Shown: positions 1 through 64,000 of the stretch, piece after piece
Numbering within the stretch: position 1 is the first letter of the stretch
Layout: every line of letters starts with the position of its first letter
From: Sphingomonas sanguinis
GTDB taxonomy: Bacteria > Pseudomonadota > Alphaproteobacteria > Sphingomonadales > Sphingomonadaceae
NCBI RefSeq assembly: GCF_019297835.1
Contig: NZ_CP079203.1
Span: forward strand, 2,780,501-2,844,500
Direction: 5' to 3'
Length of the DNA stretch: 64,000 nt
Notes under the pieces: model-generated
Seen by the model: the letters and a program-made list of their open reading frames with translations, nothing else
Database searches by the model: none
Told to the model about the DNA's origin: nothing
Program-made: the position numbers and the translations under genes

Positions 1-270
1 GCGCGGCGTCTGCGCGGCGTCGATGCCGATCGTCGCCAGGAATTGCTGGGTTTCCTCCTCGACCACGCTGACCAGCGCGATCGGGGTGCCGCAGAGTTCG
101 GCGGCGAAGGCGGCCAGATCGTCGAGCTGGCCACTGGCGCGATAGCCCGCCAGATCATAGGCGCGGATGACGGCGGCGCGTTCGGCCTCGGTCATGGACG
201 AAGGCGCGGGGGTATCCGCCACGCTCACGCCATGACACGCCGTCGCATCGTCTTCCAGCGTCTTGTCCAT
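1..270 (-). CDS. GAF-domain protein, partial (runs off left edge)
   Basis: Only the first 90 codons are present. The start at 270 is preceded by GAGGGG. After about 30 unstructured residues the sequence enters a stretch typical of the GAF domains of bacterial sensor kinases and diguanylate cyclases: LVSVVEEETQQFLATIGID followed by QTPR, like the family pattern in which a short beta strand leads into a Gln-Phe/Trp and a Thr-Pro-Arg. GAF domains bind small ligands or mediate dimerisation. The output domain lies outside the window, so kinase, cyclase or stand-alone GAF cannot be separated. An internal ATG at 195 is an alternative start. Confidence 0.6.
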   Translation of the reverse strand, partial: MDKTLEDDATACHGVSVADTPAPSSMTEAERAAVIRAYDLAGYRASGQLDDLAAFAAELCGTPIALVSVVEEETQQFLATIGIDAAQTPR

Positions 271-300
271 CTCCGCCCCTCGGGGAAAAAACCTGCGCGA

Positions 301-900
301 TCAGAACGGAACGTCGTCGTCCAGATCGTCGGCGAAGCCGCCGCCCTGTCCGAACCCGCCACGGTTGCCGCCGTTCCCGCCCGAGCTTGCGCCGCCGGAA
401 TTACCACCACGGTTACCGCCGCCATAGCCGCCGCCCGACGCGCCGCCGCCATAACCGCTCGACCCGCCGCCGAAGTCGCCGCCGCCGAAATCATCGCCGC
501 CGCCAAAGTCGCTGCCGCCGCGGCCACCGCCGCCGCCCTGACCGCCGCCGGGGCCGTCGAGCATGGTCAGCACCGAGTTGAAGCCCTGCAGCGTCACCTC
601 GGTCGAGTAACGGTCGTTACCCTGCTGATCCTGCCACTTGCGAGTGGTCAGCGCGCCTTCGATGTAAACCTTCGAGCCCTTGCGCAGGAAACGCTCGGCG
701 ACATTGGCGAGACCTTCGTTGAAGATCTTGACCGTGTGCCACTCGGTCTTTTCCTTGCGCTCGCCGCTGTTGCGGTCCTTCCACGATTCCGACGTGGCGA
801 TGCGCAGTTCGACCACCTTGCCGCCATTCTGGAAGGAGCGGCTCTCGGGATCGCGTCCCAGATTGCCGACGAGAATCACCTTGTTGACGCTGCCCGCCAT
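301..900 (-). CDS. ssb: Single-stranded DNA-binding protein
   Basis: Binds and protects single-stranded DNA during replication, recombination and repair, and recruits partners through its C-terminal tail. The 199-residue protein has the OB fold at about 5-108, starting [19 protein letters not shown] and containing the conserved TEWHTVKIF. It is followed by a glycine-rich linker (about 115-190, GGG/GGS repeats) and the acidic tip DDDVPF (194-199) that docks RecO, PriA and others. Length and architecture are those of a normal chromosomal SSB. It is transcribed leftward 20 bases after feoB ends. The strongly glycine-rich linker explains the long ORFs on the opposite strand. Confidence 0.97.
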
Positions 901-920
901 GTATCAGTCCTGTATCTTGC

Positions 921-2780
921 CTAGAGGCCGGCGAATATGGCCAGCCAGTATGTGATGCCCGCCATGACATAGGCGGTCACGAAGAGATACCCTACCATGA
1001 AGGCGGGCCACTTCCAGCCATTGGTTTCCCGGCGCGTCACCGCGATGGTCGAAATGCACTGCGGCGCGAAGACGAACCACATCAGGAAGGCGAGCGCGGT
1101 GGGCAGCGACCAGTTGCGCTTGAGCTTGTCGGTCATCGCCTTCTGTCCGCCCTCATGCTCGGTATCGTCGATGGCGTAGACGGTGCCGATGGCGGCCACG
1201 GCGACTTCGCGCGCCGCCATGGCGGGGACGAGGGCCAGCGCGATGTCGCGGTTGAAGCCGATCGGGCGGACCAGGACCTCGATCCCGCTCGCGATGCGGC
1301 CCGCGATCGAATAATTGACCGGCGAGATGCCCGACCCCTCGGGCGGCTTGGGGAAGGACAGCAGAGCCCACAGGATGACGGTGGTCAGCGCGATGGTGGT
1401 GCCTGCCCGCTTCAGGAAGATCAGCGCGCGGCTCCACAGGCCCAGGAGTACGTCCCGGATATGCGGCCACTGATACTTCGGCATCTCCATCATGAAGCCC
1501 GAGGACGCGCCCTTGGTGACGGTGCGGCGGAGCAGAAGGGCTGCGACGAAGGCGCCGACGATGCCCATCAGATACAGGCCGAGCAGCACCAGCCCCTGCA
1601 AGCCGACGAAGGGCAGAACCTGCCGCTCGGGGATGAAGGCGCCGATGATGATGGTATAGACGGGCAGCCGCGCCGAGCATGTCATCAGCGGCGCGATCAG
1701 GATGGTGGTCAGCCGGTCCTTCTCGTCGTCGATGGTGCGGGTCGCCATGATACCCGGCACTGCGCAGGCGAAGGAGGAAAGCAGCGGGATGAAGGCGCGT
1801 CCCGACAGCCCGACCTGCGCCATCAGCCGGTCCATCAGGAAGGCGGCACGGACCATATATCCGGTCGCCTCCAGCACCAGGATGAACAGGAACAGGATCA
1901 GGATCTGCGGCAGAAAGACTATGACCGCGCCTACACCGGCGATCAGGCCGTCGGTGATGAGACTGCGGAACCAGCCCTCGGGCAGGGTCGCGCCGACCTG
2001 CGCCTCCAACCAGACAAAGCCCTGTTCGATCCAGCTGATCGGGGCTTCCGACCAGGCGAAGACCGCCTGGAACATGATGAAGAGCAGCCCGACCAGCAGG
2101 ATCGGCCCGAAAATGGGGTGCAGCGCGACCGAGTCGAGCATGTGCGTCCAGCGGCGCGTCGGCGTCTCGGCCACGGTCGCGGTCGCCGCGATCTGCCGCG
2201 CGCGGCGCTGCAGCGTGACGATGTCGTCGATCCGGTCGGCGGCCTCGACCGGATGCGCGCGCTCCTGGCTGACCAGCCGATCGATCTCGGCCTTCAGCGT
2301 GTCGAGGCCGCGGCGACGCACCGCGACCGTCGGGATGACCGTCACCCCCAGCTCACGCGCGAGAATGTCGGCGTCGAGCGTCAGCCCGTCGCGCTCGGCC
2401 AGATCGACCATGTTCAGCGCGACCACGACCGGCAGGCCGAGCGCGATCAGCTGGAGCGTGAAGCGCAGGTGGTTGTCGAGATTGGCGGCATCGACCACGA
2501 CGACCAGCGCGTCGGGACGGCGCTCGCCCGTCTGCGACCCCATCACGACGTTGCGCGTGACCTGTTCGTCCAGGCTGCCGGGGTCAAGGCTGTAGGCGCC
2601 AGGCAGGTCGACCAGCTCGACCGGGCGGCCATCCTCGAGCACGAGTCGGCCCGAATGACGCTCGACGGTGACGCCGGGATAGTTGCCCACCTTCTGCCGC
2701 GCGCCGGTAAGCGCGTTGAACAGGGCGCTTTTGCCGGCATTGGGATTGCCGACGAGCGCAACCAGCGGTGCGGCGTTCAT
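921..2780 (-). CDS. feoB: Ferrous iron transport protein B
   Basis: Inner-membrane Fe(II) transporter with an N-terminal GTPase domain. G1 is GNPNAGKS (11-18), the G3 region is DLPG (58-61), and G4 is NMVD (123-126). The rest is polytopic and includes the gate-type sequence with the conserved cysteine (SSFACAVPGIMATR). At 619 residues it is shorter than the 773-residue E. coli protein, mainly in the linker and C terminus, as in many alphaproteobacterial FeoB proteins. No FeoC is seen. It lies 16 bases after feoA in the same direction, so the two are surely co-transcribed. Confidence 0.96.
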   Translation of the reverse strand: MNAAPLVALVGNPNAGKSALFNALTGARQKVGNYPGVTVERHSGRLVLEDGRPVELVDLPGAYSLDPGSLDEQVTRNVVMGSQTGERRPDALVVVVDAANLDNHLRFTLQLIALGLPVVVALNMVDLAERDGLTLDADILARELGVTVIPTVAVRRRGLDTLKAEIDRLVSQERAHPVEAADRIDDIVTLQRRARQIAATATVAETPTRRWTHMLDSVALHPIFGPILLVGLLFIMFQAVFAWSEAPISWIEQGFVWLEAQVGATLPEGWFRSLITDGLIAGVGAVIVFLPQILILFLFILVLEATGYMVRAAFLMDRLMAQVGLSGRAFIPLLSSFACAVPGIMATRTIDDEKDRLTTILIAPLMTCSARLPVYTIIIGAFIPERQVLPFVGLQGLVLLGLYLMGIVGAFVAALLLRRTVTKGASSGFMMEMPKYQWPHIRDVLLGLWSRALIFLKRAGTTIALTTVILWALLSFPKPPEGSGISPVNYSIAGRIASGIEVLVRPIGFNRDIALALVPAMAAREVAVAAIGTVYAIDDTEHEGGQKAMTDKLKRNWSLPTALAFLMWFVFAPQCISTIAVTRRETNGWKWPAFMVGYLFVTAYVMAGITYWLAIFAGL

Positions 2781-2796
2781 TATGCTGGGATAGACC

Positions 2797-3048
2797 TCAA
2801 GCGCCGGTCGCGACGCGGATCGAGGCGGCGACCCGGCGACGCAGCGCCACGGTCATCCGGCCGATCCGGCAAGCGATCGGCCCGCCGCCCAGCGTCGCAC
2901 GGTGCAGCACCTCTACACCCACGCCCTCGTCGAAGCCCAGTTCGCGCAGACGGCGCGCTTCGGGCAACGCCAGCTGGGTCCAGTCGATCGCGGCCACGGT
3001 CGCCGGTTGCCGCCGGGGAAGGGTTTCGAGACTGCTGAGCATCGCCAT
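2797..3048 (-). CDS. feoA: FeoA-family protein
   Basis: Small cytosolic SH3-like protein that supports FeoB-dependent ferrous iron uptake. The 83-residue sequence has the family features LRELGFDEGVGVEVLHRAT and a C-terminal IACRIGRMTVALRR, where the protein forms its barrel. It is the first gene of the feoAB pair. The 260-base stretch upstream carries palindromic repeats; no Fur box could be assigned by eye. Confidence 0.9.
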   Translation of the reverse strand: MAMLSSLETLPRRQPATVAAIDWTQLALPEARRLRELGFDEGVGVEVLHRATLGGGPIACRIGRMTVALRRRVAASIRVATGA

Positions 3049-3141
3049 GCGGACTACATAACGCCGGTGCGATTGATTATCAATTACCTGTTCGTGAAAT
3101 GGGTGTCGGGTTTGAGCTTGGGGCTGGGGCTGGGGCGTGGG

Positions 3142-3300
3142 CTTCGACTTCGCTCAGCCTGAACGGAGGTTGGTACCCAGACCCGATATCTCGCCCGGTT
3201 CAGCCATTCCCCGGCTCCGTTCAGCCTGAGCCCTTCGGCTGGCTGGCAAGCCAGCCACTCAGGATAAACTTCGGCACATCGCGCCGAAGTCGAAGGCCAA
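3142..3300. repeat. Intergenic palindromic repeat, family R1 (short plus long form)
   Basis: A short unit at 3142-3165 reads CTTCGACTTCGCTCAG then CCTGAACGG. A long inverted unit follows at 3227-3300: CCGTTCAGCCTGAG, then CCCTTCGGCTGGCTGGC, AAGCCAGCC, and finally CGCCGAAGTCGAAGGCCA. The long form contains its own hairpin (GGCTGGC/GCCAGCC). The same family recurs at seven other intergenic places in this window. Confidence 0.85.
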
Positions 3301-3310
3301 GGGGATCACC

Positions 3311-3985
3311 TCAAACCGCCGGATACCGCAGCCGCCCGATAAACCGCGACAGACTCGGCATATTCTCGCCCCGCTTGGCGACTCCGGCCTTCCACTTTTC
3401 GAACCGCATGATCCCCTCGATCCGCCGCGCCAGAAAGGCACGGGTGTCGGCATGATCCTCGCTCTCGTCGTTCAGGAACACCGCGATGGTGGACGCATAG
3501 ACCGCGAACAGCGTCGCGCGCTTGGTATAGTGGTTGTAATCGGTCGCGGTATCGCCCGCCTGCGCCCAGATCGTATCGACCGTCCGCCAGCCCAGCCGCG
3601 CGCCGGTCGCGGCGTTCTGCGGCATCGCCAATATGGTCAGCGCGCGGCGCAGCGCCTCGCGATTCGGGGCGACGGCGGCCAGACGCGCCTCGACCAGCGC
3701 GGTGATGCGCTGGCGAATCTTCATCTGCGCGGCGTGTTCGACCGGGACGGCCTCGACCATCGCGGCGTCGATCGCGGCGAACCAGGCGTCGATCATCGCG
3801 ACCGCGCCGTCCTTGAACGCGAGTCGCGCAATGTCGCGGTCGATGCCCGAAGCATCCGCCGCCATGTCGCGCGCCTCGTCGCCCCAGCCGTCGAAGGCGG
3901 CGTTGGAGGCGATCCCCTCGGCCAGCGCGACGCGCACCTCGTCGAGAGTCAGGTCGTGAACATCGGTCATGGCAGCCTCGGTCAT
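3311..3985 (-). CDS. COQ9-family protein
   Basis: A 224-residue alpha-helical protein of the COQ9 family (the rpsU-divergently-transcribed family in alphaproteobacteria). In eukaryotes COQ9 binds lipid and assists the hydroxylase COQ7 in ubiquinone synthesis; bacterial members are assumed to be related but are less studied. Diagnostic parts are DLTLDEVRVALAEGIA near the N terminus, the central WFAAIDAAM and the C-terminal DYNHYTKRATLFAVYAST. The start at 3985 was chosen over the longer reading frame because it lies 4 bases past the end of the EamA gene with GGAT just upstream. An ATG at 3970 is an alternative. Confidence 0.88.
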   Translation of the reverse strand: MTEAAMTDVHDLTLDEVRVALAEGIASNAAFDGWGDEARDMAADASGIDRDIARLAFKDGAVAMIDAWFAAIDAAMVEAVPVEHAAQMKIRQRITALVEARLAAVAPNREALRRALTILAMPQNAATGARLGWRTVDTIWAQAGDTATDYNHYTKRATLFAVYASTIAVFLNDESEDHADTRAFLARRIEGIMRFEKWKAGVAKRGENMPSLSRFIGRLRYPAV

Positions 3986-3989
3986 ATCC

Positions 3990-4964
3990 TTATCCGTCGT
4001 CCTTATCGCCCGACTTGGCAACCGCCTTGCTGGTCGATCCGCGCCGGACCAACACCAGCGCGACGGCGACCATGGCGACGCCCACCAGATCGGGCAGCGC
4101 CAGCGTCTCGCCATAGACCAGCCATCCGATCGCCGTCGCCACCATCGGCTGGACCAGCAGCGCCAGACCGACGACCAGCGGGCTGAGCAGCCCCAGCGCA
4201 TAGATCATCAACCCCTGGCCGATGATCTGGCTCCCCAGCGCGAGCAGGATCAGGGCGCTCCAGTGATCGGGCCATACCCGCTCGCCCAGCAGGGTGGCGA
4301 AGACGAACAGCGGCACGATGCTGGCCATGGTCGACCAGGCGAGCGCCGGGACCGGGGGCATGGACGTCCGCACCCGCGACATCAGGATGAAATACACCGC
4401 GTAGAGCAGCCCGGCGAGTACGCACAGCAGGTCGCCGACCAGATGGCGCGGATCGACCTGATAGCTGCGCCCCATCAACAGCCCCGCGCCGACCGCCGCC
4501 AGGATCAGCGCGATACCCTGCGTCCGCGAGGGCCAGGCGCGCGCCACGAGGAAGCCATAGAGCGGAAAGATGAAGGTCGCCGAATTGCCGAACAGCGTGG
4601 CATTGGCCATCGTCGTCTGGCGGATGCCGATATGCCAGGTGCCCAGATCGCCCGCAAAGGCGACTCCGCCGATCAGCAGCAGCGCCCACAGCCCCGCCTG
4701 CCCCTTGCCCGGCACACGCGGCCGCGCGGGCGAGATCAGTGCGACCAGCGCCAGCACCGGAGCGGCCAGCGTGATCCGCCAAAAGGCCGAGGCGACCGGG
4801 CCGGTATCCGCCATGCGCACCAGCAGCGGCCCGAAGGCGAGCGCGACATTGGCGAGGATGACCGCGGCGAAGGCCAGCGGTGGCGTCGTACTGGTGCCGC
4901 TCCGGTCCGAAAGACCATCGCTTTCAGACCGTTCACTTTTTCTTGGGGGGCGGGACACGGGCAT
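3990..4964 (-). CDS. EamA/DMT-family transporter
   Basis: A 324-residue inner-membrane protein with about ten predicted membrane segments arranged as two EamA repeats (roughly 30-165 and 175-310). It belongs to the drug/metabolite transporter superfamily, whose members export amino acids, metabolites or drugs; the substrate cannot be read from sequence. Typical stretches are LLLIGGVAFAGDLGTWHIGIR in the first repeat and GWLVYGETLALPDLVGVAMV at the end of the second, where a Pro/Glu motif is usual. The N-terminal 28 residues are charged and cytosolic. It is followed directly by the COQ9 gene and diverges from the OYE-type reductase. Confidence 0.88.
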   Translation of the reverse strand: MPVSRPPRKSERSESDGLSDRSGTSTTPPLAFAAVILANVALAFGPLLVRMADTGPVASAFWRITLAAPVLALVALISPARPRVPGKGQAGLWALLLIGGVAFAGDLGTWHIGIRQTTMANATLFGNSATFIFPLYGFLVARAWPSRTQGIALILAAVGAGLLMGRSYQVDPRHLVGDLLCVLAGLLYAVYFILMSRVRTSMPPVPALAWSTMASIVPLFVFATLLGERVWPDHWSALILLALGSQIIGQGLMIYALGLLSPLVVGLALLVQPMVATAIGWLVYGETLALPDLVGVAMVAVALVLVRRGSTSKAVAKSGDKDDG

Positions 4965-5029
4965 GGGCTCCCTTAACGCCCTATCTGCGTTGCGTCAGGC
5001 CGGAAAGGCCGCAGAAGGATTTGATTTTG

Positions 5030-6124
5030 ATGCCAACGCTCTTCGACCCCATCGACCTGGGCGCGATCCACGCCCCCAACCGCATCCTGATGGCCCCGCT
5101 GACCCGCGCCCGCGCGACGCGCGAGGCGGTGCCGACGCCGATCATGGCGCAATATTATGCGCAGCGCGCCAGCGCGGGCCTCATCATCTCCGAGGCGACC
5201 GGCATCAGCCGCGAGGGGCTGGGCTGGCCCTATGCGCCGGGCCTGTGGACCGACGAGCAGGTCGAAGGGTGGAAGCCCGTCACGCAAGCCGTCCACAAGG
5301 CGGGCGGTCGGATCGTCGCTCAGCTGTGGCACATGGGCCGCCAGGTGCACAGCTCGGTCACGGGGATGCAGCCGGTTTCGTCCTCGGCCACCCGCACCGA
5401 GGGGCAGGCGCATACCTTCGAGGGCAAGCAGGATTTCGAGACGGCGCGTCCGCTCGAACTCTCTGAAATCCCGCGCCTGCTGGATGATTACGAACTGGCG
5501 ACGCGCAACGCGCTGGCCGCCGGGTTCGACGGGGTGCAGATTCATGCGGCCAACGGCTATCTGATCGACGAATTCCTGCGCGACGGGGCCAATCACCGCG
5601 AGGACGAATATGGCGGCTCGCCAGAAAACCGCATCCGCCTGCTCCGCGAGATCACCGAGCGTGTGATCTCGGTCGCGGGCAAGGAGCGGGTCGGTGTCCG
5701 CCTCTCGCCCAACGGCGACAGCCAGGGTGTGGACGACAGCGATCCCGCCTCGGTCTTCGTGCCCGCTGCCAAGATGCTGTCGGATCTGGGGATCGCCTTC
5801 CTCGAACTGCGCGAACTGGGGCCGGACGGCACCTATGGCGCGAGCGACGTGCCCAAGCTTTCGCCGCAAATCCGCAAGGTGTTCCAGGGGCCGCTGATCC
5901 TGAACAGCGACTATGACAGCCGTGAAAAGGCGCAGGCCGCGCTCGATTCGGGTGTCGCGGACGGGATCGCGTTCGGCCGGACCTTCCTGGCCAACCCCGA
6001 CCTGCCCGAGCGGCTGCGCACCGACGCGCCGCTCAACGAGAGCGATATGAAGACCTGGTATAGCCAGGGGCCGGAGGGGTATATCGACTATCCCACGCTC
6101 GACGAAGCCGCACGCGCGGCGTGA
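5030..6124 (+). CDS. Old yellow enzyme family alkene reductase (NADH:flavin oxidoreductase)
   Basis: FMN-dependent reductase of electrophilic alkenes, nitro compounds or N-ethylmaleimide (NemA/OYE family, TIM barrel), 364 residues. Visible motifs are AQLWHMGR (97-104), the substrate-binding His-Asn pair in IHAANGYLIDEFL (His172, Asn175) with the proton-donor Tyr177, and YGGSPENR (194-201). The FMN phosphate site is near GVADGIAFGR. The start at 5030 follows AGAAGGA and excludes a 50-residue non-homologous extension. The gene is single and diverges from the EamA transporter, with 65 bases between the two. Confidence 0.94.
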   Translation: MPTLFDPIDLGAIHAPNRILMAPLTRARATREAVPTPIMAQYYAQRASAGLIISEATGISREGLGWPYAPGLWTDEQVEGWKPVTQAVHKAGGRIVAQLWHMGRQVHSSVTGMQPVSSSATRTEGQAHTFEGKQDFETARPLELSEIPRLLDDYELATRNALAAGFDGVQIHAANGYLIDEFLRDGANHREDEYGGSPENRIRLLREITERVISVAGKERVGVRLSPNGDSQGVDDSDPASVFVPAAKMLSDLGIAFLELRELGPDGTYGASDVPKLSPQIRKVFQGPLILNSDYDSREKAQAALDSGVADGIAFGRTFLANPDLPERLRTDAPLNESDMKTWYSQGPEGYIDYPTLDEAARAA

Positions 6125-6154
6125 GGGGAGGGCGGGGGTTTCTCCCCGCCCCCC

Positions 6155-6262
6155 AACCACCCCGGCGAAGGCCGGGGTCCAGTTGCGTGCGCTGTCGAAG
6201 ACACGGGCCGCGTTGAGCAACAGACTTGGCGGCATCTGGACCCCGGCCTCCGCCGGGGAGAC
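6155..6262. repeat. Intergenic palindromic repeat, family R3
   Basis: Two inverted arms bracket about 70 bases: the left arm is CCCCGGCGAAGGCCGGGGTCC and the right arm reads GGACCCCGGCCTCCGCCGGGG. Each arm is itself a hairpin (CCCCGGC/GCCGGGG). A second copy with the same layout but a different centre lies at 20995-21106. It sits between the converging OYE gene and the hypothetical gene at 6427. Confidence 0.8.
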
Positions 6263-6293
6263 GTCCGTTGGGAGCGCATTTCTTTCCCTACTT

Positions 6294-6380
6294 CCGTTCA
6301 GCCTGAGCGAAGTCGAAGGCCAAGGGAAACCCTGGCGGCTAACGCGGAACGCGCGCTTCGACTTCGCTCAGCGTGAACGG
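6294..6380. repeat. Intergenic palindromic repeat, family R1 (inverted pair)
   Basis: CCGTTCAG-CCTGAGCGAAGTCGAAG at 6294-6322 faces CTTCGACTTCGCTCAG-CGTGAACGG at 6355-6380, so the pair can fold into one long hairpin with a loop of about 30 bases. Confidence 0.85.
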
Positions 6381-6426
6381 AGGTGGGGTACTGTGCCTAT
6401 CCATCCTCCCGAAACGGAGGCGCGAG

Positions 6427-6849
6427 CTATGCCCCGCTATCCAACCCGTCGATGAAGGTCGTCACCTGCCCGCGTACCGTTTCGCGGACCTTCGGATTGA
6501 GCAGCAGCAGCGGTGCCCCCCACACGACCGGAATCGCAAAGCCCAGCGCCGCCCACACGATCACCACCGCCACCAATCCGACGCCCGCATAGCGCAGCCT
6601 CCGCATCGCGCCCGCGTCCAGCGTCACGGTACGCGGCCCCTTCGCGTCGTAGAAGCCATCGGTCGTCCAGGATCCGCCGCCATCGAAGCGGACCTTTTCG
6701 GGGAGTTTGAAGCGCGGCGTCTTCCCGTCCATCGGTCGCGGCGTCTCGGTCCGGCGCGCAGATGGCGTCTTGCCCGCCTGGGTGTCGATGACCTCCAGCC
6801 GCCGACCCCGCTCGACGACGCGAAAGCGGGTGGGCGGCATGTCGGTCAC
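6427..6849 (-). CDS. Hypothetical protein with one membrane segment
   Basis: A protein of about 140 residues. A charged N-terminal half (VVERGRRLEVIDTQAG) precedes a single strong membrane segment (RYAGVGLVAVVIVWAALGF) near residues 84-110 and a short tail. No family was recognised. A GTG at 6849 overlaps the TGA of the upstream acetyltransferase in the GTGA pattern seen elsewhere in this cluster; an ATG at 6840 would remove three residues. As the last gene of the ribD-to-GNAT run it is probably co-transcribed with the riboflavin genes. Confidence 0.6.
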   Translation of the reverse strand: MTDMPPTRFRVVERGRRLEVIDTQAGKTPSARRTETPRPMDGKTPRFKLPEKVRFDGGGSWTTDGFYDAKGPRTVTLDAGAMRRLRYAGVGLVAVVIVWAALGFAIPVVWGAPLLLLNPKVRETVRGQVTTFIDGLDSGA

Positions 6850-7394
6850 TGCGCGCGTGCTCCTCGCCGCGCCCGCCACTGGTCGGCGCTTTGGCCCCAG
6901 GCATCGACGCGGAAACTCTCCAGCGGAGCGGGCAGGCTCACCGGCCCCTCGTTCACCGATCCCAGCCGCTGTGCCAGCTTGATCGAGCCCGTATTTTCGG
7001 GGTCGATGGTGTGGATCACATGGTCCCAGCCGAGCACATCGACGGCATAGTCCATCGCCGCGCACGCCGCCTCATGGGCATAGCCGCGTCCGGCAAATTC
7101 GCGCGCTACCCCCCAGGCGATCTCGCGCCCCGGCCAGCCCTCGGGCTGCCACGGGCCGATCCGCCCGACCCAACGGCCGGTGTCGCGCTCGATCACCGAG
7201 AACATCGCAAAGCCACGCACGCTCCACGCGCCGACCATGGTGCAAAGACCGCGCCATGCCGCCCCGCGTGCCTGGACGCCGCCGAGGAAGCGCATCGTGT
7301 CTTCCTCGGTATGGAACGCCGCCCACGCCTCGAAATCCTCCGCCGAGGGGAGACGTAAGGTCAGCCGCTCGGTCTGGAGGACGGGCGATGTCAC
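6846..7394 (-). CDS. GNAT-family N-acetyltransferase (RimJ/RimL type)
   Basis: A 182-residue acetyl-CoA-dependent N-acetyltransferase of the Acetyltransf_3 group. The N terminus [20 protein letters not shown] is typical. The acetyl-CoA pyrophosphate loop is represented by [19 protein letters not shown], and the late strand by [18 protein letters not shown]. Substrate is unknown; relatives acetylate protein N termini or small amines. It starts with GTG, whose bases overlap the TGA of ribH, so translation is coupled to riboflavin synthesis genes. Confidence 0.88.
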
Positions 7395-7810
7395 CCGAAC
7401 CGGCCCTTCAGCGCCAGCATGGCGAGCGCCGCCTTGGCCGCCTCGCCACCCTTGTTCTTCTCGTCGGGCTTGGCGCGGGTCAGCGCCTGGGCCTCGTTCT
7501 CGGTGGTGATGATGCCGTTACCGATGGGCAGGCCGTCCATGGTCAGCGCCATCAGGCCGCGCGCGCTCTCGTTCGAGACGATCTCGAAATGATAGGTTTC
7601 GCCGCGGATCACCACGCCGACCGCGACGAACGCGTCGTAGCGCCCCGTATCCGCCGCCATCGCGACCGCGCCAGGAATTTCCAGCGCGCCGGGGACGGTG
7701 ATCGTCTCATGACTGTGGCCCGCTTCCTCGATCGCAGCGCGTGCGCCCGACAGCAGCAGGTCGTTCAGATGCTCGTAGAAGCGCGCCTCGACGATCAACA
7801 CATGCGCCAT
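7391..7810 (-). CDS. ribH: 6,7-dimethyl-8-ribityllumazine synthase
   Basis: Penultimate riboflavin enzyme, condensing 5-amino-6-ribitylaminouracil with 3,4-dihydroxybutanone 4-phosphate. The 139-residue protein is slightly shorter than usual but has the key stretches GALEIPGA (41-48) and [12 protein letters not shown] (65-76), with His74 as the expected catalytic histidine. [16 protein letters not shown] forms the C-terminal conserved part. It starts where ribBA stops and overlaps the following GNAT gene by 4 bases. The usual alphaproteobacterial neighbour nusB is not next to it here. Confidence 0.95.
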
Positions 7811-8961
7811 CAGGCGTCTCCCTCAAAATTCTCGATACGACGTTCGCCGACGATCGACAGGCCATAGCCGTCGAGTCCGATCAGCGTGTGATGGGTGTTG
7901 GTCAGCAGCACCATGTCCTGCACGCCCAGTTCGGCCAGGATCATCGCGCCGACGCCGTAATCGCGCAGTTCCTCCATATCGATCTGCACTTCCTCACCCG
8001 CCTTCAGGCGGACGGCGGTGGTGAAGGCGTCGGTGCGCGGGCGGTTGATGACGACGATCACGCCCGAGCCTTCCTCGGCGATCATCCGCATCGACTTGGC
8101 GAGCAAGGCGCCACGTGCGCCCGCCTCGCCGAAGACATCGGCGAAGGGCGACAGGGCGTGCATCCGCACCAGCACCGGCTGGTCGGTGTCGAGCTTACCC
8201 TTGACCAGCGCGACCTGCTCGGTCCCCGTCGCCTTGTTGCGATAGGCGCGCGCGGTCCAGGTGCCGCCCCATTCGCTCTCGAACGTGGCTTCGGACTGCA
8301 ACTCGACCAGATGGTCGTAGCGGCGGCGATAGGCGATCAGGTCGCGGATCGTCCCGATCTTCAGGTTATGGAGCTGCGCGAACGACACCAGGTCGTCCAT
8401 GCGCGCCATCGTCCCGTCCTCGTTCATGATCTCGCAGATCACGCCCGAAGGGTTGAGGCCCGCCAGCCGCGCGACATCGACCGCCGCCTCGGTATGCCCG
8501 GCCCGCACCAGCACGCCGCCGTCGCGCGCGACCAATGGGAAGACATGGCCCGGCGTCACCAGCGCATCGGCGCCGTGGCTCGAGTCGATCGCCACCGCGA
8601 TCGTCCGCGCGCGGTCTGCGGCGGAGATGCCGGTCGTCACGCCTTCGCGCGCCTCGATCGAGATGGTGAAGGCGGTTTCGTGGCGCGTCCCGTTCTTCGG
8701 GCTCATCAGCGGCAGGCCGAGCGTGTCGACCCGCTCGCGCGTCATCGCCAGGCAGATCAGCCCGCGCCCGTGCCGCGCCATGAAGTTGACCTTTTCCGGC
8801 GTCGCCATCTGGGCGGGGATGACCAGATCGCCTTCATTCTCCCGGTCCTCGTCATCGACCAGGATGAACATGCGGCCGTTCCGCGCCTCGTCGATGATCT
8901 CTTCGGGGCTGGAGAGGAAACCGCGCCGCAGACCGGCCAGGGCGTTCGGATCAGCGGCCAC
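7810..8961 (-). CDS. ribBA: 3,4-dihydroxy-2-butanone-4-phosphate synthase with degenerate GTP cyclohydrolase II domain
   Basis: Residues 1-200 are the RibB enzyme that makes 3,4-dihydroxybutanone 4-phosphate from ribulose 5-phosphate. They include the metal/substrate loop [10 protein letters not shown] (36-45) and [10 protein letters not shown] (153-162). Residues 205-375 are homologous to GTP cyclohydrolase II. The segment that normally holds three zinc cysteines (CxTGDxxxSxRCxC) reads [17 protein letters not shown] (269-285) with no cysteine, so cyclohydrolase activity is probably lost, as in the RibBX-type proteins of other proteobacteria. A separate ribA should exist elsewhere. It overlaps ribE by 11 bases. 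Confidence 0.95.
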
Positions 8962-9553
8962 GATAATGCTCCATGCGCTGCAGGTAACGGGCGAGCACGT
9001 CGATCTCGATATTGACGCGCTGGCCTTCGGTGATGCCGCCCAGCGTGGTGACGGCGGCGGTGTGGGGGATGATGTTCAGGCCGAAGACCGTACCATCAGC
9101 GCCGTCCTCGACGCTGTTGACGGTCAGCGAGACGCCGTCGACCGTCACCGAGCCCTTGGTCGCCATGAAGGGGGCAAGGTCGGCAGGCACGGATACGAAG
9201 ACGCGGTGCGATCCGCCTTCCTCGGCGACCGACACGACATGGCCGACGCCGTCGACATGGCCGGTGACGATATGCCCGCCCAGCTCGTCGCCCAGCTTCA
9301 TCGCGCGTTCGAGGTTCAGGCGCTGGCCGATCGTCCACTGGTCGGCGGTCCGCCCGATCGTCTCGGCCGAGACGTCGACCGCGAACCAGCCGGGGCCTTT
9401 CTCGACCACGGTCAGGCAGACGCCCGAACAGGCGATCGACGCGCCCAGCTCGATGCTGGCCGTATCATAGGCGGTGGCGATGACGACTCGCGTGTCGCCG
9501 CGCGTTTCCACGCTGGTGACGGAGCCGATGTCGGTGACGATCCCGGTAAACAT
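8951..9553 (-). CDS. ribE: Riboflavin synthase, alpha subunit
   Basis: Dismutates two lumazine molecules to riboflavin. The 200-residue protein starts MFTGIVTDIGSV and consists of two lumazine-binding repeats (about 1-90 and 95-190), with the repeat signatures ACSGVCLTVV and VDGVSLTVNSV. The start at 9553 excludes 24 residues of unrelated upstream sequence. It begins only 2 bases from the end of ribD and runs into ribBA. Confidence 0.95.
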   Translation of the reverse strand: MFTGIVTDIGSVTSVETRGDTRVVIATAYDTASIELGASIACSGVCLTVVEKGPGWFAVDVSAETIGRTADQWTIGQRLNLERAMKLGDELGGHIVTGHVDGVGHVVSVAEEGGSHRVFVSVPADLAPFMATKGSVTVDGVSLTVNSVEDGADGTVFGLNIIPHTAAVTTLGGITEGQRVNIEIDVLARYLQRMEHYRGR

Positions 9554-9554
9554 A

Positions 9555-10523
9555 TCAGTCGCGCTCGTAGACCTCCAACCGGTCGCTGCCAAGCATCCGC
9601 GAATCCGCCAGCCGCCAGCGGCCATGCGCCTCCGCCAGCCGGGTCAGCCCGATATCCCCCAGGGCCGCGCGTCCTTCGCCGATCAGGATCGGCGCGCGGT
9701 AGAGGAGCAGCCGGTCGACCCGGTCTTCGGCGAGGAAGGCGGAGGCGGTTTTCGCGCCGCCCTCGACCATCAGCCGGTCGACGCCGGCCAGATCGGCGGT
9801 GGCGGCGGGGGAGGGGATGGTCTCCCAGCCCGGTTCGGCGGTGCGGGAAAGCAGGATGCGGCGCGGCGAGCGGCTTTCCAGTCCGGGCAGGCGAACGTCG
9901 AGCCGGGGCGAATCCGCCTCCAGCGTGCCGCGCCCGACCAGGATCGCCTCATGGCGGCTGCGCTCCAGATGGGTGTGGGCGCGCGCTTCGGGGCCGGTGA
10001 TCCAGCGGCTTTCGCCATCGGGCCGGGCGATCCGCCCGTCGAGCGAGGTGGCGAGCTTCAGCGTGACGAAGGGGCGGCCCCTGGCCCGGCGGGTCAGGAA
10101 GCCCGCGATCATCGCGCGGGCCTCGGCCTCGCGCACGCCGGTCGTCACCGCAATGCCGGCGGCGCGGGCGCGGGCGAAGCCGATGCCATCGGTGCGCGGA
10201 TCGGGATCGCCCATCGCCGCGACGATGCGCGCGACTCGGGCGGCGATCAGCAGGTCGGTGCAGGCGGGGCCACGGGGCGAGACATGGGCGCAAGGCTCCA
10301 GCGTGACATAGGCGGTGGCCCCGCGTGCCGCCTCGCCCGCTTCGGCCAGCGCCATCGCCTCGGCATGGGGACGGCCGCCGGGTTGCGTCCAGCCGCGCCC
10401 GACCACCCGGCCCCCACGGACGATCACGCAGCCGATATTGGGATTGGGCGCGGTCCGCCCGACGCCGTGATCCGCCAGCGCCAGCGCGGCCCCCATCCAG
10501 CGATGGTCGGTCAGAAGCCCCAC
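9555..10523 (-). CDS. ribD: Bifunctional diaminohydroxyphosphoribosylaminopyrimidine deaminase / 5-amino-6-(5-phosphoribosylamino)uracil reductase
   Basis: Catalyses two consecutive steps of riboflavin synthesis. The deaminase domain (1-145) has the zinc motif HAE (53-55) and PCAH (77-80) with a further Cys at 88. The reductase domain (about 150-320) has FVTLKLATSLDGRIA and the late motif VEGGAKTASAFL. The N terminus DHRWMGAALALA aligns with the family pattern D-x-R-[YF]-M, so the start is upstream of the ATG at 10496. The GTG at 10523, overlapping the end of the upstream gene, is the best candidate. Confidence 0.93.
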   Translation of the reverse strand: MGLLTDHRWMGAALALADHGVGRTAPNPNIGCVIVRGGRVVGRGWTQPGGRPHAEAMALAEAGEAARGATAYVTLEPCAHVSPRGPACTDLLIAARVARIVAAMGDPDPRTDGIGFARARAAGIAVTTGVREAEARAMIAGFLTRRARGRPFVTLKLATSLDGRIARPDGESRWITGPEARAHTHLERSRHEAILVGRGTLEADSPRLDVRLPGLESRSPRRILLSRTAEPGWETIPSPAATADLAGVDRLMVEGGAKTASAFLAEDRVDRLLLYRAPILIGEGRAALGDIGLTRLAEAHGRWRLADSRMLGSDRLEVYERD

Positions 10524-10858
10524 TTGGTCAGCGCGTCGTCGACCTTCTTGAACTCGGCGCGGCGCTGATCCTGCGCGGCCTTTTCCTCGGCCAGCCGCTC
10601 CTTCTTCTTCACATAGTCGATCTTCTGCTGCGCCCTGATCTGCACATCGGTGCGGTCGGCGGGCCATTGTTCGACATAGATGATGTTGGGCTTGTACGGC
10701 ACCGGCACATAATCGTCGCGCGCAAAGGCGTAGATGAAGAAGCCGGTGATCCCGACCGCGATCATCAGGAACACCAGCTCATAGGGCTGGCGCTGCGACA
10801 GGAAGAACCGCAGGTCGCGAATCGCGCGCATGGGGGAGAAGCGGCCGAAGAACGACAT
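10511..10858 (-). CDS. Small membrane protein of unknown function
   Basis: A protein of 115 residues. A basic N terminus (FGRFSPMRAIRDLRFFLSQRQ) is followed by one membrane segment (ELVFLMIAVGITGFFIYAFA, about 27-46). A C-terminal region rich in Lys, Glu and Arg (KKKERLAEEKAAQDQRR) is probably a short coiled coil. No characterised family was recognised. It ends inside the start region of ribD, so it heads the riboflavin operon. The next 290 bases upstream hold an R2 repeat and no FMN riboswitch that I could see. Confidence 0.7.
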   Translation of the reverse strand: MSFFGRFSPMRAIRDLRFFLSQRQPYELVFLMIAVGITGFFIYAFARDDYVPVPYKPNIIYVEQWPADRTDVQIRAQQKIDYVKKKERLAEEKAAQDQRRAEFKKVDDALTKWGF

Positions 10859-10936
10859 GGGGGGAATGTAGGCGTTGCGGGCGTGGGATGCCAGTGGGGT
10901 TGGGTTGATCTTGGGAGGTGGTCTCGGTGAGACTCC

Positions 10937-11055
10937 TTTCCCTCCCCCATCCCCTCCCGCTGGCGGGAGGGGCGCGCCAAGAGCCGCGCTCACGAATTGA
11001 TCGAACCCTTTGATCTTGCCGCTCCCCTCCCGCAGGCGGGAGGGGATGGGGGAGG
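10937..11055. repeat. Intergenic palindromic repeat, family R2
   Basis: Inverted copies of a unit built on CTCCCGC-TGGCGGGAGGGG at 10950-10972 and CCCCTCCCGCAGGCGGGAGG at 11025-11045. Each copy is itself palindromic and is followed or preceded by a GGGATGGGGGAGGG tail. Other copies are at 35207-35315 and 45361-45482. Confidence 0.8.
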
Positions 11056-11147
11056 GCAGGGCCCCAGGCGATGCCCCATCGAACGGCACGAAAAAGGGCG
11101 GCCGCATCGCGACCGCCCCCTTCCTTTCCACAAAGGACCTGCGCGAA

Positions 11148-12050
11148 TTACGCGACGGTCTTCATCTTCTCGGCGGCGACCGCGACGCGGTTGCTCAGCG
11201 GCTGGGCGATCTCGCCGGCCAGCTTCATCATGTGCTCGGTCGAGCGCGAGGTTTCGGCGACCATCGAGTCGAAGGCCGAGCGGGCGAAGTCCGACTGGAG
11301 CTTCATGAACTCGGTCGGCGACTTGACCGACGACAGCGTCTGCAGCGTCTGGGTCGCGGTCTCGAAGGTGCGCTTGGCATAGTCGGCCGCGCCCTGGCCC
11401 AGCGTCTCGGCGCCCTTGGCGGCGATCTTCGACGATTCTACGACGGCTTCCAGATTGGCCTTGTTGAAGGCGATCATGTCTTCGAACAGCTTGGCGCTCT
11501 TTTCCATGCCGGCCTGGGTGCGGGCCTGGGCGTCGCCGAAGAAGGCCTGGGTCTTGGCGGCGGTGTCCTTGGCGGCGTTTTCGATGGTGCTCGTGGCGTC
11601 CATGATGATGTCCTTGGGCTTTGAGTCCGCCGAAACCGCGGCGGTCGGGGAAGAAATCTCGGGCTTGGCCGGTTCGGCAGCCGCCGGAGCGACAGGCTGC
11701 GTGACCGACGCGGCGGGCTTGGCCGCCTCGACCGGCTTCGCCGCGGGGGCAGGAGCCTCGACTACCGGCTTGGCCGGAGCCTTGGGCGCCGGAGCGGGCT
11801 TCGCCACCTTGGCGACCACGGGGGCGGCCACCGGAGCGGCGGACTTTTCGGCGGCGCTGGCCGTAGAGGTCAGCGGCAGGCCGGGGCTGGCCGATGCGGC
11901 GGGCGCCACCGTCTTGGCGACGGGCGGCGTGACCGCAGGCTTGGGATCGGAGGGGAGACCGGGCAGCGTCTTGGCGGCGACCGGCTTGGTCACGCGACGA
12001 GGCTTGGCCACCGCCTTGGCGGCGGGAACGGTCGGCTTGTCCTTGTCCAA
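11148..12050 (-). CDS. Phasin-family protein with long Ala/Pro/Lys-rich N-terminal extension
   Basis: Coats polyhydroxyalkanoate granules. The phasin domain is the C-terminal half, about residues 155-300: an amphipathic helical stretch with AFFGDAQARTQAGMEKSAKL, FEDMIAFNKANLEA, and SPTEFMKLQSDFARSAFDSM. Residues 1-150 are a low-complexity Ala-Pro-Lys-Val extension like those of PhaF-type phasins, which can contact DNA. No normal ATG fits. A TTG at 12050 is preceded by GGGAGA at good distance and keeps the reading frame open. An internal ATG near residue 152 would give a short phasin. It lies downstream of phaC. Confidence 0.85.
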   Translation of the reverse strand: MDKDKPTVPAAKAVAKPRRVTKPVAAKTLPGLPSDPKPAVTPPVAKTVAPAASASPGLPLTSTASAAEKSAAPVAAPVVAKVAKPAPAPKAPAKPVVEAPAPAAKPVEAAKPAASVTQPVAPAAAEPAKPEISSPTAAVSADSKPKDIIMDATSTIENAAKDTAAKTQAFFGDAQARTQAGMEKSAKLFEDMIAFNKANLEAVVESSKIAAKGAETLGQGAADYAKRTFETATQTLQTLSSVKSPTEFMKLQSDFARSAFDSMVAETSRSTEHMMKLAGEIAQPLSNRVAVAAEKMKTVA

Positions 12051-12065
12051 CAGCACTCTCCCGAT

Positions 12066-12127
12066 TTGTTGCGCTGCACAATAGCGATTCGCGGCAACGG
12101 AATCAAGTCTATTGTGCAGTGCAACAA
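12066..12127. promoter_or_regulatory. Paired inverted repeat between phaC and phasin, candidate PhaR operator
   Basis: TTGTTGCGCTGCACAATAG at 12066-12084 and its reverse complement, with one mismatch, at 12109-12127. The 24-base spacer makes the two sites about 43 bases apart centre to centre. Each arm has the TGC-rich partially symmetric look (TTGCRCTGCA) of sites bound by the PHA regulator PhaR in other alphaproteobacteria. The sites lie directly upstream of the phasin start and just past the phaC stop codon. The sequence identity of the arms is seen; the regulator is inferred. Confidence 0.65.
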
Positions 12128-12135
12128 AACCGAAA

Positions 12136-13851
12136 CTAACGCTGTCTGACGTAGCGTCCGGGCGCTTCGTCGAGGGCGGGCAGCGCGCCTTCGCCCGGCA
12201 CCCGCGCACCCGTGACCGCGACGGTCGCGGAGTCGCGCTGGCGTAGCCAGGCGGCCCAGTCCGGCCACCAGCTTCCCTTGGTCTCGGTCGCGCCCGCGAC
12301 GAACTCGCTCAACGTGGCGGCGGGCTGGTCGTTGGTCCAATATTGATATTTGCCTGCCGCAGGCGGGTTCACCACGCCCGCGATATGGCCCGACCCGGCC
12401 AGCACGAAGCGCAAGGGGCCGTTGAACGCCTCGGTGATCTTCCACACGCTTTCGGGTGGGGCGATATGGTCCTCGCGGCCCGCCTGGACATAGGCGGGGG
12501 TGGAAACCTTGGTCAGGTCGAGCGCGACGCCGCCGACGCTCATCGCACCGGGCGTCATCAACAGATTGTCGCGGTACAGGTCGGTCAGATAGGCGAGGTG
12601 CCATTTGGCGGGCAGGTTGGTGACGTCGCCGTTCCAGTGGAGCAGGTCGAACGGCACATAATCGCGCCCCAGCAGATAGTTGTTGGTGACGTAGTTCCAG
12701 ATCAGGTCGCGCCCGCGCAACAGGTTGAACGTCATCGCCAGATAGCGGCCGTCCAGATACCCCTCGGGCGACAGCGCGGCGATCATCTTCAGCTGCTCGT
12801 CATCGACGAAGTGCAGCAGCTCGCCCGCCTTGGAGAAATCGACCTGCGCAGTGAAGAAGGTGGCGCTGGCGACTTTCTCCGCCTCGCCTTTCGCCGACAG
12901 CCAAGCCAGCGTCGCGGCCAGCGTCGTGCCCGCCACGCAGTAACCGACGGTGTGGACAGACTCGACATCCAGCAGATCGCGCACCGTATCGATCGCCTCG
13001 ACCTGCGCGGTAACGTAATCGTCCCAGATCACGTCCTTCATCGTGGCGTCGGCGGACTTCCACGACACCATGAAGACACTGAACCCCTGATCGACCAGCC
13101 ATTTGATGAGGCTCTTCTCGGGCGCGAGGTCGAGGATGTAGAAGCGGTTGATCCAGGGCGGAAAGATCACGATCGGCACCGCCGCCACCTGCTCGGTGGT
13201 GGGGGTATAGTGGATCAGCTCGTACAGGTCGGTGCGCTTGACCACCTTGCCCGGCGTGGCGGCGAGATTGCGCCCCACCTCGAACGCGCGCGAATCGCTG
13301 TGGGTCAGCTGCCCGCGACCCAGGTCGGCCAGCATGTTCTGCAGGCCTTTGAGCAGATTCTCGCCGCGCGTCTCGACGATCTTGTCGAGCACCTCCGGGT
13401 TGGTCGCGGGAAAGTTGGTCGGGCTCATCGCGTCGATGAACCCGCGCGCGGCGAAGCGAATCTGTTCCTTCTGCTTCGGGTCCACGCCCTCCAGCGCGTC
13501 GACCCCGCGAAGCATATGGTCGGAGATCATCTGATAGCTTTGCCGAATCCAGTCGAAGAGCGGCGACTGCCACTGCTCGGCCTTGAACCGGCGATCGGGC
13601 TTGGGGGCCACGCTCGGCTCGGCGGCGGGGTCGACGAAGCGCTGCCACAGCGCCATCGAATCGGACCAGAAGTCGCGGACCCGGCCCATGGTGGCCGGGT
13701 CGTTGAAGCCCGGCACCACCGGCATGCCCTCCGGCGGCGGCGAGAGCGCGGCCTCCATCATCATCTGCTGCGCCCGGCCCATCACCCAGGTCCAGTGTTG
13801 CAACTCTTCCAGCGTGGGAAGGGTGGGGGCTGTCGCGGGGGCGGCCGTCAT
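12136..13851 (-). CDS. phaC: Class I poly(3-hydroxyalkanoate) synthase
   Basis: Polymerises 3-hydroxyacyl-CoA into PHA at the granule surface. The 571-residue length fits class I. The N-terminal PhaC domain is about 80-250, then an alpha/beta hydrolase fold. The lipase-like box GYCVAG carries nucleophile Cys305, with Asp461 in AGREDHIAP and His489 in GSGHIAG completing the triad. The conserved VPIVIFPPWINRFYILDL precedes the fold. The start at 13851 is supported by GAGAGG; upstream in-frame sequence is antisense to alaC. The phasin gene follows 85 bases downstream, so storage polymer and granule coat are made together. Confidence 0.96.
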   Translation of the reverse strand: MTAAPATAPTLPTLEELQHWTWVMGRAQQMMMEAALSPPPEGMPVVPGFNDPATMGRVRDFWSDSMALWQRFVDPAAEPSVAPKPDRRFKAEQWQSPLFDWIRQSYQMISDHMLRGVDALEGVDPKQKEQIRFAARGFIDAMSPTNFPATNPEVLDKIVETRGENLLKGLQNMLADLGRGQLTHSDSRAFEVGRNLAATPGKVVKRTDLYELIHYTPTTEQVAAVPIVIFPPWINRFYILDLAPEKSLIKWLVDQGFSVFMVSWKSADATMKDVIWDDYVTAQVEAIDTVRDLLDVESVHTVGYCVAGTTLAATLAWLSAKGEAEKVASATFFTAQVDFSKAGELLHFVDDEQLKMIAALSPEGYLDGRYLAMTFNLLRGRDLIWNYVTNNYLLGRDYVPFDLLHWNGDVTNLPAKWHLAYLTDLYRDNLLMTPGAMSVGGVALDLTKVSTPAYVQAGREDHIAPPESVWKITEAFNGPLRFVLAGSGHIAGVVNPPAAGKYQYWTNDQPAATLSEFVAGATETKGSWWPDWAAWLRQRDSATVAVTGARVPGEGALPALDEAPGRYVRQR

Positions 13852-13971
13852 CGCATCCTCTCGTTCGTATGAGCCCGTCTTAGCGTCAGGATATTGCGCC
13901 GTCATGTCGGGTCGCATCGGGAAACGAAAGAGGCTAAGGTCCGGGTCCCAAATCGTTACACAGAGGGACCC

Positions 13972-15183
13972 ATGTCCGAAGAGTTCTACCGCATCAAGCG
14001 CCTGCCGCCCTATGTCATCGCCGAAGTCAACGCGATGCGGGCGGCGGCGCGCGCGGGCGGCGAGGACATCATCGATCTGGGCATGGGCAATCCCGACCTG
14101 CCGCCGCCGCCGCACGTCTTGGAAAAGCTGATGGAGGTGATCCAAAAGCCCGACGCGCACGGCTATTCCCAGTCCAAGGGCATTCCCGGCCTGCGCCGCG
14201 CCCAGGCCAATTACTATGGCCGCCGCTTCGGCGTCGACCTCGATCCCGAGACCGAGGTGGTCGTCACCATGGGATCGAAGGAAGGGCTGGCGTCGCTGGC
14301 GACCGCGATCACCGCGCCGGGCGACGTGATCCTGGCGCCCAATCCCTCCTATCCGATCCACACCTTCGGCTTCATCATCGCGGGCGCGACCATCCGCGCG
14401 GTGCCGACGACGCCCGACGAAGCCTATTTCGAAAGCCTGGAGCGGGCGATGCACTTCACCGTGCCGCGCCCCTCGGTACTGGTGGTCAACTACCCGTCCA
14501 ACCCGACCGCCGAGACGGTGGACCTCGCTTTCTACGAACGACTCGTGGCCTTCGCGAAGAAGCACGAGCTGTGGGTGCTGAGCGACCTCGCTTATTCCGA
14601 GCTTTATTATGACGGCAATCCGACGCCTTCGATCCTTCAGGTGAAGGGCGGCAAGGACGTCGCGGTCGAGTTCACGTCGCTGTCCAAGACCTATTCGATG
14701 GCGGGCTGGCGCATCGGTTTCGCGGTCGGCAACAAGAAGCTGATCGCGGCGATGACGCGGGTGAAGTCCTATCTGGACTACGGCGCCTTCACGCCGATCC
14801 AGGCGGCGGCCTGCGCCGCGCTCAACGGGCCGCAGGACATCGTCGAGAAAAACCGCCAGCTTTATCACAAGCGCCGCGACGTGCTGGTCGAGAGCTTCGG
14901 CCGGGCGGGCTGGGACATCCCGAGCCCTAAGGCCTCGATGTTCGCCTGGGCGCCCTTGCCCCCGGCGCTGGCGCATCTCGGCAGCCTGGAGTTTTCCAAG
15001 CAGTTGCTGACCGAGGCCAAGGTCGCGGTCGCGCCGGGCGTCGGTTACGGCGAGAATGGCGAAGGCTTCGTCCGCATCGCGCTGGTCGAGAACGAGCAGC
15101 GACTCCGTCAGGCGGCGCGCAACATCAAGCGCTATCTCCAGTCGATGGGCGTCAACACGCCCGGCTCGGCCAAGGCGGTGTAA
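13972..15183 (+). CDS. alaC: Alanine aminotransferase, AlaC/YfdZ family
   Basis: PLP-dependent class I/II aminotransferase of 403 residues, very close in sequence pattern to E. coli AlaC (glutamate-pyruvate transaminase). Shared stretches are FYRIKRLPPYVIAEV, GEDIIDLGMGNPD, TMGSKEGLASLA, LAPNPSYPIH and SLSKTYSMAGWRIGF, with the PLP lysine at 239. It is sometimes auto-annotated as LL-diaminopimelate aminotransferase, but the AlaC pattern fits better. The start follows AGAGGGA. It is divergent from phaC with about 120 bases between, leaving room for promoters of both. Confidence 0.88.
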   Translation: MSEEFYRIKRLPPYVIAEVNAMRAAARAGGEDIIDLGMGNPDLPPPPHVLEKLMEVIQKPDAHGYSQSKGIPGLRRAQANYYGRRFGVDLDPETEVVVTMGSKEGLASLATAITAPGDVILAPNPSYPIHTFGFIIAGATIRAVPTTPDEAYFESLERAMHFTVPRPSVLVVNYPSNPTAETVDLAFYERLVAFAKKHELWVLSDLAYSELYYDGNPTPSILQVKGGKDVAVEFTSLSKTYSMAGWRIGFAVGNKKLIAAMTRVKSYLDYGAFTPIQAAACAALNGPQDIVEKNRQLYHKRRDVLVESFGRAGWDIPSPKASMFAWAPLPPALAHLGSLEFSKQLLTEAKVAVAPGVGYGENGEGFVRIALVENEQRLRQAARNIKRYLQSMGVNTPGSAKAV

Positions 15184-15254
15184 GGCGCGGGGTGCGGTGG
15201 CCCGGCCATCGCACCCTGTCGTCGTTCAGGCGTAGGGTCGCGCTTCGATACCCG

Positions 15255-16397
15255 TCACGCCGCGCGGACGGTCCGGGCATGGGCCTGGCGCTGGCGCTTG
15301 ACCGCGTACATCGCGCCGTCCGCCTGCGCGATCAGTGCGTTGAGCGATCCCGCCACCGGCCCGCGCGCCAGTCCGATGCTGAGCGCGGGGTAGCACGGCC
15401 CGTCGACCAGTGCCCCGACGGCGCGGTCGAAACGGTCGGCCAGCACGGCCGCGATCGCGTGGGCCGCCACCTCGTCGCAATCGGGCAGCACGCAGAGAAA
15501 TTCGTCGCCGCCGATCCGCGCCACCGTTCCCCGCGCGCCGATCTCGCGCTGCGCCAGGTCGGCGAGCAGCCGCAGCACCGTGTCACCCGCCCCGTGGCCC
15601 TGGGTGTCGTTCAGTGCCTTGAACCGGTCGATATCGATCAGCAGCAGTGTGACCGGGCCATGCAGCCCGGCCTCGATCCCTTTCAACCCGAACCGGTTGA
15701 GCGCGCCGGTCAGGCAGTCGCGGCTGGCCTGTTCGGACAAGGCGCGCTGGACTCGTTCGGCATCGATCAGCAGCAGCGCCAGATGGCTGAGCGACACCAG
15801 GATGATCGCGATGCCGACGCTCCAGTCGGCGGTAACCTGCGCGGTGCTTTCCCAGACCGGATCGCCCCATGCCACCACCAGCAGCGCGGTGCGTGTCAGG
15901 AACAACGGTACCGAGGCGGCGAACAACAGCCCCATGACCCAGGCGGTGCGGATATTCTCCGTCCGCGCGATATGGATCAGCATCCATGCGGCGGTGAAGT
16001 TGAACAGCGTCCGGGTGCCGCCCATAATCATGACCGACAGGCGCGCGTCGCGGTCGCCGAACAGGACGAACGGTACGGTTAGCGAAACCATCACTGCCAG
16101 CAGGACCAGGATCGCGGTCGGCGGCCGTCGCCGGGCGAAGATCGACATGGCATGGATGCACAGGCACAGCCCGATTAGCAGCAGCACGTCGGTGATCCGC
16201 TCCAGCGGCATGAGCCGGGTCCCGTCGAAGCACAGCCCGGCGGCATTGGTCATGCCGATGATGATCTTGCCGGTCCCCCACCAATGCGGCCAGCGACCGG
16301 AGCCGCGGCTGGCAAGGCCGGGAAAGAAATGGAGCAGCCCGGACAGGATGCTGCCCAGCGCGGCCACCACCTGAAGGCTGGCGATATCTAGTATCAT
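15255..16397 (-). CDS. Membrane-bound diguanylate cyclase (GGDEF)
   Basis: Makes the second messenger cyclic di-GMP. Residues 1-212 contain six or seven hydrophobic segments forming a membrane sensor. Residues 222-375 are the GGDEF domain, starting ASRDCLTGALNRFGLKG, with DIDRFKALND and an intact IGGDEFLCV (GGDEF 296-300). The RxxD inhibitory site normally five residues before the signature is absent (ARGTVARI), so product inhibition through that site is unlikely. The 380-residue protein is monocistronic. The start at 16397 excludes a 43-residue non-hydrophobic extension. Confidence 0.9.
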   Translation of the reverse strand: MILDIASLQVVAALGSILSGLLHFFPGLASRGSGRWPHWWGTGKIIIGMTNAAGLCFDGTRLMPLERITDVLLLIGLCLCIHAMSIFARRRPPTAILVLLAVMVSLTVPFVLFGDRDARLSVMIMGGTRTLFNFTAAWMLIHIARTENIRTAWVMGLLFAASVPLFLTRTALLVVAWGDPVWESTAQVTADWSVGIAIILVSLSHLALLLIDAERVQRALSEQASRDCLTGALNRFGLKGIEAGLHGPVTLLLIDIDRFKALNDTQGHGAGDTVLRLLADLAQREIGARGTVARIGGDEFLCVLPDCDEVAAHAIAAVLADRFDRAVGALVDGPCYPALSIGLARGPVAGSLNALIAQADGAMYAVKRQRQAHARTVRAA

Positions 16398-16640
16398 GCT
16401 ACGGTCCCGCAGTCTCGGCGGGCCCCCCTGACCAGCGCAAATCCACTTAATATAGTATAAGTTACGAGATGGTTTCGATCCGGCCTCGAATGGATCCGAT
16501 CCGGCTCGATCGCGACGGCGCTGCACCGGCTGCGTCTCAAGGATTGATCCGGAGCCTCCCTAGCCGCTACGGCGGAGGAGAGACCCGCAAACCGGCCGGT
16601 TCCCCTTGTCGGGGGTGCGCAGCGGCCGACGGAGTGAAGA

Positions 16641-17738
16641 GTGAGCAACGAAGTCGAACATATGCGCGAGCATCTGCTTGCCGCCATCGCCGCCGCGCCC
16701 GCGCTGGACGCGCTGGAGACGGTGCGCGTCGATGCGCTGGGCAAGCAGGGCCGGATCACCCAGCTGCTCAAGACGCTGGGCAAGATGAGCCCGGAGGAGC
16801 GCCAGGTCGAGGGGCCGCGCATCCACGGGCTTCGCGAGGCGGTGACCGAGGCGCTGACCGCCCGCAAGGCGGGTCTGGAGCAGGCGGCACTCGACGCGCG
16901 GCTGTCGTCCGAGCGGCTGGACATGACGCTGCCGGTCGAAACCGCCAGCTTCGGTACGGTCCATCCCGTGTCCCAGGTGATGGACGAACTGGCCGAAATC
17001 TTCGCCGATCTGGGCTTCGCGGTTGCGACCGGCCCGGAGGTCGAGACCGACTGGCATAACTTCACCGCGCTCAACATTCCCGAGACGCATCCGGCGCGCG
17101 CGATGCACGACACCTTCTATCTGGCGGGGGTCGAGCCGGGTGGCGATGAACGCACCGTGCGCCGCGTGCTGCGCACCCACACTTCGCCGGTGCAGATCCG
17201 CACCATGCTCGACCAGAAGCCGCCGATCCGCATCATCGCGCCGGGCCGCACCTATCGCTCCGACTCGGACGCGACCCACACGCCGATGTTCCATCAGGTC
17301 GAGGGGCTGGTGATCGACAAGGGCATCACGCTCGGCCATCTGAAATGGACGCTGGAGACCTTCCTGAAGGCGTTCTTCGAGCGCGACGATATCGTCCTGC
17401 GCCTGCGCCCCAGCTATTTCCCCTTCACCGAACCGAGCGCCGAGGTCGATGTCGGCTACACCATCGAGAAGGGCAAACGGGTCATCGGTGGCTCGGGTGG
17501 GGGCTGGATGGAGGTACTCGGCTCCGGCATGGTCCATCCGAAAGTCATCGAGGCGTGCGGGCTCGATCCGAACGAGTGGCAGGGCTTTGCCTTCGGTTGC
17601 GGCATCGATCGCCTCGCCATGTTGAAATACGGCATGGACGATCTGCGTGCCTTCTTCGACGGCGATATCCGCTGGTTGAAGCATTACGGGTTCGCGAGCC
17701 TCGACGTACCCACGCTGTCGGGAGGAGTCGGCGCATGA
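16641..17738 (+). CDS. pheS: Phenylalanine--tRNA ligase, alpha subunit
   Basis: Catalytic subunit of the alpha2-beta2 synthetase. The 365-residue protein has the N-terminal coiled coil (1-90) and the class II catalytic core with [25 protein letters not shown] (motif 2 region) and [11 protein letters not shown] / [14 protein letters not shown] (motif 3). The start is GTG at 16641. The 240-base region upstream showed no leader peptide or T-box. Its TGA overlaps the ATG of pheT. Confidence 0.97.
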
Positions 17739-20098
17739 AGTTCACCCTGGGCTGGCTGAAGAGCCATCTGGACACCGATGCCGACCTCGACACCATCGTC
17801 GAGGGGCTGACCCGTATCGGCCTGGAGGTTGAGGGCGTCCACAATCCGGGCGAGGCGCTGGCCTCGTTCCGCATCGCGCGCATCCTGTCGGCCGAGCGGC
17901 ATCCGCAGGCGGACAAGCTGCAGGTCCTGTCGGTCGATGCCGGTGACGGCCCGATGCAGGTCGTCTGCGGCGCGCCCAACGCTCGCGCAGGGCTGGTCGG
18001 CGTGTTCGGCGCACCGGGGGCCTATGTCCCCGGCCTCGACGTGACGCTGAAGGTCGCGGCGATCCGTGGCGTCGAGTCGAACGGCATGATGTGCTCGGCG
18101 CGCGAGTTGCAGATCGGTGAGGGCCATGACGGCATCATCGAATTGCCCGAGGATGCGGCCATCGGCACGTCCTTCCCCGACTATGCGGGGCTGAACGATC
18201 CGGTCATCGACGTGTCGATCACGCCCAATCGCCAGGACTGCATGGGCGTCCATGGCATCGCGCGCGACCTCGCCGCCGCCGGGCTGGGCACGCTGATCGC
18301 GCCGACCGTGCCGGAGGTGAAGGGCGAGGGCGCTGGTCCCGACGTCCGTATCGAGGATGCCGAGGGCTGCCCGGCCTTCTATGCGCAAGAGGTAACCGGC
18401 CTGACCAATGGCGAGGCGCCCGAATGGATGCGCCAGCGGCTGACCTCGATCGGGCAGAAGCCGATCTCGGCCTTGGTCGACATCACCAACTATATGACGG
18501 TCGATCTCGGCCGTCCGCTCCATGTCTATGACAAGGCCAAGCTGTCGGGCGGTCTGGTTGCGCGGAAAGCGCGCGAGGGCGAAACGGTCGAGGCGCTCAA
18601 CGGCAAGACCTATACCCTGTCCGAGGGCATGACCGTCATCGCCGACGATACGGGCGTGCACGATATCGGCGGCATCATGGGCGGCGAGCATTCGGGCGTG
18701 TCGGAGAGGACCACCGATGTCATCATCGAATGCGCCTATTTCGCGCCCGAGGCGATCGCGCGGACGGGCCAGAAGCTGGCGCTGACCAGCGATGCCCGCA
18801 CCCGGTTCGAGCGCGGCGTGGACCCGGCGTTCCTGGACGACGGCCTGGCCATCGCGACCTTCCTTGTCCAGCATATCTGCGGCGGCAAGGCGAGTGCGGT
18901 CACGCGTGCGGGGCAGCCGCCGGTCGTCGGCAAGACGATCGCCTATGACCCCGATCTGGCGGAAACGCTGGGTGGGCTCGCCATCGCGGCAGACCGTCAA
19001 AAGGCGATCCTCGAGTCGCTGGGCTTCACCGTCACCGGCGACTGGCATGTCACGGCCCCCAGCTGGCGTCGCGACGTGGACGGCCCCGCCGATCTGGTCG
19101 AGGAAGTCATCCGCATCGAGGGGATCGACCATGTTCCCCCGGTGGCGCTGCCCCGGGCACCCGGCGTCGCGCGTCCCACCGCCACCCCGCAGCAGAAGCT
19201 GGAGCGTCGCGCCCGCCGCGCCGCCGCCGCACGCGGCCTGGACGAAGCGGTGACGTGGAGCTTCATCAGCGAGGCGCAGGCGGCGCCCTTCGGCGGCGGC
19301 GCGTTCACGCTCGCCAACCCGATCAGCGAGGATTTGAGGGTCATGCGGCCCTCGCTGCTCCCCGGCCTGCTCGCCGCGACCGAGCGCAACATCAAGCGCG
19401 GCGCGACTGCCGTGCGGCTGTTCGAGATCGGCCGCCGCTATCTGGAGGAGGCCGAGCGGCCGACGCTGGGCGTCGTGCTGGCGGGCGACAAGAGCCCCCG
19501 CAACTGGCGCTCGGGCAAGGCGCAAGCCTATGACGCCTATGACGCCAAGGCCGAGGCGATCGCGCTGCTCGCCCAGGCCGGTGCGCCTGTGGATAACTTG
19601 CAGGTGATGGGCGAGGCAGGCGACGCCTGGCATCCCGGCCAGTCGGGGACGCTGCGCCTCGGCCCGAAGACGGTGCTGGCGGCGTTCGGCATGGTCCACC
19701 CAACGGTGCTCAAGGCGTTCGATCTCGACGGCGCGGTGGCGGCGGTCGAGCTGTATCTCGACGCGATCCCGCCCAAGCGGGCGACGGGCTTCATGCGCCC
19801 GGCCTACACGCCCCCGGCGTTGCAGTCCGTCAAGCGCGACTTCGCCTTCCTGGTGCCCGACACGCTGGCCGCCGACATGCTGATCCGGGCGGTGCGGGGT
19901 GCGGACAAGGCCGCGATCACCGCCGCGCGCGTGTTCGACGTGTTCGCCGGGCAGGGCGTACCCGAGGGGCATAAGTCGGTCGCGGTCGAAGTACTGCTGC
20001 AACCCGCGCAGAAGAGCTTCACCGACGAGGAACTGAAGGCCATCGCCGACAAGATCGTCGCGGCGGCCGCCAAGCAGGGAGCACAACTCCGTGGCTAA
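17735..20098 (+). CDS. pheT: Phenylalanine--tRNA ligase, beta subunit
   Basis: Editing and tRNA-binding subunit, 787 residues. Recognisable parts are the start [18 protein letters not shown], the EMAP-like tRNA-binding domain (about 39-150) with [15 protein letters not shown], the B3/B4 editing region with FSPEAI-type [15 protein letters not shown] and [14 protein letters not shown], the B5 domain, and a C-terminal FDX-ACB domain (about 695-787) containing [12 protein letters not shown]. It overlaps pheS by 4 bases and the next gene by 8 bases. Confidence 0.97.
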
Positions 20099-20972
20099 TG
20101 AGGAAAACTGGGTCCGTATCGGCAACGATCATTTGTCGGCGGCGATCAATCCGTTCGGCGCCGAGCTGTCGTCGCTGAAGGACGCCGAGGGCCGCGAACT
20201 GATGACGAATGCGGACCCGGCTTTCTGGACCGGCCGCGCGCCGCTGCTGTTCCCGGTGATCGGCGTGACCCGTGACGGCATCCGCCTGAACGGTCGGCAT
20301 TATCCGATGGCCAAGCACGGCTTTGCCCGCCACTCGACCTTCGAGCTGGTGACGCAGGAGGCGACTCGCGCGGTCTTCTCGCTGGGGGACAGTGAGGAGA
20401 CGCGGACCTCCTACCCCTTCGCCTTCCGTCTGGAGGTGGAGTTCCGGCTGGAGGACGCCACGCTGGCCGTGGAGGTCCGCGTCCTTAATCGCGGCGAGGT
20501 GCCGATGCCCGCCAGCTTCGGCTTCCACCCCGCCTTCGCTTGGCCGCTGCCCTACGGCAAGCCCCGCGCCGACCACCGCATCGTCTTCGAAAAGGACGAG
20601 CCGAGCCGCCTGCGTGAGATCGCCCCCAACGGCCTGATCGCCGAAGCTCGCCGCGACAGCCCGCTCGACGGGCGCGTGCTGCACCTGGCGGACGATCTGT
20701 TCACCAACGACGCGCTGGTGTGGGACCCGGTCGAGAGCCGCAGCGTCGCCTATGGTGCCGACGGCGCGCCGCAATTGCGCATCGCCTTTCCGGATACCGA
20801 CAAGCTCGGCATCTGGACCAAGCCCGGCGCGGCCTATGTCTGCGTCGAACCCTGGCACGGCATTGCCGACCCGGAAGGGTATGACGGCGAGTTCACCGAC
20901 AAGCCCGGCGTTTTCATCGTGCCGGTCGGCGGTGAGAAGGTGATGCAGATGACGGTGACGCTGGCGGGGTAA
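20091..20972 (+). CDS. Aldose 1-epimerase (galactose mutarotase) family protein
   Basis: A 293-residue beta-sandwich protein of the mutarotase superfamily, which interconverts sugar anomers or sugar-phosphate epimers. Characteristic stretches are GAELSSLKDAEGRELM near the N terminus, GFARHSTFELV, SFGFHPAFAWPL (His likely catalytic) and a late CVEPWHGIADPE. It is closer to the YeaD/LacX-like branch than to GalM. The GTG start lies inside the end of pheT, so it is translationally coupled to pheST, though no functional link is obvious. Confidence 0.85.
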   Translation: MANEENWVRIGNDHLSAAINPFGAELSSLKDAEGRELMTNADPAFWTGRAPLLFPVIGVTRDGIRLNGRHYPMAKHGFARHSTFELVTQEATRAVFSLGDSEETRTSYPFAFRLEVEFRLEDATLAVEVRVLNRGEVPMPASFGFHPAFAWPLPYGKPRADHRIVFEKDEPSRLREIAPNGLIAEARRDSPLDGRVLHLADDLFTNDALVWDPVESRSVAYGADGAPQLRIAFPDTDKLGIWTKPGAAYVCVEPWHGIADPEGYDGEFTDKPGVFIVPVGGEKVMQMTVTLAG

Positions 20973-20994
20973 GGGCGCCCTCCACTCCTTGATA

Positions 20995-21106
20995 CCACCC
21001 CGGCGGAGGCCGGGGCCCAGTTGCCACGATCTTTAAGATCGAGGCCTTCGCGTGCACCATGGGCCTTCTGGCACCTGGACCCCGGCCTTCGCCGGGGTGG
21101 GCCGGA
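20995..21106. repeat. Intergenic palindromic repeat, family R3
   Basis: Arms ACCCCGGCGGAGGCCGGGGCC and GGACCCCGGCCTTCGCCGGGG enclose about 70 bases with an internal palindrome (GATCTTTAAGATC). It is the second copy of the element at 6155-6262, here between two genes in the same orientation. Confidence 0.8.
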
Positions 21107-21229
21107 TGGAGGAGCGGCGGTACTGAGTGCCGCTGCAATCCGGGGCCTGTCTTGTGCCACAATTTGCTGTAACAGGCGCAGCATCTCGGGCGCTCGGACG
21201 CGCCATTTCCCTATTCGACAGAGCCGCCC

Positions 21230-22756
21230 ATGACTTCCCCCCGCCGTACCTTCGCGATCATCTCGCACCCTGACGCCGGTAAGACGACGCTGACCGAAAA
21301 GCTGTTGTACTTCGGCGGCGCGATCCACCTGGCGGGCGAGGTCAAGGCGCGCGGGCAGAATCGGCGCGCGCGGTCGGACTGGATGAAGATCGAGCAGCAG
21401 CGCGGCATCTCGGTCACGTCCTCGGTTATGACGTTCGAAAAGGACGGCGTGACCTTCAACCTGCTCGACACGCCGGGCCACGAAGACTTTTCGGAGGATA
21501 CCTATCGCACGCTGACCGCCGTCGACTCGGCCGTGATGGTCATCGACGCGGCGCGCGGTATCGAGGCGCAGACGCGGAAATTGTTCGAGGTGTGTCGCCT
21601 GCGCTCGGTGCCGATCATCACCTTCATCAACAAGGTCGACCGCGAGGGGCGTCCGCCCTTCGAGCTGCTCGACGAGATCGCCGACATCCTGGCGCTCGAC
21701 GTGGCGCCGATGAGCTGGCCGGTCGGCATGGGCGGGCTGTTCGAGGGCGTGCTCGACCTGACGACCAATACGATCAGCCGTCCTGAAGGCGACAGCCGCG
21801 CCTTTCTGGGCAAGGTCGACGAGTCGCCGACGCTGCCGGATTACGTCGCCGAAGAGGTCGAGCTGGCGCAGGCAGGCTATGCCCCGTTCGATGGGGAAGC
21901 CTATCGCAACGGCGATCTGACTCCGGTCTATTTCGGCTCGGCGCTCAAGGATTTCGGGGTCGCCGAACTGATCGACGCGCTCAGCCGCCATGCGCCGAGC
22001 CCACGCCCCCAGCCCGCCGAGCCTGCGGCCGTCGCGCCTGAGAACAAGGAAGTCACCGGTTTCATCTTCAAGGTGCAGGCCAATATGGACCCGCAGCACC
22101 GCGACCGCATCGCATTCATGCGGCTCTGCTCGGGCACCTTCAAGCGCGGCATGAAGTTGACCCCGACGGGCCATGGCAAGCCGATCGCGGTCCACTCGCC
22201 CATTCTGTTCTTCGCGCAGAATCGCGAAGTCGCGGACGAGGCGTTTCCGGGCGATATCATCGGCATTCCGAACCACGGCACGTTGCGGGTCGGCGATACC
22301 CTGTCGGAGCGGGCGGACGTGCGCTTCACCGGCCTGCCCAACTTCGCCCCCGAAATCCTGCGCCGCGTCGCGCTGAAGGACCCGACCAAGACCAAGCAGC
22401 TGCGCAAGGCGCTGGACGACATGGCCGAGGAGGGCGTGACCCAGGTCTTCTATCCCGAGATCGGGTCGAACTGGATCATCGGCGTCGTCGGACAGCTCCA
22501 GCTCGACGTCCTGCTGTCGCGGCTGGATGCGGAATATAAGGTCGCGGCGGGGCTGGAGCCTGCGCCGTTCGACACCGCGCGCTGGATCACCGCCGAGGAC
22601 CCCGCCGACCTCAAGGCGTTCATGGACCTGAACCGCTCCGCCATGGCCAAGGACCGCGACGACAATCCCGTGTTCCTCGCCAAGAGCGCCTGGGAAGTGG
22701 GTTACGTCGCCGATCGCTATCCCAAGGTCCGTTTCCTCGCCACGCGCGAGCGCTGA
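21230..22756 (+). CDS. prfC: Peptide chain release factor 3
   Basis: Translational GTPase that recycles RF1/RF2 from the ribosome. The 508-residue protein has G1 SHPDAGKTTLTEKLL (12-26), the switch region QQRGISVTSSVM, G3 DTPGHEDFSEDTYR and G4 NKVDREG. Domains II and III follow, with CSGTFKRGMKL and FYPEIGSNWIIGVVGQLQLD. Length and motifs are complete. It is probably monocistronic, with an R3 repeat upstream. Confidence 0.96.
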   Translation: MTSPRRTFAIISHPDAGKTTLTEKLLYFGGAIHLAGEVKARGQNRRARSDWMKIEQQRGISVTSSVMTFEKDGVTFNLLDTPGHEDFSEDTYRTLTAVDSAVMVIDAARGIEAQTRKLFEVCRLRSVPIITFINKVDREGRPPFELLDEIADILALDVAPMSWPVGMGGLFEGVLDLTTNTISRPEGDSRAFLGKVDESPTLPDYVAEEVELAQAGYAPFDGEAYRNGDLTPVYFGSALKDFGVAELIDALSRHAPSPRPQPAEPAAVAPENKEVTGFIFKVQANMDPQHRDRIAFMRLCSGTFKRGMKLTPTGHGKPIAVHSPILFFAQNREVADEAFPGDIIGIPNHGTLRVGDTLSERADVRFTGLPNFAPEILRRVALKDPTKTKQLRKALDDMAEEGVTQVFYPEIGSNWIIGVVGQLQLDVLLSRLDAEYKVAAGLEPAPFDTARWITAEDPADLKAFMDLNRSAMAKDRDDNPVFLAKSAWEVGYVADRYPKVRFLATRER

Positions 22757-22793
22757 GACGGAACCGGAGGCCCGTGTCGCGGCTTCATGGCGC

Positions 22794-23327
22794 ATGATCG
22801 AACAGGGAATGCCCATGAACCGCGCCGCGATCGAAGCCACCTTCGAGGCCAATGAAAAGCTGATCCGCCGCCGTGCGCTGAAGGCCGGGGCCAAGGCGCT
22901 GACCATCGGCACCGAAAGCCTGGCCGAGACGATCGACGCGATCGGCGACGCCTATGGCCTGACGGGGGCGCAACGACGCCAGCTGGAGCCAGGCATGGCG
23001 ATCGAGGCGCAGGCGGTGATGGGCAAGCTCAAGGGCTTTGTCGGTCCCGCCGCCATTTTCCGCGACCTGCGCGGCGGATCGGGGCTGTTGTCGCAGGCCA
23101 AGGCGGCCGGGCGGCTGGCCAAGACCGCACGAAAGATCGGCCAGGGCGGCATGGCGGCGGGCCGGGTGGCGGCGCGTGGCGGGCGTGCGGCACGGGGCCT
23201 GCCCTGGGCGGCGCTGGGCGTGGCGGCCTGGGGCGTCGGCAATGGCGGCTGGTTCTGGTGGAAGGCGCACGCCTATAACCGGGCGTGTCGGGATTTGCTG
23301 TTGGGTGAAGTGGTTCAGCCTGCGTGA
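22794..23327 (+). CDS. Hypothetical protein
   Basis: A 177-residue protein with no recognised family. Residues 8-90 look helical and charged (AAIEATFEANEKLIRRRALK, TESLAETIDAIGDAYGL). Residues 95-150 are rich in Ala, Gly, Lys and Arg. A short hydrophobic stretch (PWAALGVAAWGVGNGGWFWW) near 143-162 is followed by two cysteines. Possibly a peripheral or single-pass membrane protein. Alternative ATGs lie at 22809 and 22815. It follows prfC by 37 bases and ends before an R1 repeat. Confidence 0.65.
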   Translation: MIEQGMPMNRAAIEATFEANEKLIRRRALKAGAKALTIGTESLAETIDAIGDAYGLTGAQRRQLEPGMAIEAQAVMGKLKGFVGPAAIFRDLRGGSGLLSQAKAAGRLAKTARKIGQGGMAAGRVAARGGRAARGLPWAALGVAAWGVGNGGWFWWKAHAYNRACRDLLLGEVVQPA

Positions 23328-23345
23328 TCAGGGTTCGGGGCGTGG

Positions 23346-23482
23346 GCTTCGACTTCGCTCAGCCTGAACGGCTGTTTGAAGTGAACCGTAGCCCTAACTT
23401 CCGTTCAGCCTGAGCCCTTCGGCTGGCTGGCGAGCCAGCCGCTCAGGATAAACTTCGGCGCGTCGCGCCGAAGTCGAAGGCC
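23346..23482. repeat. Intergenic palindromic repeat, family R1 (short plus long form)
   Basis: A short unit at 23346-23370 and a long inverted unit at 23401-23482. The latter has the same internal hairpin (GGCTGGCTGGC / GCCAGCC) and tail CGCCGAAGTCGAAGGCCA as the copy at 3227-3300. It lies between the converging hypothetical gene and the MerR gene. Confidence 0.85.
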
Positions 23483-23494
23483 ACGCCTCGACGC

Positions 23495-23860
23495 CTATCG
23501 CTCGGCCCGATTGTCCCAGGCCAGCCCCTCGGCCAGCGAATCCCGGATCGCGCGCAGCATCGCGGCCGGATCGTCCTTGCCCCGCGACTCGGCCTCCAGA
23601 AGCTGTTGCACGCCGCGCACGGTATAGCCCTGCTGGTTGAGCAACTGGTCGATCCGCCGGATCAGCGCCATGTCCTCGGGCCGGTAATAGCGGCGATTGC
23701 CCGCACGCTGGACCGGCTTGAGTTGCGGAAAGCGGCCTTCCCAGTAACGCAGGACATGCTGCGCCACGCCGGTCTCACGGGAAACCTCCCCGATGGTGCG
23801 TAGGGCACCATCGGTCTTGCCGCCATCCAAGGGCCGTTCGGGTCTATCCCGCCGCGACAA
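23495..23860 (-). CDS. MerR-family transcriptional regulator
   Basis: A 121-residue DNA-binding protein. The helix-turn-helix with wing lies at about 20-88: [20 protein letters not shown], then [20 protein letters not shown]. There is no long effector domain and no metal-binding cysteines, so it is the short MlrA-like type found after ihfA in many alphaproteobacteria. A TTG at 23860 inside the end of ihfA is the only start that keeps the conserved N terminus in frame. Target genes cannot be inferred. Confidence 0.88.
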
Positions 23861-24143
23861 TGCGATCGCGCATCATTTGGCTGGCGCGGAAGGTCAGCAC
23901 GCGGCGCGGCGCGATCGGCACCTCCACCCCGGTCTTGGGGTTGCGGCCGATCCGCTCGCCCTTGTCACGCAGCACGAAGGTTCCGAACCCCGAAATCTTA
24001 ACATTCTCCCCCCGCGACAGCGCATCGCACATCTCGACGAGAATCTGCTCGACCACGTCAGCCGAGTCCGAGCGCGAAAGCCCCACTTCCTGATGCAGCG
24101 ATTCTGCCAGGTCGGCACGGGTCAAAGTTCCAGCGTTGCTCAT
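23844..24143 (-). CDS. ihfA: Integration host factor, alpha subunit
   Basis: DNA-bending nucleoid protein of 99 residues. Signatures are [40 protein letters not shown] and the DNA-inserting arm GRNPKTG. The proline-bearing arm continues [13 protein letters not shown]. The start at 24143 follows GGGGAT. It lies downstream of fabH and overlaps the MerR gene by 17 bases, the conserved alphaproteobacterial order. Confidence 0.94.
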
Positions 24144-24234
24144 TTGCCATCCCCCAATGGTGTCAGGCGATCCGGTTATCATACCGCCCGATGGGACCGA
24201 AAGGGATTTATCTCGGTTAATGTCAATCGATTGT

Positions 24235-25203
24235 TCAGAAGCGGATCACGGCTGCACCCCAGGTGAAGCCTCCACCCATCGCTTCCAGCACCAGAATGTC
24301 GTTTTCACGAATGCGACCGTCCCGCACGGCGGTGTCCAGAGCGAGGGGTACGGAGGCCGCCGACGTGTTGGCATGGCGGTCGACGGTGACGACCACCTTC
24401 TCGGCCGGAAGGTTCAATTTTCGCGCGGTCGCGTCTAGGATCCGGGCATTGGCCTGATGCGGCACGACCCAGTCGACATCGGCCGAGGTCAGGCCCGCCA
24501 GACCCAGTGATTCTTCCATCACCTGCGCCAGATTGACGACGGCGTGGCGGAACACCTCGCGCCCCTTCATCCGCAGCTTGCCGACGGTGCCGGTGGTCGA
24601 CGGGCCGCCATCGACATAGAGCAGGCCGTTGTGGCGGCCATCGGCATGGAGCTTGGTCGCCAGGATGCCGCGCCCGCCCGCATCGTCGCTCTCGCGCGCT
24701 TCCAGCACCATCGCGCCCGCGCCGTCGCCGAACAGGACGCAGGTGGTGCGATCCTCCCAGTCGAGGATGCGGCTGAAGGTTTCCGCGCCGATCACCAGCG
24801 CGCGGCGCTGCACGCCCGAGCGCAGCATGGCGTCGGCGACCTGCACGGCATAGAGAAAGCCCGAGCAGACGGCGGCGACGTCGAACGCGACGCAGTCGTT
24901 GATGCCCAGCATCGCCTGGACCTTGGTGGCGGTCGCCGGGAAGGTCTGGTCCGGGGTGGCGGTCGCCAGCACGATCAGGTCGATATCCTGCGCCGACAGG
25001 CCGGCCGCGGCGATCGCGGCCTTGGCGGCGTCGGCGGCCAGCGTCGCGGTCGTTTCCTCGGGGCCTGCAATATGGCGGAAGCGGATGCCGGTCCGCTCGA
25101 CGATCCACTCGTCCGAGGTGTCGACCTCCTGCGCCAGTTCTTCGTTCGACACCCGCCGGGTTGGAAGTGCCGAACCCGTACCCGTGACGATCGAACGAAT
25201 CAT
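24235..25203 (-). CDS. fabH: 3-oxoacyl-ACP synthase III (KAS III)
   Basis: Starts fatty acid synthesis by condensing acetyl-CoA with malonyl-ACP. The 322-residue thiolase-fold protein has the active-site Cys113 in [11 protein letters not shown], the His in VPHQANARI and the Asn in [14 protein letters not shown]. The N terminus ([17 protein letters not shown]) is typical. It overlaps plsX by 4 bases (ATGA), so the two lipid enzymes are translationally coupled. Confidence 0.97.
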
Positions 25204-26228
25204 GCGGCGTCCTCGAAGTTCAGGAGATCCTCGGCGATACGCCGGGTCAGGTCGGCGCGCACCATCTTGGCCGCATTGCCGATCGCGGTGGCGACGCCCA
25301 GTTCGTTGGCGCTGCCATGGCTCTTCACCACCACGCCGTTCAGGCCCAGAAAGACCGCGCCATTATGGTTGTTGGGGTCGAGATGGTCGCGCAGCAGCTG
25401 CGTCGCCGGGCGCGAGATCAGGAAGCCGATCTTCGAGCGGGTCGAGGATCGGAAGGCGCGCTTGAGCAGGTCACCGACGAAACGCGCGGTACCCTCGGCA
25501 GTCTTGAGCGCGATATTGCCCGCAAAGCCGTCGCACACGATCACATCGACTTCGCCGCGGGCGAGCTGGTTGCCCTCGATAAAGCCGGTAAAGTTCAGCG
25601 GTAGGTGATTCTGCCCGCGCAGCACAGCGGCGGCGTCGCGAATCTCGTCGGTGCCCTTCTGGTCCTCGGACCCGATATTGAGCAGCGCCACGCGCGGATT
25701 GTCGAGTTCCAGCAGGATGCGGGCATAGGCCGCGCCCATGACGGCGAACTGGACGAGGTTGCGCGCATCGCACTCGGTATTGGCGCCGAGGTCGAGCATG
25801 ACCACGTCATTGTCGCCGAGCGTGGGAAGCGGGGCCGCCAGCGCGGGCCGGTCAATGCCGGGCAGGGTGCGTAAGGACAGCTTGGCCATCGCCATCAACG
25901 CGCCGGTATTGCCCGACGAGACGGCGGCGGCGGCGCGGCGCTGCTTCACCAGATCGATGGCGATGCCCATCGATGTCGTGCGCGCGCGCCGGATCGCCTG
26001 GCTCGGCTTTTCGTTCGAGCCGACGATCTCGGGCGCGTGAACGATTTCGGACGCGGCGGACAGATTGGGGTGGGACTTCAGCCCCTCCGCAATCTGCGCC
26101 TCGTCACCGACCAGGAAGAACCGCATGCCCTCGAAACGGCGTCGCGCTCTGGCGACACCGGCGAGCATCACGGCCAGCCCGTCGTCGCCGCCCATCGCAT
26201 CGACGGCGATCCAGGCGTTATCGGCCAT
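25200..26228 (-). CDS. plsX: Phosphate acyltransferase
   Basis: Converts acyl-ACP to acyl phosphate for phospholipid synthesis. The 342-residue protein starts with the signature [12 protein letters not shown] (6-17) and has [48 protein letters not shown] and [18 protein letters not shown], all standard PlsX segments. It lies 40 bases after rpmF and overlaps fabH. Confidence 0.97.
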
Positions 26229-26268
26229 GGGTATCCTCTAACGGTCGTTCAGGTGAAGGTAGAGGGGG

Positions 26269-26448
26269 TCAGCCCTCGACCGACACGACCTCACGGCCGT
26301 TATAATGGCCGCAGGCGGTGCACAGATTGTGCGGACGCTTCAGCTCGCCGCAGTTCGGGCATTCCTGGAATGCCGCGACCGTCAGCGAGTCGTGGCCACG
26401 GCGCATGCCGCGCTTGGAGGGCGAAGTCTTTCTCTTGGGGACGGCCAT
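26269..26448 (-). CDS. rpmF: 50S ribosomal protein L32
   Basis: A 59-residue large-subunit ribosomal protein: [20 protein letters not shown] at the start, then a zinc ribbon of the CxxC-x9-CxxC type (Cys30, 33, 43, 46; CPNCGE and CTACGH). The zinc-binding C+ form is kept, so it may depend on zinc supply. It is the first gene of the rpmF-plsX-fabH-ihfA-merR block. Confidence 0.97.
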
Positions 26449-26652
26449 TGCGGCACCTTATCAATCGAACAATGGGTGGAATACGCCACGGTCAGCACCC
26501 ATTGCGCGCCCGGATCGACGACCCGGCCGCGTGAGCACCCAGCCGGACGCATCGCGAAGCCCCGCGCCTATAGCGAGTTTTGCCGATGTTGCAAGCGCGG
26601 GCGCCAAATGGCACTCCCCGGCATCCGGCAATTTACAGGAAAGACGGCATTT

Positions 26653-27087
26653 ATGGTCCTGCCCGTTACGCTCAGCATCGCGGCGGCGGCCGCCATCGTC
26701 AATTTGTGGCTGGCCCTGCGAATCGTCATGGGGCGATTCCGCGGCAAGGTCATTCTCGGCGACGGCGGCGATTCGCGACTCGTGGCGGGCATGCGGGCGC
26801 AGGCGAACTTCGTCGAATATGCGCCCTTCGTCCTGATCCTGATGGGCCTGATCGAGTTGGGCGGCGGATCGTCCTTCTGGCTGTGGATCGCGGGCGGCGC
26901 GTTCATCCTCGCGCGGATCGGCCATGGCTGGGGCATGATGCGACCGGCACCCAATATCGGGCGGGCCGGGGGTGCGATCGGCACCTGGGCCATCCTGGCG
27001 CTATTGGCGGGGTGGGGAATCGGGATCGTCTATGCGACGCAGGCCGTTCCTGCGCCGACAACGACCGTCGTAAGGATCGACCGCTGA
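26653..27087 (+). CDS. MAPEG-family membrane protein
   Basis: A 144-residue protein with four predicted membrane segments of the MAPEG family (membrane-associated eicosanoid/glutathione metabolism; bacterial members are poorly characterised). The conserved core is visible as RLVAGMRAQANFVEYAPFVL, with the Asn-Phe-x-Glu-Tyr motif between helices 1 and 2, and ARIGHGWGM after helix 3. The ATG at 26653 follows AGGAAAG; an ATG at 26608 would add 15 residues. Its TGA overlaps the ATG of the peptidase gene downstream. Confidence 0.85.
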   Translation: MVLPVTLSIAAAAAIVNLWLALRIVMGRFRGKVILGDGGDSRLVAGMRAQANFVEYAPFVLILMGLIELGGGSSFWLWIAGGAFILARIGHGWGMMRPAPNIGRAGGAIGTWAILALLAGWGIGIVYATQAVPAPTTTVVRIDR

Positions 27088-28727
27088 TGACTCGCCTGCC
27101 CCTGATCGGCCTTGCCGCCCTGATGCTGACGGTATCGCTGACCGCCGCCGCGCCCGATCCGATTTCGCCGCAGCGTCTGTCGGCCGATGTGAAGACGCTC
27201 GCCTCCGATGCTTTCGAGGGCCGCGCACCGGGGACGCCCGGCGAGGCGAAGACCGTCGATTGGCTGGTCGCGCAGTTCAAGGCGATGGGCCTGCAACCCG
27301 GCGGGCCGGACGGGCAATGGACGCAAGCCGTGCCGCTGATTCGCACCCAGATCGGGAAGGGGACGATGCAGGCGGGCGCGATGCCGCTGGTCCAGGGGCA
27401 GGGCATCTATGTCTCGACCGTGCGCCCCGTCGACCGGGTGGCGATCAAGGACGCCCCGATGGTGTTCGTCGGTTACGGCGTCCACGCGCCCGAGCGCGGC
27501 TGGGACGATTTCAAGGGCGTCGACCTGAAGGGCAAGATCGCCGTCTTCCTGGTCAACGACCCCGATTTCGAGGCGGTGGCTGGCGACGATGCCAAGGGCA
27601 GGTTCGGCGACCGGCGCATGACCTATTATGGCCGCTGGACCTATAAATATGAGGAAGCCGCACGACAGGGGGCGATCGGCGCGCTGATCGTCCATGACAC
27701 GGCCGGGGCGGGCTATGGCTGGGCGACGGTGACGGCCCCGGCGGGCGAGAATTACGATATCGTCCGCAGCGACCCGACTTCGCGTATCCTGTTGCAGGGC
27801 TGGCTGTCGGGCGAGTCGGCGGGCAAGCTGTTCGCTGCTGCCGGACTGGACCTGGCGCAGCAGCGTGCGCGTGCCCGGCGCGCGGACTTCCGGCCGGTGG
27901 AATTGAAGGGGCAGCGTTTCTCCGCCGACCTGCCGGTGACGACGGTGCGTGCCGAGAGCCGCAACGTGCTGGCCAAGCTGCCCGGCAAGACGCGCCCCGA
28001 TGAGGTGGTGATGTTCGGCGCGCATTGGGATGCCTATGGCAAGGGCAAGGCGGATGCGCAGGGCCGTACGATCCGCCCCGGTGCCAATGACGATGCGTTG
28101 GGCGTCGCGGGTGTCCTCGAACTGGCGCGGGCATTCAAGACCGCTCCGCCGACCGATCGCAGCCTGGTCTTCGCGCTGTGGACCGGTGAGGAGCGCGGAC
28201 TGCTGGGGTCGGAGACCTATGCGGTGAAGCCGGTCTATCCGCTGGCCAAGACGGTCGCGAACCTGACGCTCGACATTCTCCAGACGGCGGGACCGGCCAG
28301 GGACGTGATGCTGGTCGGCGACGGGCAGAACGACCTGGAGGACCGACTGAAGGCCGCCGCCGCCGCGCAAGGCCGCACGGTGACGCCCGAGGCGCTGCCC
28401 GAGCGCGGGCTGTTCTATCGCGCCGATCACTTCTCGGTCGCGCGGCGCGGCGTCCCGACGCTGCTGCTGATGGCGATCAGCGGCGCGCCCGATCTGGTCG
28501 CGGGCGGGCGTCCGGCGGGGCAGGCATGGCTGGACGGCTATATGCGCTGTTATCACCAGACTTGTGACGCGTGGGATGCGGGCTGGGATCTGCGCGGGGC
28601 GGCGGCGGATGTCGGGTTGCTATACGGGATCGGGCGCGATCTGGCTTCGTCCCGCGATTGGCCCGAGTGGCGCGCGGGGTCGGAGTTCAAGGCGATTCGC
28701 GGGGAGAGTGCTGCGGAACGGCGGTAA
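27087..28727 (+). CDS. Secreted M28-family zinc metallopeptidase
   Basis: A 546-residue exported protein. A signal peptide (about 1-22, LPLIGLAALMLTVSLTAAA) precedes a PA-like insert domain (about 100-260). The M28 catalytic domain (about 290-500) has metal ligands in MFGAHWDAYG (His), GANDDALGVAG (Asp), TGEERGLLGSE (Glu general base and ligand) and YRADHFSVAR (His). Family members are aminopeptidases acting on peptides in the periplasm or medium. Start and stop codons overlap with the MAPEG gene. Confidence 0.9.
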   Translation: MTRLPLIGLAALMLTVSLTAAAPDPISPQRLSADVKTLASDAFEGRAPGTPGEAKTVDWLVAQFKAMGLQPGGPDGQWTQAVPLIRTQIGKGTMQAGAMPLVQGQGIYVSTVRPVDRVAIKDAPMVFVGYGVHAPERGWDDFKGVDLKGKIAVFLVNDPDFEAVAGDDAKGRFGDRRMTYYGRWTYKYEEAARQGAIGALIVHDTAGAGYGWATVTAPAGENYDIVRSDPTSRILLQGWLSGESAGKLFAAAGLDLAQQRARARRADFRPVELKGQRFSADLPVTTVRAESRNVLAKLPGKTRPDEVVMFGAHWDAYGKGKADAQGRTIRPGANDDALGVAGVLELARAFKTAPPTDRSLVFALWTGEERGLLGSETYAVKPVYPLAKTVANLTLDILQTAGPARDVMLVGDGQNDLEDRLKAAAAAQGRTVTPEALPERGLFYRADHFSVARRGVPTLLLMAISGAPDLVAGGRPAGQAWLDGYMRCYHQTCDAWDAGWDLRGAAADVGLLYGIGRDLASSRDWPEWRAGSEFKAIRGESAAERR

Positions 28728-28734
28728 GCCCTTG

Positions 28735-28812
28735 GCCTTCGACGGCGCTCAGGCTGAACGGGGTTTGGGGTTTAGACCCAACCCCCGTTCAGGCTGAGCG
28801 AAGTCGAAGCCC
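28735..28812. repeat. Intergenic palindromic repeat, family R1 (inverted pair)
   Basis: CCTTCGACGGCGCTCAGGCTGAACGG-type unit (split as CCTTCGACGGCGCTCAG then GCTGAACGG) facing CCGTTCAGGCTGAGCGAAG then TCGAAGCC, between the convergent peptidase and MBL genes. Confidence 0.85.
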
Positions 28813-28823
28813 ACGCAAAACCC

Positions 28824-29495
28824 TCACCCCAATCCCAATACCCGGTCCGCCACGAACGCATTGCTCTGCCGCTCATGGCCGAAGGTGCTGGGCTGGCCAT
28901 GGCCCGGAATGAAGGCGGTCTCGTTCCCCAGCGGCCAGAGCTTCTCGACGATCGAGCGGATCAGCGTGTCGTGATCCCCGCCGGGCAGATCCGAGCGCCC
29001 GACCGAGCCCTGGAACAGCACGTCGCCGACCAGCGCGAAATGCGACGGGGCGTGGTGGAAGATCACATGCCCGCGCGTGTGGCCCGGCGTCTCGTACACA
29101 TCCAGGGTCATTTCGCCGATCGTCACCGTGTCGCCTTCGGACAGCCAGCGCGTCGGTTCCAGCACCTGGGCGGGGATGCCGTAAGCCTGGCCGTCCTCGT
29201 CCAGTCGCGCCAGCCAGAAGCGATCCTCTTCCTGCGGCCCCTCGACGGGCACCGACAATGCATCGGACAACGCCTTGGCCCCGCCCGCATGGTCGATATG
29301 GCCATGGGTCAACAGGATTTTCTCCACTGTCACGCCGGTCTTGGCGATGGCGTCATGGATACGCGGCAGGTCGCCGCCGGGATCGACCACCGCCGCCTTC
29401 ATCGTCGCGGTGCACCACACGATCGAACAATTCTGCTGGAGCGGGGTGACGGGCACGATCGCGGCGCGGAGCGGAGGCGGAATGGTTTCGGTCAT
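28824..29495 (-). CDS. MBL-fold metallo-hydrolase, glyoxalase II-like
   Basis: A 223-residue metallo-beta-lactamase-fold hydrolase. The metal-binding motif is THGHIDHAGG (63-72), with later ligands in ETPGHTRGHV, LVGDVLFQGSVGRSDL and IPGHGQPSTFG. It resembles the YcbL/GloB-like group that hydrolyses thioesters such as S-lactoylglutathione. Start at 29495; the longer frame adds 12 residues without homology. It diverges from pabBC with about 80 bases between. Confidence 0.88.
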   Translation of the reverse strand: MTETIPPPLRAAIVPVTPLQQNCSIVWCTATMKAAVVDPGGDLPRIHDAIAKTGVTVEKILLTHGHIDHAGGAKALSDALSVPVEGPQEEDRFWLARLDEDGQAYGIPAQVLEPTRWLSEGDTVTIGEMTLDVYETPGHTRGHVIFHHAPSHFALVGDVLFQGSVGRSDLPGGDHDTLIRSIVEKLWPLGNETAFIPGHGQPSTFGHERQSNAFVADRVLGLG

Positions 29496-29578
29496 GCAGC
29501 CGGAAATAGGGACTGGGACGCTCCCGGCCAATCGATACTTGCATGTGGCCCCACGCGCCGTGCATGGATCGTCCCTTG

Positions 29579-31327
29579 ATGGCGCGTCCCCTTCCTCCCT
29601 TCGTCCTGCTCGACGACGCCCGTGACGGGGGAGCGGCGGCGCGTCTCTATACGCGGCCGGTCGGCATCGTCACCGCGCACCGGGTCGACGAGGTTCCGGC
29701 GGCGCTCGACGCCCTGCGCGCGGCAAGGGCGCGCGGGCTCGAGGCGGTCGGCTATCTGGCCTATGAGGCGGGCGCGGCGTTCGAGCCCGGCGTGCCGCCC
29801 CGCGCGATCGACGGCCCGCTTCTGTGGTTCGGCCTGTTCGACGGCTATGCGACCGTCGAGCCGGAGGCGATACTCCCCGATCCGGCGGGCGGCTGGATCG
29901 GCGAGATGGTGCCCGAACTGGACGCCGCGCGCCATGCCGAGCAGTTCGCCGCCGTCCAGGCGCTGATCGAGGCGGGTGACCTGTATCAGGTCAACCAGAC
30001 CTTCCGCGCGACCGCGCCGGTGCTCGGCGATCCGCTGGCGCTTTATTCGGGCCTGCGCGCCCGGTCGCGTGCGGGCTGGGGCGCGGTGGTGGCGACCGGC
30101 GATGCGACGATCCTGTCGCTCTCGCCCGAGCTCTTCTTCGCGCTCGAAGGGGGGAAGCTGACCGCCCGGCCGATGAAGGGCACCGCGCGGCGCGAGGAGG
30201 ACCCTGCCGCCGATGCGCGTGCGGTCAAAGCCCTGCGCGACGATCCCAAGCAGCGCGCCGAAAATCTGATGATCGTCGACCTGATGCGCAACGACCTGTC
30301 GCGGGTCGCGCGGGCGGGCAGCGTCGCGGTGCCCGAGCTCTTCGCGGTCGAACCCTATCCGACGGTGCATCAGATGGTGTCGACCGTCACCGCCGACCTG
30401 GCCGAGGGGCGCGATGCGCTGGACGTGCTGGCGGCGCTCTTCCCCTGCGGCTCGATCACCGGCGCGCCCAAGATTCGCGCGATGCAGGCGATCGCGGAGA
30501 TCGAGGACTCGCCGCGCGGCCTCTATACCGGCGCGATCGGGCGGCTGGATGCCAATGGCGATGCGATGTTCAACGTTGCGATCCGCACCCTGGTCTGGCC
30601 CGAGGGTGAGGCCCAGGCGACGCTGGGCATTGGATCTGGCGTAGTGGCCGACTCGGTGGCGGCGGACGAATGGGACGAGTGCCTGGCAAAGGCGGCGTTC
30701 CTCGCCGGGGGGCGGCCGGAATTCGACCTGATCGAGACCATGGCCTTCGATCCGCTCGAGGGTATCCAGCATCTGGAAGTGCATCTCGCGCGGATGAAGG
30801 CGAGCGCCATCGCGCTGGGCTTCCGCTTCGACCGGCATGATGCGCGCAACGAGTTGCAGGCGGCGACCTTCCGCCTGCGCGATGTACGGCGCATCCGGTT
30901 GCTGCTGGCGCGCAGCGGGGCTTTGGTGGTCGAGGTCGGGCCTGCGCCCGCCCGCTTCGACGGCGTGATGCCGGTGCGGGTCGTGCCGCTGCCCGTCTCG
31001 CCGCTCGACCTGCGGTTGCGGCACAAGACCAGTGCGCGCGGTTTCTATGACGCGGCGCGGGCCGCGGCGGGGACCGGGGAAGTGGTGTTCGAGACGCCCG
31101 ACGGCCTGCTGACCGAGGGCAGCTATACCTCGCTGTTCGTGCCGCGCGGCGACGTTCTGGTGACGCCGCCGCTGGCACTGGGGCTGCTGCCCGGCGTGCT
31201 GCGCGCGCATCTGATCGAGACGGGCCGCGCGATCGAGGGGCCGCTCACGCGGCCCGATCTTCGAGACGGATTCTTGCTTGGCAATGCGCTTCGCGGATTG
31301 TTTCGTGCGGAGATGGTTGCGGATTGA
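29579..31327 (+). CDS. pabBC: Aminodeoxychorismate synthase component I fused to aminodeoxychorismate lyase
   Basis: Makes p-aminobenzoate for folate. Residues about 1-385 are the chorismate-binding PabB domain, with YQVNQTFRATAP, RPMKGTARREEDP, NLMIVDLMRNDLSRVA and the late PCGSITGAPKIRAMQAIAEIE. Residues about 395-582 are a class IV PLP aminotransferase-like PabC domain, with the probable PLP lysine in LRHKTSARGFYDAAR, then TEGSYTSLFV. One chain therefore covers both steps after amidotransfer; PabA would be encoded elsewhere. ATGs at 29564 and 29543 are alternative starts. Confidence 0.9.
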   Translation: MARPLPPFVLLDDARDGGAAARLYTRPVGIVTAHRVDEVPAALDALRAARARGLEAVGYLAYEAGAAFEPGVPPRAIDGPLLWFGLFDGYATVEPEAILPDPAGGWIGEMVPELDAARHAEQFAAVQALIEAGDLYQVNQTFRATAPVLGDPLALYSGLRARSRAGWGAVVATGDATILSLSPELFFALEGGKLTARPMKGTARREEDPAADARAVKALRDDPKQRAENLMIVDLMRNDLSRVARAGSVAVPELFAVEPYPTVHQMVSTVTADLAEGRDALDVLAALFPCGSITGAPKIRAMQAIAEIEDSPRGLYTGAIGRLDANGDAMFNVAIRTLVWPEGEAQATLGIGSGVVADSVAADEWDECLAKAAFLAGGRPEFDLIETMAFDPLEGIQHLEVHLARMKASAIALGFRFDRHDARNELQAATFRLRDVRRIRLLLARSGALVVEVGPAPARFDGVMPVRVVPLPVSPLDLRLRHKTSARGFYDAARAAAGTGEVVFETPDGLLTEGSYTSLFVPRGDVLVTPPLALGLLPGVLRAHLIETGRAIEGPLTRPDLRDGFLLGNALRGLFRAEMVAD

Positions 31328-32581
<1,254 letters not shown>

Positions 32582-32602
32582 TTTGCCGCTCAAACGGTCG
32601 CG

Positions 32603-32648
32603 AAAGCCAGCCGATCCGGTCAAGATGCCGGATTGGCTGGCTTTTTTA
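32603..32648 (+). terminator. Rho-independent terminator after aspartate aminotransferase
   Basis: Stem AAAGCCAGCC-ATCCGG pairs with CCGGAT-GGCTGGCTTT, has a loop of about 8 bases and ends in TTTTTT. It starts 21 bases after the stop codon. Confidence 0.88.
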
Positions 32649-32826
32649 TGGCGCTGGGTGCGCCGCAGCAATATGGCTTAACTGTGGCATGAACGACACG
32701 TCCACGTGCCGTTAATGCAGCGTTTCTATAAACGCCATTGTCGGAACGGCGACTATCGACCAGATGGCGCCCGGATGATCGCTCGCCCGACCGGGGAGCG
32801 ACCCGCTAAGACAGGTGAAGTGAACG

Positions 32827-32964
32827 ATGCGTGCCCTCCTCAAGTCCAGCTTCGTGTGGCAGTTTGCCGGCGGATTTGCGCTTGGCGCTCTCGGCCTCGT
32901 GGTCCTTCACCCGGCGGAAGCACCCAGCCGTTACGGTTCGGCGCCGGTCGAGGCGGTTCGTTAA
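32827..32964 (+). CDS. Small membrane protein (45 residues), unknown
   Basis: An ORF too short for usual cut-offs: MRALLKSSFVWQFAGGFALG, then ALGLVVLHPAEAPSRY and a short polar tail. AGGTGAAG lies 6 bases before the ATG. The basic start, one hydrophobic segment (about 9-28) and a HPAEA break are what a single-pass membrane or exported microprotein would look like. It lies alone between the terminator at 32603 and an R1 repeat. No family is known to me. Confidence 0.5.
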   Translation: MRALLKSSFVWQFAGGFALGALGLVVLHPAEAPSRYGSAPVEAVR

Positions 32965-32976
32965 GGCGGATTCCCT

Positions 32977-33062
32977 TGGCCTTCGACTTCGCTCAGGCTG
33001 AACGGAGCGGGGGAGAAGAGGCCTTACTAACCGCCGTTCAGGCTGAGCGAAGTCGAAGCCCA
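32977..33062. repeat. Intergenic palindromic repeat, family R1 (inverted pair)
   Basis: CCTTCGACTTCGCTCAG-GCTGAACGG at 32979-33004 faces CCGTTCAGGCTGAGCG-AAGTCGAAGCC at 33032-33059. Confidence 0.85.
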
Positions 33063-33114
33063 CGCCCGACGCTCAACCACTAGCCGAACCCCGAAAACAT
33101 CCCATATTCCAGCG

Positions 33115-33780
33115 ATGCGCAACACCCTCTGCATCGCCATGGCCGCGACCGCATTCGGAGCGGTCGTCCTGTCCTCCCTTCCCGCCAGCGCCGAGCGCGC
33201 CGTGCCGCTGCCGAAAGCGACGGTCGATGTGCCCGTGTCGCCGCGCCCGCAGGTGGCTGTTCTGGCGGGCGGGTGCTTCTGGGGCATGGAGGCGGTGTTC
33301 CAGCGGGTGAAGGGCGTGCGCTCGGTGACGGCGGGCTATGCCGGAGGGCGCCGCGAGGATGCGAACTACGCCGCCGTCTCGACCGAGCGGACCGGCCATG
33401 CCGAGGCGATCCGCATCACCTACGACCCGGCCCAGGTCTCCTACGCCACGCTGCTGCGCGTCTATTTCGCGATCGCGCATGACCCGACCCAGGTCGGCGG
33501 GCAGGGCCCCGATCGCGGTCCCAGCTATCGCTCGGCGATCTTCGCGCAGTCGCCCGAACAGGCCAGGGTCGCGCGCGACTATATGGCGCAGCTGACCCGT
33601 GCCCATGCCTTCCCCCGGCCGATCACGACCCGGATCGAGCAGGGCAGCTTCTTCCCGGCCGAGGCCGAGCATCAGGATTTCTACGATCGCAACCCGATGC
33701 ACCCCTATATCGTGCGCTGGGACAAGCCAAAGGTCGCGGGCTTCCGTGCTGGTTTCCCGGATCTGGCGCGAGCGGGGTGA
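33115..33780 (+). CDS. msrA: Peptide-methionine (S)-S-oxide reductase, exported form
   Basis: Repairs oxidised methionine. The 221-residue protein has a signal peptide (about 1-27, ending PASAERA), so it acts in the periplasm. The catalytic motif AGGCFWGMEA carries Cys54. Further family segments are GYAGGRREDANYAAVSTERTGHAEA, quoted here in two parts as GYAGGRRED and TERTGHAEAIRITYDP, and PITTRIEQGSFFPAEAEHQDFY, of which EAEHQDFY is diagnostic. No MsrB is adjacent. Confidence 0.93.
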   Translation: MRNTLCIAMAATAFGAVVLSSLPASAERAVPLPKATVDVPVSPRPQVAVLAGGCFWGMEAVFQRVKGVRSVTAGYAGGRREDANYAAVSTERTGHAEAIRITYDPAQVSYATLLRVYFAIAHDPTQVGGQGPDRGPSYRSAIFAQSPEQARVARDYMAQLTRAHAFPRPITTRIEQGSFFPAEAEHQDFYDRNPMHPYIVRWDKPKVAGFRAGFPDLARAG

Positions 33781-33788
33781 GCTACCTG

Positions 33789-33915
33789 ATCCTCCCCGAT
33801 ACGGGGAGGGGGACCATGCGAAGCATGGTGGAGGGGGCGTGCCGCAAGGGGTGTCCTATGTGGAAGCCCCCCTCCGTCAGGCCTGTGGCCTGCCACCTCC
33901 CCGTACCGGGGAGGA
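33789..33915. repeat. Intergenic palindromic repeat, family R4
   Basis: Ends in CCTCCCCGATACGGGGAGG and CCTCCCCGTACCGGGGAGG. It also has internal palindromic parts ACCATGCGAAGCATGGT and a GGAGGGGG ... CCCCCCTCC pair. The copy at 36812-36942 has the same plan. Located between the convergent msrA and ABC genes. Confidence 0.78.
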
Positions 33916-33923
33916 ACTGATCG

Positions 33924-34856
33924 TCAGACGCTCACACTCCGCGTGAGCGACAGGAACACGTCTTCCAGATCGGCTTCCTTGGTCGAGACGTCGACGATCC
34001 CATATCCGTCCGCCTGCACCGCCGCGAGAACCTGCCCCGCATTCACCTTGTCCTTGGCATAGGTGATTTCCAGCGTGCGCGTGCCCTTCAGCACGATCTT
34101 GCCGAAGCTGGCATGGTCGGGCACCGCCGCGACGTCGCGGTCGACCGTCACCGCGACGACCTTTTCCTGCGCCTTGCCGACCAGTTCGCGGGTCGGTTCG
34201 TTGGCGACCAAGCGGCCATGGTTGATGATCGCGATCCGGTCGCACAGCTCCTCGGCCTCTTCGAGGTAATGCGTGGTCAACACCACCGTCACGCCCCGGT
34301 CGTTCAGCTGGCGGACATAGGCCCAGAGCTGCTGGCGAAGCTCGATATCGACGCCCGCGGTCGGTTCGTCGAGCACCAGCACGGGCGGCGAATGGACCAT
34401 CGCCTTGGCGACCATCAGGCGGCGCTTCATGCCGCCCGACAAAGTGCGCGAATAGGCGTTCGCCTTGTCCTCCAGATGGACCGCGCGCAGCAATTCCATC
34501 GAGCGCCGCTGCGCCTTGGGCACGCCGTACAGCCCGCCCTGGATTTCCAGCGTCTCCAGCGGCGTGAAGAAGGGGTCGAACAGGATTTCCTGATTGACGA
34601 TGCCGATCGACGCCTTGGCGTTGCGCGGATGCTGGTCGATGTCGAAGCCCCAGATCGACGCCGACCCTTCGGTCTTCATCACCAGCCCGGCCAGGATGTT
34701 GATCAGCGTCGACTTGCCCGCGCCATTGGGGCCCAGCAGCCCGAAGATCTGGCCGCGCGGCACATCGAAGCTGACTCCGTCGAGCGCGCGCTTGCCGCCC
34801 TGATAGGTCTTGGCGATGCCCTGGATCGAAATGGCGGCTTCGGTGGATGCGGTCAT
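33924..34856 (-). CDS. ABC transporter ATP-binding protein
   Basis: A 310-residue ATPase with Walker A GPNGAGKST (42-50), signature LSGGMKRRLM, Walker B PPVLVLDEPTAGVD and the H-loop in LTTHYLEEAEEL. The C-terminal 90 residues form the extra domain seen in DrrA/CcmA-like and YadG-like exporters (drug or O-antigen-type families). No permease gene is adjacent: the next gene downstream across a repeat converges, and upstream is a divergent small gene. The partner must be elsewhere. Start at 34856 chosen by homology. Confidence 0.88.
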   Translation of the reverse strand: MTASTEAAISIQGIAKTYQGGKRALDGVSFDVPRGQIFGLLGPNGAGKSTLINILAGLVMKTEGSASIWGFDIDQHPRNAKASIGIVNQEILFDPFFTPLETLEIQGGLYGVPKAQRRSMELLRAVHLEDKANAYSRTLSGGMKRRLMVAKAMVHSPPVLVLDEPTAGVDIELRQQLWAYVRQLNDRGVTVVLTTHYLEEAEELCDRIAIINHGRLVANEPTRELVGKAQEKVVAVTVDRDVAAVPDHASFGKIVLKGTRTLEITYAKDKVNAGQVLAAVQADGYGIVDVSTKEADLEDVFLSLTRSVSV

Positions 34857-34954
34857 GGGGGTAGCGATAGGCCCGTGCGGGGGACAGGCCAAGCCGGTTT
34901 TGCCCCTCTTTGGGTAATTGCACGCGAGGCCACGCCTTGCTATCGCGCGAGCCT

Positions 34955-35188
34955 ATGTTGCCGCCGCCCGAAACCACCCGCGTCACCCAGACCCGCGTCG
35001 CTTGCGACGGTGCCACCGACATTCCCGGCGGTGCCGCCCTTGGCCATCCGCGGGTGTGGTTGCAGATCGACGAGACCGGCTATGTCGATTGCGGCTATTG
35101 CGATCGCCGCTTCGTGCTGATCGGTGGCCCGGCGGACGGCGCGGATCAGGCGACCCTCCCGGATCACGGCGACGGCGCCGGGCGCTAA
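34955..35188 (+). CDS. Small zinc-finger protein (zf-CHCC type)
   Basis: A 77-residue protein. The metal site is formed by a His in [14 protein letters not shown] and the pair YCDRRF / CGYC ([12 protein letters not shown]), the layout of the zf-CHCC family related to the mitochondrial complex I subunit NDUFS6. An upstream Cys in RVACDGA may complete it. Start inferred from the family length; in-frame ATG at 34910 is an alternative. It is divergent from the ABC ATPase. Confidence 0.8.
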
Positions 35189-35206
35189 ACCCCAACGCGA
35201 ATGAGA

Positions 35207-35315
35207 CTCACGCCCCTCCCGTAAACGGGAGGGGATGGGGAGGGTTTTGCCGCAAGCGTTGGTCTCGGTGAGACCCCATGCCCTCCCCCGACCCCTCCCG
35301 CCTGCGGGAGGGGAG
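35207..35315. repeat. Intergenic palindromic repeat, family R2
   Basis: CCCCTCCCGTAAACGGGAGGGG at 35212-35233 (quoted parts CCCCTCCCG and CGGGAGGGG) faces CCCCTCCCGCCTGCGGGAGG at 35292-35313, each with the GGGATGGGGAGGG-type tail. Confidence 0.8.
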
Positions 35316-35374
35316 AAGAAGGAAATACCGTCGGGCGATTTCAAACCTCGGCTGGGCATCCTATATCCCCTTGG

Positions 35375-36805
35375 ATGACCGCCACCGATCCCCGCTCGTT
35401 CCTGTACCGCGACACGCTGGACCCCGACGCGGCGCTACGCCTCACCGCCAACGCCCTGTCCCGCGCGGACGATGGCGAACTCTATCTCCAATATAAGCGC
35501 TCCGAAGCGTTCGGCTTCGACGACGGGCGGCTGAAGACGGCCAGCTACGACACCCACTCCGGCTTCGGCCTGCGCGCGGTGTCGGGCGAGATGACCGCCT
35601 TCGCCCATGCCAACGAGCTGTCCGAGGCCGCGATCCAGCGCGCCGCGCAGACCATGGCGCTGATCGACCCCGCCAAGGGCGCCGCCGCGCCCCCGCCGCA
35701 GGGGACGAACCGGCATCTCTATACCGCGACCGATCCGCTCGACCTGATCCCCTTCGTCGAGAAGGTTTCGCTCTGCCAGACCATTGATGCCGCCGCCCGT
35801 GCGCGCGATCCGCGCGTGGTGCAGGTGTCGGTCGGCTTGTCGGGCAGCTGGAGCGTGGTCGAGATCGTCCGGGCCGACGGCTTCGTCGCCACCGATGTGC
35901 GGCCGCTGGTACGGCTCAACATTTCGGTCGTGGTCGAGCAGAATGGGCGGCGCGAGACGGGCAGCTTCGGTATCGGCGGGCGTTACCTGTACGACCGGCT
36001 GATCGCGCGCGAGACCTGGGAGCGCGGCATCGATGTCGCGCTCGCCCAGGCTTTGGTCAATCTTGACTCGGTCGCCGCACCGGCGGGCGAGATGACCGTG
36101 CTGCTCGGGCCGGGCTGGCCGGGCGTGCTGCTGCACGAGGCGATCGGGCACGGGCTGGAGGGTGACTTCAATCGCAAGGGCACCTCGGCATTCTCGGGGC
36201 GCATCGGCGAGCGGGTCGCGGCCCCCGGCGTCACCGTGGTCGATGACGGCAGCCTGGCCGACCGGCGCGGTTCGCTGTCGATCGATGACGAGGGCACGCC
36301 GACGCGCGAGGTCGTGCTGATCGAGGACGGCATCCTGAAGGGTTATATGCAGGACCGGCTCAACGCGCGGCTGATGGGCGTCGCGCCGACCGGCAATGGC
36401 CGCCGCGAGAGCTTCGCCCATGCGCCGATGCCGCGCATGACCAACACCTTCATGAAGGGCGGGCAGGACGATCCCGCCGAGCTCCTGTCGCGGGTGAAGA
36501 ACGGCATCTTCGCCAAGTCCTTCGGCGGCGGTCAGGTTGATATCGTGTCGGGCAAGTTCGTCTTTTCCTGCACCGAGGCGTACCGGATCGAGAACGGGAA
36601 GCTCGGCGCGCCGATCAAGGGGGCGACGCTGATCGGCGACGGGCCGAGCGTGCTGACGCGGGTCAAGGGCATCGGCAACGACTTCGCGCTGGACGAGGGC
36701 GTCGGCGTCTGCGGCAAGGGCGGGCAGAGCGTACCCGCGGGCGTGGGCCAGCCGACGCTGCTGGTCGAGGGGCTGACGGTCGGCGGGACGGCGCTGGCGG
36801 CGTAG
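35375..36805 (+). CDS. tldD: Metalloprotease TldD
   Basis: Half of the TldD/TldE zinc protease that matures some modified peptides and clears CcdA-type proteins. The 476-residue protein has the diagnostic HEAIGHGLEGD (His254, His258 as zinc ligands). It also has GDFNRKGTSAFSGRIGERVA, GILKGYMQDRLNARLMG, and the late GGQVDIVSGKFVFSCTEAY. Its partner tldE/pmbA is not in the window. The start follows weak ribosome-binding sequence. Confidence 0.95.
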   Translation: MTATDPRSFLYRDTLDPDAALRLTANALSRADDGELYLQYKRSEAFGFDDGRLKTASYDTHSGFGLRAVSGEMTAFAHANELSEAAIQRAAQTMALIDPAKGAAAPPPQGTNRHLYTATDPLDLIPFVEKVSLCQTIDAAARARDPRVVQVSVGLSGSWSVVEIVRADGFVATDVRPLVRLNISVVVEQNGRRETGSFGIGGRYLYDRLIARETWERGIDVALAQALVNLDSVAAPAGEMTVLLGPGWPGVLLHEAIGHGLEGDFNRKGTSAFSGRIGERVAAPGVTVVDDGSLADRRGSLSIDDEGTPTREVVLIEDGILKGYMQDRLNARLMGVAPTGNGRRESFAHAPMPRMTNTFMKGGQDDPAELLSRVKNGIFAKSFGGGQVDIVSGKFVFSCTEAYRIENGKLGAPIKGATLIGDGPSVLTRVKGIGNDFALDEGVGVCGKGGQSVPAGVGQPTLLVEGLTVGGTALAA

Positions 36806-36811
36806 ACAATC

Positions 36812-36942
36812 CTCCCCAGCATGGGGAGGTGGCAGCGCGAAGCGCTGACGGAGGGGGGCTTCGGCGCGGGATGCCCTATGCAGCGTCCCCCCTCCATCAT
36901 CCCTTTGCGGCGGTCCCCCTCCCCGGGGCCGGGGAGGATCAG
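36812..36942. repeat. Intergenic palindromic repeat, family R4
   Basis: Starts CCTCCCCAGCATGGGGAGG and ends CCTCCCCGGGGCCGGGGAGG, with inner GCGCGAAGCGC and a GGAGGGGGG ... CCCCCCTCC pair. It lies between the convergent tldD and half-FNT genes and touches the stop codon of the latter. Confidence 0.78.
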
Positions 36943-37265
36943 CGATGCTTCAACGCCCCATGCACTGCGCCGAGCAACAGCACGATCGCGCCGCCCCCGA
37001 TTAGGTTGCCCAGCGTCGACAACGCCAGATTATGAACGATGCCCGCGAGCGGCACGCCTGCCGGATCAAGTGCCCAACCAAGCCGCAGCAGCGCCATGTT
37101 GGCGACCGAATGTTGGGAACCGGCGGCGACGAACAGCGTGACCGGCGCGGTTACCGCGACGATCATGCCCGCGACCGTCTCCGCACCGCTCGCCATCCAG
37201 ACGGCGAGACACACCAGCGTATCGGCGATGCCGGTGGCCAGCGGGTCGCCGGATAGGTCCGCCAT
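36939..37265 (-). CDS. Half-length formate/nitrite transporter (FNT)-like protein
   Basis: A 108-residue protein matching only the C-terminal half of FNT channels (normal length about 270-290). The FNT signature is visible as TGIADTLVCLAVWMA (normally G-x2-C-N-x2-V-C-L-A). It is followed by SQHSVANM, which keeps the pore His52 where full-length proteins have EHS, and ALSTLGNLIGGG for the last helix. Three membrane segments are predicted. It is not an obvious fragment: ATG with GGAGG upstream, and no N-terminal half before it. It could be a degraded gene or a minimal protein that oligomerises. It diverges from glnK-amtB. Confidence 0.6.
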   Translation of the reverse strand: MADLSGDPLATGIADTLVCLAVWMASGAETVAGMIVAVTAPVTLFVAAGSQHSVANMALLRLGWALDPAGVPLAGIVHNLALSTLGNLIGGGAIVLLLGAVHGALKHR

Positions 37266-37330
37266 GATCCGCTCCTCCGTGGCTCTGCCTGGAACGCCAA
37301 CAGGAGGGGGACCGCTTTTGCTCCATTCTC

Positions 37331-37347
37331 TGCCCAAAATTTGGGCA
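37331..37347. promoter_or_regulatory. Perfect palindrome, candidate NtrC-type enhancer site
   Basis: TGCCCAAAATTTGGGCA is a perfect 17-base palindrome, close in spacing to the NtrC consensus TGCACC-N5-GGTGCA. It is centred about 100 bases upstream of the sigma-54 promoter of glnK and also lies upstream of the divergent half-FNT gene. Confidence 0.6.
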
Positions 37348-37428
37348 CAGGCGGTGGTATGCTGAATTTTTGATGTTCGATCGTGGGGCTTCCGGCACGC
37401 TCCCAGTCGAGTTTGCCCGGAAAAGTAA

Positions 37429-37830
<402 letters not shown>

Positions 37831-37846
37831 GCAAGGGGGGATTTCG

Positions 37847-39214
37847 ATGAAGCACATCACCAAGATGGCGAGCGGCGCCGCAGGCCTCGGCCTGACGCTG
37901 TTCGTCGCGCTGCCCGCCTGGGCACAGGACGCCGCCGCGCTCCAATCGCCCGCCACCGCCGCGCCCGCCGCGACGGTGAACAAGGGCGATACCGCCTGGA
38001 TGCTCACCTCGACCGTGCTGGTCATGATGATGATCCTGCCGGGCCTGGCGCTGTTCTATGGCGGTCTGACCCGCGCCAAGAACATGCTGTCCACCATGAC
38101 GCAGATCGGCGCGGCGGCCTGCCTCGCGATGCTGATCTGGGTGATGTACGGCTATAGCCTGGCCTTCGGGCCGGACGTGTCGGGGGGCGCGTCCAACTTC
38201 ATCTCCGGGCTGGGCAAGGCGTTCCTGAAGGGCGTCACGCCCGCCAGCCAGGCGGCGACCTTCACGGCGGGCGTCGAGATTCCCGAATATGTCTTCATCT
38301 GTTTCCAGATGACCTTCGCCGCGATCACCGCCGCGCTGGTCCTGGGTTCGGTGGTCGAGCGGATGAAGTTTTCGGCGGTCATGGCCTTTACCGCGGTGTG
38401 GCTGACCATCGTGTATTTCCCGATCGCGCATATGGTGTGGGCATCGTCGGGCCTGTTTTTCAAGGCGGGCGCCCTCGACTTCGCCGGTGGTACGGTGGTG
38501 CACATCAACGCCGGTGTCTCGGCGCTGGTCGCAGCACTTATCCTGGGCAAGCGCATGGGTTATCCGACCACGCCGATGCCTCCGCATTCGCTGACGCTGA
38601 CCGGCGTGGGCACCGGCCTGCTCTGGGTGGGCTGGTTCGGGTTCAACGCCGGCTCGGCGCTGGAGGCCAATGGCTCAGCGGGTCTGGCGATGATCAACAC
38701 CTTCGTCGCGACCGCGAGCGGCGGCCTGTCCTGGATGCTCGCCGAGCGTCTGGCGGGGCATAAGGGTTCGGCGCTGGGCTTCTGCTCGGGCATCGTGGCG
38801 GGTCTGGTCGCGGTCACTCCGGCCGCTGGTAACTCGGGTCCGTTCGGTGCGATCGTGCTGGGCGCCATCGCCAGCGTGATCTGCTTCTATGCGGTCTCGG
38901 TCCTGAAGCCCAAGCTCGGCTATGACGATGCGCTCGACGCCTTCGGTGTCCATGGCATCGGCGGCATGATCGGCGCGATCGGGACCGCGGTGGTCTATGC
39001 CCCCTCGCTGGGCGGTCCGGGTGCGGCAGACTATGTCATGAGCTCGAAGCTGCTGGTGCAGCTGGGCGCGGTCGCCACCACGATCGTCTGGGCCGCCATC
39101 GGCACCGTCATCGCCATGTATGTCGCCAAGGCCCTGACCGGCCTGCGCGTCTCGAAGGAAGTCGAGCAGGAAGGCCTCGACCTCGGCGAGCACGGCGAGC
39201 GCGCCTACAACTGA
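37847..39214 (+). CDS. amtB: Ammonium transporter
   Basis: A 455-residue inner-membrane channel with a signal-like N terminus (about 1-26, ending PAWAQ) and eleven membrane helices. The twin pore histidines are in PIAHMVWASSG and FGVHGIGGMIGAIG. The Phe-gate region and DTAWMLTSTVLVMMM at the start of helix 1 are as expected, as is the C-terminal GlnK-contacting tail after GLRVSKEVEQEGLDLGEHGE. Start follows GCAAGGGGGG. Confidence 0.96.
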   Translation: MKHITKMASGAAGLGLTLFVALPAWAQDAAALQSPATAAPAATVNKGDTAWMLTSTVLVMMMILPGLALFYGGLTRAKNMLSTMTQIGAAACLAMLIWVMYGYSLAFGPDVSGGASNFISGLGKAFLKGVTPASQAATFTAGVEIPEYVFICFQMTFAAITAALVLGSVVERMKFSAVMAFTAVWLTIVYFPIAHMVWASSGLFFKAGALDFAGGTVVHINAGVSALVAALILGKRMGYPTTPMPPHSLTLTGVGTGLLWVGWFGFNAGSALEANGSAGLAMINTFVATASGGLSWMLAERLAGHKGSALGFCSGIVAGLVAVTPAAGNSGPFGAIVLGAIASVICFYAVSVLKPKLGYDDALDAFGVHGIGGMIGAIGTAVVYAPSLGGPGAADYVMSSKLLVQLGAVATTIVWAAIGTVIAMYVAKALTGLRVSKEVEQEGLDLGEHGERAYN

Positions 39215-39275
39215 TCGGGAGCGGGGGCGCCAAGAACCCCCGCACCCCACGACGTTCCTCCTGCGGACGACCTAA

Positions 39276-39306
39276 GCCCGGTGCGGCAACGCACCGGGCC
39301 TTTTTT
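39276..39306 (+). terminator. Rho-independent terminator after amtB
   Basis: Perfect 10-base stem GCCCGGTGCG / CGCACCGGGC, 4-base loop GCAA, followed by CTTTTTT. It begins 61 bases after the stop codon. Confidence 0.92.
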
Positions 39307-39328
39307 GTGTATGGGAGGGCGGAATCCC

Positions 39329-39425
39329 AACATCCGTTCGCACTGAGCGAAGTCGAAGTGCACGGGGATCGCTCGCCGATAGGGCGGGGCGTGGCCTTCG
39401 ACTTCGCTCAGGCTGAACGGATGTT
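39329..39425. repeat. Intergenic palindromic repeat, family R1 (inverted pair)
   Basis: CCGTTCGCACTGAGCG-AAGTCGAAG at 39334-39358 faces CCTTCGACTTCGCTCAG-GCTGAACGG at 39392-39420. The left unit has GCACTGAG instead of AGGCTGAG, the same variant as at 47328. Confidence 0.82.
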
Positions 39426-39454
39426 GGGGTAGGTGGGACGAAGGCGGGGAGGGC

Positions 39455-39820
39455 TTACCGCCCTTTCGGTCCCGCCTGTTGCGCCTGCGCCGCCTTGGCG
39501 GCCTCATATTCGTCGAAGGTGCGCGACAGCAGCGCCTGGGCTTCGGCCTCGGTCACCTTGCCGTCCTTGTTGGCATCGGCCTTGTCGAACCACAGGTCGG
39601 TCAGGCGCTGGGCATGGACGGCGTCGATCTGCTTCTTGCCATTGCCCATCTTCATGATCGCGGCCTTTACCTCGGCCTTGGTCAGCACGCCGTCGTGATT
39701 GGTGTCACGCGCCTTGAACTCGCGGGAGAATTTGGCGGCGGCGGATGCGCGGGTGTCCTGCGCCAGGGCAGGGGTGGCCAGCGTGGCGGCGATCAGACCG
39801 GCGACGAGGAAACGGGTCAT
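39455..39820 (-). CDS. Exported EF-hand calcium-binding protein
   Basis: A 121-residue protein with a signal peptide (1-21, LVAGLIAATLATPALAQ). Two canonical EF-hand loops follow: DTNHDGVLTKAE at about 39-50 and DANKDGKVTEAE at about 82-93, each with Asp/Asn at positions 1, 3 and 5, Gly at 6 and Glu at 12. A polar tail closes it. Such small periplasmic calmodulin-like proteins are common in sphingomonads; their role is unknown. Start at 39820 chosen for the signal peptide. Confidence 0.88.
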   Translation of the reverse strand: MTRFLVAGLIAATLATPALAQDTRASAAAKFSREFKARDTNHDGVLTKAEVKAAIMKMGNGKKQIDAVHAQRLTDLWFDKADANKDGKVTEAEAQALLSRTFDEYEAAKAAQAQQAGPKGR

Positions 39821-39969
39821 GCACGGGACTCCAATACGGAACTTCGCGGCCGCTCCTGACGGCCTTTGCCTGTCCGCGCAATGAACGAGGCCAAGCGAAG
39901 GTTGCGTGGGAACGCCGCAGCGCATAGGGCGCGAGGCAAATCCATCCCCTATCCTCGAAGGACTTTGCC

Positions 39970-41190
39970 GTGAGCGAAGATATCAAGCGCGTCGTCCTCG
40001 CCTATTCGGGCGGCCTCGACACCAGCGTCATCCTCAAGTGGCTGCAGCAGCATTATGGCTGCGAGGTCGTGACCTTCACCGCCGATCTGGGCCAGGGCGA
40101 AGAGCTGGAGCCCGCGCGCAAGAAGGCGGAGATGGCGGGCGTGAAGCCCGAACATATCTTCATCGACGATCTGCGCGAGGAGTTCGTCAAGGATTACGTC
40201 TTCCCGATGATGCGCGCCAATGCGCTGTACGAGGGGCTGTACCTGCTCGGCACCTCGATCGCGCGGCCGCTGATCGCCAAGCGCCAGATCGAGATCGCCA
40301 AGATGGTGGGTGCCGACGCGGTCAGCCACGGCGCGACCGGCAAGGGCAACGACCAGGTCCGCTTCGAACTGGGCTATTATGCGCTGAACCCCGACATCAA
40401 GGTCATCGCGCCCTGGCGCGAATGGGACCTGACCAGCCGCACCAAGCTGATCGAATTCGCCGAGGCCCACCAGATTCCGGTGTCGAAGGACAAGCGCGGC
40501 GAGGCGCCCTTCTCGACCGACGCGAACCTGCTGCACACCTCGTCCGAGGGCAAGGTGCTGGAGGACCCGTGGGATGAGGTCCCAGATTACGTCTATTCGC
40601 GCACCGTCAATCCGGAAGACGCGCCCGACCAGCCCGAGACGATTACCATCGATTTCGAGCGGGGCGACGGCGTCGCGCTGAACGGCGAGGCGTGCTCGCC
40701 CGCCACGCTGCTGACCAAGCTCAACGAACTGGGCCGCAAGCATGGCATCGGCCGCCTCGACCTGGTCGAGAACCGCTTCGTCGGCATGAAGAGCCGCGGC
40801 ATGTACGAGACGCCGGGCGGCACCATCTATGCGCTGGCGCACCGGGGTATCGAGCAGATCACGCTCGACCGGGGTGCCGCGCATCTGAAGGACGAACTGG
40901 CACCGCGCTATGCCGAGCTGGTCTATAATGGCTTCTGGTTCTCGCCGGAGCGCGAGATGCTGCAGGCCGCCGTCAACTACAGCCAGGAGAAGGTGACGGG
41001 CACCGTCCGCCTGAAGCTGTACAAGGGCAGCTGCAACGTCACGGGCCGCAAGTCGCCCTATTCGCTCTATTCGGAAAAGGTCGTCACCTTCGAGGACGAT
41101 CAGGGCGCCTATGACCAGCGCGACGCGGCGGGCTTCATCAAGCTGAACGCGCTGCGCCTGCGCCTGCTGGGACGTCGCGACCGCGACTGA
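39970..41190 (+). CDS. argG: Argininosuccinate synthase
   Basis: Penultimate arginine enzyme, joining citrulline and aspartate with ATP. The 406-residue protein has the ATP pyrophosphatase loop [17 protein letters not shown] (9-25), [23 protein letters not shown] substrate motif (here [19 protein letters not shown]) and [20 protein letters not shown]. The start is GTG at 39970. Its last 53 bases overlap the 3' end of the opposite-strand glycosyltransferase gene. Confidence 0.97.
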
Positions 41191-42349
41191 CCTGTCGGCG
41201 CAGTTCGACGGCAAAGAGTGCGATCAGTGCGATCGGCGTCAAGGGCACGCCGATCGCACTGGCCACCATCCCCCATTGCGGGATCAGAAAGGCGGTCAAG
41301 GCGACCGCCTTTTCCATTGGTGAGGCATCGATGCGGCCATAGGCGACCAGCGCAGCCAGCATAACGACCGTCAGGTCGTAGTTGAACGCATAGGGGAGCA
41401 GCGCGAACGTCCCCGTCGCGGCCAGCAGCGCCAGCACGGCGGGCGATGCCCCGCGTACTGTCGCGATCGTTATGCCGAAGGCGACCCCGATCATGGCGGT
41501 CCCCTGAAGCCCATAGGCGATGGCGGCAGGCACATGCTGGCGCAGCAGGGCGCTGGCCAGCGAGGTCGACATCAGCCCGTAAAATTCCTGGCCCGGATTG
41601 ATCATCCGTGCCTGCACGCCCGAGGTGACGGTCAGATACTGGACCCACAGCTCCGGCCCGAAGGCGAGCGCGCTGAACAGCACGAGCAGGCCGACGGTCA
41701 GCGCCGCCGTCGCGATGGTGCGCCAGTCGCCGCGCAGCAGCAGGATAATGGGCACCAGCACCGCGACATGCGGCTTGAGCGCCATCAACCCGAAACAGAC
41801 CCCCGCCCAGCGCGGCCGATCCGGCAGCCAGTGCCAGCCCGCCAGGAACAGCGCGCCCATCAGAAATCCGTAATGCCCCGCCCAGATGTTCATCAACGCC
41901 GCCGGGGTCAGCAGTATCAGCCAGGACGAACGCCCCTCCGGCAACCACGGCCGCGCCGCCAGCGCGAACAGCACGCCCGTCCCGACCAGCCACAGCATCA
42001 GCGCCACGCCGTACGGCATCAGCGCAAAGGGAATGTCGAGGAACAGCGCGATCGGCGGATAGGAGTAATTATGGTTGCCGATCGTGCCGTACAGTCCATG
42101 CTCGAAAGCGCGGTAGCGATCGACATCGTACAGAATGTCGAGCCGTCCGTTCAGCGCCAGCTTGCCGCCTGTCCAGACATTGGCGAAATCGCGACCCCAC
42201 AGGTCCGTACGTCCGATGATCCCGTGATCGGATGCCTGCCAGTCGCCTAGGAACAGCATCATCACGATCAGGCTGCCAAAGACCCAGATCACCGGCGAGG
42301 GCATGATGGAATGGGGGTGCGGCAGTCGCGTGGCGGGCGTCTCGTCCAT
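41138..42349 (-). CDS. Glycosyltransferase family 87 (DUF2029) membrane protein
   Basis: A 403-residue polytopic protein with about ten membrane segments of the GT87/DUF2029 group, whose actinobacterial members are polyprenyl-phosphate-dependent mannosyltransferases. Conserved parts are [20 protein letters not shown] after the first helix, [20 protein letters not shown] and [18 protein letters not shown]. The acceptor is unknown. Start at 42349 or the internal ATG at 42304. The gene converges on argG and overlaps it. Confidence 0.82.
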
Positions 42350-42469
42350 GGCTGTGCGGTACGACCGACCGATTGAGGAACGGTTGATGCGCAGCCGATT
42401 CCGCTGTCCGTCGTGTTCGTGGCGACCGATGCTTGTCCAAGCCCCCTTCGATCCGCTAGGCCGATCGGC

Positions 42470-44131
42470 ATGAATGGGGGAAAGCTCAACTGGTGGCAGA
42501 CGCGGTGGTTCGTGGCGGCGATGGCGCTGCTCGCCGCCGTGCCGCTGCTCTGGCCCACCGTGCCGCCGCTGGTCGACCTGCCGGGGCATATGGGGCGGTA
42601 TCGCGTCCAGCTCGAATATGCGAACCAGCCCTGGCTGGCGCAGTGGTATCGCTTCGAATGGCAGATGATCGGCAATCTGGGCATCGACCTGCTGATCGAG
42701 CCGCTGGCGCCGATCTTCGGGCTGGAGCTGGCGGTCAAGCTGATCGTCATCGCCATTCCGGTGCTGACCGTCACCGGCCTGTTGTGGATCGCGCGGGAGG
42801 TGCAGGGGCGTATCCCGGCGACCGCGCTGTTCGCGCTGCCGCTGGCCTATAGCTATCCGTTCCAGTTCGGATTCGTAAACTTCGCGCTGGCGATGGCGCT
42901 GGCGCTGAACCTGTTCGCGTTGTGGCTGCGCATGGGGCGGCTGCATGCGGTGCGGCTGCGCGCGATCGTCTTCGTGCCGTTGTCCTGCATCCTGTGGGTC
43001 GCGCACACCTTTGGCTGGGGCGTGCTGGGCGTGCTGGCCTTTTCGGCAGAGCTGATCCGCCAGCATGACATTCGGCGGGCCAAGGGCGCGCATGGGATCA
43101 AGGGTTGGGCCGAGTCGGCCTTCCATGCCGGGCTGGGCTGTATCCCGCTGGCGCTGCCCATGGTGCTGATGGTGCTGTGGCGCTCGGGCGCGGACGTGAC
43201 CGGCAAGACCGGCGACTGGTTCAACTGGCGCTGGAAGATCAACTGGGTGACGATGGTGCTGCGCGATCGCTGGATGGCGTTCGACCTCGCCTCGGTCACG
43301 GTGTTGTTCCTCGTCCTGCTCAAGGGCGTGCGCGACGAGCGGGTCGAATATTCGCGCAATCTGGTGCTGTCGGCGGCGTTCCTGTTCGTCGTCTATCTGC
43401 TGCTGCCGCGCGTCGTGTTCGGCTCGGCCTATGCCGATATGCGCCTCGCCCCCTATGTTCTCGCCATCGCGCTGATCGCGCTCAGGCCCCGGCGCGGGCT
43501 GTCGCTGCGCGGCGCCTCGACGCTGGCGGTGGTGGGGCTGACGTTCTTCGGCGTGCGGATCGCGGCGACCACGGTCAGCTATGTGATGTACAGCAACGAC
43601 TATGACCGGGTGCTGAGCGCGCTCGATCATGTGCCGCCGCGCGCGCGCCTGCTGACCTTTGTCGGCCGCCAATATTGCGCCGATGTCTGGCCGTCGAGCC
43701 GGCTGGAGCATGTCGCGGGCCTCGCGCTGGAGCGCAAGCTGGCCTATGCCAACGACCAGTGGTCGATGGCGGGCGGGCAGCTGCTGACGGTGCGCTATGC
43801 CCCCGCCAAGCGGTTCGCGCATGACCCGTCCGAGATCGTGACCCAGCGGCGCTGTCGCGGGCAATGGTGGCGGCCGGTCGACACCGCGTTGAAGCTGCTG
43901 CCGCGCGATGCGTTCGACTATGTCTGGCTGGTTCATGCGCCGCGCTATGACGAGGCGTTGACACGCGGGCTGACGCCGATTTGGCGCGAGGGCGACAGCG
44001 TGCTCTATCGGATCGACGATCGCCGCCCGATCATCGACCCGGCGGCTTATGAACTGCTCAGCCGCCCCTCGCCCGAGGAAGACAAGCGCGCCCCCGCCCG
44101 GCGCAAGGCGACGGCCGACCAGGACGACTGA
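42470..44131 (+). CDS. Polytopic membrane protein, glycosyltransferase-like
   Basis: A 553-residue protein with about ten membrane segments in residues 10-385 and a soluble C-terminal region of about 170 residues. It resembles the GT-C-fold style: an acidic loop after the first helix (VPPLVDLPGHMGRYRVQLEY contains the Asp region), then hydrophobic helices such as LPLAYSYPFQFGFVNFALAM. No exact family could be assigned. It is divergent from the GT87 gene with 120 bases between, suggesting a shared role in envelope glycan or lipid synthesis. Confidence 0.72.
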   Translation: MNGGKLNWWQTRWFVAAMALLAAVPLLWPTVPPLVDLPGHMGRYRVQLEYANQPWLAQWYRFEWQMIGNLGIDLLIEPLAPIFGLELAVKLIVIAIPVLTVTGLLWIAREVQGRIPATALFALPLAYSYPFQFGFVNFALAMALALNLFALWLRMGRLHAVRLRAIVFVPLSCILWVAHTFGWGVLGVLAFSAELIRQHDIRRAKGAHGIKGWAESAFHAGLGCIPLALPMVLMVLWRSGADVTGKTGDWFNWRWKINWVTMVLRDRWMAFDLASVTVLFLVLLKGVRDERVEYSRNLVLSAAFLFVVYLLLPRVVFGSAYADMRLAPYVLAIALIALRPRRGLSLRGASTLAVVGLTFFGVRIAATTVSYVMYSNDYDRVLSALDHVPPRARLLTFVGRQYCADVWPSSRLEHVAGLALERKLAYANDQWSMAGGQLLTVRYAPAKRFAHDPSEIVTQRRCRGQWWRPVDTALKLLPRDAFDYVWLVHAPRYDEALTRGLTPIWREGDSVLYRIDDRRPIIDPAAYELLSRPSPEEDKRAPARRKATADQDD

Positions 44132-44155
44132 GCCCGGGACGACTGAGCGGAGACG

Positions 44156-45286
44156 CTAACCCCGGCGGAACGGGGTCAGCTCGCCGAGATACTCACTTTC
44201 CGCTTCGATCGCCTGCCGCTCGCGCGTGACGAACTCGGCGACCGCGCGGCGGAAGGCGGGGTGGGGGATGTAATGTGCGGACCAGGTCGGCACGGGGACA
44301 TAGCCGCGCGCTAGCTTGTGTTCGCCCTGCGCGCCCGCCTCGACCGTCGACAGCCCGCGTGCGATGGCCGCGTCGATCGCCTGATAATAGCATAGCTCGA
44401 AATGGAGGAAGGGCACCTCCTCGACCGCGCCCCAATAGCGGCCATAGAGCGTGTCTTCGCCGATCAGGTTGAGCGCCCCCGCGATCGGCACGCCGTCGCG
44501 TTCGGCGAGGATCAGCAGCACCTTGTCGCCCAGCCACTCACTGATCCGGTCGAAGGCGGCGCGCGTCAGATAGGGCTGGCCCCATTTGCGGCTGCCCGTA
44601 TCCTGATAGAAGACCCAGAAGGCATCCCAATGCTCGGGGCGGATCTGGTCGCCGGTCAGGTGGCGGATGGTCAGCCCCGCGACGGCGGCCGCGCGTTCCT
44701 TGCGGATCGCCTTGCGCTTGCGGCTGGCGAGCGCGTCCAGGAAATCGTCAAAGCTGCGATAGCCGTCATTGCGCCAGTGGAATTGCACGCCCTCGCGGAT
44801 CAGCCAGCCCGCCGCCTCGAAATGCGGCAGCTGATCGGCCGCGACGAAGGTGACGTGCGCGGAGGACAGCTCGTTCTGGTCGGTCACCGCCTCGATTGCC
44901 GCGATCAGCGCGGGCGCGAGCGCGAGGTCGCGCAGCAGCAGCCGGGGGCCAGGCACGGGTGAGAAGGGCGCGGCGATCTGGAGCTTGGGGTAATAGCGTC
45001 CCCCTGCACGCTCCCAGGCATCGGCCCAGCCATGGTCGAACACATATTCGCCCTGGCTATGCGCCTTGAGATAGGCGGGCGCGATCGCGGCGGGTTGTCC
45101 GTCCGGGCCGTCGATAACGATGGGGGCGGGCGTCCAGCCGGAGCGGCCGCCGACGCTGTGCGACTCCTCCAGCGCGGTCAGGAAGGCGTGCGAGACGAAC
45201 GGATTGGCCGTGCCCGCGCAGGCGTCCCACTGGTCGGGGGACAGGGCGGCGACGCCGGACAGGATACGCGCGACGGCGGTGGTCAT
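44156..45286 (-). CDS. GNAT/FemAB-like protein (DUF482, COG3146 family)
   Basis: A 376-residue cytosolic protein of the peptidoglycan-biosynthesis/recognition-like acyltransferase family. Diagnostic segments are NPFVSHAFLTALEESHSVG near the N terminus, YLKAHSQGEYVFDHGWADA, FLDALASRKRKAIRKER and the GNAT-like C-terminal part RYWGAVEEVPFLHFELCYYQ, then GAQGEHKLARGYVP. The substrate is unproven. Probably co-oriented with the downstream-lying neighbours but separated from RidA by an R2 repeat. Confidence 0.85.
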   Translation of the reverse strand: MTTAVARILSGVAALSPDQWDACAGTANPFVSHAFLTALEESHSVGGRSGWTPAPIVIDGPDGQPAAIAPAYLKAHSQGEYVFDHGWADAWERAGGRYYPKLQIAAPFSPVPGPRLLLRDLALAPALIAAIEAVTDQNELSSAHVTFVAADQLPHFEAAGWLIREGVQFHWRNDGYRSFDDFLDALASRKRKAIRKERAAAVAGLTIRHLTGDQIRPEHWDAFWVFYQDTGSRKWGQPYLTRAAFDRISEWLGDKVLLILAERDGVPIAGALNLIGEDTLYGRYWGAVEEVPFLHFELCYYQAIDAAIARGLSTVEAGAQGEHKLARGYVPVPTWSAHYIPHPAFRRAVAEFVTRERQAIEAESEYLGELTPFRRG

Positions 45287-45360
45287 CGCGGTGGGATATG
45301 CGGTGTGGGGTGGGGTGGGACAAGGGGCGGGCGGTTCGCGAGGTGCTCGCTTGTGGAAGC

Positions 45361-45482
45361 GGGCCCTCCCCCATCCCCTCCCGCCTGCGGGAGGGGAGCG
45401 GCCAGAGGCTCATGCTGGAGTCCCACGTCAGTCAAACAACACGCCCTCCCGCAGGCGGGAGGGGGTGGGGGAGGGCAGGGCC
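45361..45482. repeat. Intergenic palindromic repeat, family R2
   Basis: CCCCTCCCGCCTGCGGGAGG at 45375-45394 faces CCTCCCGCAGGCGGGAGGGG at 45449-45468, with the GGGGGAGGGCA tail. Same family as at 10937 and 35207. Confidence 0.8.
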
Positions 45483-45503
45483 GCGAGCGACCCGCCCAGA
45501 AAA

Positions 45504-45980
45504 TCACCCCAACTGAACGATCGCATCCACCTCGACCGCCGCACCCAGCGGCAGCACCGGCACGCCGACCGCCGAGCGGGCATGACGCCCCGCTTCGCCG
45601 AACAGCGACACCATCAGCTCCGACGCGCCATTGGCGACCTTGGGCTGATCGGTGAAGTCACCGGCAGAGTTCACGAACACGCCCAGCTTCACGATCCGCT
45701 TCACGCGGGTCAGGTCGCCGCCGAGATACTTCTTGATCTGGGCGACCAGCATCAAGCCGCACGCCTGCGCCGCCTTCTGCCCGTCTTCCAGCGAGACGCC
45801 GTCGCCCAACCGCCCGGTGACGAGCTGGCCGTCGATAAAGGGCAGCTGGCCCGAAATGTGGAGAAGCCCGCCCGCCTCGACGACGGGGACATAGGCGGCG
45901 ACGGGGGCGGCAGCCTCCGGCAGGGTGAGGCCGAGCTGCTCGAGCGCGCGATCGATATGGGTGGTCATGGGGCGAGACAT
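45504..45980 (-). CDS. RidA-family protein (YjgF/YER057c/UK114)
   Basis: A 158-residue protein of the RidA superfamily, which includes enamine/imine deaminases that protect against 2-aminoacrylate. Family marks are LHISGQLPFIDGQLVTG, LMLVAQIKKYLGGDLTRVKR and RSAVGVPVLPLGAAVEVDAI. The C-terminal glutamate/valine strand (VEVDAIV) is present. The conserved Arg of active RidA proteins is at the RSAVGV position. An ATG at 45968 would shorten it by four residues. Confidence 0.88.
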   Translation of the reverse strand: MSRPMTTHIDRALEQLGLTLPEAAAPVAAYVPVVEAGGLLHISGQLPFIDGQLVTGRLGDGVSLEDGQKAAQACGLMLVAQIKKYLGGDLTRVKRIVKLGVFVNSAGDFTDQPKVANGASELMVSLFGEAGRHARSAVGVPVLPLGAAVEVDAIVQLG

Positions 45981-46014
45981 GGCGCGCTCGCCCCGATTCC
46001 GTCAAGCTATCGGA

Positions 46015-46641
46015 TCAGGTGGCGGCAGGCTGTCCCTCGGCGAAGCGCGCCCCGATCCAGTCCTTTGCCTGTCGCCAGTCGTCGATCCGCGCATGGGCGT
46101 GCCGAGCGGGCGGAACGTGCGGGGCCATCTCCGGCTCGGATACCATGTGCAGCCGGTGGACCTGCGGTGCATGTTCGGCGACCGAGGCGTGATGCTGCGC
46201 CAGGTCGTCGACGAAGACGGTGACGGGGTTGCCATGCTCGGCCACGAGTCGCGCGACCGGTTCGCCCTTGCCGCCCGAATTGCACTGGACCCGGTGATGG
46301 ATGCCGAATCGTGCCAGCTGCTCGATGCGCGCGGTGCGGCATTCCTCGACCAGATTGGTCAGGATGACGATGTCGGCCTGGGCGCCCAGCGCCGCCAGCG
46401 CCTCGGCGGCATGGGGCACCAGCGTCTGGCGGTCCATCTGGCCGGGGAAGAAGCCGTGCAGCAGGTCCCAGGCCTCGGTGTGGCTCAACTCCGGGCCACC
46501 GTTCCGCCGGGTCAGTGCGCCGAAGAAATCATGCCGATCCAGCGCGAAGTCCATGTCGTGCGCCTCGTCCAGCCAGGTGCGGAAATGGCGGACCATGTGA
46601 ACGAGCACTTCGTCGCAATCGCAGATCAATAAGGGCTTCAT
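46015..46641 (-). CDS. HAD-superfamily hydrolase
   Basis: A 208-residue protein with the haloacid-dehalogenase nucleophile motif in LLICDCDEVLVH (Asp8, Asp10), motif II Thr in IVILTNLVEECR and motif IV VFVDDLAQHH. A Lys for motif III is likely in SGGKGEPVA. Specificity is unknown; probably a small-molecule phosphatase. Start at 46641 overlaps the stop region of the DUF3572 gene by 4 bases. Confidence 0.85.
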   Translation of the reverse strand: MKPLLICDCDEVLVHMVRHFRTWLDEAHDMDFALDRHDFFGALTRRNGGPELSHTEAWDLLHGFFPGQMDRQTLVPHAAEALAALGAQADIVILTNLVEECRTARIEQLARFGIHHRVQCNSGGKGEPVARLVAEHGNPVTVFVDDLAQHHASVAEHAPQVHRLHMVSEPEMAPHVPPARHAHARIDDWRQAKDWIGARFAEGQPAAT

Positions 46642-46910
46642 GCGGTCTCCAACGTCCGGCGGGCGGCAACCAGCGCCTCGGGTCGAACGTCCAAATCCTC
46701 GGCACAAGCGATCAGGTCCGCCTCATGCCCCTCCAGAAACGACAGGATCGCCGCCAGCACGCCCGGCTCTCCCGCCCCGCCGCGCAGCTCCTCGACCGAC
46801 AGGCCGGTCAGCGCGAGCAGCCTTTCAGCGCGCGAAGGGCTTTGCAGCGTCCACACGAGCGCCTGTAACGCCAGGGCCATATTGGCTTCGATTGTATCCG
46901 GTCCGGGCAT
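46638..46910 (-). CDS. DUF3572 family protein
   Basis: A 90-residue helical protein matching the alphaproteobacterial DUF3572 pattern: ALALQALVWTLQSPSRAERL, LLALTGLSVEELRGG, AAILSFLEGHEADLIACAED and PEALVAARRTLE. Function unknown. It is divergent from the DivK-type regulator with 34 bases between the start codons, the arrangement seen next to divK in other alphaproteobacteria. Confidence 0.85.
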   Translation of the reverse strand: MPGPDTIEANMALALQALVWTLQSPSRAERLLALTGLSVEELRGGAGEPGVLAAILSFLEGHEADLIACAEDLDVRPEALVAARRTLETA

Positions 46911-46944
46911 TGCCTATCGTGTCCGTCGTAATGGTGGAGACCGC

Positions 46945-47307
46945 GTGACAAGAAAGGTGCTCGTTGTCGAGGACAACGAACTCAATCTGAAACTCTTCTG
47001 CGACCTGCTGCGCGTGCACGGCTTCATCGCCGAGCCGGTGCGCGATGGGCGCGAAGCGGTGGCGCGCGCGCGGGAGGTTCAGCCCGACCTCATCATCATG
47101 GACATCCAGATGCCGCATGTGACCGGATACGAGCTGATCCTGGAGCTGAAGGCCGACGAGGAGCTGCGGCGCATCCCGGTGATGGCGGTGACCGCCTATG
47201 CGGGGCGCGACGACGAGGACCGTATCCGCGCGGCGGGGGCGGATTCCTACGTGTCCAAGCCGATCAGCCTGATGCGCTTCATGGAGGCGGTGAACGCGTT
47301 GTTGTGA
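46945..47307 (+). CDS. divK: Single-domain response regulator, DivK type
   Basis: A 120-residue receiver domain with no output domain: acidic pocket Glu9-Asp10, phosphoacceptor Asp53 in LIIMDIQMPHVTGYE, Thr83 and Lys105 in YVSKPISLM. It resembles DivK, which controls cell-cycle kinases DivJ/PleC in Caulobacter. The start is GTG at 46945 with GGTGGAG upstream. The context with DUF3572 supports the DivK call. No kinase is nearby. Confidence 0.9.
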   Translation: MTRKVLVVEDNELNLKLFCDLLRVHGFIAEPVRDGREAVARAREVQPDLIIMDIQMPHVTGYELILELKADEELRRIPVMAVTAYAGRDDEDRIRAAGADSYVSKPISLMRFMEAVNALL

Positions 47308-47328
47308 GGGGAGCGGTGGTTGGCCCCC

Positions 47329-47424
47329 TACATCCGTTCGCACTGAGCGAAGTCGAAGTGAACGCCCCGAACCCATGCCACGCGCGTCATCCCGTGGCCT
47401 TCGACTTCGCTCAGGCTGAACGGA
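47329..47424. repeat. Intergenic palindromic repeat, family R1 (inverted pair)
   Basis: CCGTTCGCACTGAGCG-AAGTCGAAG at 47335-47359 faces CCTTCGACTTCGCTCAG-GCTGAACGG at 47398-47422, the same subtype as at 39329. Confidence 0.82.
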
Positions 47425-47507
47425 GGGCACAGGCAGTGGTAAATCGGCTGTCTGCTTTGATTGGATAGTAGACGTTACATTACGCGAATTGAGGGCGATA
47501 ATCGGGA

Positions 47508-48008
47508 ATGCCGTCAGTAACATTTCAGCCGATGGTCAGTGATCTGATTGCTGCAAACCGCGCCTATTTTTGGGCGTCATTGCGAACGCGTCGCATGTTG
47601 AGAAGCTACGCAGTTGGCGGTTTCATATTCGGCTTGATGTCAGTCGGGTTTGCTTGGAATGAGCCGGCGGGAGCCAAGGTTATTGCCTTTCTCGGCGGCG
47701 TTCTATTATGGACCTTTTTCCTGGGCATCTTTTTGTCAATAAATTATGTACTTCTTCCTCGGCGTACCCGACGTATATTCGCGCAGCAGAAAAATCTGCA
47801 TAACGAAGTAGCGCTTCAGTGGGGCGATGGGGGCGTATCGTTCCAATCTGAAAAGGGCTCTTCAAAATTCGCTTGGAGTGATTTCATTCGGATAGCTGAG
47901 AATCGAAATGCTATCATACTTCTTCAGAGTGATGCCTTATTCAACTTTATTCCTAAACGAGTGCTGTCTGCCGATGACGTGGCAAGTATAATGGTCCATC
48001 GCACCTGA
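47508..48008 (+). CDS. YcxB-family membrane protein, AT-rich
   Basis: A 166-residue protein: a short cytosolic start, two membrane segments (about 33-50 and 57-82), a basic turn LLPRRTRRIFAQQ and a C-terminal YcxB-like domain (NEVALQWGDGGVSFQSEKG, KFAWSDFIRIAENRNAIILL). Function of the family is unknown. Its base composition is clearly lower in GC than all neighbours, with many T- and A-ending codons, suggesting recent acquisition of this single gene next to an R1 repeat. Confidence 0.75.
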   Translation: MPSVTFQPMVSDLIAANRAYFWASLRTRRMLRSYAVGGFIFGLMSVGFAWNEPAGAKVIAFLGGVLLWTFFLGIFLSINYVLLPRRTRRIFAQQKNLHNEVALQWGDGGVSFQSEKGSSKFAWSDFIRIAENRNAIILLQSDALFNFIPKRVLSADDVASIMVHRT

Positions 48009-48044
48009 TCTGACGGTGGCGTTTCGGAGCTCACCGTCCCGTCC

Positions 48045-48737
48045 TTACCCCTCCGAATCATCCACCACCGCAGCCTTCCGCCCCTTGAACCCCTGAGCCA
48101 CGACGAACCATTCGACCGAACCCTTGCGGCTCGACGGCGGCTTGGCGTGTTTCACGGTGGTGAAGTGGCGTTTCATCTCGGCGACCAGCTGCGAATCGGC
48201 GCCGCCCGCAAAGACCTTCGAGACGAACACCCCGCCCGGCGACAGCACGTCGCAGGCGAAGGCGAAGGCCGTCTCGACCAGCCCCATGGTGCGCAGCGCG
48301 TCGGTCTGCGGGTGGCCGACGGTGTTGGCCGCCATATCGGACATGACGAGGTCGGGCGCGCCGCCCAGCGCTTCCATCAGGCGATCGGGCGCGGCGTCGT
48401 CCATGAAGTCCATCTCGAAGATGGTGACGCCGTCGATCGGGTCGACGGGCAACAGGTCGATGCCGACCACGCTGGCGTTGGGCAGCTTGCGCCGGACCAC
48501 CTGGCTCCAGCCGCCCGGCGCGATGCCGAGATCGATGATCCGCTTCTTGCCGCGCAGGAAGCCGAAGCGTTCGTCCAGCTCGATCAGCTTGTACGCGGCC
48601 CGGCTGCGATACCCCTCCGCCTTGGCGCGGCGGACATAGGGGTCGTTCAGCTGGCGCTCCAGCCAACGGGTGGATTGGGCGGTGCGGTTCCGGGCGGTGC
48701 GCACGCGCTGGTGCAGCCCTGAATTGCCTCTGCTCAC
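48045..48737 (-). CDS. rlmE: 23S rRNA (uridine-2552-2'-O)-methyltransferase
   Basis: SAM-dependent 2'-O-methyltransferase of 23S rRNA (FtsJ/RrmJ), 230 residues. Family segments are LNDPYVRRAKAEGYRSRAAY, KRIIDLGIAPGGWSQVVRRK (SAM site), PDLVMSDMAANTVGH with the catalytic Asp and GGVFVSKVFAGG with the catalytic Lys. The GTG at 48737 overlaps the TGA of the ppx gene, so the long in-frame extension beyond it, antisense-like in character, is not real. An N-terminal basic extension of about 30 residues precedes the core. Confidence 0.94.
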   Translation of the reverse strand: MSRGNSGLHQRVRTARNRTAQSTRWLERQLNDPYVRRAKAEGYRSRAAYKLIELDERFGFLRGKKRIIDLGIAPGGWSQVVRRKLPNASVVGIDLLPVDPIDGVTIFEMDFMDDAAPDRLMEALGGAPDLVMSDMAANTVGHPQTDALRTMGLVETAFAFACDVLSPGGVFVSKVFAGGADSQLVAEMKRHFTTVKHAKPPSSRKGSVEWFVVAQGFKGRKAAVVDDSEG

Positions 48738-49777
48738 GGTCTGGCGATTCCCATCAAACGGCGCAGGATTCCCTCGCGAATCCCACGGTCGGCGATCCCT
48801 AGCCGCTCGGCGGGCCAGAGGTCCAATATCGTCTCCAGGATGGCGCAGCCCGCCACCACCAGATCGGCGCGTTCGGGGCCGATACACGCCACCTTGCCGC
48901 GCGCGGCCAGGCTCTTGCGCGACAGGTCGGCACTGATCGCGCGCATTGCGGACGTCGGCACGATCAGCCCGTCCACGGCGGCGCGGTCGTAATGGCTGAG
49001 CCCCAGATGGACGCTGCCCAAAGTCGTCACCGTGCCGCTGGTGCCGAGCAGCCGGGGGCGCTTCAGGTTCCTGGGCAGGCGCGCGGCAAAGTCGGCGAAG
49101 CTGTCCGCGACGATCCCGCGCATCCGCGCATAGGCGGCCAGCCGCCCCGCCTCGCCCTCGCCGCCGCCCGCGCTCTCGGTCAGCGAGACGACGCCCCAGG
49201 GCGCCGAATGCCAGTCGAGGATGCGCGGGCTGGGGCCATGGGTGTCGACCAGGACCAGCTCGGTCGAGCCGCCGCCGATGTCGAAGATCAGTGCGGGGTC
49301 TTCGCCCGGTTCGATCAGCGCATGACAGCCCAGCACGGCCAGCCGCGCCTCTTCCTCGGCCGAGATGATGTCGAGATGGATGCCCGTCTCGGCCAGCGCG
49401 CGCGCGATGAAGGCGGGGCCGTTGGCGGCGCGGCGGCACGCCTCGGTCGCGACAGCGCGCGACAGCGTGACGTTGCGGCGCTTCAGCTTGTCGGCGCACA
49501 CGCGCAGCGCGGCGATGGTGCGGTCGATCGCGGCGTCGGACAGGCGGCCCGTCGTCGCCAGCCCCTCGCCCAGCCGGACGATTCGCGAAAAGGCGTCGAC
49601 GACCGCAAAGCCGCCGCCCTGCGGCCGCGCGATTAGCAGGCGGCAATTGTTGGTACCCAAGTCGAGCGCGGCATAGGCCTGCGCATCGGACCACCGGCCA
49701 CGCTGGGGCCGGGGGGGTGCCGGACGGGCAGGGGGCTTGGCCTGCCGGTACGGCCTTCGGGTGGGAACATCCCCCAT
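48734..49777 (-). CDS. Ppx/GppA-family phosphatase
   Basis: A 347-residue exopolyphosphatase/guanosine pentaphosphatase family protein with ASKHA fold. The phosphate-1 region is YAALDLGTNNCRLLIA (34-49) and the phosphate-2 region is FDIGGGSTELVLVD. Later motifs are GTSGTVTTLGSVHLGL and ADLVVAGCAILETILDLW. It has only the catalytic domains, without the C-terminal HD-like domain of the long enzymes. The first 30 residues are Pro/Arg-rich. It is coupled to rlmE by a 4-base overlap. Confidence 0.9.
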   Translation of the reverse strand: MGDVPTRRPYRQAKPPARPAPPRPQRGRWSDAQAYAALDLGTNNCRLLIARPQGGGFAVVDAFSRIVRLGEGLATTGRLSDAAIDRTIAALRVCADKLKRRNVTLSRAVATEACRRAANGPAFIARALAETGIHLDIISAEEEARLAVLGCHALIEPGEDPALIFDIGGGSTELVLVDTHGPSPRILDWHSAPWGVVSLTESAGGGEGEAGRLAAYARMRGIVADSFADFAARLPRNLKRPRLLGTSGTVTTLGSVHLGLSHYDRAAVDGLIVPTSAMRAISADLSRKSLAARGKVACIGPERADLVVAGCAILETILDLWPAERLGIADRGIREGILRRLMGIARP

Positions 49778-49903
49778 CGCCGTATCTCGCTTTATTCTGT
49801 TCTATCCGTCACGAACATGAGCGTTCGCCGGTGCTTGAACATCAAGGTAGCGAGTCGGCACCGCCACGACAAGACGCACCGCCGCCCGCGATGCGGAAAT
49901 CGG

Positions 49904-49932
49904 TTGACACCAGTGATTCGCCCGCCTAGAGG
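49904..49932 (+). promoter_or_regulatory. Promoter of tRNA-Gln
   Basis: TTGACA at 49904-49909 matches the -35 consensus. After 17 bases TAGAGG at 49927-49932 serves as -10. The tRNA begins 16 bases downstream. Confidence 0.65.
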
Positions 49933-49947
49933 CACGCCCCTGTTCGA

Positions 49948-50021
49948 TGCCCCGTCGTCTAAAGGTAAGACCACGGACTCTGACTCCGTTAATTGAGGTT
50001 CGAATCCTCACGGGGCATCCA
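49948..50021 (+). tRNA. tRNA-Gln (anticodon CUG), CCA encoded
   Basis: A cloverleaf can be drawn: acceptor TGCCCCG / CGGGGCA, D arm GTCT-AAAGGTA-AGAC, anticodon arm ACGGA-CTCTGAC-TCCGT with CTG, variable TAAT, T arm TGAGG-TTCGAAT-CCTCA, discriminator T at 50018 and CCA at 50019-50021. Everything downstream looks accessory, so the 3' end is a likely integration site. Confidence 0.95.
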
Positions 50022-50132
50022 GATTTTTGTCCTCTGCCAATAAGCAGAGGCCGTGCTGACAATCCTTTTGGCTTCGAAGCAGCCTAGCACACGCCACTGA
50101 CCCTACTCCATCTCGGGCTCGCAAAGGAGCTC

Positions 50133-50867
50133 ATGATGCGAAAGTCAGTCGTTGAAACATGTGCCGCGAGCGCTGAGACTGCCAATCGAGAGGCTTGGCC
50201 GCAAACTGATGGTATTCGACCCGAGGTAGTCGTGCGTCTCGACCTCGTCGGCGACGTCGTCCGCCTGATCCGCGCCATCGAGTGCGGTGGCGAGTCCGTC
50301 GTTGAGGTCGAGGCCTGGCGCAGCTCATATGATAGCCTGGAGCAGGCTGCCGATACGCATGAGGCACTGAGCTCTCGCGAGGACAAATTCTCCTATTGGA
50401 GCGTCGGCGCCCTGGTCTTCGGTCCGGAGTGGGTGACCCAGGCTACGACCGGCATGGTCGAGGAGTTCATCTGGCAGCGTAACCAGGAACGCGAGCGCGT
50501 CGCACGCGAGCTTGAGAAGGAACGCGTCCGACTGGAGGAGGAGCAGGAGGCCGAGACCAGCATCTCCGTCTACTTCCGAGAGAAGAAGGGCACCTACCTC
50601 CTCACCCTCGAGCGCGGTAGCAACGAGGCGGAACCTGTCTGGTCCATCAGCTTCGAAGAATCCTGGGAGCGCGACCGCTTCTGGGACTGGCTCGGCTGGC
50701 AGAGCGAACGCTTCGAGGAGTTCGCCGAGTTCATGCGGGACGGCTCCCGCCTCGATCTCGAACGCAAGCTGCTGCGCGAGATGCTCGTCACGGAGCAGTC
50801 AGTGAAGAAGCAGGGCCTCGGCTCCGGCGGTCGCCGCCCCCTCCGCTTCTGGCGGGGAGAACTCTGA
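50133..50867 (+). CDS. Unknown coiled-coil protein, first gene of the ubiquitin-like operon
   Basis: A 244-residue protein of no recognised family. Residues 1-105 are mixed alpha/beta (IRPEVVVRLDLVGDVVRLIR, FSYWSVGALVFGPEWVTQ). Residues 108-145 form a charged coiled coil (EFIWQRNQERERVARELEKE). Residues 148-215 appear beta-rich then aromatic-helical (YLLTLERGSNEAEPVWSISF, RFWDWLGWQSERFEEFAEF). No protease or nuclease motif is seen. AAAGGAGC precedes the ATG. It starts 111 bases after the tRNA, and its TGA shares bases with the ATG of the next gene. Confidence 0.75.
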   Translation: MMRKSVVETCAASAETANREAWPQTDGIRPEVVVRLDLVGDVVRLIRAIECGGESVVEVEAWRSSYDSLEQAADTHEALSSREDKFSYWSVGALVFGPEWVTQATTGMVEEFIWQRNQERERVARELEKERVRLEEEQEAETSISVYFREKKGTYLLTLERGSNEAEPVWSISFEESWERDRFWDWLGWQSERFEEFAEFMRDGSRLDLERKLLREMLVTEQSVKKQGLGSGGRRPLRFWRGEL

Positions 50868-51829
50868 TGGTCGTCGCTCCGATGGGGCCGAGCATCGCCG
50901 ATGCGCAGCAGCTGATGATCGCGGAGTACCCATCCATGATGGTGGCACATCCCATGGGCGATCACGGCGTACCGCTCGGCCTCGATCGCCCGCTGGCCCT
51001 GTTCGGTGGGGGCCACAGGCTCGCCCCATCCGGGATGCCCTCCGCATTGGGGATCGATCACGTCCCCGGGCTGAGGCAGTTCGTCGCGGAGGCATGTCGG
51101 CGCCGTTCGTTGAGTGGCTTCGACGGCTACCACCAGCCGCCGCTCGCGCTCCTCGGTCAGAACGGCGTCGGCAAGGGCTTCGTGGCCCACTGGATCGCGC
51201 GCAACGCCGGCGTCCCGCTCTTCCGGGTGCCGGTAGGTGCCGACTTCCGCAACGAGCCCTCCGCCGGCCAGGACGTCGAGCGGAGGATCCCGCTGCTGCC
51301 GGTCGTCGCCATGGCTTCCGCCCGCTGCGCCAACCCGCTCATCGTGCTCGAGCTCGACGTCGACAAGCCGATCTCCGACGAAACCGAACGTACCCTCGAG
51401 TCGATGATCGACCCTCGCGTCAACTCGCGGTGGATCGATCGGGATCAGCAGACGATCCTCGACCTGAGCCAAGTCTCGTGGGTCGTCGAGGTGCGGGGCC
51501 GGCGGTTCCCCCACGGCGGAGTGCGGAACCAGGACGAGCCGCCCGTAATCGAGGCCGTCCTTCCACCGCGGCTCGAAACGCTCATCCAGGCCTGGGGCGC
51601 CATGTTCCGCCTCGAAGCGACCCGCGACGTCAGCGATCTTCGCGTGCTGGACGTCGCGATCGAAGTGTGCGCCGCCTCGATGGTGACGGATCCCGAAGCA
51701 GTGGCCGACGTGCATGCCGCTTTGCTGGAGGTCAAAAAGCCCTGGCCCCACCATTCCGCCTTCGGTGACCTCGTCAGCGCAGCGAAGTGGGCGCTCTCCC
51801 GCCATCTCGGCACCGATGATCTTCCATGA
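50867..51829 (+). CDS. Lon-like AAA+ domain protein with degenerate Walker motifs
   Basis: A 320-residue protein. From residue 91 it follows the order of a Lon-protease AAA+ module: LALLGQNGVGKGFVAHWIA (P-loop 97-104, but Gly instead of Thr/Ser after the Lys), NPLIVLELDVDKPISDETER (Walker B region; Lon has LLDEIDK), LESMIDPRVNSRWIDRDQQT (Lon: LLEVLDPEQN) and LDLSQVSWVV (Lon: YDLSKVLFI). There is no Ser-Lys peptidase domain. ATP hydrolysis is doubtful; it may bind a partner or nucleotide only. The similarity is judged by eye. It is translationally coupled to the coiled-coil gene. Confidence 0.6.
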   Translation: MVVAPMGPSIADAQQLMIAEYPSMMVAHPMGDHGVPLGLDRPLALFGGGHRLAPSGMPSALGIDHVPGLRQFVAEACRRRSLSGFDGYHQPPLALLGQNGVGKGFVAHWIARNAGVPLFRVPVGADFRNEPSAGQDVERRIPLLPVVAMASARCANPLIVLELDVDKPISDETERTLESMIDPRVNSRWIDRDQQTILDLSQVSWVVEVRGRRFPHGGVRNQDEPPVIEAVLPPRLETLIQAWGAMFRLEATRDVSDLRVLDVAIEVCAASMVTDPEAVADVHAALLEVKKPWPHHSAFGDLVSAAKWALSRHLGTDDLP

Positions 51830-51913
51830 GCGAATGTCTCCACCGGCAACGTGCTCGGGCTCCGCCTCGGATGCGCGAAGATGACAATCCTCGTCTCAAG
51901 CAAGGAAGCAGAC

Positions 51914-52228
51914 ATGAACTACAGCACCGAACACGACAGCACCGACACGGCTCCCGGCCGTTCGTTGACGGTCGCCGACACGAACGGTGGCGCCCGGAAG
52001 ACGATCGTGGTCAACGGACGCGAGCACGCCTTCGTGGGCGACGAGATCGGGTGCGGCGAACTCGCCCGCCTCGCGTTTCCCGCACTCGGCGTGGGGGGCG
52101 ACAGCGCTCTGACCGTCGCCTACGACAATGGACCCGAGGGCGCCCGCCACGGGCTCCTCGCGAGCGGCCGGACGACCCGAGTGCTCAGCGGGCAGACCTT
52201 CAGCGTCAGCGTCTGTGACAAGTCCTGA
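51914..52228 (+). CDS. Single multiubiquitin-type ubiquitin-like protein
   Basis: A 104-residue protein. Residues 1-25 are polar and flexible. Residues 27-104 fit the bacterial multiubiquitin-domain pattern: KTIVVNGREHAF (first beta hairpin), GDEIGCGELARLAFPALG (helix) and ALTVAYDNGPEG, then GRTTRVLSGQTFSVSVCDKS at the end. The family ends F-x-V-x-x-[TC]-D-K-S, as here. There is one domain instead of tandem copies and no C-terminal diglycine. AAGGAAG lies 6 bases before the ATG. It overlaps the E1/E2 gene by 14 bases, so the modifier and its enzyme are made together. Confidence 0.72.
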   Translation: MNYSTEHDSTDTAPGRSLTVADTNGGARKTIVVNGREHAFVGDEIGCGELARLAFPALGVGGDSALTVAYDNGPEGARHGLLASGRTTRVLSGQTFSVSVCDKS

Positions 52229-53396
52229 TCACGAGGTCCGCCGGCTGACCGAGGAGGGCTATTCGGTGGCCCTCCTCGACGGCACGCTGGTCATCTCGCA
52301 CGTCCCGTACGTGCGGGCGGCGGGCAGTGTCGGCCGCGCAGACCTGCTCGTCCCCCTCGCCATGCAGGGCGGTCGCGTCGTCGCGCCCCGCGAGCACCAG
52401 GCGTGGTGGACCGGCAGCGCGCCGAAGGAGGCCGACGGCGGCCCGCTGAAGGGGGTCTCCATCCAGCACGTCGCCCGCGCGTGCGTCGCAGGCATGCCGC
52501 CGGCTATGATGCTCTGCGGGCGGATACGTGGCCGCGAGTTCCGCGACCATCTCGAGTTCGTGGCGACCTACGTGGCACTCCTCGGCGCACCCGCCGCCGC
52601 CCTGGACCCGAGGGCCACCGCATGCACGCGAAGGAGACCCTTGCCAATGGCGACGGACGTCGGTCCCTTCGCCTATGCGGACACGGCTTCGTCGCGAGCG
52701 GCGCTCGGCGCGGTCAACGCCGCCGTCAAGGGTCAGAGCATCGGCATCATCGGTCTCGGTGGTACCGGCTCTTACGTGCTCGACCTCGTGAGCAAGTGCG
52801 CGGTGGACGCGATCCACCTCTTCGACGATGACGTGTTCGAGCAGCACTCGGCCTTCCGCGCACCCGGTGCCGCGACGATCGACGACCTCCGTAGCCGGTG
52901 CCGGAAGGCCGACCACTACGCATCGGTCTATCGCAGCATCCACCGGCACGTCTTTTCGCACGCGGTGCGGATGGAGCCGGGGACGCTTCCGCTCCTCGAT
53001 CCCCTGGACTTCGTCTTCCTCTGCATTGACGATGCCGAAGCGAAGCCTCCCATCCTGCGACGTCTCGCCGAACGCGGGATACCCTTCGTCGATGTCGGCA
53101 TGGGTCTCCATGCGACTGATCGCGGCGTCGGCGGCGCGGTCAGGACTACACTCGTCGAACCGGGCGATCAGTCGACGGTCAGCCGCATCCCCACCGTCGG
53201 GCACCCTGGTGGAGTCTACGCCACGAACATCCAGACCTGCGAACTCAACGCGCTCAATGCGGCGTTGGCGGTGATCGCGTGGAAGCGGGCGTGCGGCTTC
53301 TACGCGTCCAACCGTCGCGAAGGGAACGGCGTCTACGTCGTCGAGGAGGGAAGGCTGTACGGCGAGGAAGCCGATCCAAAGGGTGGAGAAGCGTGA
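52215..53396 (+). CDS. E2-like/E1 (ThiF) fusion enzyme of a ubiquitin-like system
   Basis: A 393-residue protein. Residues 1-150 match the E2-like region found fused to ThiF in bacterial multiubiquitin operons (DUF6791 type): a long strand pair (VALLDGTLVISHVPYV), then HQAWWTGSAPKEADGGPLK and FVATYVALLGAPAAALDPRA. Cys90 and Cys101 are candidate thioester cysteines. Residues 170-393 are the adenylating domain: IGIIGLGGTGSYVLDLVS (nucleotide loop 180-185), LFDDDVFEQHSAFRAPGA, DFVFLCIDDAEAK and the late IQTCELNALNAALAVIAWKR, with Cys342 as possible E1 cysteine. Start is GTG at 52215. The following ORF overlaps by 4 bases. Confidence 0.75.
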   Translation: MTSPDHEVRRLTEEGYSVALLDGTLVISHVPYVRAAGSVGRADLLVPLAMQGGRVVAPREHQAWWTGSAPKEADGGPLKGVSIQHVARACVAGMPPAMMLCGRIRGREFRDHLEFVATYVALLGAPAAALDPRATACTRRRPLPMATDVGPFAYADTASSRAALGAVNAAVKGQSIGIIGLGGTGSYVLDLVSKCAVDAIHLFDDDVFEQHSAFRAPGAATIDDLRSRCRKADHYASVYRSIHRHVFSHAVRMEPGTLPLLDPLDFVFLCIDDAEAKPPILRRLAERGIPFVDVGMGLHATDRGVGGAVRTTLVEPGDQSTVSRIPTVGHPGGVYATNIQTCELNALNAALAVIAWKRACGFYASNRREGNGVYVVEEGRLYGEEADPKGGEA

Positions 53397-53881
53397 ACAG
53401 ACCGTTGGGCGGTGGCCGCGATGGTCATCACTGGCATCCTGCCGGGTCCGGTCCTCATGGACCGAAGCGGGATCTGGGCCCTGCCGCGCGATACGGATCG
53501 TCTCCGATCTGGGCACGCCCCTTCCTCGATTGGCGGCTGGAGGACCAGTTCACGATGGAAGCGATCGAGATCGCGTCCATCCACGCCGAAGCGGCCGTGC
53601 AGCCCTACCTTGCAGCGCGTAAGGAGCGCCGCTTCGAAGGCGAGTCCGCCGTCGAACTACGGTTCTTCGATATTCGGACGTTCACATCCTTTCGTCGGAT
53701 CCGTTCGGTGATCACGGCGGGAAGGGCGGACGTCTGGTGGCTGGTGCGTCGATGGGGGGTAGCCGGAGGCGATGGGGGCTTGGACGAGGCGATGTGCGCC
53801 GCCGCCGCGCGGTACCTGCTTGCCGACTTCGCCGGCCTGCTGTCGGCTGCGGTCGTGACCCGCATAGGGAAACGTCGGTGA
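53393..53881 (+). CDS. Unknown last gene of the ubiquitin-like operon, possibly frameshifted
   Basis: Two reading frames share the signal. In the frame opened by GTG at 53393 (overlapping the TGA of the E1/E2 gene) the second half is protein-like: FLDWRLEDQFTMEAIEIASI, AAVQPYLAARKERRFEGESA, RADVWWLVRRWGVAGGDGG. Its first 35 residues are Gly/Pro/His-rich and odd. In the other frame, from 53418, the first 33 residues look better (MVITGILPGPVLMDRSGIW, ALPRDTDRL) and then degrade. A single -1 shift near 53510 would join the good parts. So it is either a real 162-residue protein, a short one starting at ATG 53554, or a gene with one frameshift. No family recognised. Confidence 0.45.
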   Translation: MNRPLGGGRDGHHWHPAGSGPHGPKRDLGPAARYGSSPIWARPFLDWRLEDQFTMEAIEIASIHAEAAVQPYLAARKERRFEGESAVELRFFDIRTFTSFRRIRSVITAGRADVWWLVRRWGVAGGDGGLDEAMCAAAARYLLADFAGLLSAAVVTRIGKRR

Positions 53882-54298
53882 GGCCGATCGTACGCGAGCC
53901 TTGCGAAGAACGCGCCGTCGCACGTCGCGATGGAGGACCGTGCATGTGCGAGCCCGCCCGCCCGAACCAAGTGGCCATATGCTTGAAGATGCTGCCTCAC
54001 GATCGTGCGAGCCTCGCGACGCCTGGGAGGAGGGGCCTCTTGGTCGAGTGATCCGAGACGAGCCATAGGACCGGCCCAGAAGGGATGGAGGTGCAGGAGA
54101 TGACGGGCGGCCGTCAGTCGAAATGTGGAGGTACCAGATCCGTTGGAGGAACAAGTCATGCCAGTACAAGATCCGATCGCGAACCACCCGATCGAACAAC
54201 GCGGCGTGGCGACGTGGAAGTGGCTGAAGGCAAGGATCAACTTCTGCGCCGTCGCCCTGCTGGCGACCTCTTCCGCGCCGGTATGCTCCATGCCGCTA
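53882..54298. other. No gene seen (417 bases)
   Basis: Neither strand gives an ORF with convincing codon use or a ribosome-binding site. The stretch separates the ubiquitin-like operon from a small convergent membrane-protein gene. No repeat, tRNA, att-like duplicate or terminator stem with a T run was found. Confidence 0.4.
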
Positions 54299-54730
54299 TC
54301 AGTATATCACCCGCAAGCGGTTGAGCAGTCCGCAAGCCTGATCGTGACCGCCGACGTACTCGATGTCACCGGTCGGAGCCTGCGCGAAGCGACGGACGGC
54401 AATGCGCTTGGGAGCAGACAGTCCACGGTAGTGGATGGTCAGCGTGCTTTCGGACCCGCTCTCCGAACGCAGGTCGACATGCTCTCCGACCTTCATGACG
54501 TCCAAACGCACTGGATGCCCGCAGCCTTCGATGCGAACGCCGAGCGCCGGCTGGCCGCCTTCGTTGGTGACGGTGAACCCGAAGCCGCCATCGGACATAT
54601 GCGTCACGCGAACCGAGAACAAAGGCCGCAGCCTTCCATGTTCGCGCTCCTTCTGTATCACTCCTGTGTAGGCGATGAGTGCCGTGGCGAGAGCGAGCAG
54701 CGCAGTGAGAAGAGGCGAATAGTCCATCAT
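54299..54730 (-). CDS. Small membrane-anchored protein of unknown function
   Basis: A 143-residue protein. An N-terminal membrane anchor (MMDYSPLLTALLALATALIA, about 5-25) precedes a charged linker (QKEREHGRLRP) and a beta-rich domain (PLFSVRVTHMSDGGFGFTVT, GHPVRLDVMKVGEHVDL, STLTIHYRGLSAPKRIAVRR) that looks like an immunoglobulin-like or C2-type sandwich facing outside or inside. Short proteins of this plan occur next to defence and surface loci, but no family was identified. GGGAT lies upstream of the ATG pair. An alternative open frame on the plus strand was judged a shadow. Confidence 0.6.
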   Translation of the reverse strand: MMDYSPLLTALLALATALIAYTGVIQKEREHGRLRPLFSVRVTHMSDGGFGFTVTNEGGQPALGVRIEGCGHPVRLDVMKVGEHVDLRSESGSESTLTIHYRGLSAPKRIAVRRFAQAPTGDIEYVGGHDQACGLLNRLRVIY

Positions 54731-55835
54731 CGTGAATCCCGTCCGTCTGACGAAGGGACATCTGCAGGTGAACGTCTTGCGATCAGGTTTCTCGTCATCG
54801 TGCTGGCCGGCGCGACGCTGGGGGCCTCCCTGGCCGTGCTACGACTGGCGACCACCCATCGGATGAGACTGGTCGCGGTGGTCGTGGCGGCATTGGCCCT
54901 CGCGTCGATAGGTGCCCTTGCGGCATCATGATCACCGCGTCGCAAGACGAAGCTGATCGGAGCGTGACGCGATGCTATATCGAACCGCCATCGTCCGCGT
55001 ATAGCCTGCGCGAGCTGACCCATGGCTTCCCCAGTGGGCCAGGAACCTCTCAAGGCGAAACCGACCCGAACCGGATGGCTCCACTCTAGTGTAGGGAGCT
55101 CCGTCCACCCATCCGATGCAGCCTTGCTCCCCCGCATCGCGACCGATCTGCACCTGCGCCCACCCGGCCCGTTCCATCGGGAGGGCACATGGCATCAACC
55201 CGTGGAGGAAGGCTGCAGGCGCTCGGTGACCGTCTCTCCAGCACGACGGTCGGTGACGCCGTAGTTGACGGCGACCACCGTTTGGAGCCTTCACCCGCGG
55301 TGTCTTTCTCGGATGCCTCAATGGCAGCGTGATCGGCACGAACTCTCGCGTGATCTGTCAGGTTGCCATGTGGACGGCGGTCTGTTCGTCGGCGATGATG
55401 CGCTTGGCGAACTTCTCCTGACTCAACGTCGCTTCGATGCCTCCTCATCGCCGTACGCGATGTACGCAAGCCCGTCCCAGCGAAGGCGTCTGAAGCGGGG
55501 CACGCGTTTCCACGTGTTCGACTGGAAGCCGACCCTTTTGTCCACCATCACATGGTGAGGAGGCGGGTATCGCGACGAGGGTCCCGACGAGACGCGGTGG
55601 ACCTGATGTCGCCCCAACAGATCCACTATGGCCGCCTAGCTGCTCCCTGCATTCCATTCCGAACCAGTCGCATGCTGCCGAAATCCATCTTCGGACGGAT
55701 GGAAGCGAGAGCGGTAGTCGTCAGCGGCAGAAACATCACGGCGTCTCCGGGACGGATCGCGACGTCCGAACGGATCAATTGTCGCCACGATGCGCGTCCC
55801 GGCCGGATGCTTCCCGCCTAGCGCCGCCCGCAGGG
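54731..55835. other. Gene-poor, possibly decayed segment (1.1 kb)
   Basis: No complete gene is supported. Fragments with protein-like character are visible. On the minus strand, VDKRVGFQSNTWKRVPRFRR, then LRWDGLAYIAYGDEEASKRR (55432-55557), ends at a stop, and another frame immediately continues as LSQEKFAKRIIADEQTAVHM. Also on the minus strand is GWAQVQIGRDAGEQGCIGW near 55100. On the plus strand a hydrophobic stretch (LAIRFLVIVLAGATLGASL, 54777-54930) has no upstream start codon. This fits one or more degraded genes. Confidence 0.4.
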
Positions 55836-56789
55836 TTAGGAACCGGCGTGCCTGTTGGTCCAGTCGATAGCGCGGCAAGTGGGTGCGCCGCGTCCGCGGT
55901 AGACTTCGGAGCACGCCCACTCCACTTCGAGTTCGCGAGCGTCGTACGGGACGTCACGCCACCACGAGCGTCGCGTGGCGTTCCACCCGTACCCGCGCTC
56001 CTTCAGCTTCTCCCGTGCCGAGAACGGGGCGTCAGAGGCCTCGATCCGCCAGGACGAACGCCGCGCGGAGCTCAAAGCCACGTCCAGCACGGATCGCCCA
56101 GTCGGCAGGACGTGCTCGAGCAGGCGGATGAGGGCGGCGACATCAGTGGCCGCGCTGTGCGCGCTGTAGAACACCCCCGCCTGCATCAGCAGATTGGGCA
56201 GCGATCGCCCCTCGAAGCCCATCGATCGCCAGTCGACCTCCGCGAGCGTACAGATCCAGGGGCGTCCCGCGGCATCGGGCAGACGGCGTTCGCAGAAGGG
56301 AAGGTCGAACCTCGCGTTGTGGGCGACCACGAAGTCGACGTCCATCATGACGCTGGTCGCCTCCGCATCGCAGATCGACCTGCCGGCGACGTCCAGATCC
56401 GAGATGCCCGTGAGACGGGTGATCTCCGGCGCCAGAGGCCTGCCAGGATCCTCGAGCCATCTCCTCGACCGACCAACCTGCAGAATGCGCCCGTCTTCGT
56501 CCGCGACGAAGCGCTGCATGGCGAGCTCGATGACGCCATGGCGGTGCGGATCGAGCCCTTCGGTCTCCACGTCCAACGCGAGCCCGTGCCACGTCGCGGC
56601 GGCTCCGCTGCCGCCGAACGATCGACGAGGACGATCCGGGACCAGTCGACGAAGCACGCGGAAGTCGGGATGGCCATCGAGAGCGGCGGCGGCGACCTCG
56701 GGACCTCCGCATGCCGCCAGCACCTCACGATGCCTCGAGTCGATATGAAATTCCGGAGCGCGCGGCGCTCCGGCGTGCGAACCGGACAT
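55836..56789 (-). CDS. DnaQ-like 3'-5' exonuclease domain protein
   Basis: A 317-residue protein with a DEDDh exonuclease core: Exo I LALDVETEGLDPHRHGVIEL (Asp73, Glu75), Exo II FVVAHNARFDLPFCERR and Exo III YSAHSAATDVAALIRLL (His and Asp). A preceding segment of about 65 residues and a C-terminal segment (SAREKLKERGYGWNATRRSW, WRDVPYDARELEVEWAC) recur in a subgroup of alphaproteobacterial exonucleases outside the replicative epsilon subunit. The start at 56789 follows GGAGGAC. It lies inside the accessory region and is followed upstream by a small unknown gene. Confidence 0.83.
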   Translation of the reverse strand: MSGSHAGAPRAPEFHIDSRHREVLAACGGPEVAAAALDGHPDFRVLRRLVPDRPRRSFGGSGAAATWHGLALDVETEGLDPHRHGVIELAMQRFVADEDGRILQVGRSRRWLEDPGRPLAPEITRLTGISDLDVAGRSICDAEATSVMMDVDFVVAHNARFDLPFCERRLPDAAGRPWICTLAEVDWRSMGFEGRSLPNLLMQAGVFYSAHSAATDVAALIRLLEHVLPTGRSVLDVALSSARRSSWRIEASDAPFSAREKLKERGYGWNATRRSWWRDVPYDARELEVEWACSEVYRGRGAPTCRAIDWTNRHAGS

Positions 56790-56879
56790 CGCCCGTCCTC
56801 CTTCGTCTCTCTGGAATGGTGGTGGGGAGTCTGACCGGCGAAAATGCTGCACCCAGGCCGTCACGTGGGCGGATCCACG

Positions 56880-57242
56880 TCAGACGGTGAAACGGCGCTC
56901 GGTGAACATGCGATAGCCCCGGTGAGCCACATGCGTGGGGGCGGCGCCGACCCGGACCATCTCCTCGAGGATCGCCGCGGGGATCATGGTCAGAACGAAT
57001 GGATCCCTGTCGTCGAATCCCTCTTCGACATGGATTTCAGCGTCGGAGGCTCCGACCCGGGAACGCAGCAGATCCCGGACATCCGCTTCGCCGACCGAAA
57101 CGGCCGCCGCGAAAGCGGCCACGAATGTGTTCCCATCCGTCACGACCGTCCGCGCGGAGAAGAACCCGGCCCGTCCACGCTCTTGGTCCGCAGAGCTCGT
57201 CGGCGTCCGAACCAACATGGAATCGTCTTGCGTCTGGATCAT
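56880..57242 (-). CDS. Hypothetical protein
   Basis: A 120-residue protein of mixed composition, starting MIQTQDDSMLVRTPTSSADQ, then a soluble alpha/beta region (RTVVTDGNTFVAAFAAAVSV, DAEIHVEEGFDDRDPFVLTM, AAILEEMVRVGAAPTHVAHR). No cysteines, no membrane segment and no recognised family. GGAGGC lies 8 bases before the ATG at 57242. It is 90 bases upstream of the exonuclease in the same direction and may be co-transcribed with it. Confidence 0.6.
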   Translation of the reverse strand: MIQTQDDSMLVRTPTSSADQERGRAGFFSARTVVTDGNTFVAAFAAAVSVGEADVRDLLRSRVGASDAEIHVEEGFDDRDPFVLTMIPAAILEEMVRVGAAPTHVAHRGYRMFTERRFTV

Positions 57243-57270
57243 CTTGAGCCTCCGGCTATGCGATACCAAC

Positions 57271-57298
57271 AATGAACGAAAAATCAAGTTTGTTCATT
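57271..57298. promoter_or_regulatory. AT-rich inverted repeat, candidate operator
   Basis: AATGAAC at 57271-57277 and GTTCATT at 57292-57298 form a 7-base inverted repeat around 14 AT-rich bases, 29 bases upstream of the start codon of the gene at 56880-57242. It stands out in an otherwise GC-rich stretch and could be a repressor site or part of its promoter. Confidence 0.35.
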
Positions 57299-57760
57299 AG
57301 GTGATGATTACAGCTGAAAGTATGCAGGCTTACGTGACAAATCTGTCACGCTCGGTGTCGTCCAGCGCGTCTTCGCGCGAGACCGCAGCACCGCGAGAGC
57401 ATAGCCTGATCCACCTCCTGTCAGATGAGACCGATCGGCTGCAGATCGCGACTGCCGACGCAGCGGCTGGCCGCCATGGTCCGCCACGGGAGGATGGAAG
57501 AAGGCGACATTCATCTGCTGCGCACGCCTAGACCTGGGAGAAGATGAAGTGTTGGGTACACGCCCCCCCATTCAGCTCCGGGCACCCAGACGATCCGCAC
57601 GAGCGATCGAACCCTCGAGCTTCGTCGCAGTATTTCGTCCGCCACCCAGGCATGAGACGGGTCATTCAAATGCAGCGGATCGAGCGGCCATGTCACGCTT
57701 TCGGCATCGACCGTAGATGACGGCTTGCCGAGACGCGTCACGACGCGGCAGGGATAGTCC
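57299..57760. other. No confident gene (about 460 bases)
   Basis: ORFs on both strands overlap here, but none has a clear ribosome-binding site or family. The most protein-like is an 83-residue minus-strand frame from 57762 (TRLGKPSSTVDAESVTWPLD, RVRSLVRIVWVPGAEW), whose ATG overlaps the plus-strand start at 57761. Confidence 0.35.
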
Positions 57761-58897
57761 ATGCACAACGCGGTCGCCGAAGCCACGAATTCCACTCTGC
57801 CGCTGATCGGCGTCTCCCAGACCGTCGCTGCGGGATATCTGCTGCTGATCCTGACCGCGGTGTGCGCGATCGTCGCCGTGATCCAGCGGCGGTCCATCGG
57901 CGCCGTCGTCGCCACCGTCTGGAAGGACTATCGCTCGGTCCTCTGGTGCTTTCTGGCGCTGAGTGGCCTCGCGGCGCTTCTCGGCTTCTACGCCGATGGC
58001 GCTGCCGGGGCGGGTGGAGACTTCTGGGCGACCGCGGCGGCCAACGTGTTCGCGTCCCTCGTCGAGAACCTGATCTTCTTCTCGCTGCTCGGCTTCGGCC
58101 TGCTGATCGTACAGCGGCGCGAAGCCGATCGGAACCGCGGCCTGGACGACCGGCTGGACCTGCTCTTCAACGCCAAGCAGCTACGCAGCGGCGAGTCGTC
58201 GTTCCTGCGGGACGAGCTCAGGAGGATCAGCGCGGACTGCCAATCCATGGAGGTGGCCATCGACGTCGTCGACCACGATACGACGGAGGGACTGGTCGAG
58301 ATCGACGTCATGAGGAACTGGCTCATCGCGAACTACCTGTCCGACGAAAGCGCAGTCTACGACTGGCGGCTGAGGATTGCCTCCGATGCGATTCCATCAC
58401 GCCCGGTGGCGATGACGGTCTATCCGTCCTATTCCGCAACTCTGACCCGTGCATCCGACGGAGAATGGCGCAACGCCACAGACGACGAGCTTCTCCATCC
58501 GGGAGGCGATTTGGGCTCCAGCGAGCGGTTTGATTCGGATCCGCGGCCGCTCACGATCGAGCCGTCTGCCGCCCGTGAGTTCCGGACGCGTTTCAGGGGC
58601 TGGCAGCTACTCTACGACGGCCCGCCCGTGCCTGCGGCCGACAGGATGGGCCCGGTGAGACCGGACCCCGGAAGCTACAAGTTCAACGTCTCCAAGCATT
58701 GGGACGAGGTCAGGGTCATGGTGACGAACAGCTTGAAGAGGGACCTCAGGGTGTCCATCTACCAGTCGATCGGGTCCGGTCCCCAGAAGCTGCTGAGGAA
58801 GGTGGATCTCGCTTCGGGTGATCGTCAGAGGCAGCCCGTGAGGCTGGAGAACCTTCCAGCGGGATCGCGGGTTTACGTATCGTTCGAACCTTTGTAG
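57761..58897 (+). CDS. Membrane protein with large soluble C-terminal domain, unknown
   Basis: A 378-residue protein with three N-terminal membrane segments (about 22-42, 60-78 and 90-117), a basic stop (RREADRNRGLDDRL) and about 250 soluble residues. The soluble part begins with a helical section (SFLRDELRRISADCQSMEVA), continues through beta-rich sequence (YDWRLRIASDAIPSRPVAMT) and ends KVDLASGDRQRQPVRLENLP, then YVSFEPL, which looks like a carbohydrate- or lipid-facing sandwich. No domain could be named. It stands alone in the accessory region and converges on the exported-protein operon. Confidence 0.65.
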   Translation: MHNAVAEATNSTLPLIGVSQTVAAGYLLLILTAVCAIVAVIQRRSIGAVVATVWKDYRSVLWCFLALSGLAALLGFYADGAAGAGGDFWATAAANVFASLVENLIFFSLLGFGLLIVQRREADRNRGLDDRLDLLFNAKQLRSGESSFLRDELRRISADCQSMEVAIDVVDHDTTEGLVEIDVMRNWLIANYLSDESAVYDWRLRIASDAIPSRPVAMTVYPSYSATLTRASDGEWRNATDDELLHPGGDLGSSERFDSDPRPLTIEPSAAREFRTRFRGWQLLYDGPPVPAADRMGPVRPDPGSYKFNVSKHWDEVRVMVTNSLKRDLRVSIYQSIGSGPQKLLRKVDLASGDRQRQPVRLENLPAGSRVYVSFEPL

Positions 58898-59144
58898 TAT
58901 GGATCGTGAGAGGGATGAGACACATGTTCCGCATCGAAGACGACTCCGAGTGAGCACCGCCCCCGTCGCCAGACGGGGCGATCTGCACTGAAGGAACGTA
59001 CAGCGTCTCCGGTATAGGTACGGAGCTGGCGAAGCGCTCCTTTCAAAACTTCCTCGCGCATCCGGATGGCATCCTCCGGCGCAGACCAGCCGAGCATGTC
59101 TGCTCGACCAAAAGGACCATTCCTTCCCACGGACGCATCGCGGA

Positions 59145-59621
59145 TCACGAACCGCAGGTCAGGCGTCCCCGTGCGATCCACCGGGCATCGCCGATGTGAA
59201 CCTCGATGTCGGCGGCCCCCTCGTTCACCTCGGTCCCCTTCCACCTTGCTGGACCAACAGGCAGCACCGTCACGGTGAGGCCGTCCCTCGCCCAGCGATC
59301 ATGGGTGAACGGGAACAGGTCGCCAGCGCCTCTTGCAGGCCGAAGATGCACGATGCCGCTGTCGAGACGGACCACGGCGCGGTCGTCGGCCGCGGCGAAG
59401 CGCATGCGCCTATCCTTCGCCAGCGACCACGAGCAGCCGGTCCCGGCGGCTCCTGCCTTCATGACCATCGCCATCGAGAGCCGCCGTAGCGGTAGCACAG
59501 GCAGAGTCGCCTGAACGCCGTTCCGCGCCACGCCTGCTGGCGTGGTCGCCATTGTTGGCAGGGCAGTCACGAGCGACGCCGCGGCGACAGGCACGAGTAG
59601 CGATACCATGGCCGTGTTCAT
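59145..59621 (-). CDS. Exported protein of unknown function
   Basis: A 158-residue protein with a signal peptide (about 1-27, MVSLLVPVAAASLVTALPTM). The mature part is beta-rich: CSWSLAKDRRMRFAAADDRA, VVRLDSGIVHLRPARGAGDL, FPFTHDRWARDGLTVTVLPV and an Ile-rich end ADIEVHIGDARWIARGRL with a final Cys. Two cysteines (in TGCSW and LTCGS) could form one disulphide. GAGG precedes the ATG. It follows the gene at 59630 by 8 bases and is the last gene of the autotransporter operon. No family recognised. Confidence 0.65.
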   Translation of the reverse strand: MNTAMVSLLVPVAAASLVTALPTMATTPAGVARNGVQATLPVLPLRRLSMAMVMKAGAAGTGCSWSLAKDRRMRFAAADDRAVVRLDSGIVHLRPARGAGDLFPFTHDRWARDGLTVTVLPVGPARWKGTEVNEGAADIEVHIGDARWIARGRLTCGS

Positions 59622-59629
59622 GCCCGACC

Positions 59630-60307
59630 TCAAAAAGCGCCGCGCGCGGCAGCCGGGGCTTCGCGGGCCGCTGCCGCCTTCACTGCCGCCTCATCGGCGA
59701 GGCGCGCGTTGCGTCCCCGGGTGCCGAGTATCTTGAGGGACCAGGCGTCGGACCTGACGGTGATGCGCGGATTGGGCTCCATCGTCAGATCGCCGCCGCA
59801 TCGTCCCGTGCACCACGATCCGTTCGCTGGGATGCCCTCGGTCGGCCGCCCGTACTTCCCCTCGACTTGGCCGACGAGCGTGGCCAGATCGACGCGGTTG
59901 GTCGACACTGTCAGGTCGATCCGGTCGACGATCTCCCCCGCCGGCGTCTGCGCCATGAACAGGCGGAGATGCTCGCCGGCGGGACCCTCGCACGTCAGTT
60001 CACCGACGGCAGTGCCATCGGGGCCGAAGCCGTCGGGGATGCCTTTGCGCTTACGGACTTCTCGCTCGACGAGTTGTCGGAACGAGGCCACCTGGTAAGT
60101 CGAGCACCGGTAGGTCCCTGCTAGCGCCGCCTGTACCGCAGCCAGCGGCATGCCGAGGCGGACGCCGGCGACGTCCATCACCAGTGGTTTGGCCGTGGAA
60201 GACGCGGGTTGCGCGGCGATTCGTGCCTTCTGTGCCATGGCGGGAGCCGTGGGGAGCGACAGCGCCATCATGGCACCGATGGCAGCAGCCTTGGTCATGT
60301 TCATCAT
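59630..60307 (-). CDS. Exported hypothetical protein
   Basis: A 225-residue protein with a signal peptide (AAAIGAMMALSLPTAPAMAQ, about 6-25). The mature part starts with a short motif seen in several proteobacterial exported proteins, VMDVAGVRLGMPLAAVQAAL, in which a Gly-Met-x-x-x-x-Val turn is typical of SmpA/BamE-like or lipoprotein repeats. A soluble region with two cysteine pairs follows (YRCSTY, LTCEGP, WCTGRCGGDL). The start follows AAGGAAC. It lies 83 bases after the lipoprotein gene and 8 bases before the last gene. Confidence 0.7.
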   Translation of the reverse strand: MMNMTKAAAIGAMMALSLPTAPAMAQKARIAAQPASSTAKPLVMDVAGVRLGMPLAAVQAALAGTYRCSTYQVASFRQLVEREVRKRKGIPDGFGPDGTAVGELTCEGPAGEHLRLFMAQTPAGEIVDRIDLTVSTNRVDLATLVGQVEGKYGRPTEGIPANGSWCTGRCGGDLTMEPNPRITVRSDAWSLKILGTRGRNARLADEAAVKAAAAREAPAAARGAF

Positions 60308-60390
60308 GGTGTTCCTTGACGACCCGGCGCTCGGCGCCCGGGTCACGGTGTCGGTCGAAATGGATGGGATGGTGACGGTCACGTCGATCG

Positions 60391-61056
60391 TCAGCGCGGC
60401 ATCGGTCGCCAGCCGTCGCTCTGCAGCTCGAACGGCACTGTCGCCTCCTTCGGCTGGGCGATGCGCGTCTGCTCCTCCGGCGGCATGACCGGAATCGAAT
60501 CTACGCCGCGATAGGTGTAGGTGACCCGGCTTACCCGATGTCCAGCGATGTCGGTCGGCTCGGTCCAGCGCACCACGTCGACAACCTCGCCTTTTGCAAG
60601 GCAGAAGGACGGCACCGAAGCCATGCCGCTCGTTGCCTTGCGCTCGACCGTATGCAGATAGGGCGCGCCCTTTGACGTCGGCGCGTAGGAGGTCAACGGC
60701 TGGCGCACGAACGCGTTGGTGGACCCGCTCCACCGCGCCGGCTTCTCGAACGTCGTGCGCGTGACGAGCCCGACGCCAGCCAGACCATCCAGCATCGCGA
60801 CCGCCTTTCCGTCGGAACCCGGTCCTGCCATCGGCGCCCTCGGTGAGGTGACGATCGGAAACCCCAATCCGCCAGACTCGCCCTTGATATCGTACCGCAT
60901 CACGTCGATGGGATGGCAGAAGACGTCGCGGACTACGGGTTCGAGCGCAGTGGCGAACGCCTCCTTGGTCGGGCCTTTGGATTGGCCGCACCCACTCAAG
61001 CCGCTGGCAGTGGCGATGAGCAGGACAGCGGCGGACATGGGCATGGATCTGGACAT
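60391..61056 (-). CDS. Putative lipoprotein
   Basis: A 221-residue protein whose N terminus SMPMSAAVLLIATASGLSGC ends in a lipobox (LSGC), so the mature protein is expected to carry lipid at Cys23 and sit in the outer or inner membrane. The rest is soluble, with FATALEPVVRDVFCHPIDVM, GLVTRTTFEKPARWSGSTNA and RVSRVTYTYRGVDSIPVMPP. It starts 16 bases after the autotransporter gene, with AAGGAAC before the ATG, so the two are co-transcribed. Function unknown. Confidence 0.75.
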   Translation of the reverse strand: MSRSMPMSAAVLLIATASGLSGCGQSKGPTKEAFATALEPVVRDVFCHPIDVMRYDIKGESGGLGFPIVTSPRAPMAGPGSDGKAVAMLDGLAGVGLVTRTTFEKPARWSGSTNAFVRQPLTSYAPTSKGAPYLHTVERKATSGMASVPSFCLAKGEVVDVVRWTEPTDIAGHRVSRVTYTYRGVDSIPVMPPEEQTRIAQPKEATVPFELQSDGWRPMPR

Positions 61057-61072
61057 GAGTGTTCCTTGCGGT

Positions 61073-63370
61073 TCAGCGGACGACGAGATTGAAGAAGGCG
61101 GCGACATCGGACGCACCGCGGACATGGCCGGCGTCGAAGGCACGGGCGACGCCGAGCCGCAGCGTCGAGGTGGATGCCAGCGCAGTCGACCAGCCGAGCT
61201 CGAGATCAAGCTCCCGCGCGGCTGGCGACAGATCGAAGGTCCGGCGCTCTTCGGTGAGTGCGCCCGACATCAGGTCATAGGCGACAGGCACCATCAGCGA
61301 CGCCCGCGCCCGTTCGACGCGCAGGGGCGACGACAGGCCGAGCGTCGCCAGCCCGCCGAGCAGTGGACGCGCACCCTCCACCGCGAAGGCGGTGCTGACG
61401 ATGCGACCGTCGAAACGGATCGGACCATCGCCGCCACTGTCGACGCTGGTGGTACCCGTCGTAGCACGCGCGGTCAGCGAGACGCCCGCCACGGTGCGGT
61501 TGGCGACGAGAGTGGCGAGCGTCGTCCGACCGCCACGCAAGCCCGATGCAGCAACGCCACCGCCGAACCCTAGCACGCGGCCGTATTCGGTGAGGTCGGT
61601 CACCTGCAGGCCGATGCCAAACGGGGTGGCGAAGGTGACACCGCGCAGGTCCGCGCTGCGGTCGCGCGACGACCCGGATGAGAACGATGCCGACCAGCCG
61701 CCGCCGCTCCACGACGACCACAGGCCAATGGGCTGGCCGACCACGCCGCGTAGGGGGGAGCCGGTGAGCGAGAAGCCACCGCCGACTGCGGTGTTCGCGC
61801 CGATTGTCACCGTCTGCCCGACTGCGGGCGAGAAGCTCGCCACCGCCGGTCGGTTTGTTGTCGCGCCCTGCCACGGGCCGACCACGTCCTGCCCGAAGAA
61901 GCCCAGCCGTGCTTCGCTCGCCGACCAGCTGCGGACGGGCAGCGGATCAACCGACCCGGTCATGCCGCCTGCCAGCAAGCCCGATGACCGTGCGCGGATA
62001 CCCGTCGTGCCCATCATCGCGAAGTTGCGGCCGTAGCGATCGAACACCGTCATGCTGCCTGCCGCCGTCGCGAGCATCGACGCTGTCGCCGACCCACCGA
62101 ACGGTGCGGACACGTCGAGCGACGAATAGCGGGCGAGTACCGCCTGGGCCGCCGCGAACGAAGACGCCGGTGCCTGCACCTGCATCGCCTTCTCGACGTT
62201 GAGCAGCCCTGCGCCATAGATTGGATCGACACCGGGGGCGCCCATATCGGTGGCGGTGTCGAGCAGGATGCGGGCGATCGCCTTGCCGCCGAGCTGCGGC
62301 CAGTACTGTTTCAGCAGCGCCGCCGCCCCGCCGACCGCCGGCCCCGCGAAGCTGTTGCCGGTGACGATGGTGATGCTGCCGTCCTTGTCGACCACATGCA
62401 CGTTCACCCCCACCGCTGCGATCATGCGATCGGCGAGCACGCCTGCGTTGCCATTGGCGGAACGGGGGTTGCCGTTGGCGTCCACCCCGATCGCGAACAG
62501 GAACCAGTCGGCGTTGGCGCGGTCGCTGCCGACGAGGGTCTCGGCAAACTGGCCGGCGAAGCTGTCCTTGCCGGTCTCATTCGCAACGGACTCGACCAGC
62601 AGCCGGTCGGCGGCGCGCAAGCCATCCATCGCCGCGCGCTGTTCTGTCGCGACCTGTCCGCCGCCAAAGCCGTTCAGCGACATCACCGTGACGAACGCGC
62701 CCTTGGCGACGGCTTCGCGCAGCGCCGGGGCAATCAGACCTGCGTTCGGCTGCATGCCCTCGCGGATCGGTGTCGTGCTGCCCGCCGTCACGCCGTCCAG
62801 GTCCGGCCCCGTCACCTTGAGCGCGAGGATAGTCGCACCCGGGGCCATTCCCTGCATGCCCGTACCGTTGCGCGCCGCCGCGGCGATCGAGGCGACCTTG
62901 CTGCCATGGCCATCATTGTCGTCGATCGCGAAGCGCGGCACCGTCTCGCCCGGACAGGTCGCGCAGCGGGCGATGCGCTGCTCGAAGCCGGTACTGTCGG
63001 CCGAGATGCGACCGGCGAACTCGGGCGAGGACCGCGCGATGCCGCTGTCGATGACCGCGATCGTCACGCCCTTGCCGGTGATCCCGCGATCATAAGCATA
63101 GGCCGCCTTCGCGCTGACGACGGCGGCTGACGCTTTGTACTCGGCGCTATCGGCAGCCGTCGGCGTCGGCGCTGGCGTGGGAGAAGGTGATGGTGTCGGC
63201 GTTGCAGCCGGAGTTGGTGAAGGCGAACCGGTTGGCGGCGCATTCCCGCCGGGCGTGTTCACGCCACTGCCGCCTCCGCCGCATGCGGCAAGCAACAGCG
63301 CCGCCGTTGCCGCAGTCGAATTCCTGATGATGGCAAGCCGCCTGCTGCGGCAACCGTCGTATGCACCCAC
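61073..63370 (-). CDS. Subtilisin-like (S8) autotransporter serine protease
   Basis: A protein of about 765 residues secreted to the cell surface. A signal region ending in a lipobox-like ALLLAAC is followed by a Gly and Pro/Thr-rich linker (TPTPSPSPTPAPTPT). The S8 protease domain has the triad Asp in TIAVIDSGIARSS, His in DDNDGHGSKVASIA and Ser in VTGNSFAGPAVGGAAALL. The C-terminal 280 residues look like an autotransporter beta barrel (GGGFSLTGSPLRGVVG to FFNLVVR). A GTG at 63370 preceded by GGGGG is preferred; an ATG at 63430 has no ribosome-binding site. First gene of a four-gene operon. Confidence 0.85.
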   Translation of the reverse strand: MGAYDGCRSRRLAIIRNSTAATAALLLAACGGGGSGVNTPGGNAPPTGSPSPTPAATPTPSPSPTPAPTPTAADSAEYKASAAVVSAKAAYAYDRGITGKGVTIAVIDSGIARSSPEFAGRISADSTGFEQRIARCATCPGETVPRFAIDDNDGHGSKVASIAAAARNGTGMQGMAPGATILALKVTGPDLDGVTAGSTTPIREGMQPNAGLIAPALREAVAKGAFVTVMSLNGFGGGQVATEQRAAMDGLRAADRLLVESVANETGKDSFAGQFAETLVGSDRANADWFLFAIGVDANGNPRSANGNAGVLADRMIAAVGVNVHVVDKDGSITIVTGNSFAGPAVGGAAALLKQYWPQLGGKAIARILLDTATDMGAPGVDPIYGAGLLNVEKAMQVQAPASSFAAAQAVLARYSSLDVSAPFGGSATASMLATAAGSMTVFDRYGRNFAMMGTTGIRARSSGLLAGGMTGSVDPLPVRSWSASEARLGFFGQDVVGPWQGATTNRPAVASFSPAVGQTVTIGANTAVGGGFSLTGSPLRGVVGQPIGLWSSWSGGGWSASFSSGSSRDRSADLRGVTFATPFGIGLQVTDLTEYGRVLGFGGGVAASGLRGGRTTLATLVANRTVAGVSLTARATTGTTSVDSGGDGPIRFDGRIVSTAFAVEGARPLLGGLATLGLSSPLRVERARASLMVPVAYDLMSGALTEERRTFDLSPAARELDLELGWSTALASTSTLRLGVARAFDAGHVRGASDVAAFFNLVVR

Positions 63371-63681
63371 GCCCGAACCCCCGTTCGCGCGGTACCAGCG
63401 AGCTGATCCCAGCCGGCGGCACCGCCCCATGTGAAAAACGAGGCGGTGCCGGCCCATGAGCCGGGAGGTGACAACCTGCGGTAAGACAGGCGCGAGCGTC
63501 TTTAGGCCCCCGAAGGAGCCCTGGACATGCACGCCCGCTTCCCGGCCGAAGAGATTCGGGCCGGGCTTACGGCTACTTACCGACGAGGTTGTCACGCCTC
63601 GGTCCGCCTGCTGGCGAACGGACCTGCTTTACGCGGAGAGTGTTGACACGATCAATCCGGACGCGAACGTTTTCGCAAGAA
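63371..63681. other. Region between the autotransporter and the right-edge ORF
   Basis: The divergent promoter region of the autotransporter. A possible 39-residue ORF on the plus strand (63527-63646) has GAAGGAG in front (MHARFPAEEIRAGLTATYRR, then GCHASVRLLANGP), and its stop overlaps the possible GTG/TTG start of the next ORF at 63640-63643. This could be a leader peptide, or chance. Confidence 0.35.
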
Positions 63682-64000
63682 ATGGGGAGAACATCGGCTC
63701 ACCCGCCATCCGCTCGCACCCTGCTGGTGCCGTTCGGATTCGACAGAAACACGTCTTCCAGCACCGTCTTCGGATGTGCCGTGACGATCAAGAATGGTAT
63801 CGTCGGCATTGCATCATCAGACACCGACGGGGCGAGCAAGGCAGTGAAAGTTCAGAGATCCGTCCTGAGTGATCACAAGCGAGTTCGATCCAAACTCGTC
63901 ACTCCGTTCAACAACATATTCGGCGGAACGAAGGACGTGTCATGGATCAACACCATGATACCGGAACTGCTCTGGATCGCGTTCCTACACGATGCGTACG
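63682..64000 (+). CDS. Unknown protein, partial (runs off right edge)
   Basis: An open frame without stop to the end of the window, 106 codons visible. The last part, VTPFNNIFGGTKDVSWINTM followed by IPELLWIAFLHDAY, has the look of a conserved domain start, with a W-x-x-x-x-[LI]-P-E-x-L-W pattern seen at the beginning of some phage- and defence-associated proteins. The start is uncertain: ATG 63682, TTG 63643 or GTG 63640 are in frame. No family can be given. Confidence 0.5.
   Translation, partial: MGRTSAHPPSARTLLVPFGFDRNTSSSTVFGCAVTIKNGIVGIASSDTDGASKAVKVQRSVLSDHKRVRSKLVTPFNNIFGGTKDVSWINTMIPELLWIAFLHDAY

Follow-up and report, generated by a model that had tools for sequence, protein, structure and literature searches.

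Among the described bacterial systems closest to the present locus, the Bil operons encode their E2 and their JAB protein in genes of their own, together with a modifier whose C-terminal glycine is bared by cleavage, as outlined in the relevant passages of PMC11354881. In the section of Iyer 2006 devoted to the type 6e polyUbl operons (PMC1779556), one version is described with an alternative N-terminal domain on the E1. A third reference is the Bub (bacterial ubiquitination-like) pathway, comprising BubA, BubB and BubCD of Citrobacter. Today, the type 6e operons are annotated as multiubiquitin, ThiF and DUF6527, and their metal-binding protein was taken here to be DUF6527.

The cassette studied here lies in a window of 64,000 nucleotides from Sphingomonas sanguinis and, judging from its sequences, belongs as a branch to the multiubiquitin/DUF6791-E1 family, with an E1 and a modifier of known type. 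It is type 6e of Iyer 2006 and, we infer, 'Bub'; because DUF6527 occurs in none of the 15 CC-AAA loci and nowhere in this genome, it is a variant and not a plain type 6e/Bub member. The original prediction of a layout unlike the known types holds in part: the CC and AAA genes are extra and DUF6527 is missing, but the cassette belongs to that family. No published description of the CC-AAA variant was found in the sources consulted, the operon types of the Bub studies (Gong 2025, Ye 2026) lying outside the comparison. The order is CC, AAA, modifier, E1 and a small fifth ORF, all on the plus strand:

49948..50021, plus strand: tRNA-Gln (CTG), from ARAGORN, at the left edge of the variable region
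50133..50867, plus strand: CC, a protein that is in part a coiled coil, 244 aa, from alignment A4 and a structure model
50867..51829, plus strand: protein with a Lon-type pseudo-AAA+ domain, 320 aa, from profile A1 against the PDB
51914..52228, plus strand: multiubiquitin-type modifier of one domain, 104 aa, from profile A2 against 9CD2
52215..53396, plus strand: DUF6791-ThiF fusion (E1-like), 393 aa, GTG start, with family matches from near residue 30 of the listed ORF
52515..52517, plus strand: Cys101 codon (TGC) of the fusion, where DUF6791 domains have either Ser or Cys, from the alignment and the codon read
53393..53881, plus strand: fifth ORF, 162 aa, GTG start, with one homologue (L033)

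An ORF check and ARAGORN placed the five plus-strand ORFs and the adjoining tRNA-Gln exactly where they had been predicted, and the gene content bears out the claim of a ubiquitin-like conjugation operon, which is confirmed, at the sequence level, as a real gene set and not a product of chance. In the window, CC and AAA overlap by 1 base, the modifier and E1 by 14 nt with GTG 52215 as the E1 start, and the fifth ORF overlaps the E1 stop by 4 nt with GTG 53393, most simply taken as its start. For the modifier, ATG 51914 is the best start, its Met being shared by each of the 33 A2 rows, among them that of the window. Regarding the E1, the listed ORF of 422 aa was rejected as starting too early; since the family matches begin near its residue 30, the GTG at 52215 (393 aa) fits. 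Compared with the close relative L002, dN/dS is 0.25 for CC, 0.45 for AAA, 0.13 for the modifier and 0.11 for E1 codons 1-165. The fifth ORF has no Pfam match and no known family, with a single homologue behind the E1 of L033 (8621-8977; 31% identity over 107 aa). As blastn similarity to all four congener stretches read stops at 50022-50027, directly after the tRNA-Gln, this gene is the left boundary of a variable region. Concerning defence, Thoeris-like genes lie beside one locus (L003), a scan of five proteins from three other loci gave no match, the scan covering 4 of 15 loci, and the cassette itself matches the defence library weakly (E1 to E1-E2 models, E 1e-4; AAA to IetA, 0.0087).

The order CC-AAA-modifier-E1 is kept at all 15 loci retrieved through strong AAA matches, in which the aligned AAA segments share as little as about 31% identity; in each, CC and AAA overlap by 1 or 4 nt when, of the possible AAA starts, the one closest to the end of CC is taken. 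Close AAA homologues adjoin such genes at every one of these 15 loci, and the outcome named as refuting the original prediction, AAA homologues never beside such genes, did not arise. Strong AAA matches (E<1e-30) occur in 4 of 397 Sphingomonadaceae genomes, while strong CC matches (E<1e-60) are confined to the same four; the CC alignment included the loci of those four genomes, which leaves the lack of matches in all others as the independent part of this evidence. These 397 genomes hold 23 DUF6791 loci, 19 with DUF6527 and without CC-AAA and four, including that of the window, with CC-AAA and without DUF6527, the latter gene adjoining the E1 in 19/19 and 0/4 of them, respectively. As seen by gene content, CC-AAA stand in place of DUF6527, a putative metal-binding protein, in a branch so far found in Sphingomonadaceae.

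We tentatively favour, at slightly under an even chance, a multiubiquitin/DUF6791-E1 conjugation operon in which the modifier would pass from the E1 to Cys101 and then to a target chosen by CC and the dead AAA. Firstly, the ThiF domain, in which the required residues are present, would adenylate the modifier at its C-terminal carboxylate, the final residue there being Ser and not Gly. Then, the acyl group would move to Cys101 of DUF6791, a thioester carrier in the role of an E2, at the position where other branches carry Ser. CC and the probably hydrolysis-dead AAA, filling the place of DUF6527, would act as a coupled pair recognising or presenting the target, to which the modifier would finally be joined, perhaps in a stress or phage response.

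The single multiubiquitin-type modifier that had been proposed is recovered by profile A2, which matches 9CD2, a solved multi-ubiquitin domain protein, at E 1.2e-8, so that at the sequence level the refuting outcome named for the modifier did not arise; Multi_ubiq matches 14 of the 33 A2 rows at E<=1 (best 1.2e-4), the window's own modifier not being among them. Its C-terminus reads ...CDKS, with the terminal Ser in 33/33 rows, window included, and no Gly occurs within the last six residues in the 15 CC-AAA loci or the 33 A2 rows. The E1 is indeed a fusion, of DUF6791 and ThiF (Pfam-level match), whose best NCBIfam model, PRK06153, gives 340 bits, slightly below the cut-off of 352, and which has 4524 relatives at E<=1e-10 among 7998 candidates scored. 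BubCD, solved with BubB and BubA, is the top fold match of its ThiF domain, and the putative adenylation residues are invariant. In 9 of 16 loci, the window being included in the count, the E1 is ThiF-only, without DUF6791, so the transfer to Cys101 must be different in these nine further loci.

The DUF6791 part (residues 1-150) may have an E2-like fold. Its predicted secondary structure runs helix, three or four strands and helix, an order resembling the E2/RWD layout. This part has no PDB profile match at E<=10, and the structure search, which barely covered it, gave no match for it. Residue 101 is exclusively Ser or Cys in 149 sequences, being Cys in 6/6 CC-AAA fusions (window included) and Ser in 23/23 DUF6527-type fusions, while His61 is present in 148/149 DUF6791 sequences, with a gap in the remaining one. 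The tree requires one Ser/Cys change at this residue and gathers the Cys forms in a single clade (support 0.993); as the split is bound to one clade, common descent alone could explain it. It is possible, if rather doubtful, that this single Ser-to-Cys change turned a serine ester into a cysteine thioester, in step with the replacement of the putative metal-binding component by a dead Lon AAA and a new coupled partner as adaptor.

The same residues could instead belong to a Ser/Cys hydrolase, with Ser/Cys101 and His61 as catalytic pair, which would replace the JAB domain that other type 6e E1s carry fused at this N-terminal site and would remove or trim the modifier while conjugation proceeds directly from the E1, a reading that we consider on the unlikely side. 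Against it, the strand and helix order resembles an E2/RWD layout, no hydrolase match appeared in Pfam or in the fold lists, the latter barely covering DUF6791, and these operons show no further recognisable E2. The strict choice of Ser or Cys and the nearly constant His61 would nevertheless suit it, as would the ThiF-only E1s, whose occurrence makes DUF6791 dispensable for activation. In line with what had been noticed, the cassette has no JAB/JAMM deconjugase, and in the whole genome a single ORF, at a distance of 1.7 Mb, passes the JAB cut-off, a second one matching weakly; in its passage on type 6e, Iyer 2006 (PMC1779556) puts the alternative N-terminal domain in JAB's place, possibly acting analogously.

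For the preferred conjugation pathway, the AAA protein is the candidate scaffold, being Lon-derived and probably hydrolysis-dead. The Lon likeness and damaged Walker motifs of the original prediction are both recovered: profile A1 against the PDB finds Lon at E 4.1e-9 (Lon chains fill the top 32 of the 41 rows of matches), recognisable from the P-loop to the sensor-1 stretch, and among 41 family members neither Walker A (GxxxxGK[ST]) nor the Walker B 'DE' is intact in any, the three 'DE' strings present all lying past the motif. The branches differ in how the motifs were lost, and the protein was nevertheless retained; the 320 aa give no protease domain match, and Cys154 is invariant in 22/22 rows. 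The CC protein is modelled (mean pLDDT 76.6) with a beta/alpha N-terminal part and a long helix, 99-142, and gave no confident fold match in the structure search with this model and no recognisable binding domain. Its conserved C-terminal half finishes in G-x-RPLR-x-W-x-G (alignment A4), where RPLR is constant at the protein level while the codons differ.

That CC and AAA are strictly paired and coupled, that RPLR is conserved at the protein level and that Cys154 is invariant could also mean that CC-AAA is the sole substrate or effector and not an adaptor, the modifier being put on CC or AAA as a switch, similar to type II CBASS, where the cyclase itself is conjugated according to the relevant part of PMC10449767. 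This is quite improbable, because the length after the CC W-x-G is variable, which fits poorly with a precise chemistry at the C-terminus, no toxin-like domain was found, and the last residues W-R-G-[DE] may do no more than supply the Shine-Dalgarno sequence for AAA. That an ordinary multiubiquitin operon simply stands next to an unrelated, translationally coupled gene pair is hardly credible, as E1 and modifier do come from a large known family but the order is kept in 15/15 loci, no strong CC occurs outside the AAA genomes, and both the DUF6527 exclusion and the residue 101 split follow the pair.

Related E1s with Ser or Cys at one site, differing in one accessory module, offer a natural test pair and, if the proposed pathway holds, would identify the modifier-carrying residue of DUF6791 pathways. 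How ubiquitin-like tags connect with ATP-dependent protein machines, a link that the 2006 account (PMC1779556, in the section concerned) calls less clear, would then be illustrated by a bacterial case with the ATPase as a mere scaffold.

Comparing the known systems, the Bil operons share the Ubl and E1 logic, while their JAB deconjugase and C-terminal Gly are absent from the cassette. Unlike the Lon protease, the AAA has no protease domain and has lost Walker A and B. The Lon-type AAA ORFs that stand alone in Sphingomonadaceae and other Alphaproteobacteria (L036, L037, L044, L069, L070, L072 and L073) likewise fall short of the length of a complete Lon protease and possess the ANP box followed by the Asp...Trp stretch, but they have the Walker B acid pair as well as Walker A, a longer N-terminal part and, in the surrounding DNA examined, no match to CC, the modifier or E1. 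The ThiF domain of the E1 is closest to BubCD, whose N-terminal part is unmatched by the E1 model; no BubB-like gene was recognised, nor any separate gene for an inactive E2/RWD-like domain, and the cassette has two extra subunits. With type 6e, whose alternative N-terminal domain (domain X) is, we infer, DUF6791, it shares one to three Ubl domains, an E1 with an extra N-terminal domain, the modifier/E1 overlap and a plasmid-borne and scattered occurrence; it differs in lacking DUF6527, in adding CC and the pseudo-Lon AAA and in bearing Cys for Ser at position 101.

The cassette lies on the 4.37 Mb genome of a Sphingomonadaceae, downstream of a tRNA-Gln, and comprises five plus-strand genes, with its nearest named counterpart in Sphingomonas yabuuchiae (locus L002):

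50133-50867, plus strand, partly coiled-coil protein (CC)
50867-51829, plus strand, Lon-type AAA+-like protein (AAA)
51914-52228, plus strand, multiubiquitin-type modifier
52215-53396, plus strand, DUF6791-ThiF fusion (E1)
53393-53881, plus strand, fifth ORF

Neighbouring genes overlap by 1 nt (CC/AAA), 14 nt (modifier/E1) and 4 nt (E1/fifth ORF), AAA and the modifier being the sole spaced pair, with a gap of 84 nt, and the GC content of the cassette (0.668) is the same as that of the window (0.667).

DUF6791 was found in 23 of 397 Sphingomonadaceae genomes, which fall into two types when DUF6527, searched by blastp with four DUF6527 proteins, is considered. In 19 of them, DUF6527 is located near E1 and a CC or AAA match is absent, while the other four, including the window's genome, possess AAA and lack DUF6527; CC was seen in three of these four short AAA loci and, by a genome-wide profile search, in all four genomes. 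The same four of the 397 genomes are the only ones with an AAA match of E<1e-30 and likewise the only ones with a CC match of E<1e-60; these counts leave out 15 further genomes whose AAA match lies at E>=5e-13 and 16 with a weaker CC match, the best at 6.4e-9. As the CC profile was built from those same loci, their recovery is no test, and only the absence from the other genomes counts as one. Among 367 genomes sampled from the class, the window's genome alone had a CC match at E<=1e-8. Regarding plasmids, all five DUF6527-type regions read carry multiubiquitin, ThiF and DUF6527, and ImmA/IrrE or WYL genes adjoin three of them.

The order CC-AAA-modifier-E1 is present in 15/15 related loci, 12 found by scanning genomes with the AAA alignment and three extended from a family search; all were picked by AAA matches, thus the count tells what accompanies AAA, and L006 and L008 are almost identical, perhaps from a single source. 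E1 is a DUF6791-ThiF fusion in the window, L004, L012, L033, L034 and L035, and has ThiF only in L003, L005-L011 and L013. The E1 of L002, also of the fusion form, is broken after about residue 168, and this interrupted cassette (L002:11846-14822) has a transposase-like ORF further along, as judged by eye. A divergent gene of ~217 aa stands upstream of all nine ThiF-only operons (L003:8613-9263 and the matching place in L005-L011 and L013), and neither the window nor the remaining six loci have a match to it; two of its proteins matched nothing in Pfam, and by eye it is regulator-like.

E1 exceeds the Pfam cut-offs of PF20590 and PF00899, its best NCBIfam PRK06153 model reaching 340 bits, just below the 352-bit cut-off, and in its predicted model (pLDDT 88.7, 53 sequences) the top fold match of the ThiF part is Citrobacter BubCD. 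GxGGxG, Arg215, Lys231 and Asp272 are invariant in the alignment and, by analogy with the MoeB/UBA1 adenylation residues listed in PMC12355090, would serve in adenylation; His61 is present in 148/149 sequences. Residue 101 is Cys in the window and in 5/5 other aligned CC-AAA fusions, as at the equivalent position of L002, and Ser in 18/18 aligned DUF6527-type Sphingomonadaceae E1s (excluding L045 of the 19 loci, where the E1 frame is split), 5/5 plasmid E1s and, together with DUF6527, 3/3 full E1s of viral contigs. Among the best 120 of 4524 homologues, compared as E1 sequences alone, 109 have Cys and 11 have Ser. A FastTree tree was built from 95 E1s, retaining every second Cys homologue; its deeper branches are weakly supported, and 61/61 Cys forms group in one clade (0.993), with one change. 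The association of Cys101 with CC-AAA is a correlation inside one clade, which common ancestry alone could explain, and the restriction of the site to Ser or Cys is the better hint of catalysis. DUF6791 may be either E2-like or a hydrolase.

A PDB search with the AAA family profile (A1; 28 rows, window included) retrieved Lon (E 4.1e-9), with an alignment that starts ahead of the P-loop, crosses the Walker B region and reaches the sensor-1 stretch. In the window's clade, Walker A is mostly GxGKG, without Ser/Thr, and Walker B is without Asp; P0031 and the majority of the remaining branches have Arg in place of the Walker A Lys, or have lost the P-loop (as in L004 and L034), Walker B is unrecognisable outside the window's clade, and an intact Walker A occurs in 0/41 family members. 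Stand-alone Lon-type AAA ORFs were read in Sphingomonadaceae (L036, L037) and other Alphaproteobacteria (L044, L069, L070, L072, L073), with Walker motifs kept in seven of eight, the eighth (L071) having Glu-Glu in Walker B, and no CC, modifier or E1 match was found near any of the eight in the 3.6 to 18 kb searched per locus. Because the motifs are lost in the cassette and kept in 7/8 cousins, the cassette AAA appears to be a pseudoenzyme related to this stand-alone group. The Cys of a CANP box (residue 154, alignment A3) is invariant in 22/22 pseudo-AAA rows and not in the intact cousins.

In the 15-row CC alignment, the N-terminal half is variable and the C-terminal half conserved, ending in G-x-RPLR-x-W-x-G. 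The very last residues overlie the likely Shine-Dalgarno of AAA; the RPLR codons differ from locus to locus, so RPLR is preserved at the protein level. The predicted model (12 sequences; pLDDT 76.6) has a long helix at 99-142 and no confident match among known structures.

At E<=1, the only PDB sequence matched by the modifier profile (A2; 33 rows, window included) was 9CD2, a multi-ubiquitin domain protein (E 1.2e-8) whose C-terminus is likewise TDKS; the window's modifier alone matched no Pfam model, and 14/33 rows matched Multi_ubiq. The last residue is Ser in 33/33 rows, 15/15 CC-AAA loci and 18/19 DUF6527-type Sphingomonadaceae loci (Ala in L054; the frame of L045 looks shifted), and Gly among the last six residues is found in 0/33, 0/15 and 8/19, respectively. 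Seven modifier/E1 junctions were compared: in four of the DUF6791 type whose E1 start is clear (window, L012, L033, L035), the modifier end doubles as E1-start coding, and in the ThiF-only L003 and L009 it does not, the terminal Ser still being present. The modifiers of L012 (10792-11448) and L035 have a long additional N-terminal part, and in the former Pfam sees one Multi_ubiq domain only, at the C-terminus.

The stretch left of the cassette, tRNA included, aligns in 10/10 congeners, where matches reaching the tRNA stop <=13 nt from its end, with the query extended 29 nt beyond; in four longer congener stretches, similarity ends at 50022-50027, with no match to the right. In L002, the cassette is retained to 52719 at 96%, with flanks at 88-92%. 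Just past the tRNA, a perfect 7-bp inverted repeat without a following T run (50031-50050) is a candidate terminator or operator, and a second tRNA-Gln call (70 nt, the same CTG anticodon) lies at 38593-38662. On seven ORFs right of the cassette, Pfam recognised RNase_T and subtilase and no integrase; they include an RNase_T-type exonuclease (55836-56864) and, on the minus strand, an 840-aa Peptidase_S8 subtilase (61073-63595), autotransporter-like at its C-terminus by eye. In L003, ThsA- and ThsB-like genes are immediately upstream of the ThiF-only operon, forming a Thoeris-like set of two ThsB-like genes and a ThsA in split form (L003:5217-8541).

We infer that these operons are Bub, which PMC13373217 describes as putative immune pathways whose protection against phage is not demonstrated. 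Section 14 of Iyer 2006 (PMC1779556) describes operons of this type, in which an alternative N-terminal domain replaces JAB, and which includes a further, metal-binding protein with the motif C-x3-C-x(35-38)-H-x2-C. The Rhizobium DUF6527 copy reads, by eye, C-x3-C-x35-C-x2-H, close in motif, however not identical in residue order, and DUF6527 is probably that metal-binding protein. On this equation, CC-AAA stand where the metal-binding component was and would fill its place, the simplest role being target choice.
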